The position numbers and the translations under genes are program-made. Shown piece by piece: positions 1 to 44,359 of a DNA stretch of 44,359 bases. This DNA comes from Bacteroidia bacterium. Lineage in GTDB: Bacteria > Bacteroidota > Bacteroidia > J057. The notes under the pieces are model-generated. The model was not told the origin of the DNA, made no database searches, and saw only the letters and a list, made by a program, of their open reading frames with translations. Location of the stretch: the NCBI GenBank assembly GCA_019695295.1, contig JAIBAH010000024.1, positions 1 to 44,359 on the forward strand. The letters are read 5' to 3'. How positions within the stretch are numbered: the first letter of the stretch is position 1; every line of letters starts with the position of its first letter.

Positions 1-31
1 AAACCACCCTGTTTGTGGTGGTTTTTCCTTT
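1..31 (+). terminator. Rho-independent terminator of an upstream gene
   Basis: A perfect 8-bp stem (positions 1-8 AAACCACC pairing with 17-24 GGTGGTTT) with an 8-nt loop is followed directly by T-rich sequence. It reads as a plus-strand terminator of a gene lying before the window. Confidence 0.6.
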
Positions 32-51
32 TTTTAACCTTTTACCTTTTT

Positions 52-160
52 ACTTAAACTAATATATCCCTTTTACCCCTAAAGATGATAAGTCAAGAAC
101 CTTTTCACTTAAACTAATATACCCTTTTTTCCCTAAATATGATAAGTCAAGAACCTTTAT
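52..160. repeat. 55-bp direct tandem repeat, two copies
   Basis: Copy one spans 52-106 and copy two 107-160. Both run from ACTTAAACTAATATA through a CCCTTTT block and a CCCTAAA block to GATAAGTCAAGAACCTTT. They differ by a few substitutions and one or two indels. The bases at 36-60 look like the tail of a further copy. Function is unknown. Confidence 0.75.
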
Positions 161-383
161 TTCCCTAATTCTGATACAAAGGTAGAGCTCTTTTTCCGGG
201 CATAAACCGGACTTTGAGCAACCGGGCAACCTTAGCGAGCAAACGCATGGATTTACCGAGGAAGCGTTAAAAACCCCTGTTTTTTAAATAGCAGTTCGAC
301 CCAATATTTGATTTACTAAGGGATGAATACAGAAACCCTCAACTGCATTGAAACGCTGTTCGGGTACACTCTCCCGGAAAAAC

Positions 384-411
384 AAAAAAGCTACCATATC
401 ACTACGGTAGC
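384..411 (-). terminator. Terminator downstream of rnhB
   Basis: GCTACC (390-395) pairs with GGTAGC (406-411). Read on the minus strand the hairpin is followed by six T (complement of 384-389). It could end the selD-rnhB transcript about 230 bp beyond rnhB. Confidence 0.5.
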
Positions 412-415
412 CAAT

Positions 416-457
416 TAATACCCTTTTTTACTAACTTATGAAAAAGTCAAGAACCTT
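416..457. repeat. Diverged third copy of the 55-bp repeat
   Basis: This copy keeps the order TAATACCCTTTTTT, CTAA, ATGA, AAGTCAAGAACCTTTT of the tandem copies at 52-160. It lies about 260 bp away, past a terminator, so the unit is dispersed as well as tandem. Confidence 0.55.
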
Positions 458-642
458 TTCTAATGACCTTTTAAGTGGATACAAAATTATCCGCTTTTAA
501 GCGATATTGAGTATGCTCCAAAGGGAATGATTCCACTTTCTTAGAGAGCGCAGAAGGTAATTGATTTAACGATATTTATTTTCAGGTAGGAATAAAGACT
601 TTACTGTCAGAGAATTTTTTTCATAAAGATTTTTTGCTGAAT

Positions 643-1236
643 TTAAAATAATGTCAGCGGCGGGAGCAGTTGAAATGACCTGCGGTGATATTCTGTAACC
701 CCAAACTCCTGAATCGCCTGCCGGTGAGAAGCGGTGGGATAACCTTTATTTTCTTTCCATCCGTATTGAGGATACTCATCATTGATTTTTGCCATATAAT
801 CATCCCTGAAAGTTTTAGCCAGTACGGAAGCGGCGGCAATATGCATATACTTTGCGTCACCTTTCACAATGCTTAGATGCGGAATTGAATGTTTGCGAAA
901 GCGGTTTCCATCTATACATAAAAATTCAGGGGTAACAGAAAGTCCGTTTACGGCTTCATGCATTGCGTCAAATGTAGCCTGAAGAATATTCACCGAATCA
1001 ATTCTTTTTTCGCCTATAAATGCTACATTCCAGGCTATTGCTTTTTCGATGATTATTTTCCGGACTTTTTCTCTTTGGGCATGAGTCAGTTGTTTGGAAT
1101 CATTGAGGACTTCACACTCAAAATCATCGGGCAAAATCACTGCCGCAGCCACTACCGGACCGGCAAGGCATCCTCTTCCTGCTTCATCTATACCGGCTTC
1201 GGATAATTCAGGATGATATTTCAGAATAAGTGCCAT
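643..1236 (-). CDS. rnhB: Ribonuclease HII
   Basis: RNase HII cleaves the RNA strand of RNA-DNA hybrids and starts removal of single ribonucleotides misincorporated in DNA; it acts in the cytoplasm. The 197-residue protein has the family length. The N-terminal motif GIDEAGRGCLAGP supplies Asp17 and Glu18, and IDGN (Asp109) and KGDAKY (Asp127) complete the DEDD metal-binding set. HIAAASVLAK is the usual family block. The gene begins 60 bp after the end of selD on the same strand with no clear promoter of its own, so cotranscription is likely. A terminator-like hairpin lies at 384-411. Confidence 0.96.
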   Translation of the reverse strand: MALILKYHPELSEAGIDEAGRGCLAGPVVAAAVILPDDFECEVLNDSKQLTHAQREKVRKIIIEKAIAWNVAFIGEKRIDSVNILQATFDAMHEAVNGLSVTPEFLCIDGNRFRKHSIPHLSIVKGDAKYMHIAAASVLAKTFRDDYMAKINDEYPQYGWKENKGYPTASHRQAIQEFGVTEYHRRSFQLLPPLTLF

Positions 1237-1296
1237 AAAAAAACTATGCGGTTTGATGTGAAAATGAGTTAGAATAATTACCGGAAAATAAATGAA

Positions 1297-2340
1297 TTAT
1301 ACTACATAAATCACTTTCTCTCTTTTTTCAGTAAGTATTCCAATGGAGGAAAGAGTAAGTCCAAGGCCTTCGGCTACTTTCAGAAAATCCTGCTCATAAT
1401 CCGGCAAAACGGCAACGAGTAAACCGCCGCTTGTCTGAGGGTCGGCGAGGATGAATTTCTGAAAATCACTCACCGGTGCCACCTCATGCCCGTAGCTGTC
1501 CCAATTCCGGTTGGTGCCTCCGGGAATACATTTTTGAACGATATATTCCGGTGCTTCCGGGATTACGGGAACCTTCTCAAAGTCAATTTCGGCACTCAAC
1601 CCGCTTCCTTTGCACATTTCGCCGAGATGCCCCAGCAATCCGAATCCGGTGACGTCGGTCATTGCTTTAATATAGGATAAAGTGCCGAAGGTTTCGCCGG
1701 CACGATTGAGTTTTACCATGGAATCTCTGCCAATGTGCTGATGCTCCGGCAATAAAACCCCTCTTTTCTGCGCGGTTGAAAGCACTCCGACTCCGAGGGG
1801 CTTGGTCAGAAACAACTTACACCCTGCAACCCCACCTGAATTGGTTTTCAGATGTTCAATTTTCATTCTACCGGTAACCGCAAGCCCAAAAACAGGCTCG
1901 GGATTGTCTATACTATGCCCGCCGGCCAAAGAGATACCCGCTTCTGCGCATACGGCTCTGCTGCCCTCGATGATTCTTTTTGCCACCTCAGCCGGAAGTT
2001 TATCTACCGGTAGTCCCAGAATCGCGATTGCCAGCAAAGGAGTCCCCCCCATTGCATAAATATCACTTATCGCATTTACAGAAGCAATCCGCCCGAAGTC
2101 ATACGCGTCATCCACAATCGGCATAAAGAAATCGGTTGTGCTGATAATCGCAGTTCCGTCTCCCAAATCCAGCACAGCGGCATCATCTCTTGATTCATTG
2201 CCTACTAACAGTGCGGGAGAAGGAATGTATTGAATTTCGGAATGCAGAATCGTGTCGAGTACTTTCGGTGAAATTTTGCAACCACAGCCCGCCCCGTGGC
2301 TAAACTGTGTGAGTTTTATATCCTGAACCTGAGTTTCCAT
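1297..2340 (-). CDS. selD: Selenide, water dikinase (selenophosphate synthase)
   Basis: SelD makes monoselenophosphate from selenide and ATP, the selenium donor for selenocysteine and for 2-selenouridine in tRNA. The 347-residue protein carries the hallmark HGAGCGCKISP, with catalytic Cys19 and Lys22 at the positions of Cys17 and Lys20 of the E. coli enzyme. The catalytic position is a plain Cys codon, not TGA. AIR-synthase-type blocks follow (DDAAVLD, STTDFF, LAGGHSIDNPEPVFGLAVTG, TDVTGFGLLGH, DPQTSGGLL). No selA, selB or selU is in the window, so which selenium pathway it serves is not visible. A TAnnTTTG element lies about 22 bp upstream. Confidence 0.96.
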   Translation of the reverse strand: METQVQDIKLTQFSHGAGCGCKISPKVLDTILHSEIQYIPSPALLVGNESRDDAAVLDLGDGTAIISTTDFFMPIVDDAYDFGRIASVNAISDIYAMGGTPLLAIAILGLPVDKLPAEVAKRIIEGSRAVCAEAGISLAGGHSIDNPEPVFGLAVTGRMKIEHLKTNSGGVAGCKLFLTKPLGVGVLSTAQKRGVLLPEHQHIGRDSMVKLNRAGETFGTLSYIKAMTDVTGFGLLGHLGEMCKGSGLSAEIDFEKVPVIPEAPEYIVQKCIPGGTNRNWDSYGHEVAPVSDFQKFILADPQTSGGLLVAVLPDYEQDFLKVAEGLGLTLSSIGILTEKREKVIYVV

Positions 2341-2361
2341 TTTTTTTAAATTTTAATGCGG

Positions 2362-2369
2362 CAAAAATA
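2362..2369 (-). promoter_or_regulatory. Bacteroidota -7 element of selD
   Basis: TATTTTTG on the minus strand matches the TAnnTTTG consensus. It lies 22 bp before the selD start and would give a short leader. No convincing -33 TTTG was found. Confidence 0.45.
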
Positions 2370-2446
2370 CACATTTCCCTTCTGAGTTAAAATTTTTTTA
2401 TTTGTAATCAGAGTTGTTTCGAAAAATGCGATAACTGAAGCTGCTT

Positions 2447-3577
2447 TTATTTCTTTAAAATAAAGTAGTCTTTCAAAATGACGAGCATTTCAGGAGTTAC
2501 CCCTTCTGCTTTTGCCACATCCTCCCAGGAATTGAAATATCCGTTTAGTTTTCGGTATGTAACCAAACGATTAGCCGGTTCTTTTTGCATAAAGGGATAT
2601 TTACACAAGTCATAGGCAGAAATATAATTCAGGGATTTCTTCTGACTCTCCTGAAGGGGAGAAACTTTGAGTAAGGGTTTCATTTTCTGATAATTTTCTT
2701 CCGAAATTCCCCAAACCGCCCGGAGATGCTCCACATTGGCAAAGCCTCCAATCTGATTTCTGAGTTCGAGGATACGGATTGCTGTTTTTTCGCCTATTCC
2801 CGGTACCGTTTGCAGTTCTTCTGCCGCTGCAGTATTCAAATCAATTGCCACTGAAGTTTTGGGAGGGGTGCTTTTACCTGCCTCCGGGATATTTCTTTCG
2901 GATAAAGGAGGCTGTGATTCTTTCTCCTGAATATATCCGGGTTCTTTTCTGACGAGGTGTAAATAAGGTAGAATCCCATCAAAGGTTTCCTGTGAGATTC
3001 CGTACACCTGCTGAATATCGGTTACCGTCTGAAATCCAGCCCTTCGGCTATCACGGTATTTTACAATTCTTTCGCTAAGTACAGCCCCGATACCCGGTAG
3101 TTTTTCAAAATCTTCGGCGGTGGCAGTATTAATATTCAGATGAGGAATGGGTTCATTCGGGCTGTATTTTTTATCCATTTTATTTAACGCCCTTTTTTTC
3201 AAGTCAGGGGAAATGCTGTCGAGTTTCAGATAAGGTAAAATCAGGGTGTAGGTTTCCGGCTTTAACCCATATACTTCGGATATTTGATTCAAATCTGTAA
3301 AGCCTCCGATTTTTTCCCTGTACTTCACAATTCTTGCGCTTAATTTCTGACCTATACCCGGCAATTTCTCCCACGCTGCTGAATCCGCTGAATTTACATA
3401 GACTAACTCCACCACTGATTTTGCGCTATCAGGAAATGCAAGTAAAAAACGGGGACTTTCCTTACGGAAAAAGAATCCTGTTTTCCTGACAATCAAGATC
3501 AGAAAAACAATCAAAAACAGTATAAAAAAGCCCCGTTTGTGTGAAGGGGAAAAAAAATACAATGTTTTTTTACTCAT
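2447..3577 (-). CDS. Membrane-anchored ComEA-like protein with four HhH repeats
   Basis: The protein is 376 residues from the chosen start MSKKTLYFF; a longer frame to 3676 would begin upstream of the putative promoter at 3614-3621. A transmembrane helix (FILFLIVFLILIV) is followed by four tandem ComEA-type helix-hairpin-helix units. The first three have LPGIG or VPGIG hairpins (LPGIGQKLSARIVKYR, LPGIGAVLSERIVKYR, VPGIGEKTAIRILELR). The fourth is degenerate (YPFMQKEPANRLVTYR). HhH units of this kind bind DNA backbone without sequence specificity; ComEA uses them to take up DNA in competence. The N-terminal anchor predicts that the repeats lie outside the inner membrane. A role in DNA uptake is plausible but not shown. 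Confidence 0.85.
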   Translation of the reverse strand: MSKKTLYFFSPSHKRGFFILFLIVFLILIVRKTGFFFRKESPRFLLAFPDSAKSVVELVYVNSADSAAWEKLPGIGQKLSARIVKYREKIGGFTDLNQISEVYGLKPETYTLILPYLKLDSISPDLKKRALNKMDKKYSPNEPIPHLNINTATAEDFEKLPGIGAVLSERIVKYRDSRRAGFQTVTDIQQVYGISQETFDGILPYLHLVRKEPGYIQEKESQPPLSERNIPEAGKSTPPKTSVAIDLNTAAAEELQTVPGIGEKTAIRILELRNQIGGFANVEHLRAVWGISEENYQKMKPLLKVSPLQESQKKSLNYISAYDLCKYPFMQKEPANRLVTYRKLNGYFNSWEDVAKAEGVTPEMLVILKDYFILKK

Positions 3578-3613
3578 AATATAAAAAAATACGCTGTCCG
3601 CTACAATAAAATA

Positions 3614-3621
3614 CAAATATA
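3614..3621 (-). promoter_or_regulatory. -7 element of the HhH gene
   Basis: TATATTTG on the minus strand matches TAnnTTTG. It sits 37 bp before the ATG at 3577, which supports that start over the longer frame beginning at 3676. Confidence 0.45.
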
Positions 3622-3820
3622 CAAAAAAAGTAATTCCAGGAGATTTCCTCTCAAAAAATGGGCTGGAATCATACAATTATGGAGAAAATTTAGCGAAAAG
3701 AGCAATTCTGAAAAAATAAAAAACTACACAATTCCGTAATATACTAACAGAGGAAATATATAAAACAAAAACCACATGAATGGGTACATCCAATTTAAAA
3801 CATAGTGGTTATTTTATTGT

Positions 3821-3917
3821 TAAATTTGCATTATTAAGTAATTGGTAGTTGGGTTTCTCATAAAAATCATCTGATAATCAAGGGCGTGATGTCATAGATT
3901 GTTTGATGATTTTTTCT
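3821..3917 (+). ncRNA. Candidate small RNA (promoter plus terminator)
   Basis: TAAATTTG at 3821-3828 matches the -7 consensus. About 75 bp on, AAAAATCATC (3862-3871) pairs perfectly with GATGATTTTT (3905-3914) and runs into more T. This would give a transcript of about 80 nt. No coding potential is seen. The same hairpin could instead serve as a second terminator for minus-strand transcription from rlpA, as it is also flanked by T on that strand. Confidence 0.25.
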
Positions 3918-3960
3918 CTTTATAGTTTCCCTGACAATCTCCGGACGATTCCCGCAGCAA

Positions 3961-4005
3961 GAAAAAAAATAGCCGGAACGAACACAAAAAGCATCCGTTC
4001 CGGCT
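3961..4005 (-). terminator. Terminator of rlpA
   Basis: AGCCGGAACG (3971-3980) and CGTTCCGGCT (3996-4005) form a perfect 10-bp stem. On the minus strand it is followed by eight T. It begins 13 bp after the rlpA stop. Confidence 0.9.
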
Positions 4006-4017
4006 CAGAAAAAAAGA

Positions 4018-5430
4018 TTATCTGAGCGGCTCAAGCCGGATAATCATTCCGTAAATATTTTCGCTTTCGAGTTTATTTTTAAGTTTCTCTGCCTCCTCTT
4101 TAGCGGTAAACGGCCCTACAATATACCGTAAAACCTCCTTGTTTCCCACTACATCGGAATGAATCATTGTATTCTGGATTCCGTGTCGGTAAAGATTATC
4201 GGAGATTTCCAGTACTTCCCTGTATTGAGAGACAACGGCAATCTGAATCCCGTATCCATTTTCGGGCATTCTGGATGCTTCGAGTTTAAAAAGCCCCAGG
4301 CCTCCGGTTTTCAGTACAGTTTCTCCGGATTCTGCGGTTGCTCCTTCATTCAGATTACCAGCCTCACCAGAAACAGCCGGTACGGGCAAAGCGCTTTCCC
4401 CTCTTAAAGAGGCACTTCCGTCAAAGAAATCAATTTCTATACTTCGTTCCGGGTTGGTGGTAGGGTTAGCGGAGGAAAAATCCGGAGCGGGAAGCGCATC
4501 AAGGTCGGTAATCTTAATCTCTTCTACAATTACGCTTCGGTCAAAGGCTTCAAAGATATCCAAATCGGACGCTGCTGCCCATGAAAGCTGAATATCGTAG
4601 TCCGGAATCGTGGATTGATTATCAGTAACCTGAACAATCACCGAAAGGTCAGGATTAGATTTTCGGGTTACTTTCAGATAACTTCCGATTGAGTACTTAT
4701 TATGAGCGCAAATATACTGTCCTCCATTATAGAGCTCTCCGTTTTTCATTACCCTTCCCTCATAAGCATCCGGGAAAACGATAGCATTTCCTACCGTAAA
4801 CAACCCTTCAGGCGTATATTTCATATTCTGAACGAGGATTTCCGTATAGTTTGGGGAAGTCACCACTCCCTGACTTTCATAAACAGTTTCCTGCTGAGCG
4901 GTAACGGTCTGAGAACCAAAATCACTATCGTAATTACTTTCAGTACGTTTTAATGCATTCAAATCATCCTCGTAGGTGTAAAGCTGATTTTCGTCATTTT
5001 GATAGTAATCTGCCGCATATTCACTGTAGGCTTCGTCATTATTGAGCGGCTCTATCACTACATTGGCTACTCCTTTCCGGATAATTCCGATTTGTGAAGC
5101 TGCTGCGCGGGATAAATCAATGCCTCTTCCTTTCACATAAGGTCCTCTGTCGTTGACCCTAACCACTACCGATTGCTTGTTTTCGGTATTGGTAACTTTT
5201 AGCAAAGTACCAAAAGGGAGGCTTCTGTGCGCAGCGGTAAGCTGCTTCTGATTAAAAATTTCTCCGTTGGCAGTTTTTCTCCCGTGAAAAAAATCTGCAT
5301 AAAATGACGCCTTACATTCAACGGGCTTTGGCTGGGAAAAAGAAGAAAGAGGTAAAATGACAGCATTTACCAGTAGAAATAATGAAATCCGGTAAACCTT
5401 TTTTTGCATAGTAATACACTTCATATCCAA
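4018..5430 (-). CDS. rlpA: RlpA-like septal ring protein, double-psi barrel plus SPOR
   Basis: RlpA proteins act in the cell envelope on peptidoglycan; some are lytic transglycosylases at the septum. The 470-residue protein has a signal peptide (hydrophobic [12 protein letters not shown], cleavage near SFSQ). A classic RlpA double-psi beta-barrel follows ([49 protein letters not shown]), with the expected His and Asp. A second barrel-like segment at about 205-285 repeats the order ([47 protein letters not shown]) but has lost the NDRGP signature. The C-terminal 75 residues ([19 protein letters not shown] onward) fit a SPOR domain that binds denuded glycan. The start could instead be the Met at 5409. 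A strong terminator follows. Confidence 0.85.
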
Positions 5431-5984
5431 CTATTTAATTTAAAGGTGAGACAATCCTTAAACCCAATATATCCTGCATTTCATGCTGAATCTATTTACT
5501 GATTGCCATTAATAAAAAAACATATATTGATGATTGAGATTAAGCAAATGAAAAAAATTTATATTTACATATAATTGTACGCTACTATTATCAGGCTAAT
5601 ATTACCCTTTTTCCCTACACTTCAGGCTTTCCGGCATAAAAGGGAAGCACTTCTCTCTGGTATTTCCCTGACAAAACCAATGCCACCCGGGGGAGTAATT
5701 CAATGTTCAAAATCCTGATACAGGAGAACATCCAAAAACAACGGATTTTTATTTCAAAAAAATAAATTACCAGAGAATTTGTAATTTTATTCCTGGTCAG
5801 AAATTGCCCAGAACTGGAAAAAACGTCCGGCATGATTTTCATATTTTTTAAGAGTCTGTAAAACAAGCTAAAAAAAGAAATTTTGCGCAAGTTACTGACA
5901 ATCTATGAATTAACCAAAAAAAAAATATTCTTTTTTTTACAGAAGGAAAAATTTTCAGGGAATTTTGTCCGGAATTTACAGTTT
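5431..5984. other. Gene-free AT-rich interval between fmt and rlpA
   Basis: I see no supported gene here. A 91-codon minus-strand frame at 5615-5890 has no recognisable content. An A-run and T-run pair around 5915-5938 can fold into an A/T hairpin and may help end fmt transcription. No promoter for rlpA could be fixed. Confidence 0.5.
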
Positions 5985-6917
5985 CTAACTAAATTTTTCC
6001 CACACTTCGTGCAAGCCTCTCAGAAAATCCGGTACAGACATTCTTTTTTTACCTTCATATTGCAACTCTTTAATAATTAAATACTTATCTTTTGTTTCCA
6101 CCCAAATTCCGGAGAAGTCGTCCGGTATATGGATTTTTCCGGGCTCAGATACTTTTTCAATACTCTTTCCGGTTTCCGAAGCATATATTTTTACGTTTTT
6201 TCCATGAATAGTAGTAAAGGCCGTCGGGTAAGGAGAGAGTCCTTTTATGAAATTCCCGAGCGAATCTGCCGGACGGTTCCAGTCTATAAGGCAATCTTCC
6301 CTGAATATTTTCGGGGCTTTATTTACCGCCTTGGCTTCGTCCTGAGGAATAGGAGTAATGGTATTATTCTGCAATCCGCTGAGCGTTTTTACCACCAGGC
6401 CGGCTCCTGCGGTTTTCAGTACATCGTGTAGTATCCCTGCATTCCAGTCCTCCCCTATTTTCACCTTTTCCTGCATAAGCAGATTTCCGGTATCGATTTC
6501 TTTATCTATAAAAAAAGTGGTTACTCCGGTTTCTTTCTCTCCGTTAATCAAGGCATGATTAATCGGAGCCGCGCCTCTGTAATCGGGCAGGAGTGAAGCA
6601 TGCAGGTTGAGGGTTCCCATTTTGGGGATTCGCCATACTACCTCCGGAAGCATTCTGAACGCTACCACAACGGCAATGTCAGGATTGAGTGCAGTGAGTT
6701 GCTGAATAAAAACGGGGTCTTTGAGTTTTTCGGGTTGCAAAAGCGGAATACCGAGTTGTTGTGCACATATTTTGACCGGAGAAGGGGTGAGTTTCATGCC
6801 TCTTCCGGAAGGTTTGTCCGCCACAGTCACCACTGCTACTACTTCGTGTCCTGCCTCATGAATTTTTTCGAGTGTTTCCACTGCAAATTCCGGCGTTCCC
6901 ATAAATACTACTTTCAT
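5985..6917 (-). CDS. fmt: Methionyl-tRNA formyltransferase
   Basis: Fmt transfers a formyl group from 10-formyl-THF to initiator Met-tRNA, the last step before bacterial translation initiation. The start at 6917 gives MKVVFMGTPEFAVETL and 310 residues, matching the family; the open frame runs 17 codons further up but those residues are not conserved. Visible motifs are the N-terminal MGTPEFA, the formyl-folate and catalytic block NLHASLLPDYRGAAPINHAL, and GVTTFFIDKEIDTGNLL. The C-terminal domain (PYPTAFTTIHGKNVKIYAS) contacts tRNA. It diverges from yaaA across 81 bp. Confidence 0.96.
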   Translation of the reverse strand: MKVVFMGTPEFAVETLEKIHEAGHEVVAVVTVADKPSGRGMKLTPSPVKICAQQLGIPLLQPEKLKDPVFIQQLTALNPDIAVVVAFRMLPEVVWRIPKMGTLNLHASLLPDYRGAAPINHALINGEKETGVTTFFIDKEIDTGNLLMQEKVKIGEDWNAGILHDVLKTAGAGLVVKTLSGLQNNTITPIPQDEAKAVNKAPKIFREDCLIDWNRPADSLGNFIKGLSPYPTAFTTIHGKNVKIYASETGKSIEKVSEPGKIHIPDDFSGIWVETKDKYLIIKELQYEGKKRMSVPDFLRGLHEVWEKFS

Positions 6918-6998
6918 ATCTTTAAAATTCTTACTTTCTTTGTACTGGATTTCTCTAATAATCTGCATTCAGGTATAGTAACTAATATTCATGCATTT

Positions 6999-7763
6999 AT
7001 GTTAATGATTCTCTCACCTTCCAAGACGCTGGATTTTTCGCCGAATGAAGTCAAAACTGCAACTCAGCCGGTTTTTCAGAAAGAAATCAGCAGTCTCGTT
7101 AAAGTAATGAAAAAACTTTCTCCCCCTGCAATCGGGGTGTTGATGGAGGTAAGTGACAAAATCGCCGGGCTTAACTATGAACGGTATCAGCATTTTTCTG
7201 ATGTATTCGATTCCGGCAATTCCAAACAGGCTTTGCTGGCTTTCAAGGGAGATGTTTATCTGGGATTCGAGCTGGAAAAATATACAGAAAAGGAGTACGA
7301 ATATGCACAGTCTCATCTGAGAATTCTCTCCGGCCTATATGGATTACTGATGCCCCTGGATTATATTCAGCCGTATCGTCTGGAAATGGGAATCGGGTTA
7401 AAAAACCCCAAAGGGAAAAATCTCTATGAATTTTGGGGGGATAAAATTACAAAAGGATTAAATGCTGTTCTGGAAGCGTTCCCTGAAAAAGTTCTTATAA
7501 ATCTGGCTTCTCAGGAGTATTTCGGTGCAGTAAAACCTGAAAAAATCAAAGGGAAGGTGATTACCATTCACTTTAAAGAGCTTAGAAACGGAAAACTCCA
7601 GGTAATTTCATTTAATGCAAAAAAAGCGAGAGGCAAAATGGCAAACTATGCAATCCGGAATCATCTCACCGACCCGGAAGCACTGAAGTCCTGTACAGAA
7701 GACGGCTACGTTTTTCACCCCGGTTATTCCGGAGTTCAGGATTGGGTATTTGTAAAGGGATAA
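6999..7763 (+). CDS. yaaA: Peroxide stress protein YaaA (DUF328)
   Basis: The YaaA family (DUF328) limits intracellular iron and DNA damage during peroxide stress in E. coli. The start at 6999 gives MLMILSPSKTLDFSPNE, aligning with the family start MLILISPAKTLDY and giving 254 residues, close to the usual 258. The open frame extends upstream across fmt to 6600 but that part is antisense to fmt and not real. Conserved blocks include the SGLYGLLMPLDYIQPYRLEMG segment (about 105-126) and VINLASQEY-like LINLASQEYF. The gene stands alone, divergent from fmt. Confidence 0.92.
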   Translation: MLMILSPSKTLDFSPNEVKTATQPVFQKEISSLVKVMKKLSPPAIGVLMEVSDKIAGLNYERYQHFSDVFDSGNSKQALLAFKGDVYLGFELEKYTEKEYEYAQSHLRILSGLYGLLMPLDYIQPYRLEMGIGLKNPKGKNLYEFWGDKITKGLNAVLEAFPEKVLINLASQEYFGAVKPEKIKGKVITIHFKELRNGKLQVISFNAKKARGKMANYAIRNHLTDPEALKSCTEDGYVFHPGYSGVQDWVFVKG

Positions 7764-7817
7764 GCGTAATTTATAGATTCTCAATTTTCACCGAAAATCC
7801 TCTTTTTTTAAATCAAA

Positions 7818-7851
7818 AAATATCCGCAAGAATCCCTTCCTGCGGATATTT
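7818..7851. terminator. Bidirectional terminator hairpin
   Basis: AAATATCCGCA (7818-7828) and TGCGGATATTT (7841-7851) make a perfect 11-bp stem. The minus strand runs into TTTTTT. It serves yaaA on the plus strand and read-through from pdhB on the minus strand. Confidence 0.7.
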
Positions 7852-8033
7852 ACTTAATTCCCATTTTGTAACAATACGGTGGTTTTCATGTTTGACTGAC
7901 AGGTAAGCGGGTTAAAAAGGGGTAAAAAAGTTTTTACTTTTCTCTGTTGTTTTTGGTTTCTATACCCGTTTATGAACCGTTATCATAAAAGGTAACCGTT
8001 TATCCTGATTTTTTTTTCAGGAATATTCAAAAA

Positions 8034-8060
8034 CAAAAAAGCCACCTTTTGAAAGATGGC
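8034..8060 (-). terminator. Terminator of pdhB
   Basis: GCCACCTTT (8041-8049) pairs with AAAGATGGC (8052-8060) with one mismatch. On the minus strand it is followed by a T-rich run. It lies 24 bp beyond the pdhB stop. Confidence 0.8.
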
Positions 8061-8084
8061 ATTTCACTCTATAGAAAGTATTTT

Positions 8085-9068
8085 TTACCTGTACATTACC
8101 GTATTGACTGCGTCCACAACCCTTTTTACATTGGGTAAAAATGCCTCAATCAGCGTAGGCGCATACGGCAACGGAGTATCGGCACCGGTTACACGCACTA
8201 CAGGGGCATCCAGATAATCAAAAGCCTTGCGTTGAATCATATAGGTAAGCTCGGTAGCGATACCACAAAGCGGCCATGCTTCTTCCACTACTACGCAGCG
8301 GTTGGTTTTCTTCACAGACTGAATCAGTGCGTCATAATCAATCGGACGTAAGGAACGGAGGTCAATCATTTCTGCATTGATTCCCATCTTTTCGAGTTCC
8401 TTGCAGGCATTAAGGCAAACATGCACCATTTTACCATAGGAAATAATGGTCACATCTGTACCAGCCTTTTTTATATCTGCCATTCCGATAGGAATAATAA
8501 ACTCATCACTTTCGGGCACTTCGCCTTTCAACCCGTACATTTGCTCGGACTCCATTACAAGCACGGGATTTTCGTCACGGATAGCGGCTTTGATTAAGCC
8601 TTTTGCATCGCGGGGTGTACTCACGCTTACCACTTTCAGTCCTGGGGTATTGGCGTACCATGGTTCAAAGCTCTGAGAGTGAGTAGCGGCGAGTTGTCCG
8701 GCTGTCTGAGAAGGTCCGCGGAATACGATGGGGATATGATATTGGCCACCGCTCATCTGATGCATTTTGGCGGCATTGTTGATTACCTGATCAATAGCGA
8801 CGAGGGAGAAATTAAAGGTCATGAATTCTACAATCGGGCGAAGCCCCATCATTGCAGCACCAACGCCAATACCTGCAAATCCCAATTCGGCAATCGGAGT
8901 ATCAATGACTCTTTTTTCCCCGAATTCTGCCAGCATTCCTTCCGTTACCTTGTAGGCACCGTTATATTCTGCCACTTCTTCTCCCATTATAAAAACGCGG
9001 GAATCTCTTCGCATTTCCTCCGACATTCCCTCTCTGATTGCTTCTCTGAACTGAAGTTCTCTTGCCAT
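8085..9068 (-). CDS. pdhB: Pyruvate dehydrogenase E1 component, beta subunit
   Basis: This is the beta subunit of the heterotetrameric (alpha2beta2) E1, which decarboxylates pyruvate with thiamine diphosphate and passes the acetyl unit to E2. At 327 residues it has the family length. MGEEVAEYNGAYKVTEGM and the ThDP-contacting DTPIAELGFAGIGVGAAM are typical of PdhB, as are FMTFNFSLVAIDQVINNAAK, RGPSQTAGQLAATHSQSFEPW, IDLRSLRPIDYD and VVVEEAWPLCG. These motifs favour pyruvate over branched-chain 2-oxoacid E1 beta, though the families are close. The alpha subunit and E2 are not in the window. A terminator follows and a TAnnTTTG element precedes it. Confidence 0.93.
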   Translation of the reverse strand: MARELQFREAIREGMSEEMRRDSRVFIMGEEVAEYNGAYKVTEGMLAEFGEKRVIDTPIAELGFAGIGVGAAMMGLRPIVEFMTFNFSLVAIDQVINNAAKMHQMSGGQYHIPIVFRGPSQTAGQLAATHSQSFEPWYANTPGLKVVSVSTPRDAKGLIKAAIRDENPVLVMESEQMYGLKGEVPESDEFIIPIGMADIKKAGTDVTIISYGKMVHVCLNACKELEKMGINAEMIDLRSLRPIDYDALIQSVKKTNRCVVVEEAWPLCGIATELTYMIQRKAFDYLDAPVVRVTGADTPLPYAPTLIEAFLPNVKRVVDAVNTVMYR

Positions 9069-9103
9069 AAACAGTTTTTTCTTTTTTACGAATTTAACGG
9101 CTG

Positions 9104-9111
9104 CAAAAATA
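9104..9111 (-). promoter_or_regulatory. -7 element of pdhB
   Basis: TATTTTTG on the minus strand matches TAnnTTTG and lies 36 bp before the pdhB start codon. Confidence 0.5.
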
Positions 9112-9208
9112 CATATTTTTAAGTACGAAAAACAAGGAATTTAAAAGAATGTTTTTGACTTTTGAAAGAAATTCGTTTTTAGGAAGAAATCCGTCTGATT
9201 ATATCCAT

Positions 9209-9240
9209 AAAAAAGCCGGCAAAATCTGCGTTTTGCCGGC
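9209..9240 (-). terminator. Terminator of the kelch/type IX gene
   Basis: GCCGGCAAAA (9215-9224) and TTTTGCCGGC (9231-9240) form a perfect 10-bp stem with a 6-nt loop, followed on the minus strand by six T. Confidence 0.93.
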
Positions 9241-9272
9241 GGGTTGGTTGTGGATGGGTTTACCCTGAAAAA

Positions 9273-10742
9273 TTACTTCGAAACAAAAACTCTGGTGGCA
9301 AAAAATCCATTTTCGCCCTTAACCGTTAAAAAATACATGCCTGAGTGAAGGCGCTCAGTGGAAAAAGTCCAGCTAACGGGGCTGTTTCCGGCTACTTTTT
9401 CCTTAAACAACTGGAGTTCTCTTCCTGATAAATCGGTAATCAGGATTTCATATTGACCTTCAGGTAATGATGGAGCAGATAACGTAATATTATCTGTGGC
9501 GGGATTCGGATAGCAGGTCATAGACTCATAAAGGGGTGCTGTATTTTCTATCCCTACTGCTGAGGGGGTAATGATGTAGGTTTTAGCAGTGGCGTGAAAA
9601 TAATCCGATGGAGTGGAAGACACCCCTGCAACCAGGATTTTCCCATTGGGCATAAATGCGATACCGGGGAAAAGATATTCTGATACGGGCAGTGTAAATA
9701 CACTTCCGGGATGATATACAACTCCTGTAGTGAGATTTACAGAAATCAATGCTACGCTTGTGGGGTTTGAAGCAGAATCTACTCCGAGCAAATATGCAGT
9801 ATTGGTATTTTTATCCACCGTATAATCATAAAATCCTCCGTCTGTATAACTATCTATCAGTGGAACACTTGTATTAACTTTGGCAAACACCTTAGTATCC
9901 GGATTGAAAGTAATCAGGGCATATTCCATATTCGGCATATAACGGTAAGCCATGAGCAGGTAGTTTCCGTTGGCAAGCCGGATATCAGCATGAGGATGCA
10001 GGTAAGTCCCCATCAGCCACCCTGAATCTGCGGGTATAATCTGACTGCTAAGGGTCTGAAATGTACCATTTACCGGCTCATAGTATTCCACGCTAGTATA
10101 GGTTGTACCGGAATACGTAGGCCATCCGCCAAAAACAACTGCTCCTCCGTCAGTAGTAGGCAATACATTAGGATACGCCCGGGGTTCGTTGAGGCTACCG
10201 GTCTGCGTAAAAGTGTTATTCACCAAATCATACACCTCCGCAACCTGAGCTCCGGTAGGATTGTACCACGCACCGGCAATCAATACATTTCCGTTATTGA
10301 GCTGAGCAGCCCCCATCATCATTCTTGCCATTGTCATGGAAGTCGTAGGAGTAAAAGTATTGGTTGAAGGGTTATAAATCTCACAAGAAGAATAACCCGG
10401 TGCAACGCCTAAGTTTTCACTTCCTCCTATGATAAGATAGGTACCATCAGACAACTTCACCACATTGGAAGCGTCATGCGGAAAATTCATGACCACTTCC
10501 GTAAAGGAATTTGTTCCGGGATTATAGAAATCCGCATACGAACAGGAGACAAAATCAAATTCCCTTCCTCCCAAAATGGCTACATTTCCATTGGATAAAA
10601 CCGCAGGGAAAGGAGCAATTCTGGTTCGGTTCATATCCGGTCCGACCCCAAACTGCCCCCCTCCGGTCTGAGCATTTGCATAAAAGCAAAATGAGAGAAT
10701 CCCCAAAAATAACAATGCGTTTAAAGAATAATGACGTTTCAT
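9273..10742 (-). CDS. Secreted kelch-like beta-propeller protein with type IX sorting domain
   Basis: The 489-residue protein starts with a Sec signal peptide (LNALLFLGILSFCFYANAQ). The body is a series of kelch or galactose-oxidase-like blades, each with a pattern such as NGNVAILGG, DGTYLIIGG, NGNVLIAGA or DGGAVVFGG followed by a YNPGTNSF-like strand. The last 80 residues are a type IX secretion C-terminal domain: CYPNPATDNITLS, ITDLSGRELQLF, LHSGMYFLTVKGENG, VFVSK. It is therefore predicted to cross the outer membrane by the type IX system and be released or anchored. Its substrate is unknown. Tandem FNR-like palindromes lie just upstream (10808-10843), and a strong terminator follows, so it is probably a single-gene unit. 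Confidence 0.9.
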   Translation of the reverse strand: MKRHYSLNALLFLGILSFCFYANAQTGGGQFGVGPDMNRTRIAPFPAVLSNGNVAILGGREFDFVSCSYADFYNPGTNSFTEVVMNFPHDASNVVKLSDGTYLIIGGSENLGVAPGYSSCEIYNPSTNTFTPTTSMTMARMMMGAAQLNNGNVLIAGAWYNPTGAQVAEVYDLVNNTFTQTGSLNEPRAYPNVLPTTDGGAVVFGGWPTYSGTTYTSVEYYEPVNGTFQTLSSQIIPADSGWLMGTYLHPHADIRLANGNYLLMAYRYMPNMEYALITFNPDTKVFAKVNTSVPLIDSYTDGGFYDYTVDKNTNTAYLLGVDSASNPTSVALISVNLTTGVVYHPGSVFTLPVSEYLFPGIAFMPNGKILVAGVSSTPSDYFHATAKTYIITPSAVGIENTAPLYESMTCYPNPATDNITLSAPSLPEGQYEILITDLSGRELQLFKEKVAGNSPVSWTFSTERLHSGMYFLTVKGENGFFATRVFVSK

Positions 10743-10777
10743 GTTTTCCTTTTTTTAATTATAATTGAAATACAATA

Positions 10778-10843
10778 CAAATATCCGGCGCTTTTTTCCC
10801 AAAAACTATGATATAAATCAGGAAAAAATATGATTTTTATCAT
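10778..10843 (-). promoter_or_regulatory. Tandem FNR-like boxes with -7-like elements upstream of the kelch gene
   Basis: Two palindromes of the TGAT-N4-ATCA class lie in tandem. The first, 10808-10821, is ATGAT-ATAA-ATCAG; the second, 10830-10843, is ATGAT-TTTT-ATCAT. Their centres are 22 bp apart, two helical turns. On the minus strand, GATATTTG ends at 10778, 36.5 bp from the first centre, and TAGTTTTTG ends at 10800, 36.5 bp from the second. The same 36.5-bp spacing occurs at both FNR-like boxes of the nos region. If transcription starts about 5 bp past the G, each box sits near -41.5. Confidence 0.55.
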
Positions 10844-10892
10844 GTTTTTCGGGTTTCACCCGGGTTTTTTGGGGTGATATGGGTGAGATATT

Positions 10893-10970
10893 CTCTCGCA
10901 GAGGCGCAAAGGCGCTAAGCTCATTGGGTAATCTCATTATTCTTTGCGCTCCCTGCGGCTTTGCGTGAAA
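10893..10970. repeat. GCGCAAAGG-type palindromic element
   Basis: CGCAGAGGCGCAAAGGCGC on the left is imperfectly complementary to CTTTGCGCTCCCTGCGGC and TTTGCG on the right. The text resembles the GCGCAAAGG/CTTTGCG palindromes scattered between genes in many bacterial genomes. Only one copy of this exact type is in the window; the nosZ terminator at 40652-40712 has a related look. Confidence 0.45.
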
Positions 10971-11171
10971 AACAAAAAAGCCTTTGTGTGAAAAAAAATC
11001 CCTGCCTTTTCAATAATCGGGTATAAAAAAAAGACGGATAACATGGATTCATATTACCCGTCCTGAATTTACAGAAAAAAAATTTACTTACATATTATTG
11101 TAGCTCCGTTCAATAAAGGGAAAACGACAAGCCTGAGTAAGTCCATAATATTATAATGTATAGCGAATGAA

Positions 11172-14100
11172 TTATCCGTTTTTCACCCTTACTTTTCTTG
11201 CGCCGTAGTAGCTGTGTGCATTGGGATTATACATCGCCTCGGCTGTAATTGCGGGCAATTCAAATGCGCCGGTATTTACTACCCTTGTCATATAATAGAA
11301 GGATTTACTTTCCTTTGCATTTACTGTAGTAAAAATCAGCATTCTGTCGTCCCTTACATCCATATAGTCCGGACTAAAACTTCCGCCCGCTTTTTCTATC
11401 CACTGAAAATCAGCAGAGACATTCAGTCTGGGGTTTTCGATTTCAAATCCGGAAGGGATAAGGTCGGAAACTGCTACGTAAGGAACGGTTCTTTCTCCTC
11501 CGTTGAGCGTAATTTTACATACAATCAGGTCTCCCTGTCTGAATTCACTTCCCTTCAGTTCGTTCCCCTTGCGGTCATAATAAGCCCTTCTTACCTGAAA
11601 TTCCTTGTCTTCTTCCTTTATAGTAGCGTATTTTTTTATCCCTTCGGTATTCCAAGCGTAGAAAGTGCTTCCCGTTCCGGATGCCTTGAGAATAATATTT
11701 TTCCCGATTAAATCCTCTGCACTGAAAGATTCACTGGCCTTCTCAAGCGTTTTGATTTTTTTACCGTCGGCCCATATCTCCACCGATACTTTAGCGTCTT
11801 TTCTTTTACCGGCCGCTTTTCCCATCGCGAGGAAATACCATGCATTTTCCTGGGTTGAGTAGCATTCCGTTTGCTTGTCTGCCAGGAACTGAGTAAGGGT
11901 TTGCACCTTTTGATTGGAGGGGTCAACGTCCAGTAATACATTTAACATAATGGCATTGGCGCGGATTTCGGAATCAAAATTGTAAGCGTCCCTGTCTGTT
12001 CTTTCCATATCAAAACTTTTGGGCATGAGTTCATTATAAGCTCCCCAGTTTTTATTCAACGCAAAAGCCCCTGCAAGCAGATAACGGGTATCATTCGTCA
12101 GTAGTTCGGGTCTTGCTCGGTAGTAGTTCATCAGGGAGATATCCGCTTCTCCTGCAAGTGCCAAAACATAAAGTGCATAAATCGAAGCCTTGGGAGCAAT
12201 TTTCCGAATCGTACGTCCGTTGGAATTATAGGAGACATAATCCTCATCGGTTTTTTCACTGGATTCATTTTTCAAAGCCCTGAGGACGTTTTTCATGGTA
12301 TAATTATCCACTTCATATCCGTTTTTCCTTGCCTCCACGAGGAAGTGAGTAGCATAAACACTTGCCCAGCGGTTGTATTCACTCCCACCCTGCCAGTAAT
12401 TGATTTTGCCGCTGTAATCCGCCATGGACTGAATTTTCTGAATTCCTTCCTTTACATAATAACTTGTAGTGACCCCTTTGCCCAAAAGGTCGGGGGCTGC
12501 GGCCTGCGCAAGTTCTGCAAAATAGAGCTGAGGGAAAAGTTTGGAGGTAATCTGCTCAAGACATCCGTAAGGATAGCCCATGAGTTGCCGGAGGTTTTTG
12601 GTATATTTCAGGGCAGGAAAACTACTCACAGTAATTCGGGTAGTCTGAGTACCAGCTACATAATCTGAGGGAATTTTCAGGGGAAGTTCTGTCCCTGCAT
12701 TAATTTCTCCTCCTTCTGATTCGGTTACAAAAGAAGAAGCGGGTCTCACGGAGATTTCGGTTTCTTCAACAGTGGTTCCCAATCCGGAAGTTTTCAGGGT
12801 AATTTTGCCAATGCCCACATCGTCGGTGGTATTAATGCCGAAGTACAGATTTCCGCTGCCATTTGCTGCAATATCCACCGTTTGTGTTACCGCAGAAGTT
12901 ACTTTCAGCGGACCGCTCACCTCTACGGAAACATTTACTTTGCCGGCTTTACTGGTAGTGTTTGAGACATTCACCGGCATAGAAATCGAATCGCCAATCG
13001 TCAGTGTCCGGGGAATCGCAGGCATCAGCACTACTTCATCCACTACTTTCATCGGTTTATCACCTGAGCCAAACCTTGAGCCTTCGTATGCTACAGCCAT
13101 CAGCCTGATTTCTCCATTGTACTGAGGAATATCCAGTTCTACTTTTACCTCACCGTTTGCGTCTGTTTTACGAATTCCGCTCCACAAAGCCACGAGTTTG
13201 AACCTTTTTGCCTTCATCGGATTTTGCCTTTTGCCACTCATATAGTCATCTCCTCCGGCAGCAGAGGAAGCAATTTTCTGGTATTCGGGCAACAACAGGT
13301 CATATAAATCATAGCTTTCTACCGAGAGTTTTCTTTTGTCGTACATGTAGCCGTGAGGGTCAGGAGTTTTAAAGTTTTTTACCTGAAGGACTCCTTCGTC
13401 CACTGCGGCGAGGGTTACATAAATATCTTTTTTAGCTTCCGTTTTTACTGTAACGAACTGTTTGGTACGGGGTCTGACCGATTCCGGTGCGATGAGGGTT
13501 ACGGGAAGTCTGGTAGAAGGCTTTTCAACCATAACTGGCTGATAACCATGACCTACCAGCAAAGGCACATCCTGATTGGTAAGCCCGTGTGGTTTAAATA
13601 AGGTGGCGGAAATATATACATTGGGTAAATACTCCTCCCCTACCGGAATCGGAATTTCCGTAGAATTTTGAGTAACCTCCACATAAAAATGCTTCAGTAC
13701 ACTTTCTCTTTCAATCGTAACGAGCATTTTTCCGGTAAAAGGAGTGATAAACAGGGCTTTTACTGTTTCCCCCGGCTGATATTTTTCCTTGTCAAGAACG
13801 ATATCTATCTGTCCTTCCTTATCTATCTCAAAGGAAGAAGCCGACGCATTGCCGTAGCTGAAAGCATAAAAATCCTGATATACATAATCCTGTTCTCCGT
13901 CTTTATAAATCCGTAACTGATATCTTCCGGATTCTTTTACATTTACGGTAACCTCCCTGGCTGCACCGGAAACGGTAAGATTCTGTTCTGAAACCGGCAC
14001 TTCCTTTTGCTCGGATACATAGCGGAACTGACCATTATCTCCCGATTTTCTCAATACCGTCTGCCATTCATATTTCACCACTTTGGCTTTTATTTTAAAA

Positions 14101-16607
14101 TTCTGAAGTGGCTTTTCTTCTGCGTTTACTGCAATTGTCTGGAAGGTAAGGTCTTTGTTGGTTCCGAAATAATACCCGTTTGATTTAATTCCGATATAAT
14201 GCTCCTTGGGGAAAATCTTAAAACTTTCCAGGCGATTTACGGTGCGCCCGGTTACATCAAATACACTTACATAGAGTTTGCCCTCGACAATCCCCCCGGA
14301 TTTGATGTTTTCCGGAACAGAGAATGCTCCTGTCACCTTTCCATTATCATCCAGAACGCCTTCTTCAAACGTATTTTCAAAAGAGGTATTGCTATAGGAA
14401 GTGTTGGAAAAATTAAACTTTTTATACTCACGGGGCATAAAAGGAATATGATTCAGCACTACATCGGTTTGATATTTATGGCCTTTTGCCGGCTCTCCGA
14501 ACAGGTATTCAGCACTGATTGTATAGCCGACTTCCCCTCCGGCTTCTCCGGTTTCGTCACAATCTACGGTTGCCCGGATTTTGTCAGGAGCAAATTCTTC
14601 GATATTAAACCGGTAAGACTGAATGAATTTTCCGTTTGCAGAAGAAAGTTCTGCTGTATAAGGACCGGTACCGGCAAATTCAGGTGTTTCGATATCGAGT
14701 TCAAAAGAGCCCTGCTCATTGAGTGTTTTCTGAAATTCATGAAACACTTTTCCTACGGGCGTAATTACCTTCACCTGAACCGGAAGGTCTTTGACAATCC
14801 CAAATTGATTATTTCTGACGATACCGGAAAGATGAATGGTTTCTCCAGGGCGGTAGATATTCCTGTCGGCATAGAGAAAAGCATCAAAATCATCGGTTCC
14901 TACGTATTTTCCTCCTACTTCATAGCGGGAAGTACCTACTTCGGAAGCCTGCATATCCAGGTAATTGAAGTCATCGCCCAGGGAAGCATACAGCAGTCTC
15001 GGGCTGAAATCCATGGGTTCCTTGTAGAGATTTTCGACTTTGGCGATTCCCTGTGCGTCGGTAGTAACGGTGCTCAGGGTCTGATTATTGGCGGATACAA
15101 TCTGAACGGTCACATTGGGCAGTGCCTGTGTGGTTTTGATAGAGTTGGCAAAAACAAGAAGGTCATTTCCGGACTTTTTAGCAATCAATCCTATATCAGA
15201 AAAAGAGATGATTTTGGCATCCCGAACATAATAATCCTCATCTGAACGGACAGATACCACATAAATCCCCCTGAAACGCTGATTGACGGCTTTGTGAAGA
15301 TTGATGGTAGCATACTGAAAGGTGTTTTTATTTTCGGCAAACCGGATTTCTTCGGTGTAAATTTCTTTTCCGTAATCACCTACGGAATATTCTGATGGCT
15401 CTTCGTCACCATAACTGTTATCATAGCGGTAGCGGTCATAGTTGTAATTATTATTAAAGAAAAACAGCATATTATTCTGAAATACTTCTTCTACCGTTAC
15501 TTCTACTTCTTTGAGATTTACCGTTTCAAATTTCAGGTTCTCCTCCCCTCCTCTCATAAGATAAATTCCCTGCTTATCCGAAAAACGCAAAAGAGGTTTT
15601 ACATCACTTGCGGTAAGATATTCGGTAAAAGCATTTTCCAGCACTCCTCCGTATAAGCCGGGAAGCCCTTTTTCGACAGAAAGTTTTACTTCATTGGGCA
15701 TTGGAGCTTTTCCTTTGATAATTATATGTTCTGACTCAACTTCTATGGACTGACTGTTGAGGGCCGGAGTAACGGTAATATATTTTGAAGCTTTTTTCGC
15801 GTCAATTTCCTGAGTAGTAGTTACTGTAATCGTGTAATAATCCTCATCCATACTTGCCACCGCTTCAGTGATTGCTACTCTTTGAATCGGGGGAAGATTT
15901 ACAGAAAAACTTCTGTCCTCTTTCAGGGGAGTTTTATTAAGGGTGGAATTGAGGCCTTTTTTTACAACGATTTCAAACTTTTGTTCTTCTTTGGTTTGGG
16001 CAATTCTCCCGAAATCAATCGCAATTACGTCCGAGGGTTTGTCGGTCATGAGAGTATATCCGGTAATTTCTTTTTTGTTTTGCATTACTTTCAGATGGCT
16101 TCTGAGTGCCTCCGGATCAACCTTGTAGTTAAAATAAACATTTCCCTGTACGCTGAGCTTGTACTCTTCATTTTTGATGGGAGTGTAAAAAATATCTGTT
16201 TTAATCACGGTAAAATCCGGCGTTTTAAAGGTTACGGTATTGAAACGGGTTTTTAAGTCCTGATTGCCAGACTCCGCCACAATTTCCGATTTATTAAAAG
16301 AGGCTTTGTAATCCTGTCCGCTTTTGAGGGGTTGAGCGGGAGAAAAAACGAGGGTATTCGGAGAAGTCCACTTATACTTACCGGATATTGCAGGCTGAAA
16401 AGAAAGATAGTTTGCATCTATCCATTTATCTAATTTGTCTTTGGATACCACGTCCTTATTAAAGGTCACGGCAAATGTCTGAAAGTTATCCACTTCGCCT
16501 GTGGGCGTAAATTTGGTTACCCTGAGTACATTCGTATTACAGGAAAATAGCAAAAATGCCAGTAAAACGAAAAAGGAAGTTAAGTTTAAAATTTGTCGCA
16601 TAGTCAT
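11172..16607 (-). CDS. Alpha-2-macroglobulin family lipoprotein with thioester
   Basis: This is a very large (1811-residue) bacterial alpha-2-macroglobulin of the YfhM/MagD class; such proteins trap attacking proteases at the cell envelope. The start at 16607 or 16601 gives a lipoprotein signal (SFFVLLAFLLFSC), so the protein should be lipid-anchored. The open frame continues 90 codons further up but those encode a structured, non-conserved leader. Family blocks include IDIETPEFAGTGPYTAEL, the macroglobulin hinge DRNIYRPGETIHLSGIVRN, LAAVDEGVLQV, and the thioester motif GYPYGCLEQ, with Cys at residue 1349 and Gln at 1352. Downstream comes the thioester helical domain, then a C-terminal receptor-like domain. 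No partner penicillin-binding protein (pbpC) is adjacent, unlike in enterobacteria. Confidence 0.93.
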   Translation of the reverse strand: MTMRQILNLTSFFVLLAFLLFSCNTNVLRVTKFTPTGEVDNFQTFAVTFNKDVVSKDKLDKWIDANYLSFQPAISGKYKWTSPNTLVFSPAQPLKSGQDYKASFNKSEIVAESGNQDLKTRFNTVTFKTPDFTVIKTDIFYTPIKNEEYKLSVQGNVYFNYKVDPEALRSHLKVMQNKKEITGYTLMTDKPSDVIAIDFGRIAQTKEEQKFEIVVKKGLNSTLNKTPLKEDRSFSVNLPPIQRVAITEAVASMDEDYYTITVTTTQEIDAKKASKYITVTPALNSQSIEVESEHIIIKGKAPMPNEVKLSVEKGLPGLYGGVLENAFTEYLTASDVKPLLRFSDKQGIYLMRGGEENLKFETVNLKEVEVTVEEVFQNNMLFFFNNNYNYDRYRYDNSYGDEEPSEYSVGDYGKEIYTEEIRFAENKNTFQYATINLHKAVNQRFRGIYVVSVRSDEDYYVRDAKIISFSDIGLIAKKSGNDLLVFANSIKTTQALPNVTVQIVSANNQTLSTVTTDAQGIAKVENLYKEPMDFSPRLLYASLGDDFNYLDMQASEVGTSRYEVGGKYVGTDDFDAFLYADRNIYRPGETIHLSGIVRNNQFGIVKDLPVQVKVITPVGKVFHEFQKTLNEQGSFELDIETPEFAGTGPYTAELSSANGKFIQSYRFNIEEFAPDKIRATVDCDETGEAGGEVGYTISAEYLFGEPAKGHKYQTDVVLNHIPFMPREYKKFNFSNTSYSNTSFENTFEEGVLDDNGKVTGAFSVPENIKSGGIVEGKLYVSVFDVTGRTVNRLESFKIFPKEHYIGIKSNGYYFGTNKDLTFQTIAVNAEEKPLQNFKIKAKVVKYEWQTVLRKSGDNGQFRYVSEQKEVPVSEQNLTVSGAAREVTVNVKESGRYQLRIYKDGEQDYVYQDFYAFSYGNASASSFEIDKEGQIDIVLDKEKYQPGETVKALFITPFTGKMLVTIERESVLKHFYVEVTQNSTEIPIPVGEEYLPNVYISATLFKPHGLTNQDVPLLVGHGYQPVMVEKPSTRLPVTLIAPESVRPRTKQFVTVKTEAKKDIYVTLAAVDEGVLQVKNFKTPDPHGYMYDKRKLSVESYDLYDLLLPEYQKIASSAAGGDDYMSGKRQNPMKAKRFKLVALWSGIRKTDANGEVKVELDIPQYNGEIRLMAVAYEGSRFGSGDKPMKVVDEVVLMPAIPRTLTIGDSISMPVNVSNTTSKAGKVNVSVEVSGPLKVTSAVTQTVDIAANGSGNLYFGINTTDDVGIGKITLKTSGLGTTVEETEISVRPASSFVTESEGGEINAGTELPLKIPSDYVAGTQTTRITVSSFPALKYTKNLRQLMGYPYGCLEQITSKLFPQLYFAELAQAAAPDLLGKGVTTSYYVKEGIQKIQSMADYSGKINYWQGGSEYNRWASVYATHFLVEARKNGYEVDNYTMKNVLRALKNESSEKTDEDYVSYNSNGRTIRKIAPKASIYALYVLALAGEADISLMNYYRARPELLTNDTRYLLAGAFALNKNWGAYNELMPKSFDMERTDRDAYNFDSEIRANAIMLNVLLDVDPSNQKVQTLTQFLADKQTECYSTQENAWYFLAMGKAAGKRKDAKVSVEIWADGKKIKTLEKASESFSAEDLIGKNIILKASGTGSTFYAWNTEGIKKYATIKEEDKEFQVRRAYYDRKGNELKGSEFRQGDLIVCKITLNGGERTVPYVAVSDLIPSGFEIENPRLNVSADFQWIEKAGGSFSPDYMDVRDDRMLIFTTVNAKESKSFYYMTRVVNTGAFELPAITAEAMYNPNAHSYYGARKVRVKNG

Positions 16608-17104
16608 TGAAATTTGAATAAAAAAAAGGAAAAACAGATCATTGGAGAATCTAAAAAAGGAGAAAACTTCTTTTGCTTCCATTAGGAATGGCTTCAAAAT
16701 AAATTGTTCAATTTCACTTGTCCCGCTTTGCGGGTTCCTTTCGTATAAGCCAATTCTGTTAATTGTCTTATACTCAGGAATGCCCCCAAACTGCGTTGGA
16801 TTTTCGTTACAATACACTGCATTGCGCCTCAAATCCGCCTTGTTTTGGAACAAAATCCTGGGCGAAATTCTTTGCAATTTATTTCTGCGTCATTCCTTAT
16901 AAAAACGCTCAATAATCCGGTATAAAGTTACCGTTTTTTTGGTTACCAAAAATAGTATCTGCATTATTTTTACAGGAATCCGTTGCTTTTTTGGAGTTTA
17001 TTCTACTTCCTCTTTCATAGATGCCTTTATTTTTTTTGCTTTTTTCTGAAACAAAACAGGTTAACTATCGTTTATTGACAGTAATACTATTAAAATCGTG
17101 AGTA
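16608..17104 (-). other. Structured gene-free region, probable long leader of the alpha-2-macroglobulin gene
   Basis: There is no credible gene. Several consecutive hairpins are visible: CCCGC-TTT-GCGGG at 16722-16734; a 12-bp stem with one mismatch at 16743-16773 (GTATAAG with CTTATAC, CAATT with AATTG, 5-nt loop); and smaller stems around 16793-16806, 16809-16830 and 16848-16864. The only good minus-strand -7 element is at 16947-16954, which would make these hairpins part of a leader of about 335 nt. An alternative is that they belong to a dispersed repeat. Confidence 0.4.
16947..16954 (-). promoter_or_regulatory. Candidate -7 element for the alpha-2-macroglobulin gene
   Basis: TATTTTTG on the minus strand matches TAnnTTTG. 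No better match was found between here and the start codon, so a long leader is implied. Confidence 0.3.
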
Positions 17105-17773
17105 ATGCATTCTTTTTTACATTCTGTTAGGCCAAACATCAATCCAAAAGTGTATAGTAAAGACCCTTTTTCGTCAGAATTAGGGAAGAAAATTATCGCT
17201 GAAAGTATCGTTATGATAGACGAAGTTGGGCTTGAAAGTTTTACGTTTAAAAAACTAGCCAACCGGTTAGAAACCACAGAGAGCTCCTTGTACAGATATT
17301 TTGAGAATAAGCATAAATTATTGATTTATCTTACCTCCTGGTATTGGGCACTGATGGAATACCGCCTGCTATATACTACGGCTAACCTTCCTATTCACGA
17401 AAAAATTCATGCATCTGTAAAAATCATTTGCACACCCTTATCGGAAGAAATGATAGAAGGGGAAGTTAGTTTGCAGAAATTGCTAAACATCGTTATCGCA
17501 GAATCGCCTAAAGCCTTTCTGACAAAAGACGTTGACAGTGAAAACAAGGAAGGGTATTTCACTGGATTTAAACGATTCTCGGGCTTGCTTGGTGATATTA
17601 TTAAAATCGTAAATCCAAACTATGAATATCCATATAGTTTGGCTTCGGTAGTCATAGAATCTGCGCATTATCAGCGGTTTTATGCCGCTCATCTACCTAA
17701 GTTATGTGACGCAAGGCAAGAGTCTCAACTGATTCAGTTTCTGACGGATTTAATCAATAAAACTATTCAATAA
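17105..17773 (+). CDS. TetR-like transcriptional regulator
   Basis: The 222-residue protein has an N-terminal TetR-type helix-turn-helix: ELGKKIIAESIVMIDEVGLESFTFKKLANRLETTESSLYRYFENKHKLLIYL (residues about 25-77). The turn and recognition helix are TTESSLYRYFENK. The rest is a ligand and dimer domain without recognised specificity. It starts the export operon: 27 bp separate it from the ABC gene on the same strand. This arrangement suggests local control of the exporter, probably repression relieved by a ligand. I could not identify a clear operator palindrome in front of it. Confidence 0.85.
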   Translation: MHSFLHSVRPNINPKVYSKDPFSSELGKKIIAESIVMIDEVGLESFTFKKLANRLETTESSLYRYFENKHKLLIYLTSWYWALMEYRLLYTTANLPIHEKIHASVKIICTPLSEEMIEGEVSLQKLLNIVIAESPKAFLTKDVDSENKEGYFTGFKRFSGLLGDIIKIVNPNYEYPYSLASVVIESAHYQRFYAAHLPKLCDARQESQLIQFLTDLINKTIQ

Positions 17774-17800
17774 CCTCCTGATATACCAATAATATTTATT

Positions 17801-19516
17801 ATGGCAATAGTAGAATCTTCTTTATCTCCAATAAAACGATTTTTCGGGTTACTAAAACCTGACAGGCAAGAGATTATCTCCATTTACATCTACACTATAT
17901 TTAACGGTTTGGTGAATCTCTCCTTACCGTTGGGGATACAGGCAATCATCAACTTTGTGAGCAGTGGGCAGGCTTCCACCTCGTGGATACTTCTTACTGC
18001 ACTTGTCATAGCGGGAATTGGAGTGAGTGGTATCATGCAGCTCATACAGTTGAGTATAGTAGAGAATCTTCAGCGAAAAATTTTCACCCGCTCTTCCTTT
18101 GAATTTGCTTACAGAATTCCCCGAATGAAATGGGAAACCCTGAGTCAGCATTATCCTCCTGAACTGGTGAACCGTTTTTTTGATACCATGTCAGTTCAGA
18201 AAGGGCTCGCCAAACTTCTGATAGATTTACCAACGGCAACGCTTCAGATTGTCTTTGGATTTATTCTCCTCTCCTTTTATCATCCCTTTTTTATAGTATT
18301 CTCTCTGATACTCATTGGCTTATTGATTCTGATATTTGCCCTGAGTGCACCGGGAGCATTAAAAACGAGCCTGAAAGAATCAAAATATAAATATGAAGTA
18401 GCTCACTGGCTCGAGGAAGTTGCAAGAACGATGGAGATTTTTAAGCTTGCCGGAAAAACGGATTTGTACTTAAAGAAGACAGATAAAGCCGTTGGAAATT
18501 ATCTGAATGCCCGTAAATCCCACTTCCGGATTCTGGTATTTCAGTACATTAATATGGTAGGCTTTAAGATGATTGTGTCCGGAACGTTGCTTATCCTCGG
18601 GGGGATTCTGGTGATGGACCAGCGACTGAATGTGGGTCAGTTTGTTGCAGCAGAAATCCTTATCGTATTGATGATCAACTCTGTAGAGAAAATCATTCTG
18701 AGTATGGAAAATGTATATGATGTACTGACTTCCGTAGAAAAACTCGGAAATGTAATGGATTTACCGCTGGAATCCGATAAAGGGATTGAAATGCACCCTG
18801 ATTCAACCGTGAACGGAATTAATCTGAGTATTAAAAATCTGAGTTTCCGGTTTTTCAGCTCGGGGGAATATCATTTAAAAAACATCCATATGGATATTCA
18901 TGCCGGAGAAAAAGTGTGTATCATCGGAGAAGAAGGTTCAGGAAAAAGCCTGCTGTTAAAAGTAATTTCAGGGCTTTATTCTGACTTCAGCGGCTCTATT
19001 GCTTACAATAAAATCCCTTTGGGTAACCTGAACCTGGATTTTATCCGGGATATCATCGGTGATTCTACTTCCAATGCAAGTGTGTTCAAAGGGAGTATTC
19101 TGGATAATATTACTATTGGAAAAGAAAACCTGACTTTTGAAGATGCTCAATTAGCCGCAAAAATAACGGGACTTGAAGAGTACATCATGTCAGCGGAGGA
19201 AGGATACAATACTCAACTTTTACCTGAAGGAAGAACGCTTTCAGATACAATCATCCATCAGATTATTCTTTCGCGTTGTATCGTAGGCACCCCTCCGATT
19301 ATGTTGTTTGAAAATCATTTTTTCCATCTTCCCCAAAAAATAAGAACTCATTTTCTTACATACATTCTCGGACAAAGCAATCCTTCTACTGTAATTGTTA
19401 CTTCCAATACTATTCCCCCTGATGAGTGCAGATTTGACCGGTACTATGTACTGAAAAACGGAGAGCTTGTCTTTGCAGGTAATAAGCAGGACGCCACAAT
19501 TGCTTTTTTAAACTAA
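17801..19516 (+). CDS. ABC exporter subunit with degenerate nucleotide-binding domain
   Basis: The 571-residue protein has a six-helix exporter-type membrane domain (residues about 20-305) and a C-terminal ABC domain (about 340-571). It has no N-terminal C39 peptidase. Walker A is intact (G376 EEGSGKS, Lys382). Other motifs are lost: the Q-loop Gln is replaced (IGDSTSNASVF), the LSGGQ signature reads LSDTI (480-484), the Walker B end reads MLFEN (501-505) where family members end in Asp-Glu, the D-loop SALD is absent, and the switch His in VIVTSNT is Ser535. The fold is kept end to end without frameshift, so this looks like selection for a pseudo-ATPase rather than decay. It is followed by HlyD and TolC genes as in type I secretion. 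The substrate is unknown. Confidence 0.85.
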   Translation: MAIVESSLSPIKRFFGLLKPDRQEIISIYIYTIFNGLVNLSLPLGIQAIINFVSSGQASTSWILLTALVIAGIGVSGIMQLIQLSIVENLQRKIFTRSSFEFAYRIPRMKWETLSQHYPPELVNRFFDTMSVQKGLAKLLIDLPTATLQIVFGFILLSFYHPFFIVFSLILIGLLILIFALSAPGALKTSLKESKYKYEVAHWLEEVARTMEIFKLAGKTDLYLKKTDKAVGNYLNARKSHFRILVFQYINMVGFKMIVSGTLLILGGILVMDQRLNVGQFVAAEILIVLMINSVEKIILSMENVYDVLTSVEKLGNVMDLPLESDKGIEMHPDSTVNGINLSIKNLSFRFFSSGEYHLKNIHMDIHAGEKVCIIGEEGSGKSLLLKVISGLYSDFSGSIAYNKIPLGNLNLDFIRDIIGDSTSNASVFKGSILDNITIGKENLTFEDAQLAAKITGLEEYIMSAEEGYNTQLLPEGRTLSDTIIHQIILSRCIVGTPPIMLFENHFFHLPQKIRTHFLTYILGQSNPSTVIVTSNTIPPDECRFDRYYVLKNGELVFAGNKQDATIAFLN

Positions 19517-19542
19517 TTCATCCAATTAATAAAGAAAAGAAA

Positions 19543-21015
19543 ATGTTAAACATCAGCTCAAACTCCATAAACAACCGGTTAGTCACTACAAAATACTCTG
19601 CTTTTTCATTGAATAAAGAGTATAAAGCGGCCCGGATTCTGGCTTTCCTGCTTTTTATCGCTCTTGCAGGATTCATTACTTTTCTGTTTCTCCCCTGGAC
19701 TCAGAATATACAAACCAAAGGCTATCTGACCTCTCTGAGGCCGGATCAGCGTCCGCAAACACTGAACTCTGTCATTGCCGGAAAAATCGAAAAGTGGTAT
19801 GTCAGAGAAGGAGACCTGATCAAAAAGGGAGATACAATCTTGTACATTTCCGAGATAAAAGACGATTATTTTGACCCTCAATTATTGGACAGAACCCAAA
19901 AGCAAATCAACGCCAAGGAACTCTCTGTGGGTTCTTATCTTGAGAAAGCAAAAGCATTGGAGGGGCAAATTGTGGCAATGGAGAAAACCCGTATTCTGAA
20001 GCTGGATCAGGCTAAAAACTATACCAAACAGGCCAGACTAAAGGTTATGTCGGACAGTACAGAATTACAGGCGGCTGTTATTAACTTCGAGGTGGCAGAA
20101 GAACAGTACAAAAGGATGGAGGAAATGTATAAAGACGGATTAAGACCTCTTACTGACCTGGAGGCGAGACGGCTGAAATTACAGGAAACCCTAGCAAAGC
20201 GAATCAGTCAGGAAAATAAATTGCTGGCGAGTCGAAATGAACTCATCAATGCGCAGATAGAGTTGGGTTCCCTGGAAAATCAGTTTCAGGACAAAATTTC
20301 CAAGGCAGAGTCTGAAAAATTTGCGACACTTTCCGGAATGTATGACTCCGAAGCCGCGGTTACCAAAATGCAAAATCAGTATATGAATTACTCAGTCAGG
20401 ACAGGATTATATTATGTAATGGCTCCTCAGGACGGGTATATCACCAAAGCGTATAAAACCGGTATCGGAGAAATCTTTAAGGAAGGGGAGCCGCTCCTGA
20501 GTATTATGCCCGCCAACTATGAAATAGCTGCGGAGCTATACATTGACCCGGTGGATTTACCTTTGGTTCATATGGGCACACACGTCCGCTTACTCTTTGA
20601 CGGATGGCCTGCAATTGTTTTTTCGGGATGGCCTAACTCTTCATTTGGAACCTACGGCGGAAAAGTAGTGGCAATTGACAATGTAATCAGCAACAATAAT
20701 AAATACCGGGTACTGGTGGTTCCGGATAAACAACGGGTTCGCCTCCCTCAATTTCTGCAATGGATGACCGACAGCGGAGAGGAAGAGGATAAAGAGTGGC
20801 CCGGAGCGTTAAGGCCCGGAGCCGGGGTAAAAGGATTTGCATTGCTCAAAGACGTGAAATTAGGATACGAACTCTGGCGACAACTGAACGGATTCCCGCC
20901 TGAGTTTTATGAGGATAAACCCGTTGATAACCCGAAAGGGAAAAGCGAAAAATCCGAAAAGGAAGCCAAAGAAGATGAGGTTAAGCAAAAACCCGCACTC
21001 AAGTCATTTAAATAA
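19543..21015 (+). CDS. HlyD-family membrane fusion (periplasmic adaptor) protein
   Basis: The 490-residue protein has one N-terminal transmembrane helix (ILAFLLFIALAGFITFLFLPW, about 32-52). It then has a lipoyl or barrel-sandwich half (VIAGKIEKWYVREGDLIKKGDTILYI), a long alpha-helical hairpin (about 115-270), and the returning half (YYVMAPQDGYITKAYKTGIGEIFKEGEPLLSI) and beta-barrel. Such proteins bridge an inner-membrane ABC exporter to a TolC channel. The C-terminal tail is highly charged (Lys/Glu-rich). It lies 26 bp after the ABC gene and 18 bp before the TolC gene, so all are one transcript. Confidence 0.92.
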   Translation: MLNISSNSINNRLVTTKYSAFSLNKEYKAARILAFLLFIALAGFITFLFLPWTQNIQTKGYLTSLRPDQRPQTLNSVIAGKIEKWYVREGDLIKKGDTILYISEIKDDYFDPQLLDRTQKQINAKELSVGSYLEKAKALEGQIVAMEKTRILKLDQAKNYTKQARLKVMSDSTELQAAVINFEVAEEQYKRMEEMYKDGLRPLTDLEARRLKLQETLAKRISQENKLLASRNELINAQIELGSLENQFQDKISKAESEKFATLSGMYDSEAAVTKMQNQYMNYSVRTGLYYVMAPQDGYITKAYKTGIGEIFKEGEPLLSIMPANYEIAAELYIDPVDLPLVHMGTHVRLLFDGWPAIVFSGWPNSSFGTYGGKVVAIDNVISNNNKYRVLVVPDKQRVRLPQFLQWMTDSGEEEDKEWPGALRPGAGVKGFALLKDVKLGYELWRQLNGFPPEFYEDKPVDNPKGKSEKSEKEAKEDEVKQKPALKSFK

Positions 21016-21033
21016 TAAACTTACTCTGTTTTC

Positions 21034-22431
21034 ATGTATAAACATTATCGTTTTCTCTTCGTATTTCTTCTGTTTTCGGTCAGTGTGTCCGGGCAGGTTA
21101 CCCTGACTCAGGAAGACTTATTCGCTATTATACGGAAATATCATCCGGTTGCAAAACAGGCTGCTTTATTGAAGGAAAGGGGAAATCAGGAAATTCTGAA
21201 ATCCAAAGGAAACTTTGACCCTTACGTTTACTCTGACCTTGATCAGAAATACTTTAGCGGGAAGCAGTACTATGATTTATTTGATATCGGGATGAAAGTC
21301 CCTACCTGGTACGGACCGGATATTAAGCTGGGTTATGACAGAAATGCAGGCCTTCTGTTGAATCCCGAAAATTCTACTCCCGGCGCGGGGCTTGTGTTTG
21401 CCGGGGTTTCCGCTCCGATTCTTCAGGGATTAATGATTGACAAAAGAAGAACTGCTGTAATGCAGGCAAAATTATTTGCACAATCAACGGAAACTGAGCA
21501 GCTCCGGATTCTCAATAATTTGTTTTATGAAGCCGCTCAGTCTTACTGGCAATGGGTTGCCTACGGAAATCAGGTGCAGATTTATGAAGATGCACTTGAG
21601 CTTGCTTCGAGAAGATATCAAATGACAAAGGAAAGTTTCCGGCTGGGTGACAGGGCTGCAATTGATACCACAGAAGCTTACCTTCAGGTACAGGACAGGC
21701 AATTCAACCTGAGTCAGGTGGAGTTATTGTACCAAAATGCAGGACTGGAACTTTCAGGATTTTTATGGGGAGAGAATGAAACACCCATGGAAATTACTGA
21801 CAAATTATCTCCCGTTATGCTGGACAGTATTTCGTCTTTTAATCTCATAGATCAGGAAAATATTGACCGCTCCATTGAAAATCTCTCCCTTGCTCACCCG
21901 GATTTGAGAATGTATGATTTCAAACTGAAAGATCTGGGACTGGAACAAAGATGGAAACGGGAAAAGTTAAAGCCCAAGCTCAATCTGGAGTATAATTTTT
22001 TATCCTATTCCAATCAAAATCCCCTGTATCGTTTTCCCACTCAATATAAATGGGGAATTGATTTTTCGATGCCTATTCTGTTGAGGGAAGCCAAAGGAGA
22101 TTTAGCCCTGACTCAAATCAAAATTCAGGAAACTCAGTATGCCGTCAATCAAAAAAGACTGGAAATCTCCAATAAAATCAAAGCCTATTACAATGAACAG
22201 CAAACCCTGAAAAGTCAGCTTTCTCTCTATGAAGGAATGCTGAAAAATTACCAGCGACTGCTTACCGGAGAACAAACCCGGTTTAATCTCGGAGAAAGTT
22301 CTTTATTCCTGATTAATGCACGGGAAACAAGTCTTATTTCTGCTCAGATTAAATTCATTGATATTCAATCCAAACTGCTCAAAAATAAAGCCGCAATTCA
22401 GTGGGCGCAGGGAGAACTGGGTAGTCTGTAA
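21034..22431 (+). CDS. TolC-family outer membrane efflux protein
   Basis: The 465-residue protein begins with a signal peptide (YRFLFVFLLFSVSVSGQ) and then LTQEDLFAIIRKYHPVAKQA, the usual start of a TolC repeat. It has two structural repeats rich in coiled coil (about 140-250 and 330-465). TolC trimers form the outer membrane channel of type I export. It ends the four-gene operon TetR-ABC-HlyD-TolC. Confidence 0.92.
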   Translation: MYKHYRFLFVFLLFSVSVSGQVTLTQEDLFAIIRKYHPVAKQAALLKERGNQEILKSKGNFDPYVYSDLDQKYFSGKQYYDLFDIGMKVPTWYGPDIKLGYDRNAGLLLNPENSTPGAGLVFAGVSAPILQGLMIDKRRTAVMQAKLFAQSTETEQLRILNNLFYEAAQSYWQWVAYGNQVQIYEDALELASRRYQMTKESFRLGDRAAIDTTEAYLQVQDRQFNLSQVELLYQNAGLELSGFLWGENETPMEITDKLSPVMLDSISSFNLIDQENIDRSIENLSLAHPDLRMYDFKLKDLGLEQRWKREKLKPKLNLEYNFLSYSNQNPLYRFPTQYKWGIDFSMPILLREAKGDLALTQIKIQETQYAVNQKRLEISNKIKAYYNEQQTLKSQLSLYEGMLKNYQRLLTGEQTRFNLGESSLFLINARETSLISAQIKFIDIQSKLLKNKAAIQWAQGELGSL

Positions 22432-22467
22432 GACTATTTCAGGGGTTCATAAAAGCAATGGATTTGC

Positions 22468-22515
22468 GAACAGAGGCTACCTGCATTCGGCAATGATAGT
22501 ACTATCACTCTGTTC
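22468..22515. repeat. Inverted repeat between convergent genes
   Basis: GAACAGAG (22468-22475) pairs with CTCTGTTC (22508-22515), and the loop holds the perfect palindrome GATAGTACTATC (22495-22506). No T-run follows, so it is not a typical terminator. It could fold in RNA from either strand. Confidence 0.4.
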
Positions 22516-22551
22516 ATGCTAATCTATAAGCCCCCGGGAATTCCCAAAATC

Positions 22552-24420
22552 CTATTTCACCTTCAGCACCCATTTTCCCGTAGCGGTTTTATCCGAAAGG
22601 ATTGTCATGAAATAATTTCCTGATGGGAGATTTTCTGAATCTATCCGGATTGCATGGAGTCCTTTTTCTCTTCTTCCTACTGCGATAGTTTTGAGGATAT
22701 TCCCATTGATATCCGAAATTTGAATCTGAATATCCGCTGCTTTCTGAATATGATATTCTACCACAAAATTTGTAGTAAAGGGATTGGGATAGCTTGCGAG
22801 CATGGCTATATTTTCTGCTTCAGAGGGTTGAATATCCGTAACGATTTCAAAGCCTGGTGCAAGTGGTGCCTGAATCTGATTGACAATCGAAGAAGGCACA
22901 CTCGGACCGTTGGCCTGACGCAGGAAACGTTCTGCATCATTCACATACCACCCTTCGCCGAAAATGTTCGTATAGGCGGTATCCGTTGTGGAGGACACAT
23001 AGTGCCAGTCGCCCTGAGTACGTTCGCGGTTTACATCCAGAATCACATAACCATGCTGACTTAAATCTGCATATTTAATATGATTATTTGCCGCCTGAAT
23101 AACCCCTAAAGGAAAACTGATGGGTGAGTTCGTTGAAGTGATACTTGTAGTTACATACTCCACCCCCACCGAATGCTCACCGGAAGTCGGCTCATAGTTA
23201 CTATTATAAGGTAGGTCATTTGCCCAGGAAGAGTGAATATCTCCGGTCAGCACCACGAAGTTTTCGATATTATTATTCCTTACATAATCCCATATCCTGG
23301 TTCTCTCAGCTGGATAGCCGTCCCATTGATCCTGATTTACCGGAAAACCAAAAACCTCCAGAGGTGCCATCATTACCTGCTGACCGATAAGGTTCCACTG
23401 AGCAGTGCTCGTAATCAGATCATTTTTAAACCATTGCAACTGAGGATTTCCCAGCAGCGTCCGGGAGGTATCATTATTCGTTGAGGAAGACTGCTCGTTT
23501 CTGCCATAATGCCGGCTGTCCAGCATAGTAAGACGTACCAAATCCCCGTAATCAAAAGAACGATAAATTTTCAGCGTATCTCCCGGGTCCGGAAGACGGA
23601 GAGGCATCCATTCAGCGTAGGCTTTGGTAGCAGCATACCGCCGGTCGTCCCAGTCACCCTCAGTAGCGGGGTCATGATTTTCGGCTCCGCCCGTCCAGGC
23701 GTCATTCGCAATCTCATGGTCATCCCATACACATATAAAAGGATACTGCTGATGAGCATATCTTAAATCAGGGTCTAATTTATACTGAGAATGCCGCATT
23801 CTGTAATCCATGAGGTTGAGAATTTCATAATTCGGGCTGTGAGTCCTGTCGGCAGAAAAAGGAGTACCTCCACCTTCATAGATATAATCTCCCAGATGTA
23901 AAACCGCGTCCACATCATTGCGTTTGGCGATGCTTTCATAAGCGTGATAATATCCCGCATCAAAACTGGAGCAGGAAACCACAGCAAAACGAAGTGTATC
24001 TACATCGGCTCCAACCGGTAAAGTTTTCGTTCTTCCCGTAATAGATTTTACTCCCAGCGCTTCAAAACGGTAATAGTAATACGTATTGGGTTGAAGGCCA
24101 ATGGCATCAACGTGTACCGTATAATCCTTTGAGTCTCCGGTAGTAGTATTACCCGTAAGCACACTCTGAGTAAAGCCGGTATCCAGTGCCACTTCCCAGG
24201 TAACCGCCACAGTGCCAAAAACGGTACTATCCGGTGTAACCCTCGTCCAGAGAATCACCCTGTCAGTAAGCGGGTCTCCGGAGGCAACCCCATGATAAAA
24301 CGGCTTGAGTGCCGGATTGATAAAAATCCGGTCGGGTGACAAAGGCCCGGACATCGTCTGAGCGGAAAGCAGAGAAAAGAACAGATTAAAAATGACTCCT
24401 GCGAATACAATTTTCTTCAT
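22552..24420 (-). CDS. PhoD-like phosphoesterase with type IX sorting domain
   Basis: PhoD enzymes are metal-dependent phosphomonoesterases or phosphodiesterases that release phosphate outside the cell. The 622-residue protein has a signal peptide (FAGVIFNLFFSLLSAQ), an N-terminal fibronectin-like PhoD domain (FYHGVASGDPLTDRVILWTRVTP), and a metallophosphatase core with DAVLHLGDYIYE, CVWDDHEIANDAW and VVLTGDIHSSW metal-ligand motifs. It ends in a type IX secretion domain (ASYPNPFTTNFVVEY, IQISDINGNILKTI, LPSGNYFMTI, WVLKVK). It is predicted to be exported through the outer membrane. Convergent with the export operon. A -7 element lies at 24474-24481. Confidence 0.93.
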   Translation of the reverse strand: MKKIVFAGVIFNLFFSLLSAQTMSGPLSPDRIFINPALKPFYHGVASGDPLTDRVILWTRVTPDSTVFGTVAVTWEVALDTGFTQSVLTGNTTTGDSKDYTVHVDAIGLQPNTYYYYRFEALGVKSITGRTKTLPVGADVDTLRFAVVSCSSFDAGYYHAYESIAKRNDVDAVLHLGDYIYEGGGTPFSADRTHSPNYEILNLMDYRMRHSQYKLDPDLRYAHQQYPFICVWDDHEIANDAWTGGAENHDPATEGDWDDRRYAATKAYAEWMPLRLPDPGDTLKIYRSFDYGDLVRLTMLDSRHYGRNEQSSSTNNDTSRTLLGNPQLQWFKNDLITSTAQWNLIGQQVMMAPLEVFGFPVNQDQWDGYPAERTRIWDYVRNNNIENFVVLTGDIHSSWANDLPYNSNYEPTSGEHSVGVEYVTTSITSTNSPISFPLGVIQAANNHIKYADLSQHGYVILDVNRERTQGDWHYVSSTTDTAYTNIFGEGWYVNDAERFLRQANGPSVPSSIVNQIQAPLAPGFEIVTDIQPSEAENIAMLASYPNPFTTNFVVEYHIQKAADIQIQISDINGNILKTIAVGRREKGLHAIRIDSENLPSGNYFMTILSDKTATGKWVLKVK

Positions 24421-24473
24421 ATTAAATGGATATTAAAAGCCCGGTATAAATTAAGTTACCAGAAACGGAATGA

Positions 24474-24481
24474 CAAAATTA
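24474..24481 (-). promoter_or_regulatory. -7 element of the PhoD-like gene
   Basis: TAATTTTG on the minus strand matches TAnnTTTG, 54 bp before the start codon. Confidence 0.4.
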
Positions 24482-24737
24482 TACTTTTTTATCAATAAAA
24501 GAGGATTTTGCTTCCGGATTTTCTTTCATGAAACGAAATACAATAAGAATTTAACTTTGGGTTTTCATTTCATTACAATTCCTTTGCAGAATCTTAACGC
24601 CCGTGAAAAAATTCAGATTTCCTGCACTCGTTACTTTCTTCCTTTAAAACCAGTTGTCCTCCGGATTAATCCCAAAACAGCTGACTTTTCTTTCAGGTTA
24701 AAGCACAAAAAAGTAAACAAAAACAGAAATTATTGGT

Positions 24738-24745
24738 ATATTTGC
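24738..24745 (+). promoter_or_regulatory. -7 element of uvrB
   Basis: TATATTTG matches TAnnTTTG. It is the closest good match to uvrB and predicts a leader of about 105 nt. Confidence 0.45.
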
Positions 24746-24856
24746 AAAATAAAATTCGCATAAGGCTGATATTTTTAGACAGATTTTAAGTAAAACCGTA
24801 AAATTCTATCCAATAATCAGGCATTTACTGGAAGCGAGCGTTAAATTTTTTCTCAG

Positions 24857-26881
24857 ATGACAGAAAAACCGTTTATTATTCATTCAGAATATCAACCTGC
24901 CGGGGATCAGCCCGAGGCAATCCGGCAATTAACCGAAGGCATAAAGGAAGGAGAACCTTATCAAACCCTACTGGGAGTAACAGGTTCCGGGAAGACCTTC
25001 AGCATCGCCAATGTCATTCAGCAGGTGCAGAAACCCACCCTGATTATCAGCCACAACAAAACCCTTGCGGCACAGTTATACGGAGAATTCAAGTCATTTT
25101 TCCCCGAAAACTGCGTGGAATATTTCATCTCCTATTACGATTACTATCAGCCCGAGGCATATATCCCCGGAACCAATACCTATATAGAAAAAGACCTTGC
25201 AGTCAATGAAGACATTGAGAAACTCCGCCTCAAAGCCACTACCGCTTTAATCAGTGGAAGAAGAGATGTCATCATTGTTGCTTCTGTTTCCTGTATTTAC
25301 GGTATCGGAAGGCCTGAAGACTACGAAGCCAATATTTTTCATGCAGAACCGGGTCTGATTATTACCCAAAACGTATTTCTGGATTGTCTGGTAAAGTTGT
25401 TTTATAACCGGAATCAGATTGAATTCAGCAGAGGGACTTTCCGCGTAAACGGAGATACAATAGACTTATTTCCTGCATACGATGATTTTGGGATTCGCTT
25501 TGTGTTTTTTGGGAATGAAATCGAAAAAATTCATCGTTTTGATATTGCTTCCGGAAAAAAAATAGAAAATCTCTCCGAATATACTGTTTATCCCGCCAAT
25601 CTTTTCGTGACTAACCGGGATGTACTCAATGCGTCTCTCCATCAGATTCAGGATGACCTCGTACAGCAGATTGTTTACTTTGAAAAGCAGGGAATGTTTA
25701 CAGAAGCAACCCGAATCCGGGAAAGAACCGAAAATGATATGGAAATGATGCGGGAAATGGGATATTGTTCCGGAATCGAGAATTACTCCCGCTACCTTTC
25801 ACAGCGAAATCCGGGCAGCAGGCCCTATTGTTTACTGGATTATCTTCCGGAAGATTTTTTACTGATTCTCGACGAAAGCCACGTAACGATTCCTCAGCTC
25901 AGGGGGATGTATCACGGAGACCGTCAGCGTAAGCTCGTTCTGGTAGAGCATGGTTTCAGGCTTCCTTCTGCTTTGGATAACCGCCCGCTGATGTTTGACG
26001 AACTGGAGTCTATGGTTCCTCAGGTCATTTTTATGTCGGCCACTCCCGCGGAATATGAACTGGAAAAAAGTCAGGGCATTATTGTAGAACAGATTGTAAG
26101 GCCTACCGGACTGTTAGACCCTCCCGTTGAGGTAAGACCCTGTATCAATCAGGTGGATGACTTACTCGAAGAGATAGACAATACCGTAAAAAAGGGAGAC
26201 CGTGTACTGGTAACGACACTCACCAAAAGGATGGCAGAAGAACTTTCGGGGTATCTTCATAATCTGAGAATCAAATGCCGGTACATTCACTCTGATGTGG
26301 ACGCGCTCGACCGGGTAGATATTCTGAACGAACTCAGGCAAGGGATTATTGATGTACTGATTGGGGTAAATCTGCTGAGGGAAGGATTAGACTTGCCTGA
26401 GGTGAGCCTCGTTGCGATTCTGGATGCCGATAAAGAAGGTTTTTTGCGTTCTGAGCGTTCTCTGATACAGACTGCGGGACGTGCGGCAAGAAATGTGGAC
26501 GGAAGGGTAATCCTCTATGGCGATAAAGTCACCAAATCCATGCAAAAGCTGATAGACACCACAGAATACAGAAGAAAAAAGCAAACAGAATACAACCTGA
26601 AAATGGGAATTACGCCCAAAACCGTAAAGCGCGAAGCCAAAGATATTTTCCTCGAAGCACTCGGCGCAAGAAATGTCCCGTATGAAGAAGTCCCTGCCGA
26701 TACCGGTATCGCTGCCGAAGCCAATGCCGAATACATGACGGCGGAGCAACTAACCGCCAAAATCACCGAAACCAAAAAGAAAATGGAGACCGCCGCCAAA
26801 GACCTTGACTTTATCGTTGCCGCAAAACTACGGGATGAAATGTTTTTGTATCAGAGTAAACTGAAGGAATTGAAAAGGTAA
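24857..26881 (+). CDS. uvrB: Excinuclease ABC subunit B
   Basis: UvrB is the damage-verifying helicase-like subunit of nucleotide excision repair: UvrA loads it on lesions and it recruits UvrC. The 674 residues match the family. Walker A is GVTGSGKT. The beta-hairpin that inserts between strands is YYDYYQPEAYIPGTNTYIEKD (just after residue 92). Further helicase motifs are LILDESH, FMSATP, GVNLLREGLDLPEVSLV and QTAGRAARN. The C-terminal UVR motif (MTAEQLTAKITETKKKM to SKLKELKR) that binds UvrC is present. It is monocistronic here; uvrA is 4 kb downstream on the same strand. Confidence 0.98.
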   Translation: MTEKPFIIHSEYQPAGDQPEAIRQLTEGIKEGEPYQTLLGVTGSGKTFSIANVIQQVQKPTLIISHNKTLAAQLYGEFKSFFPENCVEYFISYYDYYQPEAYIPGTNTYIEKDLAVNEDIEKLRLKATTALISGRRDVIIVASVSCIYGIGRPEDYEANIFHAEPGLIITQNVFLDCLVKLFYNRNQIEFSRGTFRVNGDTIDLFPAYDDFGIRFVFFGNEIEKIHRFDIASGKKIENLSEYTVYPANLFVTNRDVLNASLHQIQDDLVQQIVYFEKQGMFTEATRIRERTENDMEMMREMGYCSGIENYSRYLSQRNPGSRPYCLLDYLPEDFLLILDESHVTIPQLRGMYHGDRQRKLVLVEHGFRLPSALDNRPLMFDELESMVPQVIFMSATPAEYELEKSQGIIVEQIVRPTGLLDPPVEVRPCINQVDDLLEEIDNTVKKGDRVLVTTLTKRMAEELSGYLHNLRIKCRYIHSDVDALDRVDILNELRQGIIDVLIGVNLLREGLDLPEVSLVAILDADKEGFLRSERSLIQTAGRAARNVDGRVILYGDKVTKSMQKLIDTTEYRRKKQTEYNLKMGITPKTVKREAKDIFLEALGARNVPYEEVPADTGIAAEANAEYMTAEQLTAKITETKKKMETAAKDLDFIVAAKLRDEMFLYQSKLKELKR

Positions 26882-27070
26882 ATCCGGGTATAATCGACTG
26901 TCTGTTAGAGAGATTAATCTGAGAAAACACAGAGTTTCAGAAAAAAGGGGTTCCCTGTTTTCATTTTGCGCCCGTTTTCCGGAGTAAAATTCTGCCTGTA
27001 ATTTGTATTTTTAAATATCTTTAAATATATTAGCAGCATAATGTATTTAATCATCCCTCTTTTAAGTTTT

Positions 27071-28150
27071 ATGAGAACTTTCTATCTGTTTATTTCCATC
27101 ATCTCACTTCTTCAATGTACCGCCCAGCAGCCCCAACCGGCGAAAAAAGTAACTACAGATTCGCCTCCGCGTCAGAAAGTGACAAAAATCGCTTTTGGCT
27201 CCTGTATGCATCAGGATAAGCCGGCTCCTGTGCTGCTCACTGCCGATTCCCTTAAACCCGATTTGTTTGTTTTTCTGGGAGATAATATTTACGGAGATTC
27301 TCCTTTTATGTGGGTACTGAAAAGAAAATACAAAAAATTAGCGGCAAAACCGGAATTCAAACAACTCAAATCTCATGTTCCTTTGCTTGCGGTTTGGGAC
27401 GACCATGATTATGGAAAAAATGACGCAGGAAGGGAATACCGCCAGAAAGACCGTTCCAAAAAAATATTTCTTAAATTCTGGGAAGAACCGAAGGAAAGTA
27501 AACGATGGGAGCGTCAGGGAATTTATACTTCCTACACCTGTAAAACGGCCGGAAACAAAACCCTTCAGCTTATCCTTCTCGACAACCGGTGGTTTCGTAC
27601 CCCGCTTAAAAAAGCAGATTTAACCAACGGAATGGACAAAAATGATTATGCCCCTGACTATAATCCCGGAAGTTCCATGCTCGGTTCCAAACAGTGGAAG
27701 TGGCTCGAAACCCAGCTCAGAACGCCTGCTGATATCCGGATTATTGCCTCCAGCACTCAGTTTTCCACTGAATACAACGGGTATGAGACCTGGTCCAATT
27801 TTCCTTATGAGCAGGGAAGAATGTTTGACCTGATAGAAAGAACGAAAGCCAACGGAGTAGTATTTATTTCCGGAGATGTGCATTATGCCGAACTCAACGC
27901 CATTGTCCCCGAAAATATGTATCCTATTTATGACCTGACGGCAAGCGGAATCACCGAAAAATGGGATCACGTAGAACCCAGCCGTTTCAGAATAGGAGAA
28001 GCGTTTCAGGAAAATCACTTCGGAATGATAGAAATCCGGGAAGACTACGAAACCAAAGAAATCTACCTTTGGCTTACCATTTATGATGTAAACCGGAATA
28101 CCCCCATTCAGCACAATATAAGACTCAATGATTTACAGATACCAGATTAA
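27071..28150 (+). CDS. PhoD-like phosphoesterase, lipoprotein
   Basis: This is a smaller PhoD-family protein (359 residues from MRTFYLFISIISLLQC). The lipobox LLQC predicts a lipid-anchored envelope protein; an upstream in-frame Met at 27041 is possible but would spoil the signal. Metal-binding motifs are FGSCMHQD, FVFLGDNIYGD, AVWDDHDYGKND and VFISGDVHYAE. It lacks the N-terminal PhoD domain and type IX tail of the paralogue at 22552. Likely hydrolyses phosphoesters in the envelope; the true substrate is unknown. Confidence 0.9.
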   Translation: MRTFYLFISIISLLQCTAQQPQPAKKVTTDSPPRQKVTKIAFGSCMHQDKPAPVLLTADSLKPDLFVFLGDNIYGDSPFMWVLKRKYKKLAAKPEFKQLKSHVPLLAVWDDHDYGKNDAGREYRQKDRSKKIFLKFWEEPKESKRWERQGIYTSYTCKTAGNKTLQLILLDNRWFRTPLKKADLTNGMDKNDYAPDYNPGSSMLGSKQWKWLETQLRTPADIRIIASSTQFSTEYNGYETWSNFPYEQGRMFDLIERTKANGVVFISGDVHYAELNAIVPENMYPIYDLTASGITEKWDHVEPSRFRIGEAFQENHFGMIEIREDYETKEIYLWLTIYDVNRNTPIQHNIRLNDLQIPD

Positions 28151-28226
28151 TTTCTCTTCTTATTGTGAGTAAATACCGTTGAAAATCCGGCCTTTCAGGG
28201 GTATTTTGGAACGGATTTATCCCCAT

Positions 28227-28269
28227 TTTGTGTAGAAAATTTTACAAATTGTAAAATTTTCTACACAAA
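28227..28269. repeat. 43-bp near-perfect palindrome
   Basis: The arms 28227-28247 and 28249-28269 are exact 21-bp inverted copies around a single A. Each arm contains the self-complementary AAAATTTT. It is AT-rich with no following T-run, so it is not a typical terminator. The next plus-strand -7 element is 26 bp downstream (28295-28302), so an operator for the aminotransferase gene is possible; a cruciform or an end-of-element mark are other options. Confidence 0.85.
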
Positions 28270-28294
28270 CAGTACAATCCTCTTTTAATTTATC

Positions 28295-28302
28295 TAAATT
28301 TG
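28295..28302 (+). promoter_or_regulatory. -7 element of the aminotransferase gene
   Basis: TAAATTTG matches TAnnTTTG. It predicts a leader of about 120 nt before the start at 28430. Confidence 0.4.
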
Positions 28303-28429
28303 TAATGTAATTTTAAATTAATTGAATTTATCATTGATATTTTATATCCCGTCCAAAGACTACACCTCGTCAACAATATCATTGAATTTTTTGGACTACT
28401 TACTTAATACCAAAGACCACAAACCATAA

Positions 28430-29728
28430 ATGTATATGAATTCGCGAAGAGGGTTTATCAAACAAATGTTTGGATTAAGCGGAGGAATTCTCCTGCATTC
28501 TTCCATTGAAGCGGCTGTTTCGCCTTACGTTAATCAGGAATTGGGTCAGATTGCGCTTTCTGACGGCCTGCTTACAGAGGACGAAACCTATTGGGGCACA
28601 ATCAGACAAGCCTACAACTGCTCTCCGAATATCATTAATCTGAATAATGGCGGGGTTTCTCCCTCTCCTAAATCCACGCAGGACGCCCTCGATAATTACA
28701 ACCGGTTTTGTAATGAAGCCCCGACTTATTATATGTGGAGAATCCTCGACCAAAACAGAGAGCCGTTAAGATATAATCTGTCTTTACTTGCCGGATGCAG
28801 TACAGATGAAATTGCCATTAACCGAAACGCTACAGAAGGACTAAATACCATCATTTTTGGACTGAACCTGAAAGAAGGAGACGAAGTAGTGCTGTGCAAA
28901 TATGACTACCCGAATATGATGAATGCCTGGAAGCAAAGAGAAAAACGGGATAATATTAAACTCCAGTGGGTTGATTTGTCGCTTCCCAATGAGAATGAAG
29001 AGGAAATGATTGCAGCTTACGTCAGTGCTTTTACCCCTAAGACCAAGGTAGTTCATCTGACACACATCATCAATTGGTGTGGGCAGATTCTTCCTGTAAG
29101 AAAAATTGCAGATGAAGCCCACAAGCGAGGGATAGAAGTAATCGTGGACGGGGCACACAGTTTTGCACTTTTGGATTATAAAATTCCTGATACCGGTGCA
29201 GATTATTTTGCTACGAGCCTTCATAAATTTATGTGTGCTCCTTTTGGCAGCGGAATGCTCTATATCCGTAAAGACAAAATTCAGAATATATGGGCCTTGC
29301 TTTCTGCCGAAAAACCGGATGGAACTGACATTCGCAAATTTGAGAATCTCGGGACGAGAAGTTTTGCTTCTGAAATGGCAATCGGGTATTCCCTAGATTT
29401 TCACAACCTTATCACCACAGAAAGAAAACAAAAAAGGCTTTTTTATCTGAAAAATTACTGGATGGAGCAAGTAAAAGCCCTTGAAGAGATTCATTTCTTT
29501 ACATCGCTCAAGCCAGAGTTTAGCTGCGCAATAGGACATTTTGGAATAAAGGGAATGAAAGGAGTAGATATCGCCAATCAACTTTTTGCGGATTATAAAA
29601 TTCATAGCGTAGCGATTACCCATGAGAAAATTGACGGAGTAAGAATCACCCCTAATGTTTATAACTCCTTACAGGAAATGGATAAATTAGTGCACGCCAT
29701 AAAGGAAATCGCAGAAAAAAACAAGTAA
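28430..29728 (+). CDS. Tat-exported class V aminotransferase-like PLP enzyme
   Basis: The protein (432 residues; start 28430 or the Met at 28436) opens with a twin-arginine signal, NSRRGFIKQMFGLSGGILLHSS, implying export as a folded holoenzyme. The mature part is a fold-type I PLP enzyme of the class V family (isopenicillin-N epimerase and cysteine desulfurase relatives). Visible features are NLNNGGVSPSP near the start, EIAINRNATEGLNTIIFGL, HLTHIINWCGQILPV, the PLP-phosphate and Asp block VDGAHSFALLDY, and the Schiff-base lysine in DYFATSLHKFMCAPFGSG. The reaction cannot be told from sequence; isopenicillin-N epimerase labels in this family are usually nominal. It is monocistronic, with a terminator after it and the palindrome upstream. 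Confidence 0.88.
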   Translation: MYMNSRRGFIKQMFGLSGGILLHSSIEAAVSPYVNQELGQIALSDGLLTEDETYWGTIRQAYNCSPNIINLNNGGVSPSPKSTQDALDNYNRFCNEAPTYYMWRILDQNREPLRYNLSLLAGCSTDEIAINRNATEGLNTIIFGLNLKEGDEVVLCKYDYPNMMNAWKQREKRDNIKLQWVDLSLPNENEEEMIAAYVSAFTPKTKVVHLTHIINWCGQILPVRKIADEAHKRGIEVIVDGAHSFALLDYKIPDTGADYFATSLHKFMCAPFGSGMLYIRKDKIQNIWALLSAEKPDGTDIRKFENLGTRSFASEMAIGYSLDFHNLITTERKQKRLFYLKNYWMEQVKALEEIHFFTSLKPEFSCAIGHFGIKGMKGVDIANQLFADYKIHSVAITHEKIDGVRITPNVYNSLQEMDKLVHAIKEIAEKNK

Positions 29729-29753
29729 TCGTAAACGGGAGGATTATAAAAAA

Positions 29754-29794
29754 AGAAACCTCCCCTTAAAAGGAAAGTTTCTCTTTGTTTTTTT
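29754..29794. terminator. Terminator between convergent genes
   Basis: AGAAAC (29754-29759) pairs with GTTTCT (29777-29782), with an inner CCTT/AAGG stem. The plus strand continues into a T-run; the minus strand also has T after it, so it can serve both sides. Confidence 0.65.
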
Positions 29795-29806
29795 CATCAC
29801 CATTTG

Positions 29807-30097
29807 TTAAAACGCAAATCCGGCCTGAGTGCAGGGAGAAAAGAGAATATGTGGCGCAGTTTTAGCCTCGGGTAAAAAAAAAGCAGTAAAAGTCCATTGC
29901 TTTTCTTTTGGTTCTGCTACCGAAGGCGATAAGATTGCCAGACAATCCAGCATTTCTTCATAACGCTCATTCAGATTTTCGTTTTGTTCAAGAGCTAGTT
30001 CAAAATCCTGACTTTCTTCTTCGTTCATTTCAGCGTAAAGATACCGAAGAACATCCTCATCAGTGAAGGGTTGAGTTTTGTGAGATTCCAGCCTCAT
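29807..30097 (-). CDS. Small sigma-linked protein, anti-sigma-like N-terminus
   Basis: The 96-residue product starts within the last codons of the ECF sigma gene (38-nt overlap, different frame), so the two are translationally linked. The N-terminal half, FTDEDVLRYLYAEMNEEESQDFELALEQNENLNERYEEML, is an acidic amphipathic helix pair like the first part of Bacteroidota anti-sigma factors. Unlike a full anti-sigma factor it has no transmembrane helix or zinc motif. It ends in AGFAF. It may hold the sigma factor in the cytoplasm; that is inference from position and helix pattern only. Confidence 0.7.
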   Translation of the reverse strand: MRLESHKTQPFTDEDVLRYLYAEMNEEESQDFELALEQNENLNERYEEMLDCLAILSPSVAEPKEKQWTFTAFFLPEAKTAPHILFSPCTQAGFAF

Positions 30098-30659
30098 CTG
30101 CCAATTTTTTTAAGTTGATAAGTGCATATCGCATCCTACCAAGAGCCGTATTGATACTTACATTCGTTATTTCAGCAATTTCTTTGAAGCTTAAATCTGC
30201 GTAGGATCGCATCACTAACACTTCTCTTTGCTTGTCGGGAAGCTGCTGAATGAGTTCCCTTACATAACGTTCGTGCTCCTCCATTATTATCTTTTGGTCG
30301 GCACTTATGTCTGAACGGCTAAAATTGGCGGCTAAATCGTAATTTTCGCTGTCTCTTTGGATTGGAGCCTTTTGATTCTTTCTAAAAAAATCAATGGCGA
30401 GGTTTCTTGCAATACGTGCAGCCCAGGGCAAAAACTTCCCTTCATCATTGTACTTTCCGGCACGGATCATACGGATGATTTTCATCATGACATCCTGAAA
30501 AATATCTTCAGTGATATCACGGTCTTTTACTATAAGATAGATAGTAGTATGTATTTTGGATTTATACCTTCCAAGCAAAATCTCAAAATAATAATCATTC
30601 CCGGCTAAATAGCCATTTACGAGTTCATGATCAGCGAGTCTAATCAATGGTTTGTTCAT
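30060..30659 (-). CDS. ECF-type RNA polymerase sigma factor
   Basis: The 199-residue protein has the two-domain ECF layout. Sigma-2 spans about 15-95 (YYFEILLGRYKSKIHTTIYLIVKD, DITEDIFQDVMMKIIR, FLPWAARIARNLAIDFFRK). Sigma-4 follows at about 135-190, with LPDKQREVLVMRSYADLSFKEIAEI and the helix-turn-helix NVSINTALGRMRYALINLKK. Such factors direct polymerase to a small set of stress or envelope genes. A TATATTTG on the minus strand at 30857-30864 predicts a leader of about 190 nt. The overlapping small gene downstream is the likely partner. Confidence 0.93.
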   Translation of the reverse strand: MNKPLIRLADHELVNGYLAGNDYYFEILLGRYKSKIHTTIYLIVKDRDITEDIFQDVMMKIIRMIRAGKYNDEGKFLPWAARIARNLAIDFFRKNQKAPIQRDSENYDLAANFSRSDISADQKIIMEEHERYVRELIQQLPDKQREVLVMRSYADLSFKEIAEITNVSINTALGRMRYALINLKKLADEAGISQNSTLH

Positions 30660-31003
30660 GATAATACAGGTTTTCGGTTAATGTACCGGTGTACCATAGG
30701 CTATGACCTTGTAGTTAGTTAATTGAATGTGAAAAAACAGAAAGTAATTTTACCCTATATATTACACAGCTATTAATTTTGATATTAAATCTATGTTTTT
30801 ACTGATAATTTATTATAGATTGTCGCTAATTTTAATTATTTTTGTAAAAAGTTTATCAAATATACAAATGATTTGACAATTATTATTCCATGTACGTATT
30901 TTTTTTGAAAAATATACATATTTATGCCATTTTTTAATGAAATTCTAATTTTTAGGTATTTTTTCTAATAAATAGTAACTTTGCCGTCTAAATAAATGCA
31001 TAG
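30660..31003. other. Divergent promoter region of the sigma factor gene and uvrA
   Basis: This AT-rich region has no gene. The minus-strand -7 element TATATTTG is at 30857-30864 (for the sigma gene). The plus-strand TAACTTTG at 30976-30983 lies 20 bp before uvrA. Confidence 0.6.
30976..30983 (+). promoter_or_regulatory. -7 element of uvrA
   Basis: TAACTTTG matches TAnnTTTG and gives a leader of only about 15 nt before the uvrA start codon. Confidence 0.5.
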
Positions 31004-33778
31004 ATGACGTACAAAAATATCTACATTCATAACGCAAGAGTAAACAACCTCAAAAATGTATCGGTAGAAATCCTTCGTAACCGGTTGGTTGTCATTACAG
31101 GAGTAAGTGGCTCGGGGAAATCTTCTCTTGCTTATGACACCCTTTATGCCGAAGGCCAAAGGAGATACGTAGAAAGTCTCAACACATACGCCCGTCAGTT
31201 CCTGGCAAGAATGGACAAACCGGATGTAGATTATATTCACGGTATTTCTCCTGCTATGGCCATTCAGCAAAAAACCGGCAGCAATAATCCAAGGTCAACC
31301 GTAGGTACTCAAACCGAGATTTATGATTATCTGAAAATCCTTTTTGCCCGTATCGGCAAAACCTATTCTCCGTTGAGCGGCAAACTCGTTACCTCTGACA
31401 GTATATCAGACATTGTGGACGCCGTAATTGGTCAGCCCGACGAAACCGTCGTGAGTATCGTAGCACCTGTAAGTGTCAGAAGCAAAGGATTTAAAGCAGA
31501 ACTTGCGCTTGCACTGCAAAAAGGCTTTACCCGTATCTGGAATGCCGGAAAAATCCTCGATATTGAAGACCTGATGGAAGAGAAAAAACTAAAGGAAGAA
31601 TCGGATTTTTACCTTTTGATTGACAGGATAGTGCTGGAAGCCGGTGACAGGGACAATCAAAAACCCCGGCTTGCCGACAGTATTCAGACAGCTTATTTTG
31701 AGGGTCACAGCCGGTGTGGCATACAATATAATAAAGGAGAGCTTACGCTTTTTTCAGAACAGTTTTCTGCGGACAATATGGTTTTCGAAAGACCCTCTCC
31801 TGATTTTTTTAGTTTCAATAATCCTTACGGAGCCTGCCCTACCTGTGAAGGATTCGGAAGAGTAATGGGAGTGGACGAAGATTTGGTGATTCCGGAAAAA
31901 AACAAATCCGTATATGAAGGTGCCGTAGCGCCCTGGAGAGGAGAAGTGATGGGAGAATACCTCAGCGATTTTGTAAAGGCTTCCGCTGAATATGATTTTC
32001 CGATTCACCGCCCTTATTATGCTTTGTCTGAAAAAGAAAAAGATTTTTTATGGAATGGCAATCAGAAAGTATTCGGAATCCGGCCTTTCTTTAAATATCT
32101 CGAAACCCAGCACCATAAAATTCAATACAGGGTAATGTCTGCCCGGTACAGGGGATTCACGGTTTGCTATGATTGCAAAGGAAGCCGTATCCGCAAAGAC
32201 GCTCAGTACGTCAAAATCGGAGGGTATTCCATCGCAGATTTATTGGCTATGCCCCTTGAAAGGCTGCTTCCGGTCATTCAGTCTCTGGAACTCAGTGACA
32301 ATGACAGAATCATTGCCAAAAGAATCCTTACCGAAGTGGAAGGCCGGATAAATTACCTTCATAAAGTCGGAGTGGGTTACCTCACCCTGAACCGGAAAGT
32401 AAGCACGCTTTCGGGCGGAGAAATGCAAAGAATCCGACTTGCGACTTCGCTCGGCAACGGGCTGGTGGGAGCGATGTATATTCTGGATGAGCCCAGCATC
32501 GGACTTCATCCAAGAGATACCGACAAGCTCATCTCTATCCTTTTACAACTAAGGGATAAAGGCAATACGGTGATTGTGGTGGAGCATGATGAGGGAGTTA
32601 TGCAAAACGCCAATCAGATTATTGATATGGGACCTTTTGCGGGCGAACTCGGAGGAGAAGTGGTTTTCAACGGGGATTATGAAGCAGTGCTTAAAGACGA
32701 AAACAGCCTTACCGGAAAATATCTCTCTCACCGGCTCACGATTCCTCTTCCGGATTTCCGCCGCCCCAAAAGAAATTTCATCGAAATCAAAGACGCTTTT
32801 CTGAATAACCTGAAAAATATCTCTGTTACGATTCCCCTCAATGCCCTTACTTTGGTAACGGGGGTCAGTGGTTCAGGAAAAACCACCCTGATTCAGGATA
32901 TTTTGTATCATGCACTGCGCAAAACCCTGAAACTGCCCTACGAAAAATCAGGAGATTCTGCAAGCATCAGTGGGTATCTGAACGGTATCTCCGGAATCGA
33001 AATGGTAGATCAAAGCCCGGTGTCCCGCTCCTCCCGCTCCAATCCTGTAACCTATCTGAAGGCCTACGACCATATCCGGGATTTGTTTGCAAGTCAGAGG
33101 ATGTCCAAAATAAAAGGCCTGACTTCAGGCAGTTTTTCCTTCAATGTGGAAGGAGGAAGATGTGAAGAATGTAAAGGGGATGGAAAAATCGTCGTGGAAA
33201 TGCAATTCCTGCCGGATGTAGAACTATTGTGTGAGGCCTGTAATGGCAAACGTTTTAAACAAAACGTGCTGGACGTAACCTGGAATGAAAAAAATATTTT
33301 TGAAGTACTTTCCCTGACAGTACATGAAGCCCTCTCTTTCTTTGCAGATCAGCCCAAAATTCTCGAGAAGCTGGTTTTGCTCAATAAAGTAGGACTGGGG
33401 TATGTACGGTTAGGTCAAAGCACCGATACTTTTTCGGGAGGAGAAGCCCAAAGAATGAAACTGGCCTTTTTCCTTTCCCAGAAATCCTCCACAGGGTTTT
33501 TCTATATCTTTGATGAGCCTACAACGGGACTGCATTTTGATGATATACTCAAACTGCTTTATGCAATACAGGAGCTGATTGATAAAGGGAATACGGTAGT
33601 CGTCATAGAGCATCATCCGGATGTAATCAAATGTGCCGACTGGATTATAGACCTGGGACCCGAAGGCGGAGAGGAAGGCGGAAACCTGGTATATCAGGGC
33701 GAACCGGAAGGAATCCTGGCAGTGGCAGAATCCTATACCGGCAAATACCTGAAAGACAAACTTTCTGTTGTACGGTAG
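31004..33778 (+). CDS. uvrA: Excinuclease ABC subunit A
   Basis: UvrA is the damage-sensing ATPase dimer of nucleotide excision repair. The 924 residues carry two ABC modules: Walker A motifs GVSGSGKSSLAYDTL and GVSGSGKTTLIQDIL, signatures LSGGEMQRIRLA and FSGGEAQRMKLA, and Walker B ends ILDEPSIGLH and IFDEPTTGLH. The C-terminal zinc module (CEECKGDGK to LLCEACNGKRF) is intact. In the first zinc region the usual FACPxC pair is replaced (FSEQFSADNM), leaving only GACPTCEGFG; I recall the same in other Bacteroidota UvrA proteins. A terminator follows at 33810-33843. Confidence 0.98.
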   Translation: MTYKNIYIHNARVNNLKNVSVEILRNRLVVITGVSGSGKSSLAYDTLYAEGQRRYVESLNTYARQFLARMDKPDVDYIHGISPAMAIQQKTGSNNPRSTVGTQTEIYDYLKILFARIGKTYSPLSGKLVTSDSISDIVDAVIGQPDETVVSIVAPVSVRSKGFKAELALALQKGFTRIWNAGKILDIEDLMEEKKLKEESDFYLLIDRIVLEAGDRDNQKPRLADSIQTAYFEGHSRCGIQYNKGELTLFSEQFSADNMVFERPSPDFFSFNNPYGACPTCEGFGRVMGVDEDLVIPEKNKSVYEGAVAPWRGEVMGEYLSDFVKASAEYDFPIHRPYYALSEKEKDFLWNGNQKVFGIRPFFKYLETQHHKIQYRVMSARYRGFTVCYDCKGSRIRKDAQYVKIGGYSIADLLAMPLERLLPVIQSLELSDNDRIIAKRILTEVEGRINYLHKVGVGYLTLNRKVSTLSGGEMQRIRLATSLGNGLVGAMYILDEPSIGLHPRDTDKLISILLQLRDKGNTVIVVEHDEGVMQNANQIIDMGPFAGELGGEVVFNGDYEAVLKDENSLTGKYLSHRLTIPLPDFRRPKRNFIEIKDAFLNNLKNISVTIPLNALTLVTGVSGSGKTTLIQDILYHALRKTLKLPYEKSGDSASISGYLNGISGIEMVDQSPVSRSSRSNPVTYLKAYDHIRDLFASQRMSKIKGLTSGSFSFNVEGGRCEECKGDGKIVVEMQFLPDVELLCEACNGKRFKQNVLDVTWNEKNIFEVLSLTVHEALSFFADQPKILEKLVLLNKVGLGYVRLGQSTDTFSGGEAQRMKLAFFLSQKSSTGFFYIFDEPTTGLHFDDILKLLYAIQELIDKGNTVVVIEHHPDVIKCADWIIDLGPEGGEEGGNLVYQGEPEGILAVAESYTGKYLKDKLSVVR

Positions 33779-33809
33779 CTCCTGAAATATCGTCAGGGTT
33801 TTATAAACC

Positions 33810-33843
33810 CAATCGGGAGAAATCTCACGACTTCTCCCGATTG
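33810..33843 (+). terminator. Terminator of uvrA
   Basis: CAATCGGGAGAA (33810-33821) and TTCTCCCGATTG (33832-33843) form a perfect 12-bp stem with a 10-nt loop, followed by a T-rich but interrupted tail. Confidence 0.75.
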
Positions 33844-34105
33844 TTTCTCTTCAAGTTAATCAAACGCAACCTGTGTGCGATTTTTCTTAATCCCTAAAAT
33901 TTGTTAGTACAGATATAGCAATAAAGAGTTTCATCTTTTTAATTAATGGAACAAAGTTACTTTTTCAATCTAAAAGGTGTAGGCGAAATCGAGAAACCGC
34001 CGGGGATGAATGAGGGAGCGGTGCGTTTTTTCAAACAACCGTAAAATTCACTTTCCCTTTCTTTTTTTATATTAAATAATATTTATGTTTTCCGGCAAAA
34101 GAAAA

Positions 34106-34136
34106 TTGCTTCTTAATAAAAAATAATCTACTTTTG
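34106..34136 (+). promoter_or_regulatory. Promoter of the DUF4240-like gene
   Basis: TTG at 34106-34108 and TACTTTTG at 34129-34136 are 20 bp apart, a good fit to the Bacteroidota -33/-7 layout. The leader would be about 20 nt. Confidence 0.55.
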
Positions 34137-34161
34137 TTCTTTCTAAAATAGAATCTTGAAT

Positions 34162-34692
34162 ATGAAAATCGAACAATTCTGGGAAATTATTGATGAAACC
34201 CGTAAAAATGCGGTTGATCTGGAAGATCATATGGATTTCCTCATTGAGGAATTGCTGAAAAAATCGGTAAAGGAAATCATTTCCTATCAGGGACATTTTG
34301 AAGCTCAGATGGAAAGACTGAGTAATGTTCCGCTTTGGCTGGCAGGCCTATATATCATGAATATTCAGGATGAAACCGAAATGGAGGAGCAATTCCCCTA
34401 TTTATGTGCATGGATTATTACTCAGGGAAAAGAAGCAGTAGATGCTGTGATAGAAAATGCAGATAATATCGCTCCCTATTTAACCAAAGACAAAAGTACC
34501 AGTCAATGGAATTGTGAGTGCGAAATGATGCTTTATGTTGCCGATAATGCCTATGAAATGAAAACCGGTAAAGAGGATTTTTACGAATTATTTGATTCCG
34601 AGCCCTTTTTTGAAATCAAAGGCGAATTTCCTGAATCTACTCCCGATTATATCCTTATGTTCCCCAAAATAAGTCTAAAGCTCAACTCATAA
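34162..34692 (+). CDS. DUF4240-like cytoplasmic protein
   Basis: The 176-residue protein starts at MKIEQFWEIIDETRKNAVD (ATG 34162; the frame extends two codons to a TTG at 34156). The opening FWEIIDETR followed by LIEELLKKSVKEIISYQGHFEAQM is the pattern I associate with DUF4240, a family of unknown function. It is acidic, without signal peptide or membrane helix. It lies 13 bp before the dihaem cytochrome gene and probably shares its transcript, but no functional link is evident. Confidence 0.65.
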   Translation: MKIEQFWEIIDETRKNAVDLEDHMDFLIEELLKKSVKEIISYQGHFEAQMERLSNVPLWLAGLYIMNIQDETEMEEQFPYLCAWIITQGKEAVDAVIENADNIAPYLTKDKSTSQWNCECEMMLYVADNAYEMKTGKEDFYELFDSEPFFEIKGEFPESTPDYILMFPKISLKLNS

Positions 34693-34705
34693 ATACTGAT
34701 TTTTT

Positions 34706-35746
34706 ATGTTTAAATACCTTATTTCTATTGCCTTAATCTGTACCTCATCCTTGTTTCTTCCGGTTTCTGAACCTGCCTGCACAGAAGAGGAAATCAGTAT
34801 GGGATGGGATCAAAATACACCTTTATCCACAGTACTTTTTAGTCTGGGAGAAGAAAAGCCTGCTCACTTTGTTGCCCCGGACGAAAATGAAATCCGCAAG
34901 GGAAAGGAACTTTTCTTTGAGGGAAGAACGACCGGCCCCAATGGAAAAAAATCGGCGATTATCTCTAAATTCTATAAATGCAATAATTGCCATAATACCC
35001 AAAGGGAAGACCCAGAACTGACTATCACCGACCCGCAGGCCCGTCTGGATTATGCGGTGGCCAATAATCTGCCTTTTCTTCAGGGCACAACCTTATACGG
35101 CACTGTGAATAAATCTTCATGGTACAATGATGATTATATCAAAAAATACGGAGACCTCGTACTCAAAGCCCGGAACAATCTCAGAGAAGCAACTCAGATT
35201 TGTGCGCAGCACTGCTCTCAGGGACGGGTACTCAAAAAATGGGAAGAGGACGCTCTGATGGCTTATTTCGGTTCTATCGAATATAAAATGGCAGACCTCA
35301 AACTTTCCAAAGAAGAGTGGGACAACCTGCTGAAAAACGGAAATAATGCTGCCAAACAGGAGGAGTTGCGGAAAATGATTCATTCAAAATACCTTTCCAA
35401 ATCACCCGCTACTTTTACAGAGCCTCCCAAAGACAGAGAAGCCGGTTATCCGGTCGCTGCTAAAAATGCTGCCAATGGGAAAGAAGTTTTTGAAAGAAGT
35501 TGCCTTGCCTGTCATTCTCCCGAAAGCAAAGTGTCTGATTCTTATTTTGAAGACGACAAACTTACTTTTAACTACCTGAAACAGCGGATGAATTCTGTAA
35601 TGTACGATTCGTATTACGACTTAATCCGTCACGGAACGTATGCCTCCAAGGGGCACCGCCGGTATATGCCCAACTACACAGCAGAAAAACTCTCAGACCA
35701 GCAGGTCGAAGATTTAAGAGCCTACATTGAAGAGAAAAGCAAATAA
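34706..35746 (+). CDS. Dihaem c-type cytochrome
   Basis: The 346-residue exported protein (signal LISIALICTSSLFLPVSEPA) has two haem-binding motifs, CNNCH at 92-96 and CLACH at 266-270. The second lies in a normal class I-like domain (NGKEVFERSCLACH, then RRYMPNYTAEKLSDQQVEDLRAYIEE with a candidate Met ligand). The first domain is longer, with inserted segments rich in Asn and Lys. It probably carries electrons in the periplasm; its place beside the nos genes suggests N2O respiration, but it has its own unit with the DUF4240-like gene. A terminator follows at 35773-35807. Confidence 0.85.
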   Translation: MFKYLISIALICTSSLFLPVSEPACTEEEISMGWDQNTPLSTVLFSLGEEKPAHFVAPDENEIRKGKELFFEGRTTGPNGKKSAIISKFYKCNNCHNTQREDPELTITDPQARLDYAVANNLPFLQGTTLYGTVNKSSWYNDDYIKKYGDLVLKARNNLREATQICAQHCSQGRVLKKWEEDALMAYFGSIEYKMADLKLSKEEWDNLLKNGNNAAKQEELRKMIHSKYLSKSPATFTEPPKDREAGYPVAAKNAANGKEVFERSCLACHSPESKVSDSYFEDDKLTFNYLKQRMNSVMYDSYYDLIRHGTYASKGHRRYMPNYTAEKLSDQQVEDLRAYIEEKSK

Positions 35747-35772
35747 CTTTTTCTCTTTTAAAATTATATCTG

Positions 35773-35807
35773 AAAATCCTCAAAGCGCTGGTTTTGGGGA
35801 TTTTTTT
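35773..35807 (+). terminator. Terminator of the dihaem cytochrome gene
   Basis: AAAATCCTC (35773-35781) pairs with GGGGATTTT (35796-35804) with one wobble pair, followed by a T-run to 35807. Confidence 0.7.
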
Positions 35808-35873
35808 CATTTTCATCTTCCGATGCCAGGACTAATTGGAATTTTCTCAAAACGGTACTTCCTGCAATATCCG

Positions 35874-37124
35874 TCATAATCCTTCCCCCTTTTCCGCCTC
35901 TATATCTCCGGTTTTTCTTTTTTTTTGACTCCAAAACTGAATGAGAATCAATCCCGTAAACATCATCAATGCAGCAATCAGCAAAAGATGATTGATAAAA
36001 GGCAGGCTAAAATATTTTATAGATGCTATCCCCTGAATCATTAATAGGAACTCATTTATAAGAATAAAAGCAGTAAAGAGTATAATCCCGTATTTAACAG
36101 AAAAATACCATTTAAACCATTGTTTATGAAGAATATACCCCAGCAGAAAAGTACTAAAAATGCCCAGAAGAACCAGATGAAGATAGCCTACCACTATCGG
36201 CCTGAATCCAAAAGCCAAATCACTCAATGCAGGGTAAACTGAGCCGGTCTGTAGCAACAATTTTATCATCAGGCAAATCAGGGAGATACCCCAAAGACAT
36301 CTGACAGGCACTGAAAAGCTGTCCCTCAGATAGGATTTCATCCTGAGAATCAGCCATAAAAGATAAATCCCTCCGGCAAGCTGAGTCAAGGTAAAAAACA
36401 CCAGCGGAATGTAAACCCAAAGTGGCAGATTAGCCCACAAGACAGAAAGAAAGTAGGCAGGAACACAACTTACTGCAAATAGTAAAAACAACTTTTTATT
36501 TTGATTTTCGCCCGGCTCTTTTTCTGTTTCTGTTTCCCCTGCAAGTAATCCCATTGATGCAAAGAAAAACCACCCATTATAAAGAAAATGAAGAAAAAAA
36601 TAAGTCGTGGCAAGATACTGATGTAAATCTGTAATCTTATTCAACATTATATACATCAGATAAAATGAACCCAGAGCGGCCAGAACATAAAATACAAAGG
36701 ATGCCCTGAACCATAACTGAACCCTCCTGTTTGATTTCCCTTTTTGAGTATCTTTTACATAATTATAAATGTATAGAAAAGTACTCAGAGCAGCCAATAT
36801 TGAAAAGAAGGCAGAATATATACTGTACCCCTGAAGTACAAAAAATATCAGCATTCCCCAGCCCGAAAGAGTATTTACTATGAAAATCAAATTGTATTTC
36901 CGAAAAGAGGACTCTCCCTTTCCGGAATAAAGCAACATTAAAGCCATCAGACATTGAGAAACCCAGGCACAAAACGCAAAATTGGAGTGCCCCTGCAATA
37001 AATGTTTCTGATCAACAAAAGGTAACGAATATAAAATCTTATAACGCATTATTACCCCGATGAAGGCAACAACGGTTAAATTAAACAATGAAATACGAAT
37101 CCATTTTTTTACAAAATCAGTCAT
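35874..37124 (-). CDS. Polytopic membrane protein resembling haem-copper oxidase subunit I
   Basis: The 416-residue protein has about twelve hydrophobic segments. Its layout recalls subunit I of the NorB/CcoN group. QGHSNFAFCAW (His46) matches the second-helix low-spin haem His; LHFLYNGWFFFA (His179) matches the sixth-helix copper His; GYLHLVLLG (His316) matches the last-helix His-x-His, with Tyr in place of the first (high-spin) His. The seventh-helix His pair for copper is not found. It may thus be a b-type cytochrome without an oxygen- or NO-reducing site, perhaps passing quinol electrons towards NosZ. That is inference; the family is otherwise unnamed to me. An FNR-like box and -7-like element precede it. 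Confidence 0.6.
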   Translation of the reverse strand: MTDFVKKWIRISLFNLTVVAFIGVIMRYKILYSLPFVDQKHLLQGHSNFAFCAWVSQCLMALMLLYSGKGESSFRKYNLIFIVNTLSGWGMLIFFVLQGYSIYSAFFSILAALSTFLYIYNYVKDTQKGKSNRRVQLWFRASFVFYVLAALGSFYLMYIMLNKITDLHQYLATTYFFLHFLYNGWFFFASMGLLAGETETEKEPGENQNKKLFLLFAVSCVPAYFLSVLWANLPLWVYIPLVFFTLTQLAGGIYLLWLILRMKSYLRDSFSVPVRCLWGISLICLMIKLLLQTGSVYPALSDLAFGFRPIVVGYLHLVLLGIFSTFLLGYILHKQWFKWYFSVKYGIILFTAFILINEFLLMIQGIASIKYFSLPFINHLLLIAALMMFTGLILIQFWSQKKRKTGDIEAEKGEGL

Positions 37125-37177
37125 ATCAAAAAGATTTTTTTTGCAGAGATATTTATTTCCTGAAAACGATAATGTTG

Positions 37178-37223
37178 CAAAAAAACATGAATTGACTGCT
37201 AATTCTTATGATTTGAATCATAA
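37178..37223 (-). promoter_or_regulatory. FNR-like box and -7-like element of the membrane protein gene
   Basis: TTATGATTTGAATCATAA at 37206-37223 is a palindrome with 8-bp arms around 2 bp, of the class ATGAT-N4-ATCAT. On the minus strand TTTTTTTG (one off TAnnTTTG) ends at 37178, 36.5 bp from the box centre. The start codon is at 37124. It also lies 28 bp beyond the regulator gene's stop. Confidence 0.75.
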
Positions 37224-37250
37224 ATCAACGGTGCCTGAGATTAACCCTGA

Positions 37251-37841
37251 TCAGAAAAATACTTTTCCCTGATGAATCAGAATAATCCCCTTTCTTTCCA
37301 TTTCTTTCATCGTCCGGATTACTGTTTCTACCCTTAGCCCGGTCATATCTGCAATCTGCTGGCGGGTAAGGTCAATTTTACAAGGCTGATTGGTATCTGA
37401 ATGTTTGTTTTTAAACATTTCTATAACCGTCATGATTCTGTGCTCAGGGTTATATCCGGAAATTTCTCTGGCAATGAGAGCCTTATTATATAACCTTTCA
37501 CTAAATAATTTCAGAAATTTATCTTTTTGTTCAGGAAAATCCTGCATAATCCGGAGTAAAAGTTCTTTGAAAATCCGGAGTACCACACAATCGGTTTGTG
37601 CGACCGCTGAGGCCGGATAGGGTCTATTAACAAATAAAACAGGTTCTCCAAAGCTACATCCTGCCGAAAAACTCCCCTGAATAAACTCTTTACCACTATC
37701 GTGAATATTAACCATTTTTACAACCCCCTCGACAACCTCAAAATAAAACTCAGGGTTGTCCCCCTCCATAAAGATAAACTCTCCCTGTTTATATTTTTTA
37801 TAAACTGCTCCATAAGATAATAGTATTTCTTTTTGAATCAT
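37251..37841 (-). CDS. Crp/Fnr-family transcriptional regulator
   Basis: The 196-residue protein has the cyclic-nucleotide-binding fold (YKQGEFIFMEGDNPEFYFEVVEGVVKMVN, FSAGCSFGEPVLF) and a C-terminal winged helix (KIDLTRQQIADMTGLRVETVIRTMKEMERKG). The recognition helix reads E172-T-V-I175-R176, where FNR has E-x-x-S-R. It lacks the N-terminal Cys cluster of oxygen-sensing FNR, so a haem or NO mode as in Dnr, or another signal, is more likely. Dnr and FNR relatives commonly switch on nos genes under low oxygen or NO. Two identical-arm FNR-like boxes flank the gene. TAAATTTG (37914-37921) and TACTTTTG (37880-37887) on the minus strand are its candidate -7 elements. Confidence 0.9.
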   Translation of the reverse strand: MIQKEILLSYGAVYKKYKQGEFIFMEGDNPEFYFEVVEGVVKMVNIHDSGKEFIQGSFSAGCSFGEPVLFVNRPYPASAVAQTDCVVLRIFKELLLRIMQDFPEQKDKFLKLFSERLYNKALIAREISGYNPEHRIMTVIEMFKNKHSDTNQPCKIDLTRQQIADMTGLRVETVIRTMKEMERKGIILIHQGKVFF

Positions 37842-37935
37842 ATCTCAATCAGTATTTAAAGGCAAAAATCAATACACCTCAAAAGTAAAAACCTTTTCTG
37901 ATAATTCAAAGAACAAATTTATTTTTAGCCTCATC

Positions 37936-37953
37936 TTATGATTCAAATCATAA
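37936..37953 (+). promoter_or_regulatory. FNR-like box of the cytochrome c-nosZ promoter
   Basis: TTATGATTCAAATCATAA has the same 8-bp arms as the box at 37206-37223; only the two central bases differ. It lies between the divergent regulator and cytochrome genes. The G of the -7 element TAATTTTG is 36.5 bp from its centre, which puts the box near -41.5 and suggests direct activation. Its position relative to the regulator's own -7 element is different (30.5 bp). Confidence 0.8.
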
Positions 37954-37973
37954 AGGATTCTGTTTTAGCTCCC

Positions 37974-37981
37974 TAATTTTG
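37974..37981 (+). promoter_or_regulatory. -7 element of the cytochrome c-nosZ unit
   Basis: TAATTTTG matches TAnnTTTG. No -33 TTTG is present at the usual spacing, as expected for an activator-dependent promoter. The leader is about 27 nt. Confidence 0.65.
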
Positions 37982-38012
37982 CGGTATCATTTATTAAATC
38001 TAAACCATAGAT

Positions 38013-38507
38013 ATGAAAAATTTAATCTTAACAGTTCCCGTATTACTATTAGTAATCTTATTATCAGGCTGCGGTAGCCCTTCTAAAGATGAAAAAAACT
38101 CAGCAGCTCCTCCCGCCGAAGAAGTGACTCAAAATGTAAATTCTGCACCTAAAGACGATGCTCAACGTGGTATCGGAAAATTCGACGCTTCCAATGTAAA
38201 AATTTCTGACAAACTGGACGTAGCAATGGCAGAAAGCGGAGAAAAAGTCACGGGAGTAAAGTGCTCAAGTTGCCATAAATTGACAGAGGAAAGACTCGTA
38301 GGTCCGGGGTGGAAAGGAGTAACACAAAGAAGGAAGCCTGAGTGGATTATGAACTTTATCACCAACGTAGATGAAATGCTCAACAAAGACCCTGAAGCAC
38401 AAGCTCAGTTGGAGATTTGTCTTGTAAGGATGCCGAATCAAAGCCTTTCTGATACAGATGCCAGGAATATTCTGGAGTTTATGCGTAAGAACGACGGCGT
38501 AAAGTAG
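38013..38507 (+). CDS. Monohaem cytochrome c lipoprotein, probable NosZ electron donor
   Basis: The 164-residue protein has a lipoprotein signal (VPVLLLVILLSGC, Cys20) followed by a low-complexity linker rich in Ser, Pro and Glu. The single haem motif is CSSCH (84-88) in a class I domain, with KLTEERLVGPGWKGVTQRR and LVRMPNQSLSDTDARNILEFM, which supplies the likely Met ligand. It is encoded 114 bp before nosZ without a visible promoter between, and behind the FNR-like box. It probably hands electrons to the CuA site of NosZ at the outer face of the inner membrane or in the periplasm. Confidence 0.88.
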   Translation: MKNLILTVPVLLLVILLSGCGSPSKDEKNSAAPPAEEVTQNVNSAPKDDAQRGIGKFDASNVKISDKLDVAMAESGEKVTGVKCSSCHKLTEERLVGPGWKGVTQRRKPEWIMNFITNVDEMLNKDPEAQAQLEICLVRMPNQSLSDTDARNILEFMRKNDGVK

Positions 38508-38621
38508 TAAGTGCAATGAAAGCCATAACTGGTAATTAGTCTTATGTGTTTAGACCGATTGGCTTTTTAAAAATTTCTTGTTTTCAATCGTTTTTATTAA
38601 TCAATTTTATTATAAAAAAAT

Positions 38622-40628
38622 ATGTTAAAGAAAAATCATTTTATAATCGCACTTTTGGCAGTAGTTTTATTATCAGGCTTTTCTGCCTGTAAACCCAAGA
38701 ACGCAGGGTCTGCTGTCACCTCCGGTGCTGCCGAAAAAGCGTATGTAGCACCCGGCAAATACGATGAGTTCTATAATTTCGTTTCCGGAGGCTTCAGCGG
38801 ACAAATGGCAGTATATGGCTTACCTTCCGGTCGCTTGCTAAGGGTAATTCCGGTTTTTTCTGTGGATCCTGAGAAAGGATGGGGGTACAGTGAAGAAACC
38901 AAGCCCATGCTCAATACTTCTCATGGTTTTGTACCATGGGATGATTTACATCACCCCGAACTTTCCCAAACGAATGGAGAAATTGATGGTAGATGGCTAT
39001 TTGGAAATGGAAATAACACTCCCAGGGTAGCAAGAATCAATCTTAAAACCTTCCGTACAGATGAAATTCTTGAGCTGCCTAACAGCGGTGGGAATCACTC
39101 CTCTCCTTTTGCTACTGAAAATACAGAATATATCGTGGCAGGAACCCGTTTCAGCGTACCGCCCGATAATTCTAACGGAGATGTTCCGATTAATACCTAT
39201 AAACAAAATTTCAAAGGACATATCAGTTTTATCAGTGTGGACAAAACCGATGGTAAAATGGATATTGCTTTCCAATTAAAATTACCAGGAGTAAATTTTG
39301 ACCTTGCAAGATCCGGAAAACTAAAGTCTCATGGTTGGTTTTTCTTCTCCTGCTACAATAGTGAGCAAGCCAATACCTTGCTTGAGGTAAATGCTTCCCA
39401 AAAAGACAAGGATTTCATCCTTGCAGTAAACTGGAAAAAAGCAGAAGAATATCTCAAAGCCGGTAAAGGTCAGAAAGTAGCTGTAAAATATGCGAGCAAC
39501 CGCTATGATGAAAAAACACACACTGCAACTTCTACCATTAAAAATGAAGTAACTGTTCTTGACGCATCAGTATTAAAGGACATCTGCTATTTTATTCCCT
39601 GTCCTAAATCGCCTCATGGTTGCGATGTGGACCCAACAGGAGAATATATCGTAGGAAGTGGTAAACTCGCAGCATTGATTCCCGTTTTCAGTTTTGATAA
39701 ATTACAGTCTGCTATTGCAAAAAAAGACTTTATCGGAGACTACGATGGGATTCCAATCGTAAAATACGAATCCGCACTGTACGGGGAAGTACAAAAACCG
39801 GGATTGGGTCCTCTGCACACCGAATTTGACGGAAAAGGAAATGCTTATACCTCTTTCTTTGTATCCTCAGAAGTGGTAAAATGGAATATTAAAGACCTCA
39901 AGGTTCTTGACCGTGCTTCTACTTACTATTCTGTCGGACACTTGTGTGTTCCGGGAGGAAACAGCCGTAAACCCAATGCGAAATACCTTATTGCATATAA
40001 TAAAATTACCAAAGACCGCTATCTCCCAACAGGTCCTGAGTTGGCTCAAAGTGCACAACTATTTGATATCTCCGGTGATAAAATGCAACTGATATTGGAC
40101 TTCCCCACAATTGGCGAGCCTCACTATGCTCAGGCAGTTGCGGCAGATGTAATCAAAGGAAATTCTACCAAAATATTTAAAATAGAAGAAAATGCAAATC
40201 CTTATGTAGCCAAAGGAGAAGGCGAAAGCAAAGTGGTAAGAGAAGGAAATAAAGTACATATATATATGACCTCTATCCGTTCTCACTTCTCCCCAGACAA
40301 TATCGAAGGGGTCAAAATGGGGGATGAGGTATATTTCCATATCACTAACCTTGAACAAGATTGGGATGTGCCTCATGGTTTTGCAGTAAAAGGGGCATTA
40401 AATGCGGAATTACTGATTATGCCCGGCGAAACAAGTACACTAAAATGGGTGCCAGACAGAGTAGGGATTTTCCCGATTTATTGTACAGACTTCTGTAGTG
40501 CACTCCATCAGGAAATGCAAGGATACGTAAGAGTATCTCCGTCAGGAAGTAATATTCCGCTGACATTCAGTACCGGAACAAACAAGCCGGCTGAATCTCC
40601 AGAGGCATCAGCAGCCCCTAAAAAATAA
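38622..40628 (+). CDS. nosZ: Nitrous oxide reductase, clade II, lipoprotein type
   Basis: NosZ reduces N2O to N2, the last step of denitrification, and is the only known biological sink of N2O. The 668-residue protein has a Sec lipoprotein-type signal (HFIIALLAVVLLSGFSAC, Cys23) rather than the Tat signal of clade I. CuZ-site histidines fall in DDLHHPELS, SPHGCDVDPTG, GLGPLHTEFDG, SVGHLCVPGG and EPHYAQAV. The C-terminal cupredoxin domain has the CuA set: His585 (VPHGFAV), Cys621, Cys625, His629 and Met632 in YCTDFCSALHQEM. The copper centres need NosL and NosDFY, which follow. A strong hairpin terminator lies between nosZ and nosL (40652-40712). Confidence 0.98.
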   Translation: MLKKNHFIIALLAVVLLSGFSACKPKNAGSAVTSGAAEKAYVAPGKYDEFYNFVSGGFSGQMAVYGLPSGRLLRVIPVFSVDPEKGWGYSEETKPMLNTSHGFVPWDDLHHPELSQTNGEIDGRWLFGNGNNTPRVARINLKTFRTDEILELPNSGGNHSSPFATENTEYIVAGTRFSVPPDNSNGDVPINTYKQNFKGHISFISVDKTDGKMDIAFQLKLPGVNFDLARSGKLKSHGWFFFSCYNSEQANTLLEVNASQKDKDFILAVNWKKAEEYLKAGKGQKVAVKYASNRYDEKTHTATSTIKNEVTVLDASVLKDICYFIPCPKSPHGCDVDPTGEYIVGSGKLAALIPVFSFDKLQSAIAKKDFIGDYDGIPIVKYESALYGEVQKPGLGPLHTEFDGKGNAYTSFFVSSEVVKWNIKDLKVLDRASTYYSVGHLCVPGGNSRKPNAKYLIAYNKITKDRYLPTGPELAQSAQLFDISGDKMQLILDFPTIGEPHYAQAVAADVIKGNSTKIFKIEENANPYVAKGEGESKVVREGNKVHIYMTSIRSHFSPDNIEGVKMGDEVYFHITNLEQDWDVPHGFAVKGALNAELLIMPGETSTLKWVPDRVGIFPIYCTDFCSALHQEMQGYVRVSPSGSNIPLTFSTGTNKPAESPEASAAPKK

Positions 40629-40651
40629 AAATTGCTTTGATTTTGTATAAC

Positions 40652-40712
40652 GCCATAAAGACACAATGCGAAAGAACGAATCTGATTTTGTATGTGCCTT
40701 TATGGCTTTTTT
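40652..40712 (+). terminator. Terminator between nosZ and the nosL fusion
   Basis: GCCATAAAGACACA at 40652-40665 is complementary, with one mismatch, to TGTGCCTTTATGGC at 40693-40706. Six T follow. It should end or thin out the nosZ message before the maturation genes. Confidence 0.8.
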
Positions 40713-40755
40713 GTACCTGACTTTTTAATGAATAGTCCTGAATAAAGGATAATCC

Positions 40756-40763
40756 TAATTTTG
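40756..40763 (+). promoter_or_regulatory. -7 element of the nosL-nosD-nosF-nosY unit
   Basis: TAATTTTG matches TAnnTTTG and lies just ahead of the nosL start (40782). No FNR-like box is seen at the 36.5-bp spacing, so the maturation genes may have a separate, constitutive promoter. Confidence 0.45.
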
Positions 40764-40781
40764 AATATTAACAGTAAAATC

Positions 40782-41795
40782 ATGAAAGAAAAACTGTCTC
40801 AACCCTCTCGTATTCTTCTTTTTATCAGTGGAATACTGATGATTATTGCTATATTTGTTCCGCTTTGGAGGATTGATATGTCGGCTCCTCAATACCCAGA
40901 AGGGCTCAGACTTCTGATATACCCGAATAAAATAGCAGGAGATATCGATATCATCAATGGTCTTAATCACTACATCGGAATGAAAACCATTCATTACGAA
41001 GAATTTATTGAATTCAAAATTCTCCCTTATTTAATCGGTTTTTTCGGACTTTTGTTTTTTATTTGTGGGTATCTGGCGAACAGAAAACTCCTTTTTGGTT
41101 CGTTAATTCTCTTTATCTTATTTGGTATCGGTTCGATGGTTGATTTCTGGATGTGGGAATATGACTATGGTCACAACCTCAGCCCTGATGCGGCTATTAT
41201 TGTACCCGGTATGGCGTATCAGCCACCGCTGATTGGCTTTAAACAATTGTTGAACTTCGGAGCCTTTTCCATTCCGGATATGGGGGGCTGGATTTTTGTA
41301 GGAGTGGGTTTTTTGCTGATTATTGCTGTTTTTATAGAAATTAGAGCCGGAAAATCAGCTAAAAATAGCACTGTAGTGATTGCTGCTTTCTTTATGTTCA
41401 TACAGCTTAGTGCTTGTCAAAATGGTCCGATACCTATTAATGTTGGAAAAGATGCTTGTTCTTTTTGTAAAATGACCATCAGTGATAATAAATTTGGAGC
41501 GGAACTAATCACCGATAAAGGGAAAATCTATAAATTCGATGAATATCACTGCTTACACGCATTTATAATATCGGGTACTTTAACCCAAGCTCAAATAAAA
41601 GAAGTCTATATTTCTGATTATTTTCCTCCAAATCAGCTAATCAATGTAAAACAAGCCTTTTTTATTCAAAGCGAAAAAATCCACGGTCCTATGAATGGAA
41701 ACGTCGCTGTATTCTCTACTGAAACAGGACTAAAAAAAGGACAGGAGCTATACGGAGGTAGTACTTTAACATGGAAGGATTTATCCGGTCAATGA
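40782..41795 (+). CDS. nosL: NosB-like membrane domain fused to copper chaperone NosL
   Basis: The 337-residue protein joins two parts. Residues 1-200 have about four transmembrane helices and a periplasmic loop with APQYPEGLRLLIY and INGLNHYIGMK. Position next to nosZ and size fit NosB, the membrane protein of clade II clusters. Residues 212-337 are NosL, which delivers Cu(I) to NosZ, with the copper motif DACSFCKM and KFGAELIT. The join contains a hydrophobic stretch and an intact lipobox (IQLSAC, Cys212), as if a nosL lipoprotein signal had been kept in the fusion. The start at 40782 is preferred over a TTG seven codons up, which overlaps the -7 element. It overlaps nosD by ATGA. Confidence 0.88.
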   Translation: MKEKLSQPSRILLFISGILMIIAIFVPLWRIDMSAPQYPEGLRLLIYPNKIAGDIDIINGLNHYIGMKTIHYEEFIEFKILPYLIGFFGLLFFICGYLANRKLLFGSLILFILFGIGSMVDFWMWEYDYGHNLSPDAAIIVPGMAYQPPLIGFKQLLNFGAFSIPDMGGWIFVGVGFLLIIAVFIEIRAGKSAKNSTVVIAAFFMFIQLSACQNGPIPINVGKDACSFCKMTISDNKFGAELITDKGKIYKFDEYHCLHAFIISGTLTQAQIKEVYISDYFPPNQLINVKQAFFIQSEKIHGPMNGNVAVFSTETGLKKGQELYGGSTLTWKDLSGQ

Positions 41796-43030
41796 GAATA
41801 CAAATTATCATATTCATCCTGTTGATTTCTCTGAGAATACCCGTATTTTCAGGTACGGTTTCCGTTTTCCATGAAAGCGGCCCTTCTTCTATTATCTCTG
41901 CAATCGAAAAAGCAAGCCCCTTTGATACGATTCTGATTCATGAAGGAATCTATAAGGAAAAAAATATCATTATCAATAAACCCCTGACAATTATTGGTGT
42001 AAATCATCCTGTAATGGACGGAGAAGGAAAATACGAAATTCTAACCCTTAAATCAGATTCTGTTACGGTTATGGGGCTAACAATAAGGAATTCCGCCAAC
42101 TCAAGTATTGAAGAGTATTCCGGGATAAAAATATATAATGCAAATCATATTCTGATATCGGACAATATCATGGAAGATTGTTTTTTTGGCATTTATCTGT
42201 ACTATTGTCATAACGTGATGATTAAACATAATTCAATCATCGCACATCAGACTCAGGAGCAGCAAAGCGGAAACGGCATCCATTGCTGGAAAAGTGATAC
42301 TCTTCAGATTATTGCCAATACAATTCATGGCCACAGGGACGGAATCTATTTTGAATTTGTGACAGAATCCGTAATCTGGCGAAATACGTCTGCAGATAAT
42401 CTCCGGTACGGCCTGCATTTTATGTTTTCACATAACGATACATATATCGGGAATATCTTCCGTAATAACGGAGCCGGGGTTTCTGTAATGTACACAAAAG
42501 GAGTCCGTATGTTTAATAATTTTTTTGAGGAAAACTGGGGAGATGCTTCCCATGGACTATTGCTGAAAGACATATCTGACAGCTATATTTCCGGCAATAA
42601 TTTTATCAAAAATACAAACGGAATTTATATGGAAGGAGCAAGCCGGATAGAAATGGAAAAAAATATTTTCCGGAATAACGGATGGGCATTCAAGATTCAG
42701 GCAAGTTGTATGGATATAAAGGTAATGCACAATAATTTTTTAGGGAATTCTTTTGATATCGGTACAAACGGAAGCCTTATGCTCAATCATTTTTCAGAAA
42801 ACTACTGGGATAAATACGAAGGATATGACCTTAATAAAGATCAAACCGGAGATGTACCCTATCGTCCGGTAAGCCTTTACTCTATGATTGTGGAGATTAA
42901 CCCTCCGGCGATGATTCTCTTCAGGAGCCTGATTGTATCTCTTATGGACAAATCCGAAAAGGTAATCCCAAGCATCACTCCGGAAAATCTGATAGACGAA
43001 AAACCATTAATGAAACAACTGGCTTTATGA
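41792..43030 (+). CDS. nosD: NosD, periplasmic copper-site maturation protein
   Basis: NosD is an exported right-handed beta-helix protein that works with the NosFY ABC transporter to build the CuZ copper-sulfur centre of NosZ. The 412-residue protein starts at 41792 (MRIQIIIFILLISLRIPVFS signal), overlapping the nosL stop; an in-frame ATG lies at 41771. Parallel beta-helix repeats of about 22-25 residues run through it: SVTVMGLTIRNS, HILISDNIMEDC, NVMIKHNSII, LQIIANTIHGH, SVIWRNTSADN, DTYIGNIFRNNGAG, DSYISGNNFIKNTNG. The tail (FSENYWDKYEGYDLNKDQTGDVPYRP) is the NosD C-terminal signature. It overlaps nosF by ATGA. Confidence 0.95.
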   Translation: MRIQIIIFILLISLRIPVFSGTVSVFHESGPSSIISAIEKASPFDTILIHEGIYKEKNIIINKPLTIIGVNHPVMDGEGKYEILTLKSDSVTVMGLTIRNSANSSIEEYSGIKIYNANHILISDNIMEDCFFGIYLYYCHNVMIKHNSIIAHQTQEQQSGNGIHCWKSDTLQIIANTIHGHRDGIYFEFVTESVIWRNTSADNLRYGLHFMFSHNDTYIGNIFRNNGAGVSVMYTKGVRMFNNFFEENWGDASHGLLLKDISDSYISGNNFIKNTNGIYMEGASRIEMEKNIFRNNGWAFKIQASCMDIKVMHNNFLGNSFDIGTNGSLMLNHFSENYWDKYEGYDLNKDQTGDVPYRPVSLYSMIVEINPPAMILFRSLIVSLMDKSEKVIPSITPENLIDEKPLMKQLAL

Positions 43031-43737
43031 TTGAAATACAAAATCTCACCAAAAAATTCGGAAAGGTAACAGCTCTTGATGATGTAACCCTAAATTGAGA
43101 AAGAGCCGAGTGTATCGCTTTAATAGGAGCAAACGGAAGCGGGAAGACTACCCTGATTAAATCCGTACTGGGAATGGTCATTCCTGATTCCGGTAAGGTT
43201 TTGTTCAACGGAAAACCAGTGGACCCCAAAGGCCAGTATCGCAGAATTATTGGCTATATGCCTCAAATTGGACGATATCCTGACAATATGAGTATCGGGC
43301 AGGTTATCGGCATGATGAAAGATATAAGGGTAGATAAAACAGAGTGGGATGAAGAACTTGTGACTGCTTTTGGAGTTGATCAGATAATGGATAAAAGAAT
43401 GCATACACTTTCCGGCGGGACAAGACAAAAGGTAAGTGCGATACTTGCTTTTTTGTTTAATCCGGCAGTTCTTATTTTGGATGAGCCTACTGCTGGGCTT
43501 GACCCACTGGCTTCTGAAATTCTCAGGGAAAAAATCATAAAAGAAAACAAAAAAGGGAAACTGATATTTATTACCTCCCATATTTTGAGCGACTTAAATG
43601 ATTTGATAACACATGTAATCTATATGAATGAAGGAAAGCTGCTCTTCAAGAAGTCTCTCCCGAATCTTCAGAAAGAAACCGGAGAAGAAAAACTCTCAAG
43701 GGCTGTTTCCTCTATAATGAAAGAACTGGAATTATGA
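43027..43737 (+). pseudogene. nosF: nosF ABC ATPase with in-frame TGA at codon 24
   Basis: NosF is the ATPase of the NosFY transporter that supplies sulfur for the NosZ CuZ centre. The frame runs 236 codons from the ATG overlapping nosD to the stop overlapping nosY. All ABC motifs are present: Walker A GANGSGKTT, Q-loop GYMPQIG, signature LSGGTRQKVSAIL, Walker B VLILDEPTAGLDP, switch His in ITSH. However, the codon at 43096-43098 is TGA (VTLN-stop-ERAECIALIG). No ATG, GTG or TTG lies between it and Walker A; the next ATG, 43174, would drop Walker A. TTA to TGA is one base change and Leu would fit the helix. Possible readings are a fresh nonsense mutation, a sequencing error or readthrough. 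Confidence 0.85.
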
Positions 43738-44359
43738 AAAAAATATTAAAGTATGTCGTTTCAGATATAATCAGGAGTAAAATTATTCTTGCTTATACTG
43801 TTTTGCTGTTGGTGCTATCCTTGAGTATTTTCAGTCTGGAAGACAACACCTCAAAAGGATTACTCAGCTTACTGAACCTGATTTTGATTATTCTTCCACT
43901 GGTGAGCCTCGTTTTCTCTACTATTTATTGCTATAATTCCATTGAATTTATAGAGCTGTTACTGAGTCAGCCTATCAGGAGGTTTACTATCTGGATGAGT
44001 TTATTTTCAGGGCTTGCATTCTCTCTTTCTTCTGCCTTTTTGATTGGAGCAGGCATTCCCATTCTTATTTTTGAATTCACTCCCACAGGGGTTATTATGG
44101 TTATAACCGGTTTATTTCTCTCTGTCATATTTGTTGCCATGGCTATGTTATCCGTAGCTTCTACAAAAGATAAAGCCAAAGGAATTGGGGTATCGGTTTT
44201 ATTATGGTTATTTTTCTCACTGATGTATGACGGACTTGTGCTTTTTCTGCTTTTTCAGTTTTCTGATTACCCGCTGGAGAAGTTCATGGTTTTTCTAAGT
44301 TGCCTTAATCCTATAGACCTGGGCAGGATTCTCATCCTTTTGAAAATGGATATATCAGA
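43734..44359 (+). CDS. nosY: NosY, ABC permease subunit (cut by window end)
   Basis: The reading frame starts at an ATG overlapping the nosF stop and is open for 208 codons to the end of the window, so the C-terminus is missing. It begins MKKILKYVVSDIIRSKIILAYTVLLLVLSLSIF and has about five hydrophobic segments by the cut, among them SLLNLILIILPLVSLVFSTIY and GVIMVITGLFLSVIFVAMAML. ELLLSQPIRR after the second helix is the coupling region seen in NosY. NosY is the membrane part of the NosFY transporter that works with NosD on NosZ maturation. Confidence 0.92.
   Translation, partial: MKKILKYVVSDIIRSKIILAYTVLLLVLSLSIFSLEDNTSKGLLSLLNLILIILPLVSLVFSTIYCYNSIEFIELLLSQPIRRFTIWMSLFSGLAFSLSSAFLIGAGIPILIFEFTPTGVIMVITGLFLSVIFVAMAMLSVASTKDKAKGIGVSVLLWLFFSLMYDGLVLFLLFQFSDYPLEKFMVFLSCLNPIDLGRILILLKMDIS

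Follow-up and report, generated by a model that had tools for sequence, protein, structure and literature searches.

The in-frame stop codon that interrupts nosF close to the end of the analysed DNA most likely reflects strain variation or an assembly error and does not indicate lost nitrous oxide reduction, and an uninterrupted version of the same gene opens another contig of the same assembly. The analysed stretch, hereafter the window, has a length of 44,359 nucleotides and is contig C31 in its full length, one of the 223 contigs of a 4.90-Mb assembly with estimated contamination of 0.09%. The stop codon lies approximately 1.3 kb from the contig end.

The nos cluster of the window and its interrupted nosF

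The following features of the nos locus were registered in the window:
38622-40628, + strand: nosZ, nitrous oxide reductase of the Sec-dependent type, intact, single copy in the genome
40761-41795, + strand: nosL-type gene, its C-terminal part matching the Pfam NosL domain
41771-43030, + strand: nosD, intact, the sole complete copy in the genome
43027-43737, + strand: nosF frame, encoding the ABC ATPase of NosDFY and interrupted at codon 24 alone
43096-43098, + strand: in-frame TGA at nosF codon 24, where the copy on contig C220 has TGT (Cys)
43734-44359, + strand: nosY, truncated at the end of C31, full length at C220:826-1593

Thus, nosF occupies the place between nosD and nosY in a cluster with nosZ, and the order nosZ-nosL-nosD-nosF-nosY is shared with the known NosDFY ABC transporter system that participates in nitrous oxide reductase maturation. 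The difference from NosF of this system is the TGA at codon 24, which the C220 copy does not have. Frames of nosZ, nosL, nosD and the available part of nosY are all open. The nosF frame begins with the ATG at 43027, which overlaps the nosD stop (ATGA), and terminates at 43735-43737, overlapping nosY by another intact ATGA at 43734. All motifs of an ABC ATPase are legible in it: Walker A (GANGSGKT), LSGG and Walker B with DEPTAGLDP. Since the TGA precedes Walker A, the window copy has no uninterrupted ATPase frame that includes this motif, while the C220 copy does. No ATG, GTG or TTG was found in the nosF frame among the codons from the TGA to Walker A; the first later start codon, ATG at 43174, is already downstream of this motif. 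TGA terminates 5 of the 28 main open reading frames in the window and is therefore a normal stop here. In all these respects the preceding sequence-only reading, which had described a frame unbroken but for codon 24, undamaged overlaps with both neighbours, no restart codon ahead of Walker A and ordinary usage of TGA as a stop, was borne out.

Other parts of the contig contain a gene for a 1901-aa bacterial alpha-2-macroglobulin-type protein with Pfam bMG and A2M domains (11172-16877, − strand) and several repeats. An intergenic imperfect inverted repeat at 10864-10998, CTCGCAGAGGCGCAAAGGCGCTAAG ... CTTTGCGCTCCCTGCGGCTTTGCGTGAAAAA, has about 20 relatives of 69-94% identity in other contigs of the genome and is a member of a dispersed palindromic repeat family. 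The 5′ end of the contig (1-290) is a repeat common to contig C5 (228 bases with 1 mismatch), and a tandem repeat of 54-55 bases lies within it at 44-158. A near-perfect palindrome of 43 bases, matching its own reverse complement by 98%, was found between two open reading frames at 28227-28269.

An intact nosF at the beginning of contig C220

A second copy of nosF, the presence of which the sequence-only reading had proposed to check, does exist. A protein search of the assembly with NosF revealed it at the very start of C220, where it is uninterrupted and encodes a protein of 92% identity, with TGT (Cys) as codon 24. Comparison of the two contigs defined two further features of the window:
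42909-44358, + strand: end of C31 overlapping the start of C220 (1-1450), gapless, 91% identity, a stretch present in two haplotypes
43579-43768, + strand: 190 bases without any difference between the haplotypes, from the end of nosF into the start of nosY, a longer run than in any of 5000 codon shuffles

The 1450 bases differ at 131 positions with zero gaps. C31 stops within nosY at the end of the shared stretch and C220 starts within nosD at its beginning, so that only the tail of nosD, about 120 bases, is present on C220. Further downstream C220 carries the remainder of nosY, then a globin-like gene and then a gene with a fasciclin domain (fas1). The gene after nosY, for which no Pfam match was found, we take to be globin-like from its relation to the counterpart in relative L012 and from our own reading of its sequence.

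The search of the genome with the window was performed with two 20-kb pieces, positions 20001-24399 lying between them. For the final 20 kb, C220:1-1450 was the only match in the rest of the genome, and beyond base 1450 of C220 no duplicate of the nosY end, of the globin or of the fas1 gene was found elsewhere in the genome. Thus, a second, independently flanked locus, as expected for a paralogous pseudogene, was not registered; instead, the flanks of C31 are complementary to those of C220. In L012 the gene order is nosL-nosD-nosF-nosY-globin-fas1, and C31 followed by C220 reproduces it across the mismatched overlap; in relatives L009, L024 and L025 it is nosD-nosF-nosY-fas1. Because there is a single nosZ, a single complete nosD and this order of genes in relatives, C31 and C220 most likely follow each other within a single nos locus.

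Based on these data one can assume that a single locus nosZ-nosL-nosD-nosF-nosY-globin-fas1 was divided by the assembler into C31 and C220. The shared 1450 bases would then hold two haplotypes about 9% apart, with C31 ending in one of them, which bears the TGA, and C220 opening with the other, in which nosF is intact and has Cys at this codon. The TGA itself may be a nonsense mutation carried by one strain of a mixed population, or else a wrong base close to the contig end, where support is poor. We consider this explanation as a whole highly probable. It implies that the assembly represents a population, of metagenome type, with strain variation, and that the two versions of nosF are alleles of different strains; we infer both from the comparison of contigs. 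The sequence-only reading had named a mixed source, an error of the consensus and another nosF copy as candidates; the intact nosF on C220 shifts the preference to a seam between mixed haplotypes.

Overlaps of this kind are familiar from population and metagenome assemblies, where two contigs likewise meet in diverged versions and synteny is restored on joining. Two other junctions of the same assembly can be compared with it. The end of C204 and the start of C32 also dovetail, by 142 bases with 2 mismatches, and an open frame of 866 codons runs across the join; ends of C211 and C25 share exactly 127 bases, which fits graph assembly with k=127. The C31/C220 overlap, with its 1450 bases and 9% divergence, nevertheless exceeds the other dovetails of the sample both in length and in divergence: among 81 sampled contig-end stretches there was no other overlap as large, just short mismatched dovetails and repeats. 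This absence, the low contamination estimate and the 190-base identical run count against the seam.

Codon 24 in relatives and divergence of the two haplotypes

In the nearest relatives codon 24 encodes Cys (TGC in Ilyomonas limi L023 and in congener L013, TGT in L012), which is the usual residue sought by comparison with close NosF proteins. The TTA-to-TGA origin suggested earlier found no support. Since close relatives and C220 have TGT or TGC, the informative base is at 43098, the third of the codon, and not at 43097, and the likely change is from TGT or TGC to TGA. Among 26 relatives the position is taken by F, C, L or I and is a plain, variable hydrophobic one. At codon 27 the window has GCC (Ala), whereas C220 and 22 of the 26 relatives have Gly; Ala occurs in two relatives.

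Differences between the haplotypes fall mostly on silent sites: dS is 0.37 and dN 0.039 for nosF, 0.40 and 0.026 for the available part of nosY. Apart from codon 24, the window nosF, with dN/dS of about 0.10, bears the mark of purifying selection, and the differences are of the kind that separates two functional alleles. As they are mainly silent, the window copy has been under selection for a long time, and the TGA, if real, is recent; by these substitution patterns it is either recent or an error. The 190-base identical run was not matched in any of 5000 codon shuffles, and so the stretch is a mosaic that arose either through recombination or through incorrect phasing during assembly.

An interior stop in nosF is unusual against the base rate of the class. 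A NosF-like match (E<=1e-60) was found in 75 of 295 sampled genomes, and none of the 74 others has an interior stop, leaving the window copy as the only case. G085, considered as a second example, was rejected, since the TGA there is the natural stop. In congener L259 (G002:C292) homology of nosF stops near residue 169, and the remaining 150 or so bases of the contig are AT-rich and unrelated, which is an insertion or an assembly chimera.

Alternative explanations

One genome might contain two diverged nosF-nosY stretches, of which the window copy would be decaying as a pseudogene and the C220 copy would be functional. Both versions do occur in a single assembly of low estimated contamination, and the identical run could be a trace of gene conversion between them inside a single genome as well as of a wrongly phased path. 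The genome, however, has no second complete nosD, nosY end, globin or fas1; the duplication would have to start within nosD and stop within nosY exactly at two contig ends, and the window copy shows no decay beyond codon 24. We regard such a duplication as improbable.

Even less probable is that the dominant strain is truly nosF-null, retaining nosZ whose CuZ centre is not matured, and that C220:1-1450 comes from a minor relative. The TGA allele is indeed on the contig with the genome's single nosZ and single complete nosD, and nosDFY has been described as essential for CuZ maturation on the basis of a P. stutzeri nosD insertion mutant (PMC7660919). But either haplotype could be the dominant one, selective constraint on the window nosF and the open frames of nosZ, nosL, nosD and the available part of nosY speak against this reading, and interior stops are absent from the 74 other NosF-bearing genomes.

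Decoding of TGA as an amino acid, by selenocysteine insertion, a suppressor tRNA or readthrough, has a negligible probability. A TGA aligned with Cys codons of the nearest relatives is what a selenocysteine site usually looks like, but neither SelB (TIGR00475) nor tRNA-Sec (RF01852) gave a match above cut-off in the genome. No tRNA with anticodon TCA, as a suppressor would have, is present among the typed tRNAs (two weak tRNA-like matches, C132:14811-14913 and C222:2952-3071, have no ARAGORN tRNA call), the 50-base segment that begins at the TGA folds about as well as shuffled sequence (z −0.09), offering no SECIS-like stem-loop, the codon falls on a variable position, and the other haplotype of the same assembly has TGT. 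Selenocysteine at codon 24 was therefore rejected.

Implications for nitrous oxide reduction

Most probably, then, the two contigs meet at a seam between strain variants. The sequence-only reading had envisaged a nosZ-bearing strain unable to mature NosZ and emitting N2O. This did not find support: because the same assembly has an intact nosF where synteny predicts it, the organism cannot be said to have lost N2O reduction. A stop codon near a contig end needs comparison with the other contigs of the assembly before any claim of lost function is made. It is rather unlikely, though less so than the alternatives above, that the population mixes a nosZ-bearing strain newly made nosF-null by a nonsense mutation with a co-occurring intact relative, the two differing in N2O reduction. 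If the TGA is a real allele at appreciable frequency, the presence of nosZ would not predict N2O reduction.
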